Virus record (IMG/VR): IMGVR_UViG_3300010354_015568
Coordinates: 1-35,221 of that record
Strand: one strand, 5' to 3'
DNA length: 35,221 nt
Source: a virus
Shown: positions 1 to 35,221 of the stretch, piece after piece
Layout: every line of letters starts with the position of its first letter
Numbering within the stretch: position 1 is the first letter of the stretch
Translations under genes and position numbers: made by a program
The notes under the pieces: model-generated
What the model was told of the DNA's origin: nothing
Database searches by the model: none
The model's input: only the letters and a program-made list of their open reading frames with translations

Positions 1-78
1 ATAACGCTCGAGGTCATCAAAAATTTGATTGACTTCTGGTTTCATAGTCAAATACTTCTTAAGCCATTTTGCGGCCAT
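1..78 (-). CDS. conserved hypothetical phage protein, 5' end only
   Basis: Only the first 26 codons are in the window; the gene runs off the left edge. It starts MAAKWLKKYLTM at an ATG preceded by AAGGAGATAACA, a strong Shine-Dalgarno (SD) sequence at normal spacing, so the start is well supported. It lies 10 nt downstream of the stop of the QueD-like gene and is probably in the same transcript. Similar N-termini occur, from memory, in small conserved proteins of T4-type marine phages, but I cannot give a function. Confidence 0.7.
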   Translation of the reverse strand, partial: MAAKWLKKYLTMKPEVNQIFDDLERY

Positions 79-88
79 TGTTATCTCC

Positions 89-517
89 TTAGATTTTTAT
101 TGATAGAGAGGGTTGATGAGTGTTGTAAACAATAGTACAACCATTTTCGTTGTCTTCGCTTACACTAATTGTAACATTACGTTCAGGATATCTGTTGGCA
201 ATTTGAACATATAAATCATCTGCGATCATTTCGCAGCTTTTATAATCTAGATTGAGAGTGGAATCGGAATACAAACTCTCCAGCCATCGTTTGAACTGGA
301 TGAATTCGATGTCCCTGTCATTATGGAACACATCGATTGACACCCTGAAGTGGAAAATATGGCGATGAGGGTAACCAAGAAAACTAACATCCGCAAGACC
401 GGGATCCTCCAATGCTGCTGGGTATTTATGAATACCTTCTCGGCCGAATGTTACCCAAATTTGTCTTTGAGCTTGATTCACGATTCTATCCGCAGTTTCT
501 CTTTGTAGTTGATTCAT
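89..517 (-). CDS. QueD/6-pyruvoyl-tetrahydropterin-synthase-like T-fold protein
   Basis: 142 aa, close to the 120-140 aa of QueD/PTPS proteins. The family pattern can be traced: a His in GIHKYPAA (H30), the HRH pair (H51, H53) in place of the canonical HGH zinc ligands followed by an alternating beta strand, DIEFIQFKRWLESLY in place of the Gly-x-Val-x-Asp-Phe helix, LDYKSCEMIADDL (C95, E96) in place of the PT-x-EN helix, and VTISVSEDNENG (E121) in place of the pterin-binding Glu strand. The catalytic Cys that normally sits just before HGH is missing (LGYPHRH), so it may be a divergent enzyme or a non-catalytic relative. QueD makes 6-carboxytetrahydropterin on the way to preQ0; a DpdA-like gene in the same operon fits that pathway. 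The fold is a motif-based inference and the exact reaction is uncertain. It has its own sigma70-like promoter at 546-574. Confidence 0.5.
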   Translation of the reverse strand: MNQLQRETADRIVNQAQRQIWVTFGREGIHKYPAALEDPGLADVSFLGYPHRHIFHFRVSIDVFHNDRDIEFIQFKRWLESLYSDSTLNLDYKSCEMIADDLYVQIANRYPERNVTISVSEDNENGCTIVYNTHQPSLSIKI

Positions 518-545
518 TACCGATAACTCTAGAAGTGGAATTTAT

Positions 546-574
546 ATAATAACATTAAAGTTGATTAGTTGCAA
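546..574 (-). promoter_or_regulatory. sigma70-like promoter for the QueD-like gene
   Basis: On the minus strand TTGCAA (569-574) is separated by exactly 17 nt from TATTAT (546-551). That is 4/6 and 5/6 matches to the host housekeeping consensus. The predicted start near 539 gives a leader of about 22 nt to the ATG at 517. The -35 box lies just past the stop codon of the upstream rSAM gene. The AT-rich background lowers confidence. Confidence 0.5.
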
Positions 575-1734
575 TACTTGTATATGTCCGGAAATATCTG
601 TTTACTGTCCAAATTGCGTCTTCGATCAAGTCGTTGTAGAAAATGAAACACTTCTTTGGGATTTCTATTAGATATTTTAGTTTTTAAACATTTCAAAATA
701 AATTGTAATTGTTGATTATAATTTGACATTCCGTCAATTTCAGACTCGACTTTAGTTATAAGACTATCAACATACTCGTTTGATAAAGTTCTTGGATCGA
801 CTGCTGGTAGAGTGTAATGACCATCGTTTACAAACTGTATACTGATATGATTTTTTTCAAATCCGATACTCTCCATCAGTCTAACAAAATCAAATATAGT
901 AGTAGCATTAAATATGTTGTACACAGAGTTTATAAAAATTTTATCAGTTTTTGATTTTAAAAATAGTAAATTTTCATAAAAAACATTCCAGTCTCCGCCG
1001 TATCTGATGTAATTATATCGTTCATGTGAATCGTCGGCACTAACTACCCACTGACAATTTTTAAATTTTAATAATTGTTCAAATATTTGATTATTTTTAA
1101 TTTTCGACAAGTTAGTGTTTACCCTAACCACACAATCAGGATTGACTTTGTGTAATTCTTCTAATAGCTTGAGATTTTCTTTAATTAGCAAAGGCTCGCC
1201 ACCGGCAAGATATGCTATTTTTATACTATGTATGTTGTCTAGAAAATATTTATATAACTGATTTATTTTTTCATCTGATATGTGATTAACAACGTTCATT
1301 TCGCTGGCCCATGATGAGCTTAGATCGGGTCCGCAATACACACAAGCAAAGTTGCATGTGTTTCTAAATCTTAGATCTGCGTATTGATAGTTAAATTTAG
1401 TAGGATCGTTGAAAAGGTCTGTATTGTAATTTTTGAAATCATTTAGTGCATGTGCTCGCGTGGTGACACTGTAATTAAAGTTATCTTCGTCGGTAGTTAA
1501 CTGATTTGGATAACAACGTTTGCACCCGTCGGGCGAGATACCGTTGAGCATGTCAGATTTAATTTTTATGGCTTTAGGGCCATTTAATATTTCATCTAGC
1601 GAAGAGTTTCTTATGTTACCCAATTTGTTTGTAGATATACAGCAATTATCTATTTCTCCATTGGGCCAAAGATAAAACGAAGTCCATGGCAAAGGGCAAA
1701 ACTGTTTATTGGTTGAATACTCTTTATAACTCAT
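565..1734 (-). CDS. radical SAM protein 1, N-terminal SPASM/twitch-like cluster domain
   Basis: 389 aa. The N-terminal auxiliary-cluster module has C13 in FCPLPWTSF, the pair C31-C32 after PNGEIDN, and CKRC at 71-74. The rSAM core carries CNFACVYC (C127, C131, C134), which would bind the SAM-cleaving [4Fe-4S] cluster, and GGEP at 178-181, which contacts SAM. The C-terminus has a tail motif shared by most of the array (LDRRRN...IFPDIY). Members with this layout are usually called twitch or SPASM-domain rSAM proteins and cleave SAM to a 5'-deoxyadenosyl radical; the substrate is unknown. The gene lies between the QueD-like gene and a diverged copy of that gene's first codons (1758-1808), which suggests it was inserted there. 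Confidence 0.85.
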   Translation of the reverse strand: MSYKEYSTNKQFCPLPWTSFYLWPNGEIDNCCISTNKLGNIRNSSLDEILNGPKAIKIKSDMLNGISPDGCKRCYPNQLTTDEDNFNYSVTTRAHALNDFKNYNTDLFNDPTKFNYQYADLRFRNTCNFACVYCGPDLSSSWASEMNVVNHISDEKINQLYKYFLDNIHSIKIAYLAGGEPLLIKENLKLLEELHKVNPDCVVRVNTNLSKIKNNQIFEQLLKFKNCQWVVSADDSHERYNYIRYGGDWNVFYENLLFLKSKTDKIFINSVYNIFNATTIFDFVRLMESIGFEKNHISIQFVNDGHYTLPAVDPRTLSNEYVDSLITKVESEIDGMSNYNQQLQFILKCLKTKISNRNPKEVFHFLQRLDRRRNLDSKQIFPDIYKYCN

Positions 1735-1757
1735 TTAATTATTTTAGTCTTTGGTAG

Positions 1758-1808
1758 TCAGTAAATACTTATAATTCTTTCTACAGTTTCTCGTTGTTCT
1801 TGATTCAT
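1758..1808 (-). pseudogene. possible duplicated remnant of the QueD-like gene start
   Basis: A 16-codon reading frame starts 2 nt after the stop of rSAM 2 and ends in TGA. It encodes MNQEQRETVERIISIY, against MNQLQRETADRIVNQ at the start of the QueD-like protein: 9 of the first 13 residues and 30 of 39 nt are identical, including the first nine bases. Either the 5' end of the QueD-like gene was duplicated when rSAM 1 entered between rSAM 2 and that gene, or this is an independent short leader peptide. It is too short to act as an enzyme. Confidence 0.5.
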
Positions 1809-1810
1809 TG

Positions 1811-2968
1811 TTAGTAAAGTTTATAATTGAATATACTTTCAAATTTTTCATTTCTAGATTCATCGAAGTCTTTGGTAAATTCTACAAATTCTTTATACTC
1901 TTCACTGTTATAAGAATTAGATAATTCTTTCCTCCATATTTTAAATCCGTTGATTAAGAAAGAAAAGTTTGGTATGTCTTGAATTAAACTTTCTGCTAAA
2001 TCAATTTGTTCAATAGCCCTAGACCGTAGATCATCGTTTAACACATAAATTTTTATTGGTTTTGGATTTTGAATTAATTTCATAATAAACCAAGTTGAAG
2101 TATTTGCATTATACAATCTTAGTAGGAATTTTGTAAAATTTTCTAAGTCTAAAATTGTATAGGCGCTTAATGAACTATTTACGACAAGATTGCAGTTTTT
2201 TAACTTAGCTAATTCAAAGCAATTTTTTTCTACAACAGCCCAATTGGTTCCATATCTTTGGTACTCGGCTACTTGATTAGATCCGTCTAAGCTAAGAGTA
2301 ATGTGTAGAGATTTAAATTTTTTTAATTTTTCGACAATTCTTTCGTTATACACACTAGCATTAGTGTGAAATTGTAATGTTGCATTTTGACTTATGTTAT
2401 TATCATTCATATAATCAAGTAGATCATAATACTGTCTAATGATCATCGGCTCTCCGCCGGTTAGCATGATCCATTTTGCCTGCGGTAATGCTTTTTTAAT
2501 TTGATTAAAATCTTCTTCAGATATTTCTTCAAGTGCAGTCTGTTGATTGTCGTTGACAAAAAGCCATTTTTTTAAATGAGGTTTCTCTTCTAACTCCATA
2601 GCAATTCGATTGCTGTCTACCGGTGTACACATTCTGCAACTAAAATTACATAGATTACTGGCACGTATTTCTATATATTGTAAGTCAATCTCAGAATCTA
2701 CTGTTAAACCTTCTGGGGACAACGGAGTGATTTTATTATAGACTTGTGTTCGGATACTTTCTAAGCCAGCATCTTCAAATTCCCAACAGTTGCGACAACC
2801 GTCAGGTCTTTTGCCGGCAAGAAACTCTTGCTTAATTTTTTTAAGCATTACACTGTTTTTATAATCGGCTGGGGTGCCGGGAACAAACTCGCGGTGAGTA
2901 CAACATATTTTTGAACCATTTTTATTATAGAATATACTAGTCCACGGTGCCGGGCAAAAGCTGTTCAT
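1811..2968 (-). CDS. radical SAM protein 2, N-terminal SPASM/twitch-like cluster domain
   Basis: 385 aa. Auxiliary-cluster Cys are C5 (FCPAPWTS), C22-C23 and CRNC (58-61). The rSAM triad is CNFSCRMC (C107, C111, C114), followed by TP as in rSAM 3. GGEP is at 171-174 after a hydrophobic strand (WIMLT). The tail is a variant of the array motif (FDESRNEKFESIF). Its ATG overlaps the stop of the 178-aa upstream gene as ATGA (2965-2968), so translation is probably coupled. The protein is full length and intact; no substrate is indicated. Confidence 0.85.
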   Translation of the reverse strand: MNSFCPAPWTSIFYNKNGSKICCTHREFVPGTPADYKNSVMLKKIKQEFLAGKRPDGCRNCWEFEDAGLESIRTQVYNKITPLSPEGLTVDSEIDLQYIEIRASNLCNFSCRMCTPVDSNRIAMELEEKPHLKKWLFVNDNQQTALEEISEEDFNQIKKALPQAKWIMLTGGEPMIIRQYYDLLDYMNDNNISQNATLQFHTNASVYNERIVEKLKKFKSLHITLSLDGSNQVAEYQRYGTNWAVVEKNCFELAKLKNCNLVVNSSLSAYTILDLENFTKFLLRLYNANTSTWFIMKLIQNPKPIKIYVLNDDLRSRAIEQIDLAESLIQDIPNFSFLINGFKIWRKELSNSYNSEEYKEFVEFTKDFDESRNEKFESIFNYKLY

Positions 2969-3501
2969 TTAATAATTTCGTCTTTAGTATATTTAGACCA
3001 GTCAGTGAAAATCATATCTCTTTTCATCAAAGTATGTACACTATGACACCATACACCGGGATTAGTTGCTGCAAAGTCTTTGTCGTCTAACTTAATTACA
3101 GCATTATATCCCAATTGTTGTATATAAGGCAATTTAACCGATATCATTGGTATAAATTTGTGATGTTCAGTTAGTCCGGTTTCTAATAAACCTTCTGCGT
3201 CACTGACATCTATATCTAAAGTGCACCAGTATCCTCGCATGATAAAAGACGATATCATGTTGGTCCAGCGAGTCCAATCCTGACTAGTGGAACGGCCGGT
3301 TGGAAAACTTTGATTGGCACCAAAATAGATATGTTGAATAGATTCATTTCCTAACTTTGTATAAGGATCGTTTAGAATTTTTTCTATTTCTTCTACAGGT
3401 TGTACACCTACAACGAAAAGAGTCTTTAGCCCGTAAGCAGGGCTATGTTCTACTTCTTTGCCTAAAAACATTGAAACTTTATTATGTCCAGGTCTATCCA
3501 T
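2965..3501 (-). CDS. conserved hypothetical phage protein
   Basis: 178 aa, no signal peptide or membrane segment. It is alpha/beta in appearance with conserved-looking stretches: an early strand LKTLFVVGV, HIYFGANQSFP, GYWCTLDIDVSD, FIPMISVKLPYI, NAVIKLDDKDF and NPGVWC. I recall similar proteins in T4-type marine phages but know no function. It is coupled on both sides: its ATG shares TAATG with the stop of the DUF465-like gene (3501), and its stop overlaps the ATG of rSAM 2. That places it between the DpdA-like gene and the rSAM pair as a possible pathway partner. Confidence 0.75.
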   Translation of the reverse strand: MDRPGHNKVSMFLGKEVEHSPAYGLKTLFVVGVQPVEEIEKILNDPYTKLGNESIQHIYFGANQSFPTGRSTSQDWTRWTNMISSFIMRGYWCTLDIDVSDAEGLLETGLTEHHKFIPMISVKLPYIQQLGYNAVIKLDDKDFAATNPGVWCHSVHTLMKRDMIFTDWSKYTKDEIIK

Positions 3502-3710
3502 TATTCATCACCGTAACCTATACGTTGAGTATCTTCTTCCCATTGAAGTTTTGTCAATCTTGAAATTTCGTCTTTGATTTGTAGTTTGCGTTTTTTCATT
3601 TCTGACAGTTTTTCAACTTCAACATGAGGATGATTACGCTCCATGTCATCGATTTGTTTGTTTAAAGTTCTATGTGCTTCTTGCAATTGATGGATTTTTT
3701 CTCTATACAT
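3501..3710 (-). CDS. DUF465/YdcH-like small coiled-coil protein
   Basis: 69 aa, almost wholly helical and charged (MYREKIHQLQEAHRTLNKQ). The C-terminal half, EVEKLSEMKKRKLQIKDEISRL, resembles the DUF465 (YdcH) K-K-x-K-L-x-x-K-D-E-I signature. I chose ATG 3710 over the longer upstream reading because GGAGGAG lies at ideal spacing before it and the extension would run into the DpdA-like gene, whose stop is at 3712. Its stop forms TAATG with the next start at 3501. The molecular role of DUF465 proteins is not established. Confidence 0.7.
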   Translation of the reverse strand: MYREKIHQLQEAHRTLNKQIDDMERNHPHVEVEKLSEMKKRKLQIKDEISRLTKLQWEEDTQRIGYGDE

Positions 3711-3711
3711 A

Positions 3712-5250
3712 TTACTCCTCCAAATGAGATTGCATAATGTCGGCTGCTTCGTCTTCGGACATGTCATCCATGTCACTCTCTACAGTCTCAAAAAGTGCAT
3801 TAAACATTGTACGACTGTTTTTTGTCTTTTTTCCTTTAAACCCGCGAGTGCCAATGATATCCATCCAGTAACTATCATAGTAATTGATAATTGCTTCTGC
3901 ACTTGCTCGATCGGGCGCAGAAAAAACAGCGTCAACAATATCTTCAAATTTTGAGTGATCACCATTACGGTGCCACAACATGGCAGGACGTTGGCCTGCA
4001 TCAAATGTTCTATTGGCACGTTGAACCGATTCAATGTGTGTCCATACGTTGTGCCCCATCATTAGTGCATAACTAAAACTGTCCCACGAAGTCTTGCCTT
4101 CTTTTCCATTTTTATTTAGATCACCGGGTTTATATATACAAACATCTTTAATTTGCAAATGCTGACTTATTGGGCTTTCGTCAAAATGATCAAATATACC
4201 ATCTTGTATGACTGCATCACCAAATTTTCTAGTGTCGGTTGCATACTTTTTATCATCGGCACTGGAATTCATTCTGTACGACCATTTGCTATCGTGAGTC
4301 AAGTCGATTTGATGATACATTTGTCCGTTAGCAGTTGCCAGGAATGGACTGGCACAATCAAATGAAATAGTGAAGTTGGGGTTAACGTATCGCCGCACGG
4401 CTCGCTGTACAACTGTGAGCAATACTGCCCATTCCAACTTGCTTGTTCCCAAAAAATGCATCCAATCATGCCGACCTTCTTGTAACAAGTTATCATATCG
4501 CAGTGCTACCAATCGTTTCAGCACAAGGTGAATGTCGCACATGTTCTGACCGCCCATGGCCCAACCATCAAAGTGTGTGTCGGGGTACTTGGCAGGATCG
4601 CAGTACTCTTTCATTTCTTCGTACCATTCGTCGGCACTGGTATGATTGTCGCCTTGTAAAACATTTAAAAACTTTGCGCCACCGTTGTTTTTACCTCGAC
4701 GATGTTGCATAAAATAGTTATTGTTATACTTTGTAGCATCCACAGCTTCTTGTAGAGTTCGTATACCGCAGGCATCGCTAGCTTTTTTATCATGAATGAC
4801 CCAAGTGGGAATATCTAGAATCATGCCATAGTCAGCAATACCATCTAACCATTTAAGAACACTAGAGCGTTTCTTTTCTGCCTTGGCACAACCTGAGTTA
4901 GCCTTCCAGTCGCCTTCCCACAATCCTTTAGCGATCTGGAATCCGCCCGAGTCGCCTAGCATGAATGTACCTGGTTCACGTTTACGAACCATATCCTCAC
5001 TGGCATCTTCTTTGTTCAAATCTAGGTTTGCGTGTCCGCCCGAGTACAGGCTCCACCGGTAAGGGAAGAGGGCTTGTTGACTGTTGAGCCAATTGAATTG
5101 CTCCATGTCTTGTAGTGCCTTAGGCATACGAGCAGGATCAACATAATCATTGTTAACACGTTGTTTTCCTATAAAAGTTGCATAGAAACCAGATATGGCA
5201 GGCAAGAACACTGCATAGTCTAATTGTTTTGCTGTCAAATTATCCTGCAT
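3712..5250 (-). CDS. dpdA: tRNA-guanine-transglycosylase-like protein, probable DpdA-type DNA transglycosylase
   Basis: 512 aa. It carries the TGT superfamily landmarks in order: DSGGFQ at 100-105 (general acid/base Asp), LDIPT (D146, base-recognition region), LNVLQG at 195-200, GWAMGG at 229-234, and SFDCASP with D298 in place of the nucleophilic Asp of TGT. The C-terminal Cys-rich zinc site of classical TGT is not evident, a difference expected of DpdA-type relatives. TGT enzymes swap guanine for preQ1 or queuine in tRNA, whereas phage DpdA proteins place 7-deazaguanine derivatives in DNA. The phage setting and the QueD-like gene in the same operon favour DNA as substrate, but that is inference. 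It overlaps the sulfotransferase gene by 11 nt. Confidence 0.75.
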   Translation of the reverse strand: MQDNLTAKQLDYAVFLPAISGFYATFIGKQRVNNDYVDPARMPKALQDMEQFNWLNSQQALFPYRWSLYSGGHANLDLNKEDASEDMVRKREPGTFMLGDSGGFQIAKGLWEGDWKANSGCAKAEKKRSSVLKWLDGIADYGMILDIPTWVIHDKKASDACGIRTLQEAVDATKYNNNYFMQHRRGKNNGGAKFLNVLQGDNHTSADEWYEEMKEYCDPAKYPDTHFDGWAMGGQNMCDIHLVLKRLVALRYDNLLQEGRHDWMHFLGTSKLEWAVLLTVVQRAVRRYVNPNFTISFDCASPFLATANGQMYHQIDLTHDSKWSYRMNSSADDKKYATDTRKFGDAVIQDGIFDHFDESPISQHLQIKDVCIYKPGDLNKNGKEGKTSWDSFSYALMMGHNVWTHIESVQRANRTFDAGQRPAMLWHRNGDHSKFEDIVDAVFSAPDRASAEAIINYYDSYWMDIIGTRGFKGKKTKNSRTMFNALFETVESDMDDMSEDEAADIMQSHLEE

Positions 5251-5866
5251 AAAATTTTACCGAGTTAATTAGTTTGTAGTCTTGTGCAAAGAATGACTTT
5301 AGATTATAAAGGTATTTAGAATTATTTTCAATTGTTTGTTTAAAAATTTGTTTAAACTTTTTTCTCTCTGGGTTGTCTACAGTTACATGTTGATAATCAT
5401 AATTGTAATATCTGTTAGACATTCCGCGACTGTTTAAGAAATGGCTGAACAAATTTCTATATTCGGGCCCACATAGGAAAAAAGTACAGTTATCAAGATT
5501 TAATTTTTCTAAAAACAAAACTTGTTGTTCGGTATGGTCATCAAATGCCACCCGATCAAAAATTAAATCAAAAAAACAAGTAGAAAAATATGCGCTATCT
5601 ATATTTCGATGATACAAATACATGTATTCTGCTATGCCGCTTAACCATCTTTCAACAGGATCTCTCAGAACAATCAATGCATGCTTATTGTATAGATTAT
5701 CTGTGTGGTAATTGTAATTTTCCCATTGCCAATCTTTTAGATTGGGCTTGGTCCACGAACTTGCATTTTTTGGAATGTTAACGTACATAAGGTCATGCTT
5801 GGGGTGACTCATACACTCACCAAATACATGACCTTTATGTTTGTAATACTCTAAAAAACTTATCAC
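5240..5866 (-). CDS. sulfotransferase-family protein (Sulfotransfer_2-like)
   Basis: 208 aa. Two PAPS-binding signatures are visible: the 5'-phosphosulfate loop as NIPKNASSW (residues 30-38) and the 3'-phosphate loop as LRDPVERWLSG (67-77) with the typical Arg and Ser. Size and spacing fit small membrane-free sulfotransferases that transfer sulfate from PAPS to sugars or other hydroxyls. The acceptor is unknown. The ATG overlaps the clamp stop as ATGA (5863-5866), so it is translated with the clamp. No PAPS-synthesis gene is in the window; the donor would come from the host. Confidence 0.8.
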   Translation of the reverse strand: MISFLEYYKHKGHVFGECMSHPKHDLMYVNIPKNASSWTKPNLKDWQWENYNYHTDNLYNKHALIVLRDPVERWLSGIAEYMYLYHRNIDSAYFSTCFFDLIFDRVAFDDHTEQQVLFLEKLNLDNCTFFLCGPEYRNLFSHFLNSRGMSNRYYNYDYQHVTVDNPERKKFKQIFKQTIENNSKYLYNLKSFFAQDYKLINSVKFYAG

Positions 5867-6594
5867 TTTGTTTGTGCAGGGAGAATATAATTATAAATTG
5901 CCAGTCCTGAATCTACTGTAATTTGTGCTGCACCATCATCGCTGAAACGAATAATTTTGTTACCTGGTAATCCTAAGATATTGATTACAACGGAAACAGG
6001 CCAATGCCATGGTTTGGTCAATGAGCCAGCTACATCATGTGCAAATACAAAATTTCCTGCATGGCTACTATGATCACCAAAATAGAACACTAAGTTATTA
6101 TTTTCAACTTTGGCAACAAAAGAAGTTTCTTCGCTATTTGCACTCGCTTGAAATTTTAATCTTTGAATGGCTGCTACACTTGGTTCAATTTCTACACCCC
6201 ATGTGACACCTCGGAATTTTACTGTTTTTAATTTATCATTAACAACTTCCGCACTCATAAATCGATAATCATTTTTAAAATCTTTGCCTTTATTTTCAAA
6301 ATGAATACCAGCTGGTACAGTGTTATTATCCTTGTTATTTGTAATGATATTAACAGTAGCGTCTTCTTTGTATTCAGGAATATTAAGAATAGTGTTTAAT
6401 TTTCCCAAATTTGGCATACCAAATACACCAATAAATTCTGGAATAGGATTATGAAATCTTGCTTCTAGTATTGCAACTCTTTCTTCTGATACTGCATTAA
6501 TTAATGTTTCATTCTCTGTTCCTGTAATTTTTAATAAATCAATTACCCCCAAAGAATGTGTATGTGAAACGATGTCTAGTAGATAATCTCGCAT
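5863..6594 (-). CDS. DNA polymerase sliding clamp (T4 gp45-like)
   Basis: 243 aa, near the 220-230 aa of T4-type clamps. The region FIGVFGMPNLGKLNTIL (54-70) and the late NLVFYFGDH/AGNFVFAHDVAG segment recall clamp proteins of T4-type marine phages. The protein is rich in beta strands with no enzymatic motif, as expected of a toroidal processivity factor. It is encoded two genes downstream of the polymerase, whose last residues look like a clamp-binding peptide. In T4 the clamp also activates late promoters. It has its own strong sigma70 promoter (6618-6646) and an SD sequence (GGAG). The assignment rests on recall and context. Confidence 0.75.
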   Translation of the reverse strand: MRDYLLDIVSHTHSLGVIDLLKITGTENETLINAVSEERVAILEARFHNPIPEFIGVFGMPNLGKLNTILNIPEYKEDATVNIITNNKDNNTVPAGIHFENKGKDFKNDYRFMSAEVVNDKLKTVKFRGVTWGVEIEPSVAAIQRLKFQASANSEETSFVAKVENNNLVFYFGDHSSHAGNFVFAHDVAGSLTKPWHWPVSVVINILGLPGNKIIRFSDDGAAQITVDSGLAIYNYILPAQTK

Positions 6595-6617
6595 TTTTTT
6601 CTCCGTAACGATTGCTT

Positions 6618-6646
6618 ATTGTATAACAAAAGATTTAGTTTGTCAA
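6618..6646 (-). promoter_or_regulatory. strong sigma70-type promoter for the clamp operon
   Basis: On the minus strand a perfect TTGACA (6641-6646), exactly 17 nt, then TACAAT (6618-6623, 5/6). The start would be near 6611, giving a leader of about 17 nt that contains the GGAG ribosome site before ATG 6594. It sits in the 54-nt gap between the methyltransferase stop and the clamp start, one of few clean gaps in this region, and would let host RNA polymerase express clamp, sulfotransferase and DpdA-like genes early. Confidence 0.8.
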
Positions 6647-6648
6647 AA

Positions 6649-7572
6649 TTAATAATACTTTATTTCACCAAGTGCTTGGTGAGCTTTGACTGTTTTGAGT
6701 ACACCTGGTTTTTGTAATTCAATCCAACTGGTAGATGGTAAAAAATCATAACATGCAGAAACAACGAAACCTAAACTTTCTGCAAGTGGGATCAACATGC
6801 TCTTAGGCACATAACTCATAAAATAATTTTCGCATAAACCAGCACTTGCTGACAAGTCTGCATTGTTGTATGTGAATAGCATAGTGCCGCCTGGTCGAAG
6901 CCAAGCCATACTTTGGATTAGATATTGCTTTATAGTATCCAAACTTAAATAATTGAAGTAATCATGACTAAAAATAAATCCAAATTGATTCTGTGGTAAG
7001 CCTTCTATTACAAATTGATTTATTTTATATTTTCTTAATCTAGCTTGGTATTGCGGTACAAACTGGTCGGATGCAGAATCTAAAAACTCATCATGATGAT
7101 CAGATATGTACAATGGATCAAATCCAATCAAATGCTTGGTCCATTCTCCGTCTCTACAACTGATTTGCAAAGCAGGATACTTCCATGAATTATGTAAAAA
7201 AATTCTACTTAACAAAATCTGTTCCGATCCTTCTGCCAGACTGATTTTTTTAACATTGCGTATAAATTCTATATCTTCTGACAAACATTCAGTCTGATAG
7301 TTTTTGGTAAAAAATTTTTGTGTAAGTTGATTGATTTCGGCGTTCATTTCCTCAATCAAAGAGTTAATTTTGTCTAAGTCTTTGAGAGAATTATGATATA
7401 TTTGTAGATGTTCGTCGGCAATGGTTTTTATTTTATTTGCAAAATATTCATTTGCTTGGTCGGCTACTAAGGTAAGTGAGTAAGCGTTTTCGTCCACAGT
7501 TTTTTTGATAGACGTCAGGTTCAATGCTTCCTTTAAGAAATTACGCACGTACACTAATTCATGTAGTTTCAT
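6649..7572 (-). CDS. class I SAM-dependent methyltransferase-like protein
   Basis: 307 aa. The first ~120 residues are helical and probably coiled-coil. The second half looks like a Rossmann methyltransferase: PALQISCRDGEW where motif I would lie, FGFIFSHDYFNY as the post-II strand, and AWLRPGGTMLFTYNN as the characteristic strand 5 segment. The glycine-rich SAM loop is degenerate, so it may be a weak or repurposed enzyme. It follows the polymerase gene by 26 nt. The ATG has no SD; an AATAAATA box (7596-7603) overlaps the polymerase stop. Substrate unknown. Confidence 0.6.
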   Translation of the reverse strand: MKLHELVYVRNFLKEALNLTSIKKTVDENAYSLTLVADQANEYFANKIKTIADEHLQIYHNSLKDLDKINSLIEEMNAEINQLTQKFFTKNYQTECLSEDIEFIRNVKKISLAEGSEQILLSRIFLHNSWKYPALQISCRDGEWTKHLIGFDPLYISDHHDEFLDSASDQFVPQYQARLRKYKINQFVIEGLPQNQFGFIFSHDYFNYLSLDTIKQYLIQSMAWLRPGGTMLFTYNNADLSASAGLCENYFMSYVPKSMLIPLAESLGFVVSACYDFLPSTSWIELQKPGVLKTVKAHQALGEIKYY

Positions 7573-7598
7573 TGATCGAGTATTTTGAAGTATTTTAT

Positions 7599-10259
7599 TT
7601 ATTCAAAACTAAACAAGCTGTCAAAGGTTGTCTTGATATCAGTGTGCGAAGGAATATCCCACTCCAGTACTCCCAACAAGTTTTCTACTTTTTGGTCAAC
7701 AATAGTGCCTTCCATTTCACCGTCGTCAAATGGCAATTCACGAAACCAAGCAGGTAAATGACTTTCGTCTGTGGGATAACCGACACTGGTATAACCCAAA
7801 GGATTATCTCGAAGTTTACACACAATAGTTTTCATACCGTCCACAATTGACATGCTATAATTATCGCCATGCATTCTACGTAAATTGTTCCAGTTCATGG
7901 CAGCACGTACATGGCCTGGCATGTTTGCTTTACCTAGTCGCTCTTCCTCTTTGGTATATTTGGTCAAGTTGTTTACACGTTTAGGAGTACCTTTTTCCCA
8001 TGCTGGTCGGTCCTGGAACGCTAGTTTGAATTCACGCACACGATCATAAATTTCTTCACGTGGTGCGCCAGTCAGCACAGCGGTAAGTAGTTCGCTCAAG
8101 AAGTCCTGCACGACCTTGGGAGTGTCTGACCGCTTGAGATCAAGACCCATGGCCTTGACCTTACCGGGCTTGCCGTGTGTGTCTAATCTATGTCCTTCTA
8201 GATCATATATGAGAACAGCGTATCGTTTCTTCTTTATAAACAATCCCTTACTTGCAACAAGTTCGCGTCCACCTTTAATAAGTTCGCCCATTGCTCTAGG
8301 CACGTGACAAGCTCGCTCCATAAAGGCCGGGAAACTGGCGTTGACTTGGTCGGCAATTGAGTCATAGAGCTGGGCACAGATTTCTTTTGTCCATTCCATT
8401 CGACCGGATTCAACTTCCTCTCTAACTGCTGGCCAAGCTGTGAAATAACATGAATCAGTGTCGCCATAGATAATACTTTTACCGACATGGTCGTACTCTC
8501 CGAATACGCACTCATTGATATACGCATCCATGTGTCTAGCAATGATCCGTCCAGTGAGCGTAGTAGATTGACCAATCCTTTTGTCGAAAAATCTACAACC
8601 TGGATTGAGAATCGCTCCGTAGAGACTGTTAAGGTTAATTTTTTTGACAAGTTGTCGCTTGTCCCAGAATGCTTTGTCCTCATCGGTAGCGGCCTCTTTT
8701 TTCTTGGCTTGCAGTTCCTTGCGTTCTGCGTACCATCTTTCTAGTAGTCCAGGAACAACAGCCTTTTGTTCGTAACTGAAAATAGTTCCGTTAGCTGATA
8801 ACATCCACGGTTGATTGCTATCAAAGATCATGCGCCAGATGTCAGCGGCACTCATAACATCCGATCCGCCGGCTTCCCAGTCAACTGTGATCTCTGTGCC
8901 GGGTTCGGCATTCATTACAGCAGTATATTCAAGACTACCAAACATGTTTTCCCAGGCGTCTGCAAAACTACTGCCCGAATTCATTTTTTCTTGAATATAC
9001 CTATCGGTCATTATCGGCCGGAGTTGGCCGACGATTGACTCTTGTGCCATGTTAAGAGCGCGGATTGCTGACGGGTAGAGGCTGTTGATGTCGATTGCGC
9101 CGATCCAGTCGTGCATGCCTTTCTTGGGGAAAGCAACATAGGCACCTGCTGCTTGTGTGTCACCTTGATCATCTCTTCCTTTCCTATTAGGTACAACCAT
9201 ACCTCGTTGATGTGCTTCGTTGATAATTGCTTGCTCAGTAACTGCTACAGCTCCCATTGTGGTTGGAAGCAATACTGTATTATCATGTGCTAGTTCATTG
9301 GCTAGATCTAGGAAACGCAGTTTCTTGTCTAGTTTGGCCACAAGCATGGTATCCTGCCTGTTGTAGTCAATGAACTTGGGAAAGTCTTTGTTGTATAGTT
9401 GATCTAGTGTGCCTTCGTATTGTGTTTTACGCTCATCTAGTTCATATTCGCCAATGGCATCCAAACTATAGCTGTGCCGCTCTTCATAAGTGTATTTTCG
9501 ATACAGTTGCATATAGTCCATATGCACACGACCAATCAAGTCAAAGGTCAAGTTCTCTGCACCAAAACGTTCAAATGTTCTTTGTTTAGGTAGTTGTCCC
9601 CAAAGACAAAATCTACGTGTGTCATCTTTGTTGAGTACTCGAGTTATACGCATGACCATGTATGGAATATCAAAGCCTTCTGAGTTCCATCCGCTTAGTA
9701 TATCGGCATCATCGATGATATCTAGGAAAGTGTTAAGTAGATCTTCTTCACGCTCAAACAAGAAACAGTTGTCGTACTTGGCGCAAATCTCTTCGGCAGT
9801 TGCCCAACTATAACTTTTAGGTGGTACAACCAATGTAACTAGTTTGTCCATCCAGTCAAGATAAACTGATATGGCAGTAATAGGATTGAACGGATCTTCG
9901 GGCCGACTAAAACCTCTTACTGGATCAAAGTCGACCTCAATATCAAAAAATGCAGTTTGTAGCTTGGGGGATTCTGATCCTAGATAGTGTTCTTCAAGGC
10001 ATCGGAATACCGGATTGATATCTGATTCCCAAAGACGCTTGTTGCTATTAATACGTATTTCTTTTTGATATTCCTTTTGTGAACGTGACGAAAATCTGCT
10101 AACAGGAGTTCCGTACACAGTACGAAATTTACCACGCGGGTCGTCGTAGTAAAAGACATAGTTGGCTGGGTATTCTCGATATACTCTCTCACCATTTATT
10201 CTTTCAACTATGTGAATACGGTCTGATCCGCGATCATAAAGTGCGTCAACATAACTCAT
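7599..10259 (-). CDS. family B DNA polymerase (T4 gp43-like)
   Basis: 886 aa, close to T4 gp43 (898). The 3'-5' exonuclease motifs are intact: FDIE (D106, E108), WNSEGFD (191-197) and YNRQD (299-303). Polymerase motif A is DINSLYPS from D390, motif B has K540 and NSLYG (544-548), and motif C is YGDTDS (598-603), so both activities should be present. The last residues, TTFDSLFSFE, resemble the C-terminal clamp-binding peptide of T4-type polymerases. It replicates the phage genome with the clamp encoded two genes downstream. It starts 6 nt after the stop of rSAM 3, so it is probably co-transcribed with that gene. Confidence 0.97.
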   Translation of the reverse strand: MSYVDALYDRGSDRIHIVERINGERVYREYPANYVFYYDDPRGKFRTVYGTPVSRFSSRSQKEYQKEIRINSNKRLWESDINPVFRCLEEHYLGSESPKLQTAFFDIEVDFDPVRGFSRPEDPFNPITAISVYLDWMDKLVTLVVPPKSYSWATAEEICAKYDNCFLFEREEDLLNTFLDIIDDADILSGWNSEGFDIPYMVMRITRVLNKDDTRRFCLWGQLPKQRTFERFGAENLTFDLIGRVHMDYMQLYRKYTYEERHSYSLDAIGEYELDERKTQYEGTLDQLYNKDFPKFIDYNRQDTMLVAKLDKKLRFLDLANELAHDNTVLLPTTMGAVAVTEQAIINEAHQRGMVVPNRKGRDDQGDTQAAGAYVAFPKKGMHDWIGAIDINSLYPSAIRALNMAQESIVGQLRPIMTDRYIQEKMNSGSSFADAWENMFGSLEYTAVMNAEPGTEITVDWEAGGSDVMSAADIWRMIFDSNQPWMLSANGTIFSYEQKAVVPGLLERWYAERKELQAKKKEAATDEDKAFWDKRQLVKKINLNSLYGAILNPGCRFFDKRIGQSTTLTGRIIARHMDAYINECVFGEYDHVGKSIIYGDTDSCYFTAWPAVREEVESGRMEWTKEICAQLYDSIADQVNASFPAFMERACHVPRAMGELIKGGRELVASKGLFIKKKRYAVLIYDLEGHRLDTHGKPGKVKAMGLDLKRSDTPKVVQDFLSELLTAVLTGAPREEIYDRVREFKLAFQDRPAWEKGTPKRVNNLTKYTKEEERLGKANMPGHVRAAMNWNNLRRMHGDNYSMSIVDGMKTIVCKLRDNPLGYTSVGYPTDESHLPAWFRELPFDDGEMEGTIVDQKVENLLGVLEWDIPSHTDIKTTFDSLFSFE

Positions 10260-10265
10260 GCTTAA

Positions 10266-11549
10266 TTATACAGTGTCCTTGTAATAAATGCTATAGATTT
10301 TTTTGATATCCATATCCGGATGAAACTTTTGTAACTGTTCTAACTGATAGTGTATAGCTTCATAATCTGTACTAAATTTGGTTGTCTCTATGGTGTAAAT
10401 TAATTTATCGAAAGCTGTTTGATATTTTTTAGGAACAAGTAAAGAAATATTTTTTGTATCATCTAAAATATTTTTTGCTTGCGCCGACGGTATAAGTGAT
10501 ATACTAAAGTTGTCATTTTGTTCGATCACAGGCATAAAACTAATTGTAAAATCTTTGTTGGAATATCGATCAATTAGATATTTCCAAAAACTGCCAATAT
10601 GATGTAAGTTAAGACTAGTAACAACTGAATGGACGTTTAGATTTGTAAATTTTGTTTTTTTCCTGGTCTGCGCCCAGTCCATTAATTTGTCTACGTTTTT
10701 TTGTATTTGATTCCAATTTGATGGAGTACGCTGAAGGTAGGCTATTTCATCCATGCCATCTAAACTCAAGTTCATTCCTGTACGATTAAATTGATCTAAT
10801 AAATTTATAAGCCTTTGATTAATGTTGGTACAATTTGTGCTTATCCATGGATATAATTTATCATGATAATTTAAATCTATCATGTGCTGTAGAAAATCAA
10901 ATGTGCCTTCTATTATGGTAGGTTCTCCACCGATTAAAAAAATAGAACGAATATCATCAGAATAATCTTTAAGAATCGAATTTAACGGATTAGTGTTAGG
11001 CCAATCATAAGTTTTGTTAAAATGTTTTTCTTCAACACTATTCGGCTGATAATCTTTAGAAAATTTTATTTCATTAAAATTAGAAACTCCCTTATTAGAG
11101 TAAAATTTAGACCACGACGTACTATATTGTGGAGTACACATTTTACAACTAAGATTACAAAGATTTCCCGACATGATTTGAAAATCAAAAGGATAATCAT
11201 CTAGGCATCCGTTATTGTTTTTAGCAAATTCAACTCTGTCAGAAATTGTATTAATGGGGATTCTATCTAAGAAATCAATACGCATACTAGTGCCTTTAGT
11301 ATGGTCTTCACTTTCTCTTTCCCAACAATATTGACAAGCTTCCGGAGTTTCTCCGTTGATTAATTCTAATCTTAGTTTTCTAATAGATTCACTATTCCAG
11401 GCATCCTTTAGTGTATCTTGATTAACATTGTATGTTTCGTTATCTGATCTTTTATTAGAATCTGGCCGCGCAGCACAACAGAATCTTATTTCGCCATTAG
11501 GCTGTACGTGTTGATGACTAAATGGTAAAGGGCAAAGTGTTTGACTCAT
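10266..11549 (-). CDS. radical SAM protein 3, N-terminal SPASM/twitch-like cluster domain
   Basis: 427 aa from ATG 11549. A longer in-frame reading to 11729 exists but would overlap the whole membrane-protein gene; the chosen ATG overlaps that gene's stop as ATGA and gives the usual MSQTLCPLPF start. Auxiliary Cys: C6, C24-C25 (after QPNGEIRF) and CQYC (72-75). rSAM triad: CNLSCKMC (C131, C135, C138). GGEP at 205-208. The sequence LNLSLDGMDEIAYLQR is the expected later strand of the barrel. It lacks a clear copy of the FP-x-Y tail seen in other members. Located directly upstream of the DNA polymerase gene. Confidence 0.85.
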   Translation of the reverse strand: MSQTLCPLPFSHQHVQPNGEIRFCCAARPDSNKRSDNETYNVNQDTLKDAWNSESIRKLRLELINGETPEACQYCWERESEDHTKGTSMRIDFLDRIPINTISDRVEFAKNNNGCLDDYPFDFQIMSGNLCNLSCKMCTPQYSTSWSKFYSNKGVSNFNEIKFSKDYQPNSVEEKHFNKTYDWPNTNPLNSILKDYSDDIRSIFLIGGEPTIIEGTFDFLQHMIDLNYHDKLYPWISTNCTNINQRLINLLDQFNRTGMNLSLDGMDEIAYLQRTPSNWNQIQKNVDKLMDWAQTRKKTKFTNLNVHSVVTSLNLHHIGSFWKYLIDRYSNKDFTISFMPVIEQNDNFSISLIPSAQAKNILDDTKNISLLVPKKYQTAFDKLIYTIETTKFSTDYEAIHYQLEQLQKFHPDMDIKKIYSIYYKDTV

Positions 11550-11833
11550 ACAAGTAATCTGATTAATCCTATAAAATCTATGCCAGTGATTAAAAGATAA
11601 TTCAATAGCATACCAAAACTTTTCCTGGTCCATGCGGCCCAAGAATACAATAAACAACCACCTATCCAAAACGGATATAACCAAAACAAAGGAGGGTTTG
11701 GAACAGTGAGAGCAAAAGTTAACGCACACCCAACACTACAAGCCCATGCAAGTATTTCTATAAAAAATCTTGTTTTATTACTATGCCAATCTTCGGCTAC
11801 CCAATCAAATATTTTTACTATTGTATCATACAT
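11546..11833 (-). CDS. small integral membrane protein, about three TM helices
   Basis: 95 aa. After an amphipathic start (MYDTIVKIFDWVAEDW) there are three hydrophobic stretches: about residues 23-42 (FFIEILAWACSVGCALTFA), 48-66 and 73-93, with a positively charged TRK loop. The pattern suggests an inner-membrane protein; from memory, similar proteins occur in other marine T4-type phages, without function. It overlaps the end of rSAM 4 by 16 nt and the start of rSAM 3 as ATGA, so it is translated between the two rSAM genes. Confidence 0.75.
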   Translation of the reverse strand: MYDTIVKIFDWVAEDWHSNKTRFFIEILAWACSVGCALTFALTVPNPPLFWLYPFWIGGCLLYSWAAWTRKSFGMLLNYLLITGIDFIGLIRLLV

Positions 11834-12993
11834 ATTTTTATTAATTCATACATTTCGGGAAATGTTTCTTGGAATTTTTGATCTCTATTTTTATCAACCT
11901 TATCAGTTTCTTCTATAAAATTTTTAATTAATTCTTTATTTTCCATTTCTAGTTCTAAGAATTCTATAATTGCTGTTTTAAGATTATGCTGTAAATTTTT
12001 GTTTAAAAAATTTTTTACATAAATTTTACAATCAGACGGTAAAGCACGTATGTTCATAAACTCCGGATTATGTAACATATTAAAACTGCAATTAATATTA
12101 CGACTTTTGAAAAAATTGAAAATTTTTGGTAATTCTAAAATATTGTAAATGCTTACTGTTACCGTAACCATTATTTGAATATTGTCATGCTCTACACTTA
12201 GTTTTTTGTACCGATGAATAGTATCTAGTACATATTCAAACTTTGCAGGATATCGCAAGTAGTCAAATTGTTCATTTATGCCATCTACACTAATATCCAA
12301 ATTAACTTTTTTAAACTTTGGAAATAACTCAATGAAATCATTTCTCCAAACAGTTCCGTTGGTGTTTATATGTATTGATTGATCAACGGAAAATTTTTTA
12401 TCTACTGCATTTTTGAGTGTATCTATTAATGGCGTTACCAGTAACGGCTCAGCTCCATACAGATCCCAATATAAAATATTTTTGTTCCAGTCATTTATTT
12501 CTTTCCAAATTGGATTGTCAGTAGCATAACTATTCTTTGTTGTTTGAAATTTTTTTAAATATTTTTCATAATCTATATCAGAATAGTTTATTTGGTAGTC
12601 ATCTTTGTACCATCCACTGCTTACACTAGAATCGCAGTGACGGCAGCTTAAGTTACAAACGTTTCCTGGTTTAAGTATCAATGCTCTTGGTTGGTCGAGT
12701 AAAGGAACTAAATGACCAAGATTTTTGTTATGAATTTGACGCATACTAGGAAAGCCTGCTTCCTCTTTTATCCAGCAATCCAAACAGTTATCATGCTTGA
12801 TATTATTTCTTAATGCATCAATTATTTCTACTCTTGTAGGACTATTCCAAGCATCATTTAACGAATAAGTATCCAAAGTTATTGTTTTGTCGTTTTTGTC
12901 GACAAACATTTTTCTGCTGCCATTACAAACACTGACATGGCCTCCATTATGAAGACTTAAACTTGTTTCTGCAAGGATACAGCCAGTATTCAT
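11818..12993 (-). CDS. radical SAM protein 4, variant N-terminal cluster domain
   Basis: 391 aa. The rSAM triad is CNLSCRHC (C113, C117, C120). The SAM-contact motif is GAEP (G180-A181-E182) rather than GGEP. The N-terminal module is altered: C5, a single C23 instead of a CC pair, and CLDC (70-73), leaving exactly four Cys for an auxiliary cluster. The tail has the array motif (DKNRDQKFQETFPEMY). Its ATG shares TAATG with the stop of the DsbA-like gene at 12993, so it is tightly coupled to that gene and probably driven from the promoter at 13275-13303. Confidence 0.83.
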   Translation of the reverse strand: MNTGCILAETSLSLHNGGHVSVCNGSRKMFVDKNDKTITLDTYSLNDAWNSPTRVEIIDALRNNIKHDNCLDCWIKEEAGFPSMRQIHNKNLGHLVPLLDQPRALILKPGNVCNLSCRHCDSSVSSGWYKDDYQINYSDIDYEKYLKKFQTTKNSYATDNPIWKEINDWNKNILYWDLYGAEPLLVTPLIDTLKNAVDKKFSVDQSIHINTNGTVWRNDFIELFPKFKKVNLDISVDGINEQFDYLRYPAKFEYVLDTIHRYKKLSVEHDNIQIMVTVTVSIYNILELPKIFNFFKSRNINCSFNMLHNPEFMNIRALPSDCKIYVKNFLNKNLQHNLKTAIIEFLELEMENKELIKNFIEETDKVDKNRDQKFQETFPEMYELIKICMIQ

Positions 12994-13253
12994 TACAATG
13001 TTTTGCCGACTGTTTCTAAAATAGTGTTTAATTCTTCATGATCGGCATTTTCATCGCCAAGTTTAGATTTAAATGCAACACGAATAGCCTTTTTAAGAAT
13101 AGCAGGTTTAATCTCCATTTCTTCTGCTACTGCTTTGATAGTATCACTTAATCCAGCATTGAGATCTTCAACTTCCTGCATAATTGTTATGCCTTCGTTG
13201 ATAATTTGGGTAAGTTTAGCTTTTTGTTCGGAACTGAACATTCTTGAATTCAT
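12993..13253 (-). CDS. DsbA-like dsDNA-binding/late-transcription protein (T4 type)
   Basis: 86 aa, close in size to T4 DsbA (89 aa). It is helical with the layout I recall for DsbA-like proteins of marine T4-type phages: KLTQIINEGITIMQEVEDL, then GLSDTIKAVAEEMEIKP, then AILKKAIRVAFK. T4 DsbA binds double-stranded DNA and helps late promoter activity; this is not the periplasmic disulfide oxidase of the same name. It has AGGAGATTATC before the ATG (good SD) and a sigma70 promoter at 13275-13303. It heads the run rSAM 4, membrane protein, rSAM 3, polymerase. Homology is judged by eye. Confidence 0.6.
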   Translation of the reverse strand: MNSRMFSSEQKAKLTQIINEGITIMQEVEDLNAGLSDTIKAVAEEMEIKPAILKKAIRVAFKSKLGDENADHEELNTILETVGKTL

Positions 13254-13274
13254 GATAATCTCCTAAATAAAATA

Positions 13275-13303
13275 ATTATATACTCTTAAATTACTAATTA
13301 CAA
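13275..13303 (-). promoter_or_regulatory. sigma70-type promoter for the DsbA-like/rSAM 4 unit
   Basis: Minus strand: TTGTAA (13298-13303, 4/6), exactly 17 nt, then a perfect TATAAT (13275-13280). The predicted start near 13268 gives a short leader containing the AGGAG ribosome site before ATG 13253. The -35 box overlaps the stop codon of the upstream 292-aa gene. Confidence 0.65.
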
Positions 13304-14176
13304 CGAATATTGGACAGGAAATGTAGTTTGACTAGATAACATATATTGAAAGATTTTTTCTAAATCGGGTTGATTAATTACATTCCCAATTGGGAAATCA
13401 TAATACATTTGATCTGGAGTTACACCATGTTTACTAAGCCAATTCTTAAAGGCATCACTGTTGTAGAGTTCCTGTCGATATGGTTTATTCATTAACATGA
13501 GATAACCATTATTTACATAATGCCCGGATGTATCCCAATTATTAGGATCGTCTTGATCTAAGAAACTTTGTATTAGAGTTTTTCCTAGTATTTGTGGACC
13601 AAGAATTAAATTTGCAAACTCCGCAGAATGATAGTTTCTAAAACTGTCTTCCATTGTCCACCAATTTTTGTCATCGTATGCAGTCTCGTGCAGTAACATT
13701 ATTTCTCTCCAATTGTTCTTGAAATTATCTGACAACAAAGTTTTAGCGTTAATTTCTAAATTAGGTTCAAGTTCGTGAATAATATCATTTAGTTCTTGCA
13801 GGTAGTCTGTTACTTCAAGATGGTTAGGAAATTCTATATTATTTAAGTTAACATATTTTTGATTTTTCGTAAAAAATCTATGTGCTTTGTTTAAATAATC
13901 TCTGGTAATTTCTTCTGCACAATTTGGTTGCGGATAGTCAAAAATTAATCCTATTTTGTGTAGTATACTAATAAGTTCCTGCAATCTGGTGTATTTTTTT
14001 TTGGCATTGTTGTTCCAGGGTCGCGGGGAGTGCTGATTGATACAAAAAGTTAATTCGGCTTTCACCGGAAGATTGCGGTGCAAAAAATGATCAGCCCAAC
14101 TTTTTACAGCCGGGTTATCAAGTAGTGCTACGTCTAATACAATTGTTTCTGCGGGTAATTGAAAAGATATCTTCAT
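13298..14176 (-). CDS. hypothetical protein
   Basis: 292 aa, soluble, no signal peptide, no motif I recognise. It starts with a beta-rich MKISFQLPAETIVLDVALL. Possible landmarks are CINQHSPRPWNN, a helical middle, LLHETAYDDKNWW and a C-terminal part rich in Tyr, Asn and Gly (NNGYLMLMNKPY). It is transcribed divergently from the 2OG oxygenase gene with only 28 nt between start codons. The location inside the rSAM region makes it a possible partner or substrate-binding protein, but nothing in the sequence proves that. Confidence 0.6.
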   Translation of the reverse strand: MKISFQLPAETIVLDVALLDNPAVKSWADHFLHRNLPVKAELTFCINQHSPRPWNNNAKKKYTRLQELISILHKIGLIFDYPQPNCAEEITRDYLNKAHRFFTKNQKYVNLNNIEFPNHLEVTDYLQELNDIIHELEPNLEINAKTLLSDNFKNNWREIMLLHETAYDDKNWWTMEDSFRNYHSAEFANLILGPQILGKTLIQSFLDQDDPNNWDTSGHYVNNGYLMLMNKPYRQELYNSDAFKNWLSKHGVTPDQMYYDFPIGNVINQPDLEKIFQYMLSSQTTFPVQYSL

Positions 14177-14189
14177 AATAATATTTAAC

Positions 14190-14197
14190 TATAAATA
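14190..14197 (+). promoter_or_regulatory. T4 late-promoter-like TATAAATA box
   Basis: An exact match to the T4 late octamer lies 7 nt before ATG 14205, upstream of the only internal plus-strand gene pair. If the start is placed as in T4 (about 6 nt past the box), the leader would be about 2 nt. No convincing -35 box is present. A related TTAAATATTTG occurs at 34602-34612 upstream of PhoH. Confidence 0.45.
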
Positions 14198-14204
14198 TTT
14201 GAAC

Positions 14205-14828
14205 ATGAATATTACATTTAATGAAATAAGGATTTTTCTGTCAAGTGTCAAAATGGACTTTGGTGCGGATTATACTACCATAATAGATCATCTCAAAAGA
14301 GAAGAATGGGTTTCGCAAGGATTACGCCAACATGTTGGTCAGGAAAATCCTGCATTTGATTATAGATACTTGATTAAAAATCAGAATCCAAAAAGTCATT
14401 TACTACAAAGCATACTACGTTATATAATGTCTGATAAAGTACATGATCAGGCCTTAGACACACTTTACTCATATGATCCAACTTTTCAAGGACTTTGGGG
14501 AATGGGAAAAGATAAAATGAAGAAGTTTGCGCACTGGCATGCATATTATCAACTTGACAAACCTGGATTTTATTTAAAGCCACATACTGATTATCGTAGA
14601 TTAATTGCCACTGGTATGATATATCTCACAGAGCACGATGATCCAGATTTATCTACGTATTTTTATTGGAACGGTGATAAGGATAATGAAATTCGATTAA
14701 CCACTAATTTCGGCGATGGATGGTTGCATGTAAACGATGCGCCTAATATCCATACTGGAAGTAACAAAACTCAAGAAGATAGATATACAATACTACTGGG
14801 GCTAACTATCAAACACCCAGATGACTGA
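14205..14828 (+). CDS. 2-oxoglutarate/Fe(II)-dependent oxygenase
   Basis: 207 aa from ATG 14205; a TTG two codons earlier lies against the TATAAATA box and is less likely. The jelly-roll oxygenase signature is complete: H127-x-D129 in KPHTDYRRL, distal H183 in NIHTGSN, and R193 in EDRYTILLGL for the 2OG carboxylate, at the standard ten-residue distance. These enzymes hydroxylate proteins, nucleic acids or small molecules using O2 and 2OG; the substrate here is unknown. It overlaps the plus-strand rSAM 5 by 8 nt, so the two are expressed together. There is no SD; the transcript may be nearly leaderless. Confidence 0.82.
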   Translation: MNITFNEIRIFLSSVKMDFGADYTTIIDHLKREEWVSQGLRQHVGQENPAFDYRYLIKNQNPKSHLLQSILRYIMSDKVHDQALDTLYSYDPTFQGLWGMGKDKMKKFAHWHAYYQLDKPGFYLKPHTDYRRLIATGMIYLTEHDDPDLSTYFYWNGDKDNEIRLTTNFGDGWLHVNDAPNIHTGSNKTQEDRYTILLGLTIKHPDD

Positions 14829-15822
14829 GCACGATTTAGTATTTCATAGAAACGCAAGAAATTTACCTAGTAAAAAAATCATTCAGCCCAATCGTTGTGA
14901 TTGGCCCTGGAAAGAAGTTCATATTGATAGACTAGGAAGAATATTTCTTTGCGGCTGCGACGCTTGGGTGCCTTATTCCGCAGGGCATGTACTAGACTTT
15001 AATAGTTTTGATGACATATTTGCTAGTCCTACTGCACAACTGGTGCAAGGATCTATTAGTCGTGGCGAATATGAATACTGCGACACTACACACTGCGGAG
15101 TGGCAGCAGAAATTAAAAGTATACCTTTTGATTATGAAATACAAATAGGAATCGATGATTCGTGTAATTTACAGTGTCCTAGTTGTAGATCTGGAATGAT
15201 TTTTAGAGACGACAATGAATATGTACAAGAAAGAAAATTGTGGCTTAAACGTGTACAAAGTTGGATAGTACAAGTTCCTGATAAAAAAATAAACATTCTA
15301 ATAGGAAGTAACGGCGAACCATTTGCTAGTCCTATATACAAAGAATTTTTAAAAACAGAATTTAATCCGAATATCAGTTACGAAATTAGATCAAATGGTA
15401 CATTGATCCGTAGGCACATCGATGAGTTATCTATTCTACCCAATCTAAAAATTATTAAATTAAGTATTGATGCTGCTTCTGCACCCACATATGAACGAGT
15501 ACGAAAACCTGCTAAGTGGAATGCATTATTAGAAAATATTGATTATCTTAATATTCTTAAAGAAAAACATAACTTTAAGGTATATGCGAGTTTTGTAATA
15601 CAGCGAGAAAATCTTGAAGATGTATTGACCTTTATAGATTTTTGTGAAGATAATGAAATAGATAGTTGTGATTTTACGCTACTACAAGATTGGGGTAGTT
15701 TTAATAACTTTAAAGATGAATGTGTACATAATCCTGATCACGAATTACACTATAGATTTAGACAGATTATCAGTGACCCACGATTAGTCAAATTAAACCC
15801 GCCGTGGTTGGTAAATTACTGA
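14821..15822 (+). CDS. radical SAM protein 5 (plus strand), divergent short member
   Basis: 333 aa, the shortest of the array and the only one on the plus strand. N-terminal Cys: C26 in RCDWPWKEV, C44 and C46 (CGC) after DRLGRIFL, and C87/C92 with four intervening residues instead of CxxC. rSAM triad: CNLQCPSC (C115, C119, C122). The SAM-contact segment reads IGSNGEP. Near the end LDIA-like strand KIIKLSIDAASAPTYERVRKP matches rSAM barrels. It is coupled to the 2OG oxygenase gene (ATG inside its last codons) and its stop overlaps the stop of rSAM 6 by 7 nt, tail to tail. Confidence 0.83.
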   Translation: MTEHDLVFHRNARNLPSKKIIQPNRCDWPWKEVHIDRLGRIFLCGCDAWVPYSAGHVLDFNSFDDIFASPTAQLVQGSISRGEYEYCDTTHCGVAAEIKSIPFDYEIQIGIDDSCNLQCPSCRSGMIFRDDNEYVQERKLWLKRVQSWIVQVPDKKINILIGSNGEPFASPIYKEFLKTEFNPNISYEIRSNGTLIRRHIDELSILPNLKIIKLSIDAASAPTYERVRKPAKWNALLENIDYLNILKEKHNFKVYASFVIQRENLEDVLTFIDFCEDNEIDSCDFTLLQDWGSFNNFKDECVHNPDHELHYRFRQIISDPRLVKLNPPWLVNY

Positions 15823-17078
15823 TGCTCCAACCATGGAAATAAATTTCTCCAATTTGTGTTACGTCTACGATCAATTTCGTCTAAGTAAACCTTTAAATTT
15901 TTTATAGCTTCGGGATTTTTTGGTCTAGACATAATCTTTGCTGCTATTCCACGAAAGTGTTCTTTGATATTCTTTTGCTGATCATTATCCTCGGGCATTA
16001 CAGCTAATATTCTTTCAATGTCATCTTTGAACACCTCTGGTCCAAAGATATCAGGCTTCATATGACCAGGACTGGGCACACTGGTACAACTCCAATTGAT
16101 ATAATCCCATTTGAATCCTAAGTCTTTTTTAAGTTGATTCCAATAGTTAATCTTTTCAAAATACTCGGGCATTGTTTTAATTGATAATGCATTAACTGCG
16201 GCATTGATACACACGGTAATATCTTTGCTTAATATGTATTCCATATTGGCAGTATATTCGTCTAAGTCCAATCCCCAACGCACATATTCTTGTTGTGGCC
16301 CCCAACAATCTAAACTGCCGGTGATTTGTATTCTTTTTAGTTTACCGGATTCCTTCAATGACATCATGCGATCAATTGTACGAGCGAATCTTTTTGGTTC
16401 TACTTTTAAATTGGAAACTAAGTTTAAACATAATTCTGGACTAGGATGAGTTTCAAAAAAATCTAAACAAAGTTCTAATTCCTTTTGATAAAAAGGCTCA
16501 CCACCTAGCACATGAAAATACCTTAATTTACTGTGATGCTGGTCAAACCATATCCAAAACTCTGCCAACAGTTGGTCATAATTATTGGTCATTCTAGTAT
16601 CTTCGGGTAGTAGTTTTACCGCACCTGATTCAAATTTACCAAACTTACGATTTTCTTCTTCCCACTTACTGCTAAAATGCGGACCGCAATACAGACAACT
16701 CATATTACAAACATTAGTAAAATACATTTCCAATATTGTAGGAGTGACTTGGTTTAGACTAGGATCTTGATCTAGTTCTGTTGCATATTCATAATGCCCG
16801 TTAGTTAATTGATATTGTCTATCACTCATACCTCCGGCTTGTTCAATAGTTTGACAATATTGGCATCCTGCCTGGGGCCATTCACCACGTCGCATCATTT
16901 CTCTGCTTAAAATTTTACGTGGTGTATTATGAAAGTTATGAAACTCGCCTACCTTGAAGGTATCGTGGTCGCATCTATGACAACTGCTAGAACTAGCTAG
17001 GCTTAAAAATACAGTTGACCAAGACCATTTGAGCAAACACGCTGTATCGGACTTGATTGGAAAGGTTTTAGTATTCAT
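15816..17078 (-). CDS. radical SAM protein 6, N-terminal CxxC variant
   Basis: 420 aa from ATG 17078 (a TTG one codon earlier is less likely). Auxiliary Cys: C14 (ACLLKWSWSTVF), CHRC (33-36) instead of a CC pair, and CQYC (72-75). rSAM triad: CNMSCLYC (C124, C128, C131) followed by GPHFSSKWEEE, nearly the same as in rSAM 1 and 8. GGEP is at 192-195. Tail motif: EIDRRRNTNWRNLFPWLE. The start lies within the end of rSAM 7 (11-nt overlap), so the two are coupled. Intact. Confidence 0.85.
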   Translation of the reverse strand: MNTKTFPIKSDTACLLKWSWSTVFLSLASSSSCHRCDHDTFKVGEFHNFHNTPRKILSREMMRRGEWPQAGCQYCQTIEQAGGMSDRQYQLTNGHYEYATELDQDPSLNQVTPTILEMYFTNVCNMSCLYCGPHFSSKWEEENRKFGKFESGAVKLLPEDTRMTNNYDQLLAEFWIWFDQHHSKLRYFHVLGGEPFYQKELELCLDFFETHPSPELCLNLVSNLKVEPKRFARTIDRMMSLKESGKLKRIQITGSLDCWGPQQEYVRWGLDLDEYTANMEYILSKDITVCINAAVNALSIKTMPEYFEKINYWNQLKKDLGFKWDYINWSCTSVPSPGHMKPDIFGPEVFKDDIERILAVMPEDNDQQKNIKEHFRGIAAKIMSRPKNPEAIKNLKVYLDEIDRRRNTNWRNLFPWLEHQ

Positions 17079-18162
17079 CAAAAAATTGTCGATCTAAGTT
17101 GTATAGCCTATCCAAGCTTTTTTTCCAACTATTGTTTCTTATTTTATCTAACCTATTTAGATAATTAATCCAACTTAAATTGGGTTTTGTTGAGTTTGAT
17201 AAAGTATTTAATAGAATTTTTTTAGTTGTAGATTCTTCGGCCTGTTCAAGATTTATTATGATCTTTTCCGCTAGATGTGCAGGTGTGTTTTTCAAAGATA
17301 GTAATCCTTGGGTATCACTTTGAAAATTAAATTGAATTTTATGATCTAATGAAAAATTGTACAAATCTGTAAAATACATGATATTGTGTATACCAATATT
17401 TGCTCCTATGTTTACGTTTGTATGATCTAAATAGTGTTGCAGATTTTGTTTAACCTGATTCCAATTGGCTGGATATCTAATGTATTCAAATGGTTCGTCA
17501 ATGGCATCAATTGATGCAATAAGGGTTACTGAGGCAAATTTATCCCAAAGACTTATAACTTCGTCACTTAGTTTTAAAGTTGCATTGGTATTGTAAAGCA
17601 CGTGAATTTTTTTTGAATCTACGTTATTAGCAATATACTCTAATACTCTTGTATGATCTTTGGTTAACAATGGTTCCCCGCCATTGAAATAAATTTGTGA
17701 TACATTTTCTAAATCAAACTCAAAAAGTAAATTATTGTGTTTAGTGGGTTTTATTCTTAAACTAACATGGTGTCCCAATAATTTTTCATCTTCTATCCAT
17801 GCGCTGCTATAATAACTGCTACATGCTATACATTTCAAGTTACAAATGTTGTCACAGTTATACTGTAGCCATCTAAGATTGTTTTTGGTGCTAAAATTAT
17901 GGTCTCTATTGTGTGCCAGTTGCTGTAACCTTCTAGAGGTAGAATTGGCCAATTCGTCTTGAACGCATTGCGAACAACTTTCCGGCAAGACATTGGTTTC
18001 TAGATATTTTTTTCTTTGATTTTCTAAATAGCTATCGTTGAAATCAATTTTATCCAAAGGTGGACTTAATTTACTAACACAACAAAAACCCAATTCCACT
18101 TGATTAGCGTTAGTTTTTTGAATAAAAAGATTTTGAAATAGATCTGGACAATAATTTTTCAT
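17068..18162 (-). CDS. radical SAM protein 7, N-terminal SPASM/twitch-like cluster domain
   Basis: 364 aa. Auxiliary Cys: C5 (NYCPDLF), C27-C28 and CSQC (63-66). rSAM triad: CNLKCIAC (C107, C111, C114), with an extra C103 just before it. GGEP follows the strand VSQIYFN. Tail motif in weaker form: LDKIRNNSWKKSLDRLY. It starts 7 nt after a tiny GC-rich reading frame (18169-18258), a composition break described separately. No SD is evident. It overlaps rSAM 6. Confidence 0.85.
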   Translation of the reverse strand: MKNYCPDLFQNLFIQKTNANQVELGFCCVSKLSPPLDKIDFNDSYLENQRKKYLETNVLPESCSQCVQDELANSTSRRLQQLAHNRDHNFSTKNNLRWLQYNCDNICNLKCIACSSYYSSAWIEDEKLLGHHVSLRIKPTKHNNLLFEFDLENVSQIYFNGGEPLLTKDHTRVLEYIANNVDSKKIHVLYNTNATLKLSDEVISLWDKFASVTLIASIDAIDEPFEYIRYPANWNQVKQNLQHYLDHTNVNIGANIGIHNIMYFTDLYNFSLDHKIQFNFQSDTQGLLSLKNTPAHLAEKIIINLEQAEESTTKKILLNTLSNSTKPNLSWINYLNRLDKIRNNSWKKSLDRLYNLDRQFFDEY

Positions 18163-18168
18163 AAGTGC

Positions 18169-18258
18169 TCACTTCCAACTGCAGGGCACGACTCCTTTAG
18201 TTGACGCAGCAGCCGCGTACACCGGTCCTAAGGGTGTTCTTATTTTTTTGGTTCGCAA
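18169..18258 (-). other. GC-rich tract with a 29-codon reading frame of unknown meaning
   Basis: The 77 nt between the small TM-protein stop and rSAM 7 (18163-18239) are clearly richer in G and C than the surroundings. One frame is open from a TTG at 18258 to a TGA at 18169 and ends with GPVYAAAASTKGVVPCSWK. There is no good SD. It could be the 3' remnant of a lost gene, a short peptide (even a peptide substrate for the adjacent rSAM protein), or chance. I do not claim a functional gene. Confidence 0.25.
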
Positions 18259-18434
18259 CTACGTGTTCTTGTTGTTTTACCATTTTGGTCAATTTCTTCA
18301 CGCCATTCACTGCATACTTGAGTTTCTTGTTTAGATTTTTCAGGAAAATATTTTTCCATTGTGTAATTTGCGCCCATCCAACCCATTGCACTAAAGAATC
18401 CCCATACTATCATATATGGCAATTCACCTAACAT
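18240..18434 (-). CDS. small single-TM protein
   Basis: 64 aa. One hydrophobic segment near the N-terminus (about residues 5-24, containing YMIVWGFFSAMGWMGANY) followed by a charged domain with two Cys (QVCSEWREEIDQNGK and RSCEPKK). The two Cys outside the membrane segment could form a disulfide if the domain is periplasmic. It overlaps the alpha/beta hydrolase gene by 11 nt and probably forms a pair with it. Function unknown. Confidence 0.6.
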   Translation of the reverse strand: MLGELPYMIVWGFFSAMGWMGANYTMEKYFPEKSKQETQVCSEWREEIDQNGKTTRTRSCEPKK

Positions 18435-19005
18435 CGGATAGCCTCTCGCTTATAATTTTTATTACCCTATCACTAAGCACAACTTCATAGTGATTGTAAT
18501 CTAGTTCAATCAACTCCATTATGTCATCACGTACCATTTGACTGGCAATAGTTACCACGCCATCGTTTTTACCAGGTACCCATGGCGCACTTCCTTTAGT
18601 TGTAACTACATTAGTCCAGGGCGGCAATTTTTTGATATTTCTTGAATGTTTCATTGCATAAGAATTAGGACCAATGTCTTTCAATAATCTACTGTAAGGT
18701 AAAAAGTATTTTGCCACGTCGGCTATTTCAGCTCCACCGTAAGGGGTACTTAGAGTAACTGCTCCTACTACTTTATTTTGTAAAATGTCTGCTAGATGTA
18801 AGCAGTATATTCCGCCAAGACTGTGTGCAACAAAAAAAATATTTTCTTCTTCTATTAGAAGTTCTGTCATGACTTCTAGATTTTTTTCAAAACCATTTCT
18901 GCTGTCATAGTTGATAACTATGTCAGTTTCTTTACCTATACTTTGTCTTATGTAATTAAAACTTTCACTGGTTGCGCTAGCACCGTGAACATAAACTATT
19001 TTCAT
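18424..19005 (-). CDS. alpha/beta hydrolase (lipase/esterase-like)
   Basis: 193 aa from ATG 19005, chosen because it forms ATGA with the stop of rSAM 8 at 19002 and begins with the first strand MKIVYVHG, followed by the oxyanion region HGASATSESF. The nucleophile elbow is AHSLGG (S62), with plausible D148 (GKNDGVV) and H172 (YNHYEVV) completing a Ser-Asp-His triad in order. STPYGG after strand 6 is typical of lipases and esterases. No signal peptide, so it acts in the host cytoplasm unless exported by other means. Substrate unknown; possibly an ester, lipid or acyl group. Confidence 0.8.
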   Translation of the reverse strand: MKIVYVHGASATSESFNYIRQSIGKETDIVINYDSRNGFEKNLEVMTELLIEEENIFFVAHSLGGIYCLHLADILQNKVVGAVTLSTPYGGAEIADVAKYFLPYSRLLKDIGPNSYAMKHSRNIKKLPPWTNVVTTKGSAPWVPGKNDGVVTIASQMVRDDIMELIELDYNHYEVVLSDRVIKIISERLSDVR

Positions 19006-20156
19006 TCCAAATACTCCGGCCACAAGTCCACAAACTTGTATTTAAAATCAGGCCAATAAGTATTTTCTTGGTTTATATGCCAATCAACCAAGGGTTTACA
19101 ATCTTGTACTATATTATCAACTAGTCTAAGATTATTGGCCAAATCCTGCAAGAATTTTTTTTGTCTTGGCCAGGTAATGTATTGCACAGAGTTTTCTAAC
19201 TCACTTACGCTTTTTTCAATGAAACGATTTGGCAAAGCGGAAACCGATAAAATTTGTGGATATGTTAATTCATTCCATCTTGGTTGTGGAAAATTGTTCT
19301 CAAAAAAATATTTGTTTACGTGTGATAAATTCAAACAGTTGTAAACATTGTACTGTCCAGTTATACCTATCAGATGACCCGGTTTGTCTTTGATTGCATT
19401 TTGAATATATCTGATATTTTTTGTAACAAGATCCCAACTGCTACCATGTCTTACATATTCGAACTTTTCTTCTATTGTTTCGAAACTCACATCCCAAATA
19501 ACTTTATTTTTTTCAAATAATTTTTTAACAATTTTATTGTTTTCAAGCGGAACGCTGAGGTTGGTGATTACATTGATATGTACGTTCGGGTCAATTACAT
19601 CTAACAGCAGTTCATTTTCTTTTTGTAGCAAGGGTTCGCCACCCAGTAGTGCCAAATTTTTCAATGTGGATTTGTTAGCATCAATAAAACTTAAAATATC
19701 TTGCATTGTGTTTGAATAGTCTATTCTTTCTTGCGGCATTTTTCTCAATGCCGCCCATTGACTGCTTGCATCGTGACCACAATAAACACAACTTAAATTG
19801 CAAGTGTTAGACCATCTGATATCTAAATTTTGTAAATGTGTATCATTTACATTTTCAAGTTCTATGGGTTGATTTTGTGCAATATCATTATACCAATCTC
19901 TTTCACTCGAGTCACTGTGTTTTTCTTGGTTTACACAGATTTCACAATTTTTATGATATTGATTTTCAATGATAGATTGTTTTATTTTTGTAATTGTTGG
20001 AGAATTTAATACATCTTTGATTGGAGTTTTTCTTAGATCTCCTAGGGGGATCTTTCCTGCACAGCAAAGTTTATAACCACCTTGTGGATTGATGTGCAGA
20101 TTAGTCCATGGAGCGTAACAAAAATTACGCCCAATATCGCGAGATAATTTTATCAT
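19002..20156 (-). CDS. radical SAM protein 8, N-terminal SPASM/twitch-like cluster domain
   Basis: 384 aa. Auxiliary Cys: C13 (NFCYAPWTN), C31-C32 (after PQGGYKL) and CEIC (71-74). rSAM triad: CNLSCVYC (C119, C123, C126), then GHDASSQWAAL. GGEP follows NLALL. The C-terminus (FVDLWPEYLE) is a shortened form of the array tail. It follows the Dps gene by 20 nt and overlaps the hydrolase start as ATGA, so Dps, rSAM 8 and hydrolase may be one translation unit. Intact; substrate unknown. Confidence 0.85.
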   Translation of the reverse strand: MIKLSRDIGRNFCYAPWTNLHINPQGGYKLCCAGKIPLGDLRKTPIKDVLNSPTITKIKQSIIENQYHKNCEICVNQEKHSDSSERDWYNDIAQNQPIELENVNDTHLQNLDIRWSNTCNLSCVYCGHDASSQWAALRKMPQERIDYSNTMQDILSFIDANKSTLKNLALLGGEPLLQKENELLLDVIDPNVHINVITNLSVPLENNKIVKKLFEKNKVIWDVSFETIEEKFEYVRHGSSWDLVTKNIRYIQNAIKDKPGHLIGITGQYNVYNCLNLSHVNKYFFENNFPQPRWNELTYPQILSVSALPNRFIEKSVSELENSVQYITWPRQKKFLQDLANNLRLVDNIVQDCKPLVDWHINQENTYWPDFKYKFVDLWPEYLE

Positions 20157-20176
20157 ATGATTGCTTGTGTAAAACT

Positions 20177-20611
20177 TTATTTAAGCGTAGATCTTAGCAT
20201 CCAAGAATGTTTGGCATGAGCGTCTTGTCTGCTGGCCAAAAAGTCACTGAGTCCGTGCAAGCCTAATTCTTCAGCCGCTCTAAAAACTATACGAAACATT
20301 TCTTCCATGCGTTCGCTGTCTTGTAGCAGTTCTGCTAGCATAGCTTCAGCAGGCAAAACTTCGGTCTCGTCGTCAATTTGACTAAGCACGTTAAATCTCG
20401 AGAATGAGCCTGGTGTGTAGGCACCGGTGGCACGAATTTCCTCGGCAAACGTATCAATACTGCCATATACTTCTTCGTATATTTTACCAAATAATTCGTG
20501 TAATTGCGGAAAGCCAGGACCTTCCACATTCCAGTGAAAATAGTGAGCTTTTAGGTAAAAAGCGTATTCACTGGCAAATGCTATTTTTAGAGCTTGGTGT
20601 AATGATTCCAT
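20177..20611 (-). CDS. Dps-family ferritin-like DNA-protection protein
   Basis: 144 aa, single ferritin-type four-helix domain. The intersubunit ferroxidase ligands of Dps are conserved at exact spacing: H26 (FHWN), H38 (LHEL), D53 and E57 (SIDTFAEEIR), matching the 12, 27 and 31 residue offsets of E. coli H51, H63, D78 and E82. The equivalent of E. coli D67 is Gly (G42). The family oxidises and stores iron, and some members bind DNA; the phage protein could protect replicating DNA from peroxide. The start has no SD, and a GATAAATA box places a late transcription start at or near the A of the ATG. Confidence 0.88.
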   Translation of the reverse strand: MESLHQALKIAFASEYAFYLKAHYFHWNVEGPGFPQLHELFGKIYEEVYGSIDTFAEEIRATGAYTPGSFSRFNVLSQIDDETEVLPAEAMLAELLQDSERMEEMFRIVFRAAEELGLHGLSDFLASRQDAHAKHSWMLRSTLK

Positions 20612-20616
20612 AGCAG

Positions 20617-20624
20617 TATTTATC
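20617..20624 (-). promoter_or_regulatory. late-promoter-like GATAAATACT box before dps
   Basis: Minus strand GATAAATA followed by CTGCT and the ATG at 20611. The core ATAAATACT equals that of the T4 late consensus. It overlaps the stop codon of the 49-aa upstream gene. Placing +1 as in T4 puts it on the A of the start codon. Confidence 0.4.
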
Positions 20625-20769
20625 TGCCTTGACCTCTATTGGGCTTGAAGCTGCGGCGATAACTCTTGTTCATTGAACTGGTCTTTGGACGTAATCCGCC
20701 AATGTGTGTGCGCTTTACTACATGATCGATTGCTGGTTTACCAGATGCGGTTCCTTTTGCTTTGGCCAT
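20620..20769 (-). CDS. 49-aa very basic phage protein
   Basis: A short gene with a strong ribosome site (AAGGAGAGTAAA before ATG). The product starts MAKAKGTASGKPAIDH and ends with SYRRSFKPNRGQGR. It has many Lys and Arg residues and no hydrophobic core, suggesting a disordered nucleic-acid- or virion-binding protein. HIGGLRPKTSSMNKSYRRS in the middle looks conserved, from memory, in related phages. It lies between the 227-aa unknown and Dps in the same direction. Function unknown. Confidence 0.75.
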   Translation of the reverse strand: MAKAKGTASGKPAIDHVVKRTHIGGLRPKTSSMNKSYRRSFKPNRGQGR

Positions 20770-20786
20770 TTTACTCTCCTTGAAAA

Positions 20787-21470
20787 TTATTTAAATTTTT
20801 TATCTTTTCCGTAATGTTCGTGATCACTGTTTGAGTTTTCATACATTACAGTATCTGTGTCCCCCAAACGCCATTTGGGATTTTGCTCTACTACATATTT
20901 GCGTGTGCAAACTTTGAAATCTGGAAACTTCATATCCTTAGGATTACTAGCAGCATCAAAGAACAAACAACGATTGTTGGGCTGTGCTGCATATTGTCCA
21001 TTATCTAGTTCTATAAAGTTAAAACTTTTGTGATCTTCCGGCCATTCACTATATCCGGTATCAATTATATTATGATCTGGGTGTGCGTTATCTACAGTAA
21101 ACAGGTAGTTTCCTGAATACATTTGTTTGTCCTTGGCATAGAATTGGCAACTTAAATTTTTTAGAAAAGCCTTTTGAATTATGGAAATATCATAATCAAA
21201 GCAGTCCCATATCTGTAGTGTGTCTAAAGGTAAAAATTTCGAGACGTCAAGATTTTCTGTGCGTGACACAAACGCATGTAAAGGTAGCTTGTCATAAAGT
21301 GCGCCATAGTTGGGTAAGTAAGCCTCTATTCTAAATGCCTGTCCTCTAATACTTTTTATAGTGATCCAGATACAGGGTTCGTATTCTCCGTGACCCCGTT
21401 CGAAGTCATAAAGAAATTCTCGCCTGATGTACGAGTGTACTGGTGGTAGGTTAGCTACTAAAAAACTCAT
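20787..21470 (-). CDS. conserved hypothetical phage protein
   Basis: 227 aa, soluble, rich in aromatic residues and beta strands. Distinct stretches: MSFLVANLPPVHSYIRREFL at the start, CIWITIKSIRGQAF, YLPNYGALYDKLPLHAFV, LQIWDCFDYD, SFNFIELDNGQYAAQPNNR and FPDFKVCTRKYV near the end. I recall homologues in other marine T4-type phages with no known role. It follows the basic protein 21483-22055 by 12 nt. The Asn/Gln/Tyr-rich C-terminal half could be a virion component, but that is a guess. Confidence 0.72.
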   Translation of the reverse strand: MSFLVANLPPVHSYIRREFLYDFERGHGEYEPCIWITIKSIRGQAFRIEAYLPNYGALYDKLPLHAFVSRTENLDVSKFLPLDTLQIWDCFDYDISIIQKAFLKNLSCQFYAKDKQMYSGNYLFTVDNAHPDHNIIDTGYSEWPEDHKSFNFIELDNGQYAAQPNNRCLFFDAASNPKDMKFPDFKVCTRKYVVEQNPKWRLGDTDTVMYENSNSDHEHYGKDKKFK

Positions 21471-21482
21471 TGATTGAATACA

Positions 21483-22055
21483 TTATCGTTGATCTTGATC
21501 TTGTTGCATTCTTCTTATAATGCTTTGATTCTGTCTATTTGGATCAAGATAATTTTTAATTTCTTGATCTGCCAGGGCCTTTGGGTCTTGAAGCAATTTT
21601 CCTGCTGTAAAAATATTTCCTAACAAATTTAAACCTTTTTTCAAATTACTAGGCTGTTGTTGATCCTGTGGTTCTAGCTCAGGGATACCTTGTTCTTTCA
21701 TTCCTCTGGTTTTTGTTGCTACATTCTTGGCAGGACCGCGACGTTCAGGATTGGGATCCTCCCTACGCTTTTTAGCCGCTGAACTGGCACGACCTTTTTT
21801 GCCCAGGCTGTGTGCTTTACTAGCAGGTAGACATTTTGGTTTACCTTCGCCGCTGTCTCTACCACCGCACTCGCCTCTAATTTTTCCGTCAGGACCAAAA
21901 CGAACCCATTTTTCTTTGAACCACTTGCGTAAATCTTCTTCTAGTTCTTGCTCGCTCATCCGGACACAGTTGGGCACCCGACGGTCACCTTTTTTCTTCA
22001 TGCCTCTTTGTTGATAGCCCGACCAGCAGGATTCTAGAATTTCTCTATATCTCAT
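21483..22055 (-). CDS. putative internal virion protein with capsid-targeting-like N-terminus
   Basis: 190 aa, strongly basic. The N-terminus MRYREILE-SCW has an I-x-E site after 8 residues, as in T4 capsid-targeting sequences cut by the prohead protease. GMKKKGDRRVPNC follows. A Gly/Cys/Lys-rich domain, KWVRFGPDGKIRGECGG through CLPASKAHSLGKKGRA, is a module I recall in other marine phage proteins. RRREDPNPERRGPAKNVATK-like charged sequence suggests DNA binding. Its ATG overlaps the preceding stop as ATGA (22052-22055). Confidence 0.65.
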   Translation of the reverse strand: MRYREILESCWSGYQQRGMKKKGDRRVPNCVRMSEQELEEDLRKWFKEKWVRFGPDGKIRGECGGRDSGEGKPKCLPASKAHSLGKKGRASSAAKKRREDPNPERRGPAKNVATKTRGMKEQGIPELEPQDQQQPSNLKKGLNLLGNIFTAGKLLQDPKALADQEIKNYLDPNRQNQSIIRRMQQDQDQR

Positions 22056-22945
22056 TTTTTACTCTTGTTGCCCCAGTTCTTGGCACCTTTTTTACGACAG
22101 CGAACCAATGCACCTGATGCATAGGCTGACGGCCATACCTTGTAACGACTTTTTACTTTGTGATAGCAGGCATCTTGTTTTTCTGCTAGCATTTGATTGT
22201 TGTAAGCAGGACCTCCGCACTCGGGACATAATGTTGCAGCTTCGGTTACAATGTCATAACCTGCACGAGTCATTTCTTCTAGATATCGCTCGACATCTTC
22301 GTTAGTTACTATTCGAGCAGTGCCTACCATCTGGTCCTTGGGTTCAATTGGCTTTTTATTTTTTTCTTGTTCTTTGCGTTTCTTGTCTGCTAGATCTGCT
22401 ACGCTACCTTTGCGTGGCTTCTTGGCACCGTATGAGAATGGTCCTGCTTCCGCCACACCTTGCTCATTCATTAATGAACCTGATATGTACCAAGACAAGT
22501 TATCACCTTGATCTCGTACATCAAGAACATTTACATTGTATCCTCTATCGTTAAGATATGCTTCTGCTTGTTGTGCAAGGAAGATTCGAGCACGCTCACC
22601 TTGGGTACCAATGTTACCCATTTCGTGACTAAGATCAAACTCGTACCAGTCTTCACCGACTATGTCTGCCAGGTCATCATCCGAATACCAACGACCATTA
22701 TTGCCATCACCTGGTGCGAATTCTTGTAAATTGCCTTCCGACACCCGGTATTTCTTTTTAATTTCTGCTTGTGCCGCAATACGCTTGGCATCATCCTCAA
22801 TGTCATAGGATGCTTTTAATTCTTTATAATAGTCAGGATCAGGCAAACCAGATTTTTTTCTTAGTTCTTGATGACGACGGTGTAGCCGGTCTTGCATAGA
22901 GCCTTCCGTTATTTTTTTATTCTTAAAAAGATCGTTAACGAACAT
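22052..22945 (-). CDS. putative internal virion protein with capsid-targeting-like N-terminus
   Basis: 297 aa. It starts MFVNDLFKNKKITE-G, giving I-T-E at residues 12-14, and has further L/I-x-E sites (e.g. NLQEF). The middle is charged and acidic. The C-terminal third contains CPECGG and a basic module, CYHKVKSRYKVWPSAYASG then ALVRCRKKGAKNWG, which I recall as a recurrent ending of marine phage proteins. It could be packaged with the DNA and processed, like T4 internal proteins. No enzymatic motif. It is translated between two similar proteins. Confidence 0.65.
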   Translation of the reverse strand: MFVNDLFKNKKITEGSMQDRLHRRHQELRKKSGLPDPDYYKELKASYDIEDDAKRIAAQAEIKKKYRVSEGNLQEFAPGDGNNGRWYSDDDLADIVGEDWYEFDLSHEMGNIGTQGERARIFLAQQAEAYLNDRGYNVNVLDVRDQGDNLSWYISGSLMNEQGVAEAGPFSYGAKKPRKGSVADLADKKRKEQEKNKKPIEPKDQMVGTARIVTNEDVERYLEEMTRAGYDIVTEAATLCPECGGPAYNNQMLAEKQDACYHKVKSRYKVWPSAYASGALVRCRKKGAKNWGNKSKK

Positions 22946-22946
22946 A

Positions 22947-23450
22947 TTAAATCGCCTGTTGTCTTAGTGCTGCTATCTGAGATGCTAGCCCTTTTACTTG
23001 TGATTGTATACCAATTTTTTGTGCTTGTATATCTCGTAGTGCTGCTGCTTTTTCTGCAGGACTTGCTCCTTGAGGCATCGATCTGTTTAGTGTTGACAAT
23101 TGAGCTCGTGCTACTTTGAGTTCATTTGTTAGACCGGCCAGTTGAGCCATTGTATTTTGTTTTCCTGCAACTTTTTCTTGTGACTGCATCACTCTATCTG
23201 CATTTGTAATGCCACTGTCGTTGCCAATTGCAGATCCTTGGGCTCCATATTCAGCTAGCCAATTTGAATAGGCTTGTTGAATTTCCTCTTCTACACTTTC
23301 AGCTGCGCCGCCATCACCAACCATACGACTTCTAGACTTCTTGGCACTGTCTTTGCCTTTCCAGTAGCCCGGCCAACTTGGACCAGTTGGATTGCGTTCA
23401 GCAGCCGACATAGCATCCATTTTTTCCAACAGATTTTTAATATCGCTCAT
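22947..23450 (-). CDS. putative internal virion protein, coiled-coil
   Basis: 167 aa. Starts MSDIKNLLE-K, with L-L-E at 7-9. A Gly/Pro/Trp stretch (NPTGPSWPGYWKGKDSAKK) is followed by a helical C-terminal half with long coiled-coil repeats (LTNELKVARAQLSTLNR and a second Gln/Ala-rich helix). Its start overlaps the previous stop as TGATG at 23450. No homologous function known to me; grouping with the neighbouring internal-protein candidates rests on the N-terminus and the operon. Confidence 0.62.
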   Translation of the reverse strand: MSDIKNLLEKMDAMSAAERNPTGPSWPGYWKGKDSAKKSRSRMVGDGGAAESVEEEIQQAYSNWLAEYGAQGSAIGNDSGITNADRVMQSQEKVAGKQNTMAQLAGLTNELKVARAQLSTLNRSMPQGASPAEKAAALRDIQAQKIGIQSQVKGLASQIAALRQQAI

Positions 23451-23914
23451 CAGTATACGCCTTTGCCTACCTTGACTTTTTTTGGCTTGTGGGCGTTACC
23501 AACTTTTTTGGGCACACCAGATGTCGGTTTGTGAGCAGGGCCGGTCATACTAGTTGCCACACCTGCAGACGAACTGGCACCACCAGTGGCTGTTTCATTA
23601 ATCATTTTATCCAAGGCATAATCAGCAGCAGCTTCTGCAAACTCCATCATTTCTGGTTGTTGACTCACTGCTTCGTATTTTAGATAATCTCTAACACTTT
23701 CAAGGTATTCGCTGGCCAATGTGAGTTTACTTGCTACCCAACCTTCGATACCTTGCATTTCACTTATATCTTTCAACAAGCGATGAATTTCAATGGCCGC
23801 TTGAGCAGCCGAATACATTTGACTACGAGCCATTTGCACTTCGTGATCACGATGCATATCATCTGCTTCTTGTGCAATTATACTGTTTTCTACTATAAAT
23901 TCTGTTGTTTTCAT
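23450..23914 (-). CDS. putative internal virion protein, T4-IP-like N-terminus
   Basis: 154 aa. The N-terminus MKTTEFIVE-N closely resembles the T4 internal-protein targeting sequence MKTYQEFIAE-A, including the I-x-E cleavage site. A helical body follows (EADDMHRDHEVQMARSQMYS and EGWVASKLTLASEYLESV), then a low-complexity basic C-terminus (PTSGVPKKVGNAHKPKKVK). A GAGGT ribosome site and a CATAAATA box lie upstream. Best candidate of the group for packaging in the head. Confidence 0.68.
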   Translation of the reverse strand: MKTTEFIVENSIIAQEADDMHRDHEVQMARSQMYSAAQAAIEIHRLLKDISEMQGIEGWVASKLTLASEYLESVRDYLKYEAVSQQPEMMEFAEAAADYALDKMINETATGGASSSAGVATSMTGPAHKPTSGVPKKVGNAHKPKKVKVGKGVY

Positions 23915-23936
23915 GCAAATTACCTCAATATATTTT

Positions 23937-23944
23937 TATTTATG
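23937..23944 (-). promoter_or_regulatory. late-promoter-like CATAAATA box
   Basis: Minus strand CATAAATA 22 nt before ATG 23914, followed by AAAATATATTGAGGTAATTTGC with the SD. It covers the stop codon of the preceding gene. A one-base variant of the T4 late octamer; the spacing gives an ordinary short leader, consistent with late expression of a virion protein. Confidence 0.4.
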
Positions 23945-24254
23945 GATTAACTTGAAATGTTATTATTCTGCCTGTTTCAGTATCATCTGCTTGTGTCGTT
24001 ATCACGCAATCTTTATTCTCATTGAGAGAAAAATCACTTAGTTCGAAAAATCCTTGTTTGCTACAGTTTTCTATAGTCAAAGTATGTATACCAGGTTCCA
24101 GTATACAAATCAAATTTTCTCTAATAAAGGTTTTATATCCCGGCCAAGCGAATGTTCTTTCTGTTAATAAATCATTGTCTACATATATTCTATATACAGG
24201 ACTTTCTGCCTTATGACAGCATACATTAACTTTAATATGCTTAAAGTCATCCAT
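23940..24254 (-). CDS. small beta-sandwich protein, carbohydrate-binding-like
   Basis: 104 aa, nearly all beta strands, no signal peptide. Segments YRIYVDNDLLTERTFAW, ICILEPGIHTLTIEN and FFELSDFSLNENKD recall small calcium-dependent carbohydrate-binding (xylan-binding-like) domains and resemble the 155-aa protein at 25185-25652. It may be a virion decoration or a carbohydrate-binding accessory; neither is proven. It overlaps the nucleotidyltransferase end by 8 nt. Confidence 0.6.
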   Translation of the reverse strand: MDDFKHIKVNVCCHKAESPVYRIYVDNDLLTERTFAWPGYKTFIRENLICILEPGIHTLTIENCSKQGFFELSDFSLNENKDCVITTQADDTETGRIITFQVNP

Positions 24255-25155
24255 TTTTCTTTCTGCCTTGGCAATGTGCTCGTTGGCTGAATCCTTTTGG
24301 GCTGTTACAATTAATACTGCGTTTGTATTTTGTGCTCCACTTTTCTTTCAAGGACTCAAAGTCTTCTTTTAATTTTTTATAGCGTTTGGTTAGATGATAT
24401 CCGGCCATCATGTCGGGTAATGTGTCCGCGGTAACATCGTTATCGTCGCCCATTGTGGCCATGACATAACGAGGATCATTACCGTCTTTGACTACACCTA
24501 CACCAGCAGCATCTTCGGCCACAGTCTGTGGAATTTTATCCAGTACACGACCCAGTTCAGCATCGTTTCTGCCGTACATCTGTAACAGGAAGTCACCGCG
24601 GGCTTTGGGATTGTTGCGTACAGCGTTCCAGGCTGCACGGCTTTGTGTTCCGTGACTTACATCAACTTGCTGTCCGTTAATTTTTATTATCTTGTGTCTT
24701 TCTTCAGCAATGATAACATACCCATGTTTGTCAGCTGTTGCAGAGTCTGACAAACTGTTAAACGATTTAAAATAACCTGGCGTGCCATCTTTTTTTACAT
24801 TGTCAGGTTTCAGCCTGTCTTTGTCAGGGGCTCCTACTGCCACAACGAAAATTGTTTTAGCAGGGTCAAACTGTTCTGGTAATTTATACGGACTAGAAAC
24901 TTCTAATATACGGTCGGACGGAATCCCGGCCGCATTCATAAAAATAACTTTATCGCTAAAATTGAAAGGACTTTTTGGCATTTCGACTTTATTGCTAGTA
25001 GCAATAAAAACGTTATCTCTACCAAAAGTATTTTGTAGGGATGCAAAAACTTCTTTGTGCCCTAGATGAAAAGGTTGAAAACGCCCTGGGTAAAGAACTA
25101 CTAGCTGTAGTTCTTGTTCAGTAATGTAGTTTTCAAACAAATTAGCAATAAACAT
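24247..25155 (-). CDS. HxGH nucleotidyltransferase with virion-type ends
   Basis: 302 aa. The cytidylyl/adenylyltransferase core is clear: LVVLYPGRFQPFHLGH with H30-x-x-H33 for nucleotide binding, FIATSNK, PSDRI, and an ISSxxSR-like region given as TQSRAAW. It would transfer a nucleotide from NTP to a small molecule such as NMN or a phospho-alcohol, or to another acceptor. Two unusual ends: the N-terminus MFIANLFENYITE-Q matches the targeting/cleavage pattern of the adjacent internal proteins, and the C-terminus has a basic Cys module (INCNSPKGFSQRAHC then QGRKKNG) that I recall from other phage structural proteins. This suggests packaging with the genome. Confidence 0.78.
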   Translation of the reverse strand: MFIANLFENYITEQELQLVVLYPGRFQPFHLGHKEVFASLQNTFGRDNVFIATSNKVEMPKSPFNFSDKVIFMNAAGIPSDRILEVSSPYKLPEQFDPAKTIFVVAVGAPDKDRLKPDNVKKDGTPGYFKSFNSLSDSATADKHGYVIIAEERHKIIKINGQQVDVSHGTQSRAAWNAVRNNPKARGDFLLQMYGRNDAELGRVLDKIPQTVAEDAAGVGVVKDGNDPRYVMATMGDDNDVTADTLPDMMAGYHLTKRYKKLKEDFESLKEKWSTKYKRSINCNSPKGFSQRAHCQGRKKNG

Positions 25156-25184
25156 GGTTTATCCATTCTATTGCTATATTTAGC

Positions 25185-25652
25185 TTACATGTTTTCTAAC
25201 AACCAAATGTAGAATGGGCTTTGAAATGGCAAGATCCAACGCCCATTCCATCCTAAATTGACGCAGTTTTTGACTGATTCTGGAAGTTCCTTGCCGTCTG
25301 CGTACTCTTTTGGGTACGCAGGCCTATAGTCACTCAAATTCCATCTGAGATTTGAAATGTCAATTTCGTCAATTTCGATATGATCAATATTGAGTAACAA
25401 ATCAGATATAATTTTACCAGAATCGTCTCTTACTGTGTCCGAACTAGTTTTATTACACAATTCAATTGTGAGACTGTGTGAACCTTCGTCTACCTCTGAA
25501 TCAAACTCAAAAAATTCAGTTTCATTCGATGACTTTGTTAATGTGCCGTGAAAATATTCTTTGTCGTTTAACAAAATTTTAAATTCGGGCGATTTTGAAG
25601 CAGAAGTTCCGCTTAGGCCTATTTTAAAATGTAAGGTTTCTTTGTCAGACAT
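25185..25652 (-). CDS. beta-rich carbohydrate-binding-like protein
   Basis: 155 aa from ATG 25652 (AAGGATACACA upstream; the longer reading to 25697 would enter the glycosyltransferase gene). Beta-sandwich appearance: LHFKIGLSGTSASKSPEFKI, EGSHSLTIELCNKT, DHIEIDEIDISNLRW, then NLGWNGRWILPFQSPFYIWL. The SLTIEL-CNKT and IDHIEID strands resemble calcium-dependent carbohydrate-binding modules and the 104-aa protein nearby. It follows the glycosyltransferase directly, so a role with glycans is plausible but unproven. Confidence 0.62.
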   Translation of the reverse strand: MSDKETLHFKIGLSGTSASKSPEFKILLNDKEYFHGTLTKSSNETEFFEFDSEVDEGSHSLTIELCNKTSSDTVRDDSGKIISDLLLNIDHIEIDEIDISNLRWNLSDYRPAYPKEYADGKELPESVKNCVNLGWNGRWILPFQSPFYIWLLENM

Positions 25653-25662
25653 TGTGTATCCT

Positions 25663-26601
25663 TTATGCCGGAGCTTTTTGTGCCATTTTAATAGCATCTT
25701 GTAGAGCTGCTGGGCCTGCTTCTATCTGCGGAGCATCTCCTGCAGGACCAAACTGAGGCATCTTGCTTAGGTCACCAACGAATTCATAGTGTCCAATATG
25801 ATTCAACAACACTTTTCCATGTGCCCAGATTTCACCACCCATGGCCGACCATCTGCGGCAGAACAGCCAATCCTCGCTCAAGTAGTGTCCTTTTTCATCA
25901 ATAGCAACATCGAAGATACTGTACATGGTGGGCTCGTACTGTTTGCCTAGACCAACATCATCCACATACTTGCATTCAGGATGTGCAGCACATAGCTTTT
26001 CATATACATGACGCTTGAACAACAAGAAACCTGTGCCCATGGTATCTACAGTAAAGATGTCGCCCTGTACTTTGGTTTCTCGCTTTAGGTTAATAACATA
26101 GTTAACTGGCAGTGCTTTTTTAGGATATAATCCGCCGATTACGTCTTTATCACAGGCCATCATTTGTAAAATAGATTCTGGTTGGAAACGAATATCAGCA
26201 TCAATAAACATAAAATGCGTGGCCGATTGATTGGTCATCATCTTGGCCATCAAGTTGTTACGAGCACGAGTAACCAAACTTTCGTTAACCATTGTGTCCA
26301 GTGACCAATTTAATCCAACTTGTTGTGCCATTAAAATAAAACGTAACAACGAAGTCATTGTGGGTTCACTTACATTTCCACCATAACATGGCATACCGAT
26401 GTGTAGATGACATTTGGTAAAGTCAAATGGTGTTCCCTGTTGTTGTGGGCTTGATTGTTGCTTGGCTGCTGCTGCCTTGATCAACGAAACAGCATCTTGT
26501 GGACTGGCCTGGGTGGCCGATCTTTGAGCTGCCGCTGCTTTGATTGCTGCTACTGCGCTTGCCTGCGTAGAGGCGTTATCGCCAATTATTTTTTTGGTCA
26601 T
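25663..26601 (-). CDS. GT-A-type glycosyltransferase with repeat-bearing N-terminus
   Basis: 312 aa. After a low-complexity N-terminus the catalytic domain starts near residue 60 (LHIGMPCYGGNVSEPT). HFMFIDADIRF holds the DxD metal/nucleotide-sugar site (D134, D136); GGLYPKK, MGTGFLLFKR and LSEDWLFCRRW are typical acceptor-side elements of these family 2-like enzymes. Transfers a sugar from a nucleotide-sugar to an unknown acceptor (host surface, phage protein or DNA base). The first 50 residues carry two similar Ala-rich helices, AVAAIKAAAAQ and AVSLIKAAAAK, 21 residues apart. SD GAGAG precedes the ATG. Confidence 0.82.
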   Translation of the reverse strand: MTKKIIGDNASTQASAVAAIKAAAAQRSATQASPQDAVSLIKAAAAKQQSSPQQQGTPFDFTKCHLHIGMPCYGGNVSEPTMTSLLRFILMAQQVGLNWSLDTMVNESLVTRARNNLMAKMMTNQSATHFMFIDADIRFQPESILQMMACDKDVIGGLYPKKALPVNYVINLKRETKVQGDIFTVDTMGTGFLLFKRHVYEKLCAAHPECKYVDDVGLGKQYEPTMYSIFDVAIDEKGHYLSEDWLFCRRWSAMGGEIWAHGKVLLNHIGHYEFVGDLSKMPQFGPAGDAPQIEAGPAALQDAIKMAQKAPA

Positions 26602-26620
26602 TGATTTCTCTCTTTTTGAA

Positions 26621-26794
26621 TTAAGCTTTGTTTACTTCTACTACCACACCCTGTCCCAATAGCTCTTCAGCTACTGATCCTAGTGCTGTAATAATATCGT
26701 CATTGATAATTTCAGTTGTTGAATCTGTGTTTTTAACAAGTTTACTTACAGTGATTACAACCACTTCTTCATGTACTTTTGCCATACCAGCCAT
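26621..26794 (-). CDS. 57-aa conserved hypothetical protein
   Basis: Short gene missed by length filters. It starts MAGMAKVHEEVVVITVSKL and ends GQGVVVEVNKA; a predicted beta-alpha-beta fold (VVVITV, DDIITALGSVAEELL, GVVVEV). AAGG lies just before the first ATG; the second ATG (26785) is an alternative. It follows the 240-aa protein by 15 nt. I recall similar small proteins in cyanophages, without function. Confidence 0.7.
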   Translation of the reverse strand: MAGMAKVHEEVVVITVSKLVKNTDSTTEIINDDIITALGSVAEELLGQGVVVEVNKA

Positions 26795-26809
26795 CCTTGA
26801 ATAATAACG

Positions 26810-27532
26810 TTATTTATTATCCAGGCATACCAGCTCGGAAACTTCTCTAATCAAATCTGGATGTATTAGAGTAAGGAATGTTGCAACATGACGATCGTTT
26901 GTAAAAAAATTGGTGCCCCAGATCCAGTCATAAGGCTTACTTAAACTTTCTCTAGCATGATCGCTCATTCGAACCAAATCGCCCAGACTATTCAAATATG
27001 CCAACACCTGATGTCTTACATCTGTATCAAATTGCTTTTCTCTCAGCCAAACACGATACCGATATTTTGGTGGCTTTTTGACCAGAACAACATGATTGTT
27101 TAATATTGCTTTGATTTCTTCGTTGGCCGGGCCAGTAATAGCGGTCAAATTTTGTCTGTGATCCGGATCAATTGACTTGGCCACACTCTGTAAAACCAAT
27201 TCATCTGTTGCATAAACTGATATTTTTGGTTCTTCGGTTCTAATCTTAACATCGGGATATTCATAATATAAATCTTTTAAACTATGCAAAAACCCAATGT
27301 CGGCTTCCTGTAAATATTCAGCCAGCTGCTTGTTCCACCAAGATCCTTGGCGCCTATAATCTCTAACCCAATTTCTACGCCGTTCGATATCATATGAAAC
27401 ATTGTCACAGCGAATACTTTTACAGCCAGGGGCCATAATATCCAATCTAAAATAATATTCGTTGTAAAACTGTTTTGTTGATTCTTGAATATTAATACTG
27501 GGCGACAGGTTCTTCCAGAACAATGTATCCAT
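26810..27532 (-). CDS. hypothetical protein overlapping clpA-like gene
   Basis: 240 aa, soluble, with many Arg, Tyr and Trp residues: RRNWVRDYRRQGSWWNKQ, a central strand KISVYATDELVLQSV, and KKPPKYRYRVWLREKQF. The last part (PYDWIWGTNFFTNDRHVATF) looks like a folded domain. The start lies 41 nt inside the ClpA-like gene in another frame, a long overlap for this genome; a shorter product from Met33 is possible. No family recognised. Its position after the chaperone genes might reflect a partner role. Confidence 0.6.
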   Translation of the reverse strand: MDTLFWKNLSPSINIQESTKQFYNEYYFRLDIMAPGCKSIRCDNVSYDIERRRNWVRDYRRQGSWWNKQLAEYLQEADIGFLHSLKDLYYEYPDVKIRTEEPKISVYATDELVLQSVAKSIDPDHRQNLTAITGPANEEIKAILNNHVVLVKKPPKYRYRVWLREKQFDTDVRHQVLAYLNSLGDLVRMSDHARESLSKPYDWIWGTNFFTNDRHVATFLTLIHPDLIREVSELVCLDNK

Positions 27533-29783
27533 TTTGGTCTATTCTATGTTTGAAGTCGGCTGATACCGGTTGAAATACAAATTTGTTATCTGCATAATCG
27601 ATTACTATGATAGCATTGGGCATAATAGCTTCGAATAAAATCTTTTTACTCAATGGTACCTTTATCAACTCATTAATTTTTCTTTGCAAGGGTCTAGCAC
27701 CCATTTTACTGTCAAAGCCATTTGACACCAATTCATCTACAGCTTGTTCAGTTAGCCGCACACGTAATTGTTTATCCAACAGTAGTTCATTGAGTTCGTT
27801 AATAAACTTGTTGACAATCTTGCGCATACTGAGTTGATCGAGTTTACTAAACTTGACTACACCATCCAATCTATTTCTAAATTCTGGCTTAAAGAAGTCT
27901 TTGACAGCTCGGTCATCTTCGCCATCACGTTCCAGTGTAGTAGTAAATCCAATTGTGTTCCGATCGTTGTCTGCTGCACCAAGATTAGATGTTAAAATAA
28001 TTATTGCATTTCTGCAATCGGCTTTTTTACCATTACTGCTAGCGACTGTACCCTCATCCATCATTTGTAGCAGTACATTGCTCACATCTGGATGTGCCTT
28101 TTCGATTTCATCCATAAGGATGATGCAGTTGGGATTCTTTTCAATGTCGGATATTAACAATCCACCACCCAAATTACCATCGTCGTAGCCCACATAACCC
28201 GGCGGAGCACCAATCAATTTTGCCACAGTGTGACGTTCTTGGTATTCACTCATGTCGTATCTCAACAGCTTCATACCAAGAGTTTCGGCCAGCAGTTTTG
28301 CCAATTCAGTTTTACCTGTACCAGTGGGACCTAGGAACAAGAAATTACCAATTGGTTTATTGATTGATTTCAATCCGGCCTTACTTACATAAATTTTTTC
28401 TAATACAGTATCTACAGCACGATCTTGTCCATACAATCTATCTTTAATTTTGCGTTCTAAGCAATCTACATCTGTAGAACCCGAGTCAGATTGCATACCA
28501 ATTTGATCAACTGGAATTTTGGTAATTCTGCTAATTGCATTTACTATATCTCGCTTGCCAATTGACCATACTGTGTGTTTAATTTTATTCTTTGCACAGC
28601 AAGCATCAATCAGGTCAATTGCTTTATCGGGTAATTTTTTATCAGTCTGGTACCTCACTGACAAATCTACCGCTGCTTCAATGGCATCGTCGTGAATGGT
28701 ACCATCATGAAACTCTTCGAAATGAAATCTTAAACCACGTAAAATTTCTTTAGCAATCTCGGGCGTGGGTTCGTCGATCGTAACACGCTGGAATCTACGC
28801 ATTAATGCTCGATCCTTTTCAAAGCTTTGTGTATACTCTTCCCACGTTGTACTAGCTAATACTTTAATTTTGCCCTTTGATAGTGCGGGCTTGATCATAT
28901 TGGCCAAATCAACACTGCTTTGACTACCGGCTCCTGCACCTCGCATTTGGTGTGCTTCATCAATAAACAAAATTGTTTTTTCTTTAGAATTAAGTGCATT
29001 GATTATTTCATGTATTTTTTCTTCAAAATCTCCGCGATATTTGCTACCTGCCAGTAAACTACCAATGTCTAAATTGTACACAGTATAATTTTTCAAATAC
29101 TCGGGCACGTTGTCGTTAACAATTTCCAAGGCCAATCCCTCGGCAATGGCAGTCTTGCCCACTCCAGGATCGCCGATCATTAAAACATTACATTTATTTC
29201 TTCTTGCCAAAATTTCTATTATGTCGTTGGTTTCGCTTTCTCTCCCAATAACAGGATCAATCTTGTTATCACTTGCAAGCTTATTCAAATTGGTACAATA
29301 ATGTTCCAATATTTTATCAGCTTGAGCAGAATTTACAATAGATTTATTTGCTTCTGTTTTGTAAAACTTATTATACTGTTCTATTATTTTTCCTCGATCA
29401 AGTTGATACTTGACTATGAAATAATGAGCATAACTATTTGTTTCAGAATTGATGCTTAGAAATAAATCCATAACTTGCACATGAGTTCTTCCGCTAAACA
29501 AAACCTGTGTAAAAGCTCTGTTAAACGTTCTTTCTAGTGCGTGTGTTTTCTTTGGTTCAACATTGTCTGCTTCAAGGTAAGTTTGATTTTCTATATACGA
29601 AGAAAGATCCGAATCAAGACCCTCGATATCTATACCAAAATTAACCAAGAACTCTCTAAACACACTGAACCTAATCATTGAAAGAAATACATGTTCTAAT
29701 GTAACGTATTCATGATTATAATTTTTGGCTATGTCGATAGCGTCAGAGACAATTAGATCAATTTCTGGATTGGTTTGTAACAT
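27492..29783 (-). CDS. ClpA-like AAA+ protein unfoldase
   Basis: 763 aa, the size of ClpA (758), not ClpB (no long coiled-coil insert between the AAA modules). An N-terminal Clp repeat domain covers about residues 1-145. AAA module 1 has GDPGVGKT (204-211) and ILFIDEAH; module 2 has GPTGTGKT (485-492), the pore loop GYVG and ILMDEIEKAHPDV. A surface loop carries IGF at 611-613, in the place of the ClpP-docking IGL loop of ClpA. It could therefore dock on host ClpP and direct degradation of chosen proteins. No phage ClpP is in the window. It follows DnaJ by 8 nt. Confidence 0.9.
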   Translation of the reverse strand: MLQTNPEIDLIVSDAIDIAKNYNHEYVTLEHVFLSMIRFSVFREFLVNFGIDIEGLDSDLSSYIENQTYLEADNVEPKKTHALERTFNRAFTQVLFSGRTHVQVMDLFLSINSETNSYAHYFIVKYQLDRGKIIEQYNKFYKTEANKSIVNSAQADKILEHYCTNLNKLASDNKIDPVIGRESETNDIIEILARRNKCNVLMIGDPGVGKTAIAEGLALEIVNDNVPEYLKNYTVYNLDIGSLLAGSKYRGDFEEKIHEIINALNSKEKTILFIDEAHQMRGAGAGSQSSVDLANMIKPALSKGKIKVLASTTWEEYTQSFEKDRALMRRFQRVTIDEPTPEIAKEILRGLRFHFEEFHDGTIHDDAIEAAVDLSVRYQTDKKLPDKAIDLIDACCAKNKIKHTVWSIGKRDIVNAISRITKIPVDQIGMQSDSGSTDVDCLERKIKDRLYGQDRAVDTVLEKIYVSKAGLKSINKPIGNFLFLGPTGTGKTELAKLLAETLGMKLLRYDMSEYQERHTVAKLIGAPPGYVGYDDGNLGGGLLISDIEKNPNCIILMDEIEKAHPDVSNVLLQMMDEGTVASSNGKKADCRNAIIILTSNLGAADNDRNTIGFTTTLERDGEDDRAVKDFFKPEFRNRLDGVVKFSKLDQLSMRKIVNKFINELNELLLDKQLRVRLTEQAVDELVSNGFDSKMGARPLQRKINELIKVPLSKKILFEAIMPNAIIVIDYADNKFVFQPVSADFKHRIDQNGYIVLEEPVAQY

Positions 29784-29788
29784 AAAAA

Positions 29789-29796
29789 TATTTATT
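29789..29796 (-). promoter_or_regulatory. late-promoter-like AATAAATA box before the ClpA-like gene
   Basis: Minus strand AATAAATA, then TTTTT and ATG. It covers the DnaJ stop codon. The T4 spacing would place +1 on the A of ATG 29783. No SD is present, so either leaderless initiation or coupling to DnaJ translation is required. Confidence 0.3.
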
Positions 29797-30658
29797 GAAT
29801 ATGAAAGAGATTTTTAAGTTCGTCAATTTGATGAGTGCTTAAATTAGTTGGTACATTAATTTTTACACACACAATCAAATGACCCCTACTGCTTTGATTC
29901 ATTACATAAAGGCCCTGATTGTGTATTCTCAGTTTGCTGTCAGGTTGTATGCCTGCAGGAATAGTCAAATCAAAAATTTTACCATCTAGGCCTTCTATTG
30001 CTATTGTAGCACCTATCATTGCACTAATGCAATCAATTTCTATTGTTTTGATTAGATCATAATTGTCAACTTGAAATCGTGGATCGCCTTCGACTTGTAT
30101 TTTAACATACAAATCACCACGTGGCAAGCTGTTAAAAAAGTTGTCTCCCAAGTTGGGAAATTTTATTGTACTGTTGGGTCTTACTCCGCGAGGAATCTGT
30201 ACATTAACAGGATAACGTTCTCCATTGGTATTTTGTACTCCAATTGTTTTTTCTTGAGATTCTAGTGTGCTTGCCAATGAAACTGTAATGGCCACTTGAA
30301 TATCTTTGTTTTTTCTTGCCTGACGAAATGGACTAAATGGATCACCGTGACCGGCAAATCCTGGCCCGAAACTAAATCCAAAGTTTCTAAGCATATCTTC
30401 CATTTCATGCGGCATACCACTGCCCATATCATGGCCGTTTACTGAAAAACGGAATCCTCCCATGCCACGACGTTCGGCGTCATATTGAGCTCGTCGATTA
30501 TCATCGCTTAGAATATCGTAGGCAGATTGTATTTGTTGGAATCGATTTGTGTCACCGCCTTTGTCTGGGTGATGTTGATTGGCCAATTTACGATAGGCCT
30601 TTTTGATCTCATCTGCGTTTGCGTTTTCAGCAACACCTAAAGTATCATAATGCGTCAT
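29792..30658 (-). CDS. DnaJ/CbpA-type J-domain co-chaperone
   Basis: 288 aa. J domain at residues 1-60 with HPD at 30-32 and the KKAYRKLANQHHPDKGGD helix; a Gly/Phe-rich linker (GMGGFRFSVNG...FSFGPGFAGHGDPF) to about 110; then two C-terminal beta domains (VTVSL-type ITVSLASTLESQEK, RGDLYVKIQVEGDPRF). No CxxCxGxG zinc finger, so it is CbpA-like rather than full DnaJ. It would stimulate host DnaK. The gene starts a unit: UUCG terminator upstream, consensus promoter at 30665-30693, and ATG exactly at the predicted +1. Confidence 0.92.
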   Translation of the reverse strand: MTHYDTLGVAENANADEIKKAYRKLANQHHPDKGGDTNRFQQIQSAYDILSDDNRRAQYDAERRGMGGFRFSVNGHDMGSGMPHEMEDMLRNFGFSFGPGFAGHGDPFSPFRQARKNKDIQVAITVSLASTLESQEKTIGVQNTNGERYPVNVQIPRGVRPNSTIKFPNLGDNFFNSLPRGDLYVKIQVEGDPRFQVDNYDLIKTIEIDCISAMIGATIAIEGLDGKIFDLTIPAGIQPDSKLRIHNQGLYVMNQSSRGHLIVCVKINVPTNLSTHQIDELKNLFHIQ

Positions 30659-30664
30659 AGTAAT

Positions 30665-30693
30665 ATTATATATTCTCTATCTTGGGTTGTCAA
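30665..30693 (-). promoter_or_regulatory. perfect-consensus sigma70 promoter for dnaJ
   Basis: Minus strand TTGACA (30688-30693), exactly 17 nt, TATAAT (30665-30670): both hexamers match the consensus in full. Six nt (ATTACT) separate the -10 box from the ATG, so the expected transcription start is the A of the start codon and the transcript would have no leader. There is no SD. Likely expressed early by host RNA polymerase. Confidence 0.88.
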
Positions 30694-30704
30694 TACAAAT
30701 GACG

Positions 30705-30724
30705 AGAGCCCACGAATGGGCTCT
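30705..30724 (-). terminator. UUCG-loop hairpin terminator after the lysis block
   Basis: Perfect 8-bp stem AGAGCCCA/TGGGCTCT around a tetraloop that reads TTCG on the minus strand. UUCG loops are common in T4 terminators. The U-tract after it is poor (CGTCATTTGTATTG). It lies between the small secreted-protein gene (stop 30745) and the dnaJ promoter, which is where a unit boundary is expected. Confidence 0.75.
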
Positions 30725-30744
30725 TGATAATACAGTTTGTAAAA

Positions 30745-30942
30745 TTACTTTTTACCGTTATCTTTTTTTGCATCTTCAATTTTGGTACCTTCCAACTTCT
30801 TGTGTACCTTGATTGTTTTGCAAACTTCTTTTTCTTTGTTGGTTTTGTTATCAAATTCTTTGACACAAACCTTTTTTTCCTCGGCAGCATAAACACTGGT
30901 TAGTGCTAATACGCCAATCATCAATGCTACGAAATAGTTCAT
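30745..30942 (-). CDS. small exported protein
   Basis: 65 aa. A signal peptide is clear: MNYFVALMIGVLALTSVYA followed by AEEKK, with cleavage expected after VYA. The mature part is short, Lys-rich and has two Cys (KVCVKEF and EVCKTIK) that could form a disulfide in the periplasm. It overlaps the upstream 2-TM gene as ATGA (30939-30942) and ends the lysis block before the terminator. Function unknown; possibly linked to envelope events at lysis. Confidence 0.7.
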   Translation of the reverse strand: MNYFVALMIGVLALTSVYAAEEKKVCVKEFDNKTNKEKEVCKTIKVHKKLEGTKIEDAKKDNGKK

Positions 30943-31166
30943 TTTGGAGTACCCTTTTTAGTAAATTTTTCTGATGCTGTGAATCCTAGTCCGCCTAACA
31001 CAATGTACATAATAGCATCAAAGGTTTGCGGACTTACTTTTTTTTCAAAAAACAACTCAGCGAGAAAACCAATCATGATCAGTAAAAAAGCCAAAAATGT
31101 AATGACTCTTTTACTGCTGGGATTTGTCTCGCTTTCTCCAGAAAGCATTTTAATTAAAAAATGCAT
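30939..31166 (-). CDS. two-TM small membrane protein, holin candidate
   Basis: 75 aa. Two hydrophobic segments, about residues 21-40 (VITFLAFLLIMIGFLAELFF) and 48-65 (FDAIMYIVLGGLGFTA), with a short charged turn (EKKVS) and a basic tail, a topology common among small holins. Its start shares TAATG with the previous stop (31166). The holin role is inferred from size, topology and the neighbouring endolysin and spanins; the 169-aa neighbour is another candidate. Confidence 0.6.
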   Translation of the reverse strand: MHFLIKMLSGESETNPSSKRVITFLAFLLIMIGFLAELFFEKKVSPQTFDAIMYIVLGGLGFTASEKFTKKGTPK

Positions 31167-31675
31167 TATCTCTCTGGATGATCTGGTTGCACTGGTGCTT
31201 CTTTACCGCCAAAGCCTCCACCTACTGACGGAGTGAAACTTGCTAGCGCAGCGTCGGCCAATGATGCCAATGGTGCTGGTTCTGCTGCTCCGAATGCTGC
31301 CGGTGCTGCTGCCACACCAAAATCTCCCAACGTTGGTTCAATTCTGCCAGGTGTAGGCGTTGGTGCGGGCGGAGGAGTATAAGGTTTATTGGCAGCTTCT
31401 AGTGCCTTTGCTCTCAATTCTTTGTCATCGCCGGCCAACATAATACCCGACAGTGTACCAGTCAAGAATGTAGCAATTGGAATAATTAATTCAAAGAATT
31501 TATTATCAACTGGACTCATGCCGTTCATTGGTTGTGTTACAAAAATCAAACTGTATAGAACTACAAACACAATACCAAATAATGTAAGACCTAACACGAT
31601 ACCAATAAAGAATTTTAGTCTTACATTTAGTTCTTCGGTTGTGTATCTTGGTCCTTCCCAAATATCTTTAATCAT
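31166..31675 (-). CDS. two-TM membrane protein with Pro/Ala-rich tail
   Basis: 169 aa. TM segments at about 22-46 (FFIGIVLGLTLFGIVFVVLY) and 63-81 (FELIIPIATFLTGTLSGIML), then an Ala/Pro/Gly-rich, probably disordered tail (PYTPPPAPTPTPGRIEP; GVAAAPAAFGAAEPAP). It could be a second holin or pinholin-type or a lysis regulator, or an envelope protein of other function. ATGA overlap with the lipoprotein gene. No recognised family. Confidence 0.65.
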   Translation of the reverse strand: MIKDIWEGPRYTTEELNVRLKFFIGIVLGLTLFGIVFVVLYSLIFVTQPMNGMSPVDNKFFELIIPIATFLTGTLSGIMLAGDDKELRAKALEAANKPYTPPPAPTPTPGRIEPTLGDFGVAAAPAAFGAAEPAPLASLADAALASFTPSVGGGFGGKEAPVQPDHPER

Positions 31676-31911
31676 TTACATTCTCCTTTTCGTGGTGCAG
31701 GTGCAGCCGGGGCAAAACTGTTACCCGTTTGTCCGCCTGCCTTGTCTTTTTCATATGGTGTTAAATCTTCTGGGCAAGTGCCGTTGGCACTGCAAAATGG
31801 TTTTTTACATTCTTTCTTGTCCCAGTTGTCGGGATCTTGACAAGGATATCTATATCTCTCCTCACAAGCCACCAATAACGGAAGTGCTAGTAGCAGAAAT
31901 AGATATCTCAT
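31672..31911 (-). CDS. small Cys-rich lipoprotein
   Basis: 79 aa from ATG 31911; a TTG one codon upstream is possible but the ATG fits the AGGAG ribosome site. A lipoprotein signal ends in LLVAC (C16), so the mature protein would be lipid-anchored. It has several further Cys (YPCQDPDN, KECKKPFC, GTCPED) and a Pro/Ala tail. TGATG junction with the endolysin gene. Could contribute to outer-membrane disruption or be an unrelated envelope lipoprotein. Confidence 0.7.
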   Translation of the reverse strand: MRYLFLLLALPLLVACEERYRYPCQDPDNWDKKECKKPFCSANGTCPEDLTPYEKDKAGGQTGNSFAPAAPAPRKGECK

Positions 31912-32528
31912 CAATGAACTCCTAACACATGAAGCGCATGATTGTAGTGCTTGATACGATCATCTAGACCAATGAACCCGCCGTTGATTTTGCGTGTCAT
32001 TGTTTTGATATCGCCAGCATCTGCTTCTTTGTTTAACTTGTTGGTTTCCCAGAACCAACAGGCCGACTGCGCGGCACCTTCAAAAGTTTGTGTGTATTCT
32101 GCTGCCTCTTCGGGTGAGATCTCCAAACTTGCAGCAAACCAAGTGTAGTTGGTTTTGCCAGTCAATTGAATTAGGCCGCGACCACGATAACGCCAACCGT
32201 CGCCTGACGCTTCGTCACCGTTGCCCATTCTGTTAGCATAAATTCTGTTGGCAATCTTTTCTGGTTTCTTTTCGTAGGCCTTGGCTGTTGCCATGTCCTT
32301 GAAATATTTGCCAAAAATTTTCGTCAAGCTTTCTGCTTTGTAATTTAAATTTTCTGTTAAGAAGACAAAATTACCTGACTCGTGAGCGCATTGTGCAATA
32401 AATGCAGCTATTCTCTGAGGAGTGTTGATTTCATAATCAGGTAGTAACTGGCTTAAAGCATTGTGCCAATAACTGATGTATGGGTTCTTTGGTAATAATT
32501 GTGCTAATTGATCTTTAGTTAGTTCCAT
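31911..32528 (-). CDS. endolysin, GH19 (chitinase/lysozyme-like) family
   Basis: 205 aa single domain. Family 19 signatures: QCAHESGNF with the probable catalytic Glu E50, then FLTENLNYKAESL, a yF region (IFGKYFKD), and the GDGWRYRGRGLIQLTGKTNY block that includes the second part of the active site. It cleaves the glycan backbone of host peptidoglycan. No signal peptide or SAR segment, so it needs a holin for release. SD AGGAG is present. It lies between the spanin pair and holin candidates. Confidence 0.9.
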   Translation of the reverse strand: MELTKDQLAQLLPKNPYISYWHNALSQLLPDYEINTPQRIAAFIAQCAHESGNFVFLTENLNYKAESLTKIFGKYFKDMATAKAYEKKPEKIANRIYANRMGNGDEASGDGWRYRGRGLIQLTGKTNYTWFAASLEISPEEAAEYTQTFEGAAQSACWFWETNKLNKEADAGDIKTMTRKINGGFIGLDDRIKHYNHALHVLGVH

Positions 32529-32537
32529 GATTCTCCT

Positions 32538-32585
32538 TTATTTGTTATGTTTACCACCACATTTTGGACAAGCTTCTTGTTCCAT
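32538..32585 (-). CDS. possible 15-aa CxxC microprotein
   Basis: ATG one base after the o-spanin stop, encoding MEQEACPKCGGKHNK then TAA, just before the endolysin ribosome site. CPKCGG is the knuckle of a zinc ribbon. AAGGA lies about 10 nt upstream. It may be a real microprotein, a coupling peptide that carries ribosomes from the o-spanin gene to the endolysin gene, or chance. Confidence 0.35.
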   Translation of the reverse strand: MEQEACPKCGGKHNK

Positions 32586-32586
32586 C

Positions 32587-32853
32587 TTATTTTATTCCTT
32601 CAAATATCTTTTTTTGCTTGGCATGCCACTCGTTCCATCCTTCGACTTTTTGAGCACAAGCATAGTATTCAGTATAGTTGTCGACTACAACCTTATGTAA
32701 ATCTACTATTGACACTGGATCGCCTTCGATCTTTTTTAATTCAGGGCAAGCACCTTGTAGAGATTTAGGAGCTTCGGGAAACTTTGCTACTACCGGCACA
32801 GTGGTAGAACAGCCGGTGATTAATACTGTAAGTAGTAAACCATATAGTTTCAT
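32587..32853 (-). CDS. o-spanin (Rz1-like outer-membrane lipoprotein)
   Basis: 88 aa. Lipoprotein signal ending in LITGC (C15), giving a mature lipoprotein of about 74 aa. Its ATG overlaps the i-spanin stop as ATGA (32850-32853). Pairing of a coiled-coil membrane protein with a small lipoprotein beside an endolysin is the layout of two-component spanins, which fuse inner and outer membranes at the end of lysis. The mature part has two Cys (GACPELKK and YYACAQKV) and is not especially Pro-rich, unlike lambda Rz1. Confidence 0.75.
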   Translation of the reverse strand: MKLYGLLLTVLITGCSTTVPVVAKFPEAPKSLQGACPELKKIEGDPVSIVDLHKVVVDNYTEYYACAQKVEGWNEWHAKQKKIFEGIK

Positions 32854-33338
32854 TTTGACGCCGCCTTATTTTGTTCTTCGATAATAATTTTTGGTATAGG
32901 ACAATTTTTTACTGCATCCAGCAATTCTTTTTGTTTTGCTTCAAACACTGCTCGCTCTTCGGCGCTCATGTCCTTTACAATTTCAACTGTCTTGCCTTCT
33001 AGCAATCTTGTAATATATTCAACTTGCTTCTTGCCTTTTTCTCTTATATTTTTTGTATTTTGAGTAACTTTGTTGTCAATTTCGGCATTGACTTCTTTAC
33101 TCTTTTCTTCAGCGGCTTTGACTTTGGCTTCCATTTCAGCCACTCGTTCACGCCAGGCCATTTCTGTGCTGTAACCGCCGTACCAGTAAATGCCCACGCA
33201 GAATACAACAGCTGAGATAATTTTTAAAGGAAATTTATTTAGTAAAAAACCCACTATAATACCAGCAAGTCCACCTGCCATTAGCAAGTAGACAATGAAT
33301 ATAATAAAGGAATCGGGTAAAAGATGTAGTAGCCACAT
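32850..33338 (-). CDS. i-spanin (Rz-like) with two TM segments
   Basis: 162 aa. Hydrophobic segments about 10-33 (SFIIFIVYLLMAGGLAGIIV) and 38-55 (LKIISAVVFCVGIYWYGG), then a long charged coiled coil (AWRERVAEMEAKVKAAEEKS to about 150) and a C-terminal part with one Cys. Classical Rz has a single TM; two are unusual but put the coiled coil in the periplasm if the N-terminus is also outside. The o-spanin follows with ATGA overlap. It opens the lysis block, with a late-type box and a perfect dyad (33341-33371) just upstream. Confidence 0.75.
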   Translation of the reverse strand: MWLLHLLPDSFIIFIVYLLMAGGLAGIIVGFLLNKFPLKIISAVVFCVGIYWYGGYSTEMAWRERVAEMEAKVKAAEEKSKEVNAEIDNKVTQNTKNIREKGKKQVEYITRLLEGKTVEIVKDMSAEERAVFEAKQKELLDAVKNCPIPKIIIEEQNKAASK

Positions 33339-33340
33339 AT

Positions 33341-33366
33341 ATACTGTTCTCGAAAACTAACAGTAT
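33341..33366. promoter_or_regulatory. perfect inverted repeat at the head of the lysis block
   Basis: ATACTGTT (33341-33348) and AACAGTAT (33359-33366) form an 8-bp perfect dyad around a 10-nt spacer, ending 2 nt before the i-spanin ATG. One arm is shared with the late-type box. It may be an operator, or, if transcribed, a hairpin next to the start codon that controls spanin timing. Confidence 0.4.
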
Positions 33367-33371
33367 TTATG
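33364..33371 (-). promoter_or_regulatory. late-promoter-like CATAAATACT box before the lysis block
   Basis: Minus strand CATAAATA followed by CTGTT, a one-base variant of T4 TATAAATACT. It is 25 nt upstream of ATG 33338, in a 42-nt gap between genes. Late expression would suit lysis genes. Confidence 0.45.
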
Positions 33372-33380
33372 CGATTTTGG

Positions 33381-33923
33381 TTATAAAATGCCGGCTAGGC
33401 TTCTAATAAGTTGGGTATGATCGTTTTTAGGAGCTCGTGTAGTTACAGCGATGCCTGCTGCTGTACGCATTTCGTCTAGTTTTTTATCTCCAAAACGATT
33501 TAAGTAATCTTGGGCAGTGAGCGGTAATGTACTTCTGATATTATCTACAGTTGCATCTACAGAATTTGGATTTGATCTAAATTGAAGTTTCCATTCATCT
33601 AAACTTTGATCAGTGAGTTTAGTTATGTCTTCTAGCATTTTGATGATTTCTTCGGCTACTGCTGGTGTGCGATCGCATTCAACAAATACCAAGAAATCGC
33701 CATCGTCCATTTCTCCGGCACTTATGTCTGCATCAACTACCCACTCGTAACCTTTTTCAATAAAGTTCACTAAATCATTGGCTGGACTGCGACCTTTTAC
33801 TTTGAAACTAAGCACAACTATGTCTTCGTCTTTTCCCATCTTGCTTTGAAATTCATCTAGATGAAGTTCGGGTTTTACTAAACGCTTTAGGTCGTTTTTT
33901 TCTAATCCTTCGGAAACTTGCAT
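33381..33923 (-). CDS. hypothetical protein
   Basis: 180 aa from ATG 33923 (GGAG six nt before it); a longer reading to 34022 would overlap the upstream gene by about 100 nt and is less likely. Alpha/beta pattern: EDIVVLSFKVKGRSPANDLV, YEWVVDADISAGEMDDGDFL, VFVECDRTPAVAEEIIKML, then a helical C-terminus that ends with DHTQLIRSLAGIL. The alternation resembles a small ferredoxin-like fold. No function recognised. It follows the 178-aa gene directly and may belong with virion genes outside the window. Confidence 0.68.
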   Translation of the reverse strand: MQVSEGLEKNDLKRLVKPELHLDEFQSKMGKDEDIVVLSFKVKGRSPANDLVNFIEKGYEWVVDADISAGEMDDGDFLVFVECDRTPAVAEEIIKMLEDITKLTDQSLDEWKLQFRSNPNSVDATVDNIRSTLPLTAQDYLNRFGDKKLDEMRTAAGIAVTTRAPKNDHTQLIRSLAGIL

Positions 33924-33924
33924 T

Positions 33925-34461
33925 TTAAACTCCTGCCACAGCTTGTGTTGGTGCATCGGTATCGGTTTTATATATGTTATCGTCGATACCTTCTTCATAA
34001 CTTTGTTCAATGTCTTCGGCATCTACGCTGTCTTTTTCTAGCTCAACACTGCCTTGATTGATTTCTTGCATCAACTGTTTTGGCATAACAATTTCCACCA
34101 ACCAAACAGGAGCTCTGCCCATTTTTGGTGTTTTGGTGCCCGGTTGAAAATCATTGGGATCTTCCACTTTGATTGGGTATTGTAGATGGTCTTTTTTATA
34201 TGAAATCTCACACCCATAATCCAATAGACGTTCGCCGCCACGTGGGTCGGGCATTAGCTTGTAAGGCCACATAAAGGTACATGTGACAAAATATTTTTCA
34301 TATTTTGGCCCAGCTACCAACTCGCCTTTTTTCCAGTTGGCAAAAGTATAAACATCAAGTTCGTCAATGACCCGTTCAAAATCCAAAAGGGTATTAACTG
34401 CGCTATCTGTTAGCGATATTGTTTTTATGTTTTCTAAAACGTCGTTTATATCAGTTGGCAT
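33925..34461 (-). CDS. hypothetical protein
   Basis: 178 aa, soluble. It has a helical N-terminus (MPTDINDVLENIKTISL), a central beta-rich part (YFVTCTFMWPYKLMPDPRGGE and YGCEISYKKDHLQYPIKVED), WLVEIVMPKQLMQEI and an acidic C-terminal tail (EDIEQSYEEGIDDNIYKTD). PDPRGGERLLDYGC looks conserved. It starts the minus-strand run, divergent from PhoH. Possibly a virion or virion-assembly protein; no family recognised. Confidence 0.68.
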   Translation of the reverse strand: MPTDINDVLENIKTISLTDSAVNTLLDFERVIDELDVYTFANWKKGELVAGPKYEKYFVTCTFMWPYKLMPDPRGGERLLDYGCEISYKKDHLQYPIKVEDPNDFQPGTKTPKMGRAPVWLVEIVMPKQLMQEINQGSVELEKDSVDAEDIEQSYEEGIDDNIYKTDTDAPTQAVAGV

Positions 34462-34693
34462 AAAATATATTTCAATATTAGTTATTTAGCTAATATTTGT
34501 TCTATTTTAATTAAGAGTATTGTGAACTTGTGCAGTACGGTCTAATACTTAGCATATAAAAATGTCAATAAACACACAGTATTCTATGTAAATTACGGTA
34601 CTTAAATATTTGCGTGGACTTGATAAAAAAAGTTGCCAAGCCCACTCCAGGGAAAAGGCAATGACAGATCCACCAACTACAAAGGAGGAAGTC
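34462..34693. promoter_or_regulatory. divergent intergenic region before phoH
   Basis: The 232 nt between the divergent unknown gene and PhoH are the longest non-coding stretch in the window. Within it: an AT-only dyad AATATTAG/CTAATATT with an 8-nt spacer (34474-34497); a minus-strand TTGACA (34563-34568) without a good -10 box; a plus-strand TTAAATATTTG (34602-34612) like the sequence before the oxygenase gene; and a weak plus-strand TTGTGA-17-TAATAC. I see no RNA gene. Confidence 0.5.
34682..34688 (+). promoter_or_regulatory. strong ribosome binding site deciding the PhoH start
   Basis: AAGGAGG, fully complementary to the 16S anti-SD, 5 nt before TTG 34694. The in-frame ATG at 34661 has only AAGG 2 nt away, too close. 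The TTG therefore looks like the main start. Confidence 0.65.
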
Positions 34694-35221
34694 TTGAGTA
34701 AGCGCCGTAAAAGCGAAGCAGCACAATTGCAAGTAGTAAACATAGATTCATATCAAAAACAACGTCGTACCATTCAATTAATTCCAAAAAGTCTTAACCA
34801 AGAAACTTACATAGATTTATTAGAAAATCCCCAACGCTTAATAGTTTACGCCGCAGGCCCGGCAGGTACAGGCAAAACTATGCTGGCTGTGTTGGCCGCC
34901 CTAAAAGCATTTAGAGCAGGAGAATGCTCTAAGATTGTTATTACCAGGCCCGCAGTAGGCGTTGATGACGAGCAACATGGATTTTTGCCGGGTACACTAA
35001 ATCAAAAGATGGAGCCATGGACACGCCCTATCTTTGATATCGTAGAAGAATATTATAGACCACAGGAGGTAGTACGTTTGCTAGAAGAAAAATATATTGA
35101 GATTGCTCCACTAGCATACATGCGAGGACGGACATTTAAAAATTCGTGGATTATTGCAGACGAAATGCAAAACGCGACACCAAGTCAGATGAAAATGCTG
35201 TTAACTCGACTAGGCGAAAAC
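34694..35221 (+). CDS. phoH: PhoH-family ATPase, 3' end outside the window
   Basis: At least 176 aa, cut by the right edge. Starting at TTG 34694 it reads (M)SKRRKSEAAQLQVVN; an ATG at 34661 would add 11 residues. Walker A is GPAGTGKT in IVYAAGPAGTGKTMLAVLA; then ITRPAVGVDDEQHGFLPG, KMEPWTRPIFD, PLAYMRGRTFKN and the Walker B IIADEMQNATPSQM, all typical of PhoH. PhoH is very common in marine phages and may act in RNA metabolism or the phosphate-starvation response; the role in phage is unsettled. It heads a plus-strand unit opposite to most of the window. Confidence 0.93.
   Translation, partial: MSKRRKSEAAQLQVVNIDSYQKQRRTIQLIPKSLNQETYIDLLENPQRLIVYAAGPAGTGKTMLAVLAALKAFRAGECSKIVITRPAVGVDDEQHGFLPGTLNQKMEPWTRPIFDIVEEYYRPQEVVRLLEEKYIEIAPLAYMRGRTFKNSWIIADEMQNATPSQMKMLLTRLGEN

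Follow-up and report, generated by a model that had tools for sequence, protein, structure and literature searches.

The window, by which we mean the whole stretch of viral DNA analysed here (35,221 nucleotides), carries a dnaJ-like gene on its minus strand. Its product is 288 aa long and contains a J domain (Pfam DnaJ, residues 2-60) followed by DnaJ_C. A gene for a ClpA-like AAA+ ATPase begins 8 nt after dnaJ and, judging from this spacing, is probably co-transcribed with it. Immediately ahead of dnaJ, from 30693 to 30656 on the minus strand, lies the sequence TTGACA-ACCCAAGATAGAGAATA-TATAAT-ATTACT-ATG. The features of the locus, and one candidate elsewhere in the window, are as follows.

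30705-30724, minus strand: hairpin of a putative terminator fused to the promoter, with a weak U-tract in the window copy (folding energy, relatives)
30688-30693, minus strand: -35 hexamer TTGACA (sequence; kept in relatives)
30665-30670, minus strand: -10 hexamer TATAAT, 17 nt from the -35 (sequence; kept in relatives)
30659-30664, minus strand: ATTACT, the 6 nt from the -10 to the ATG (length conserved, sequence not)
30656-30658, minus strand: ATG start codon, its A the predicted +1 (spacing; pyrimidine-A signature of leadered promoters at the same position)
29792-30658, minus strand: dnaJ-like gene, 288 aa, J domain and DnaJ_C (ORF, Pfam domains)
27492-29783, minus strand: gene for a ClpA-like AAA+ ATPase, starting 8 nt beyond dnaJ (ORF, domain)
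10260-10270, minus strand: weaker second leaderless candidate, a family B DNA polymerase gene with TATAAT 5 nt ahead of its ATG and a poor -35

The dnaJ promoter and its start codon

The original prediction described a consensus promoter of the form TTGACA-17-TATAAT-6-ATG before dnaJ and the lack of a Shine-Dalgarno (SD) sequence, and both descriptions are confirmed on the minus strand. All 12 hexamer bases equal the sigma70 consensus and the spacer is 17 nt long. A perfect TTGACA-17-TATAAT occurs once in the whole window, where 0.04 sites are expected (such a site was seen in 4 of 100 shuffles), and the dnaJ site is the sole perfect match within 25-35 kb. The chance that a perfect promoter would also sit 6 nt before a gene start is about 1.5e-5, a rough figure from base composition. 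No SD-like sequence is present in the 20 nt 5' of the ATG.

The ATG at 30658 is the earliest possible start of dnaJ when ATG, GTG and TTG are considered. On its 5' side a stop is reached after just 6 further open codons, none of which is a start codon. Because the J domain begins at residue 2, an internal start would cut into the domain. Standard promoter spacing, with +1 seven nt after the -10, would make the A of the ATG the first transcribed nucleotide.

Relatives were gathered from IMG/VR via dnaJ and via clpA, which gave 104 distinct dnaJ upstream regions (88 once near-copies were removed) with predicted start codons. In 47 of the 88 regions the best promoter and the dnaJ ATG are 5-7 nt apart (shuffles: mean 0.77, maximum 5), and in 39 the distance is exactly 6 nt. 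Spacings of 5 and 7-9 nt are also present in some relatives, about 40% are leadered or lack a recognisable promoter, and a single GTG start (L131) was found among the promoter-adjoining dnaJ genes. The 35 regions with a spacing of 6 nt and a 17-nt spacer conserve TTGAC (-35 to -31), T at -14 and TATAAT (-12 to -7), with variation in the spacer and at most of the six positions ahead of the ATG. Part of this hexamer conservation arises because promoter-bearing sequences were selected, and the distance peak is therefore the stronger evidence. Upstream of clpA, the neighbour of dnaJ and our control gene, no spacing peak was found.

The arrangement also follows the phylogeny of the gene. The leaderless label, defined as a promoter 5-9 nt from the ATG, needs 8 changes on a maximum-likelihood tree of dnaJ, compared with 34 in shuffles. 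The dnaJ of the window falls in a 13-row clade that is leaderless by this label throughout. Other clades retain the promoter, but at 20-44 nt from the ATG.

Two promoter classes in a jumbo-phage lineage

The phage of the window belongs to a large uncultured lineage of jumbo phages related to RaK2, 121Q, PA5oct and Atu_ph07. The scoring covered seven related virus records, of which five measure 289-374 kb and two about 140 kb, and recorded the distance from every TTGACN-16..18-TANNAT-like promoter to the first downstream ATG that opens at least 50 codons. The distances are bimodal. There are 42 cases at 5-7 nt (5, 36 and 1 at 5, 6 and 7 nt, respectively), none at 2-4 nt and three at 8-16 nt, followed by a second, broad class centred on 20-32 nt. 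An SD is present in 78 of the 98 promoters of the 15-39 nt bins and is lacking from the 5-7 nt class. When the -35 of the motif was reversed or complemented as a control, the same seven records gave no distance peak. All 36 cases at 6 nt use ATG as start codon, and none uses GTG, TTG or CTG. The leadered promoters carry an A at the position equivalent to the A of the leaderless ATG in 60% of cases and a pyrimidine before it in 70%, and this pyrimidine-A initiation signature corroborates a +1 on the A of the ATG.

The clearest case besides dnaJ is the 5'-3' exonuclease gene (Pfam 5_3_exonuc_N), which has the leaderless arrangement in 7 of 7 records (one with a distance of 5). Of the 46 distinct regions upstream of this gene (L210-L289), 42 show the 6-nt spacing. 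Its promoter takes the form TTGACN-17-TATWAT/TACTAT-6-ATG, and in many cases an extended TGC precedes the -10. A possible second leaderless gene within the window is that of the family B DNA polymerase (7599-10259); promoters lie 6 and 5 nt from the same DNA polymerase ATG in the relatives L189 and L180. Strong promoters in G001, G002, G006 and G007 are nearly all on one strand and have common spacer words (for example TTGACCAAAAATNCC and TTGACCCGAAATG), which suggests lineage-specific promoter families. Elsewhere in the window, radical-SAM-type proteins are encoded at 1811-2968 and 10266-11729 (-), and several other ORFs begin with similar cysteine-rich motifs.

Taken together, the distances and the recurrence on other genes point to leaderless messages as a regular minority class in these phages and not an oddity. 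A leaderless dnaJ had been expected to be unusual. That expectation holds against the cultured relatives and fails within the lineage of the window itself. RaK2, Sharanji/121Q, PA5oct, Atu_ph07 and Phosso have related ClpA and 5'-3' exonuclease genes, and in PA5oct, Atu_ph07 and Phosso dnaJ lies beside or near clp. The exonuclease family is common to PA5oct, RaK2, Sharanji, Munch, BF, Atu_ph07 and Phosso, and ClpA to most of them. In the upstream regions examined, the leaderless dnaJ promoter is absent from PA5oct, Atu_ph07 and Phosso, and none of the exonuclease genes of the cultured relatives is leaderless. PA5oct does have a few candidate leaderless sites elsewhere, at 12831, 158206 and 216211. 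Strict TATAAT promoters have an ATG at 5-7 nt in 33 of 120 cases from five uncultured records versus 14 of 204 from eight cultured ones (1 of 83 in RaK2 and Sharanji, the E. coli/Klebsiella relatives); these counts pool related genomes and take any ATG without a gene-start check, and the comparison is only indicative.

The Moraphages, which are reported to infect mostly Bacteroidota, were considered as a candidate lineage; leaderless genes are unmentioned in the paper describing them (PMC12619734). A search for the host with the exonuclease found no match among bacterial genome contigs. ClpA found 36-43% matches only, mostly on Treponema/Spirochaetes and deltaproteobacterial MAG contigs, and these are too distant to name a host. 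The RegB profile PF10715, considered on the idea that leaderless mRNAs escape GGAG cleavage, matched 0 of 7 records, and the control genomes were also without a match. On one contig, IMGVR_UViG_3300032288_004815, the clp region is present twice, with the copies (L138 and L139) facing opposite ways, a doubling that is perhaps an assembly artefact.

The hairpin fused to the dnaJ promoter

The terminator that had been placed upstream of dnaJ is borne out in part. A stable hairpin, AGAGCCCA-TTCG-TGGGCTCT, is present at 30724-30705 (-13.4 kcal/mol, z -3.5), but its U-tract is degraded in the window copy: the tail reads CGTCATTTGT, as against TTTTTGTTT or TTTTCATTT in close relatives. With the U-run broken, termination at this copy may be weak. 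A hairpin and T-run at the promoter are found in most dnaJ relatives (59 of 86 regions with at most 2 of 40 shuffles as good, in a tally whose promoterless class also counts regions without a hairpin).

The register of the hairpin slides relative to the promoter. It lies just upstream of the -35 in the group of the window, in other leaderless clades the -35 is within the 3' arm or the loop, and in the leadered dnaJ clades the loop encloses the -10. The stems vary among relatives yet covary, pairing within their own sequence: own-arm pairing exceeded swapped-arm pairing in 5000 of 5000 permutations in both classes. Where the hairpin encloses the -10, RNA derived from upstream would form the hairpin and should terminate, and RNA initiated at the promoter would be without its 5' arm. 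In one set of dnaJ upstream regions (L016-L053, L066 and L067) the promoter is nested in a long palindrome that resembles a terminator and has the -10 at its centre; a T-run and then a leader of 20-30 nt follow, many without an SD. A further group (L055-L059) has an operator-like palindrome, for example AGCACACTAACTGTGCT, between the -35 and the -10, about 13-30 nt before the dnaJ ATG.

Proposed leaderless expression, its alternatives and known systems

Sequence comparison shows that selection keeps a near-consensus sigma70-type promoter of these phages at exactly the distance from dnaJ that puts +1 on the A of its ATG, and that a minority gene class throughout the lineage has this geometry too. 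RNA polymerase with a host-type sigma factor would make a leaderless dnaJ(-clpA) mRNA starting with 5'-AUG. Ribosomes would initiate on it directly, the 70S particle binding the 5'-terminal AUG without SD pairing. Kasugamycin blocks translation of SD-led messages and spares that of leaderless ones (PMC5230787). The hairpin carried on the same promoter in most relatives would halt transcripts from upstream genes, so that dnaJ would be expressed mainly from its own leaderless message. We hold this explanation as a whole, from the selected spacing through the leaderless message to the insulating hairpin, with high confidence. The predicted mRNA start on the A of the ATG is supported by the conserved 6-nt spacing, the recurrence on other genes, the ATG-only use and the +1 signature of leadered promoters.

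One alternative is that the promoter adjoins the ATG by chance or through genome compaction and that dnaJ is translated from an upstream read-through mRNA. The upstream genes are indeed co-directional and the U-tract in the window copy is weak. However, the exact spacing is conserved across many diverged relatives and also at further genes, a read-through message would lack an SD, and hairpins sit at the promoter in most relatives; we regard this reading as very improbable. The comparisons also lend strong support to the original argument that dnaJ initiation would not depend on coupling to an upstream gene. Hardly more probable is a real promoter from which transcription starts 2-5 nt upstream, or a true start codon elsewhere, giving a very short leader. 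Transcription start selection can shift by 1-2 nt, and spacings of 5 and 7-9 nt do occur in some dnaJ relatives. Such slack fits poorly with a peak that is one base wide at 6 nt and restricted to ATG, and with a J domain that begins at residue 2.

It could also be that the inverted repeats over the promoter are repressor operators instead of terminators and that the promoter placement serves repression. Their overlap with the -35 or the -10 and the palindrome between the hexamers in L055-L059 favour this view, and operator use in the L055 group is possible. For most clades the operator reading was rejected: the stems differ widely while the pairing and the following T-run persist, which is expected of RNA terminators and not of the site of one protein. 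Although we judge it unlikely, it is a little less so than the other two, and it concerns the hairpin alone and is compatible with a leaderless mRNA.

Several known systems resemble the dnaJ arrangement. The PeSL (early-promoter/stem-loop) elements of T4-type phages are reportedly mobile regulatory cassettes in which a terminator stem-loop is joined to a host-type promoter. The dnaJ element has the same two parts, but it differs in a hairpin that overlaps the hexamers and in a promoter that adjoins the ATG. Among phages, the cI gene of lambda and the cI and cro genes of PY54 have leaderless mRNAs, the PY54 ones mapped by RACE (PMC4488713). They have a strong sigma70-type promoter directly before the ATG and an mRNA beginning with AUG, as predicted for dnaJ. 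Those are single regulatory genes of temperate phages, whereas the chaperone, replication nuclease and other genes described here form a class of a jumbo-phage lineage known from sequence only. The paper on phage AR9 notes that leaderless transcripts are frequent among phages (PMC5312081). Bacterial leaderless (TA-led) genes have been catalogued in silico by the presence of a -10-like signal some 10-12 nt ahead of the start codon (PMC3160421), and the genes reported here have a -10 equally near the start. They differ in belonging to phage genomes, in having a full -35 and -10, in the one-base-wide peak and in the separate SD-led class alongside.

A possible but doubtful extension is a lineage-wide scheme in which the same host-type promoters drive both SD-led genes and a dedicated leaderless class, to which dnaJ, the 5'-3' exonuclease and other genes belong and which during infection would be translated independently of SD-based initiation. 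Speculatively, the leaderless class could free its genes from the controls on SD-led initiation or give them different timing. It might, for example, remain active while canonical initiation is being remodelled or is under attack.

The experimentally shown leaderless mRNAs of phages that we found in the open-access literature are those of single repressor genes, and earlier reports elsewhere are possible. A leaderless class with deep conservation among jumbo phages would suit the question of why genes choose leaderless initiation, with a built-in control in the sister clades where the same dnaJ gene has a leader. The start-site and promoter rule could be applied in annotating many metagenomic phage contigs. 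The fused terminator, promoter and start codon would constitute a very compact expression unit.
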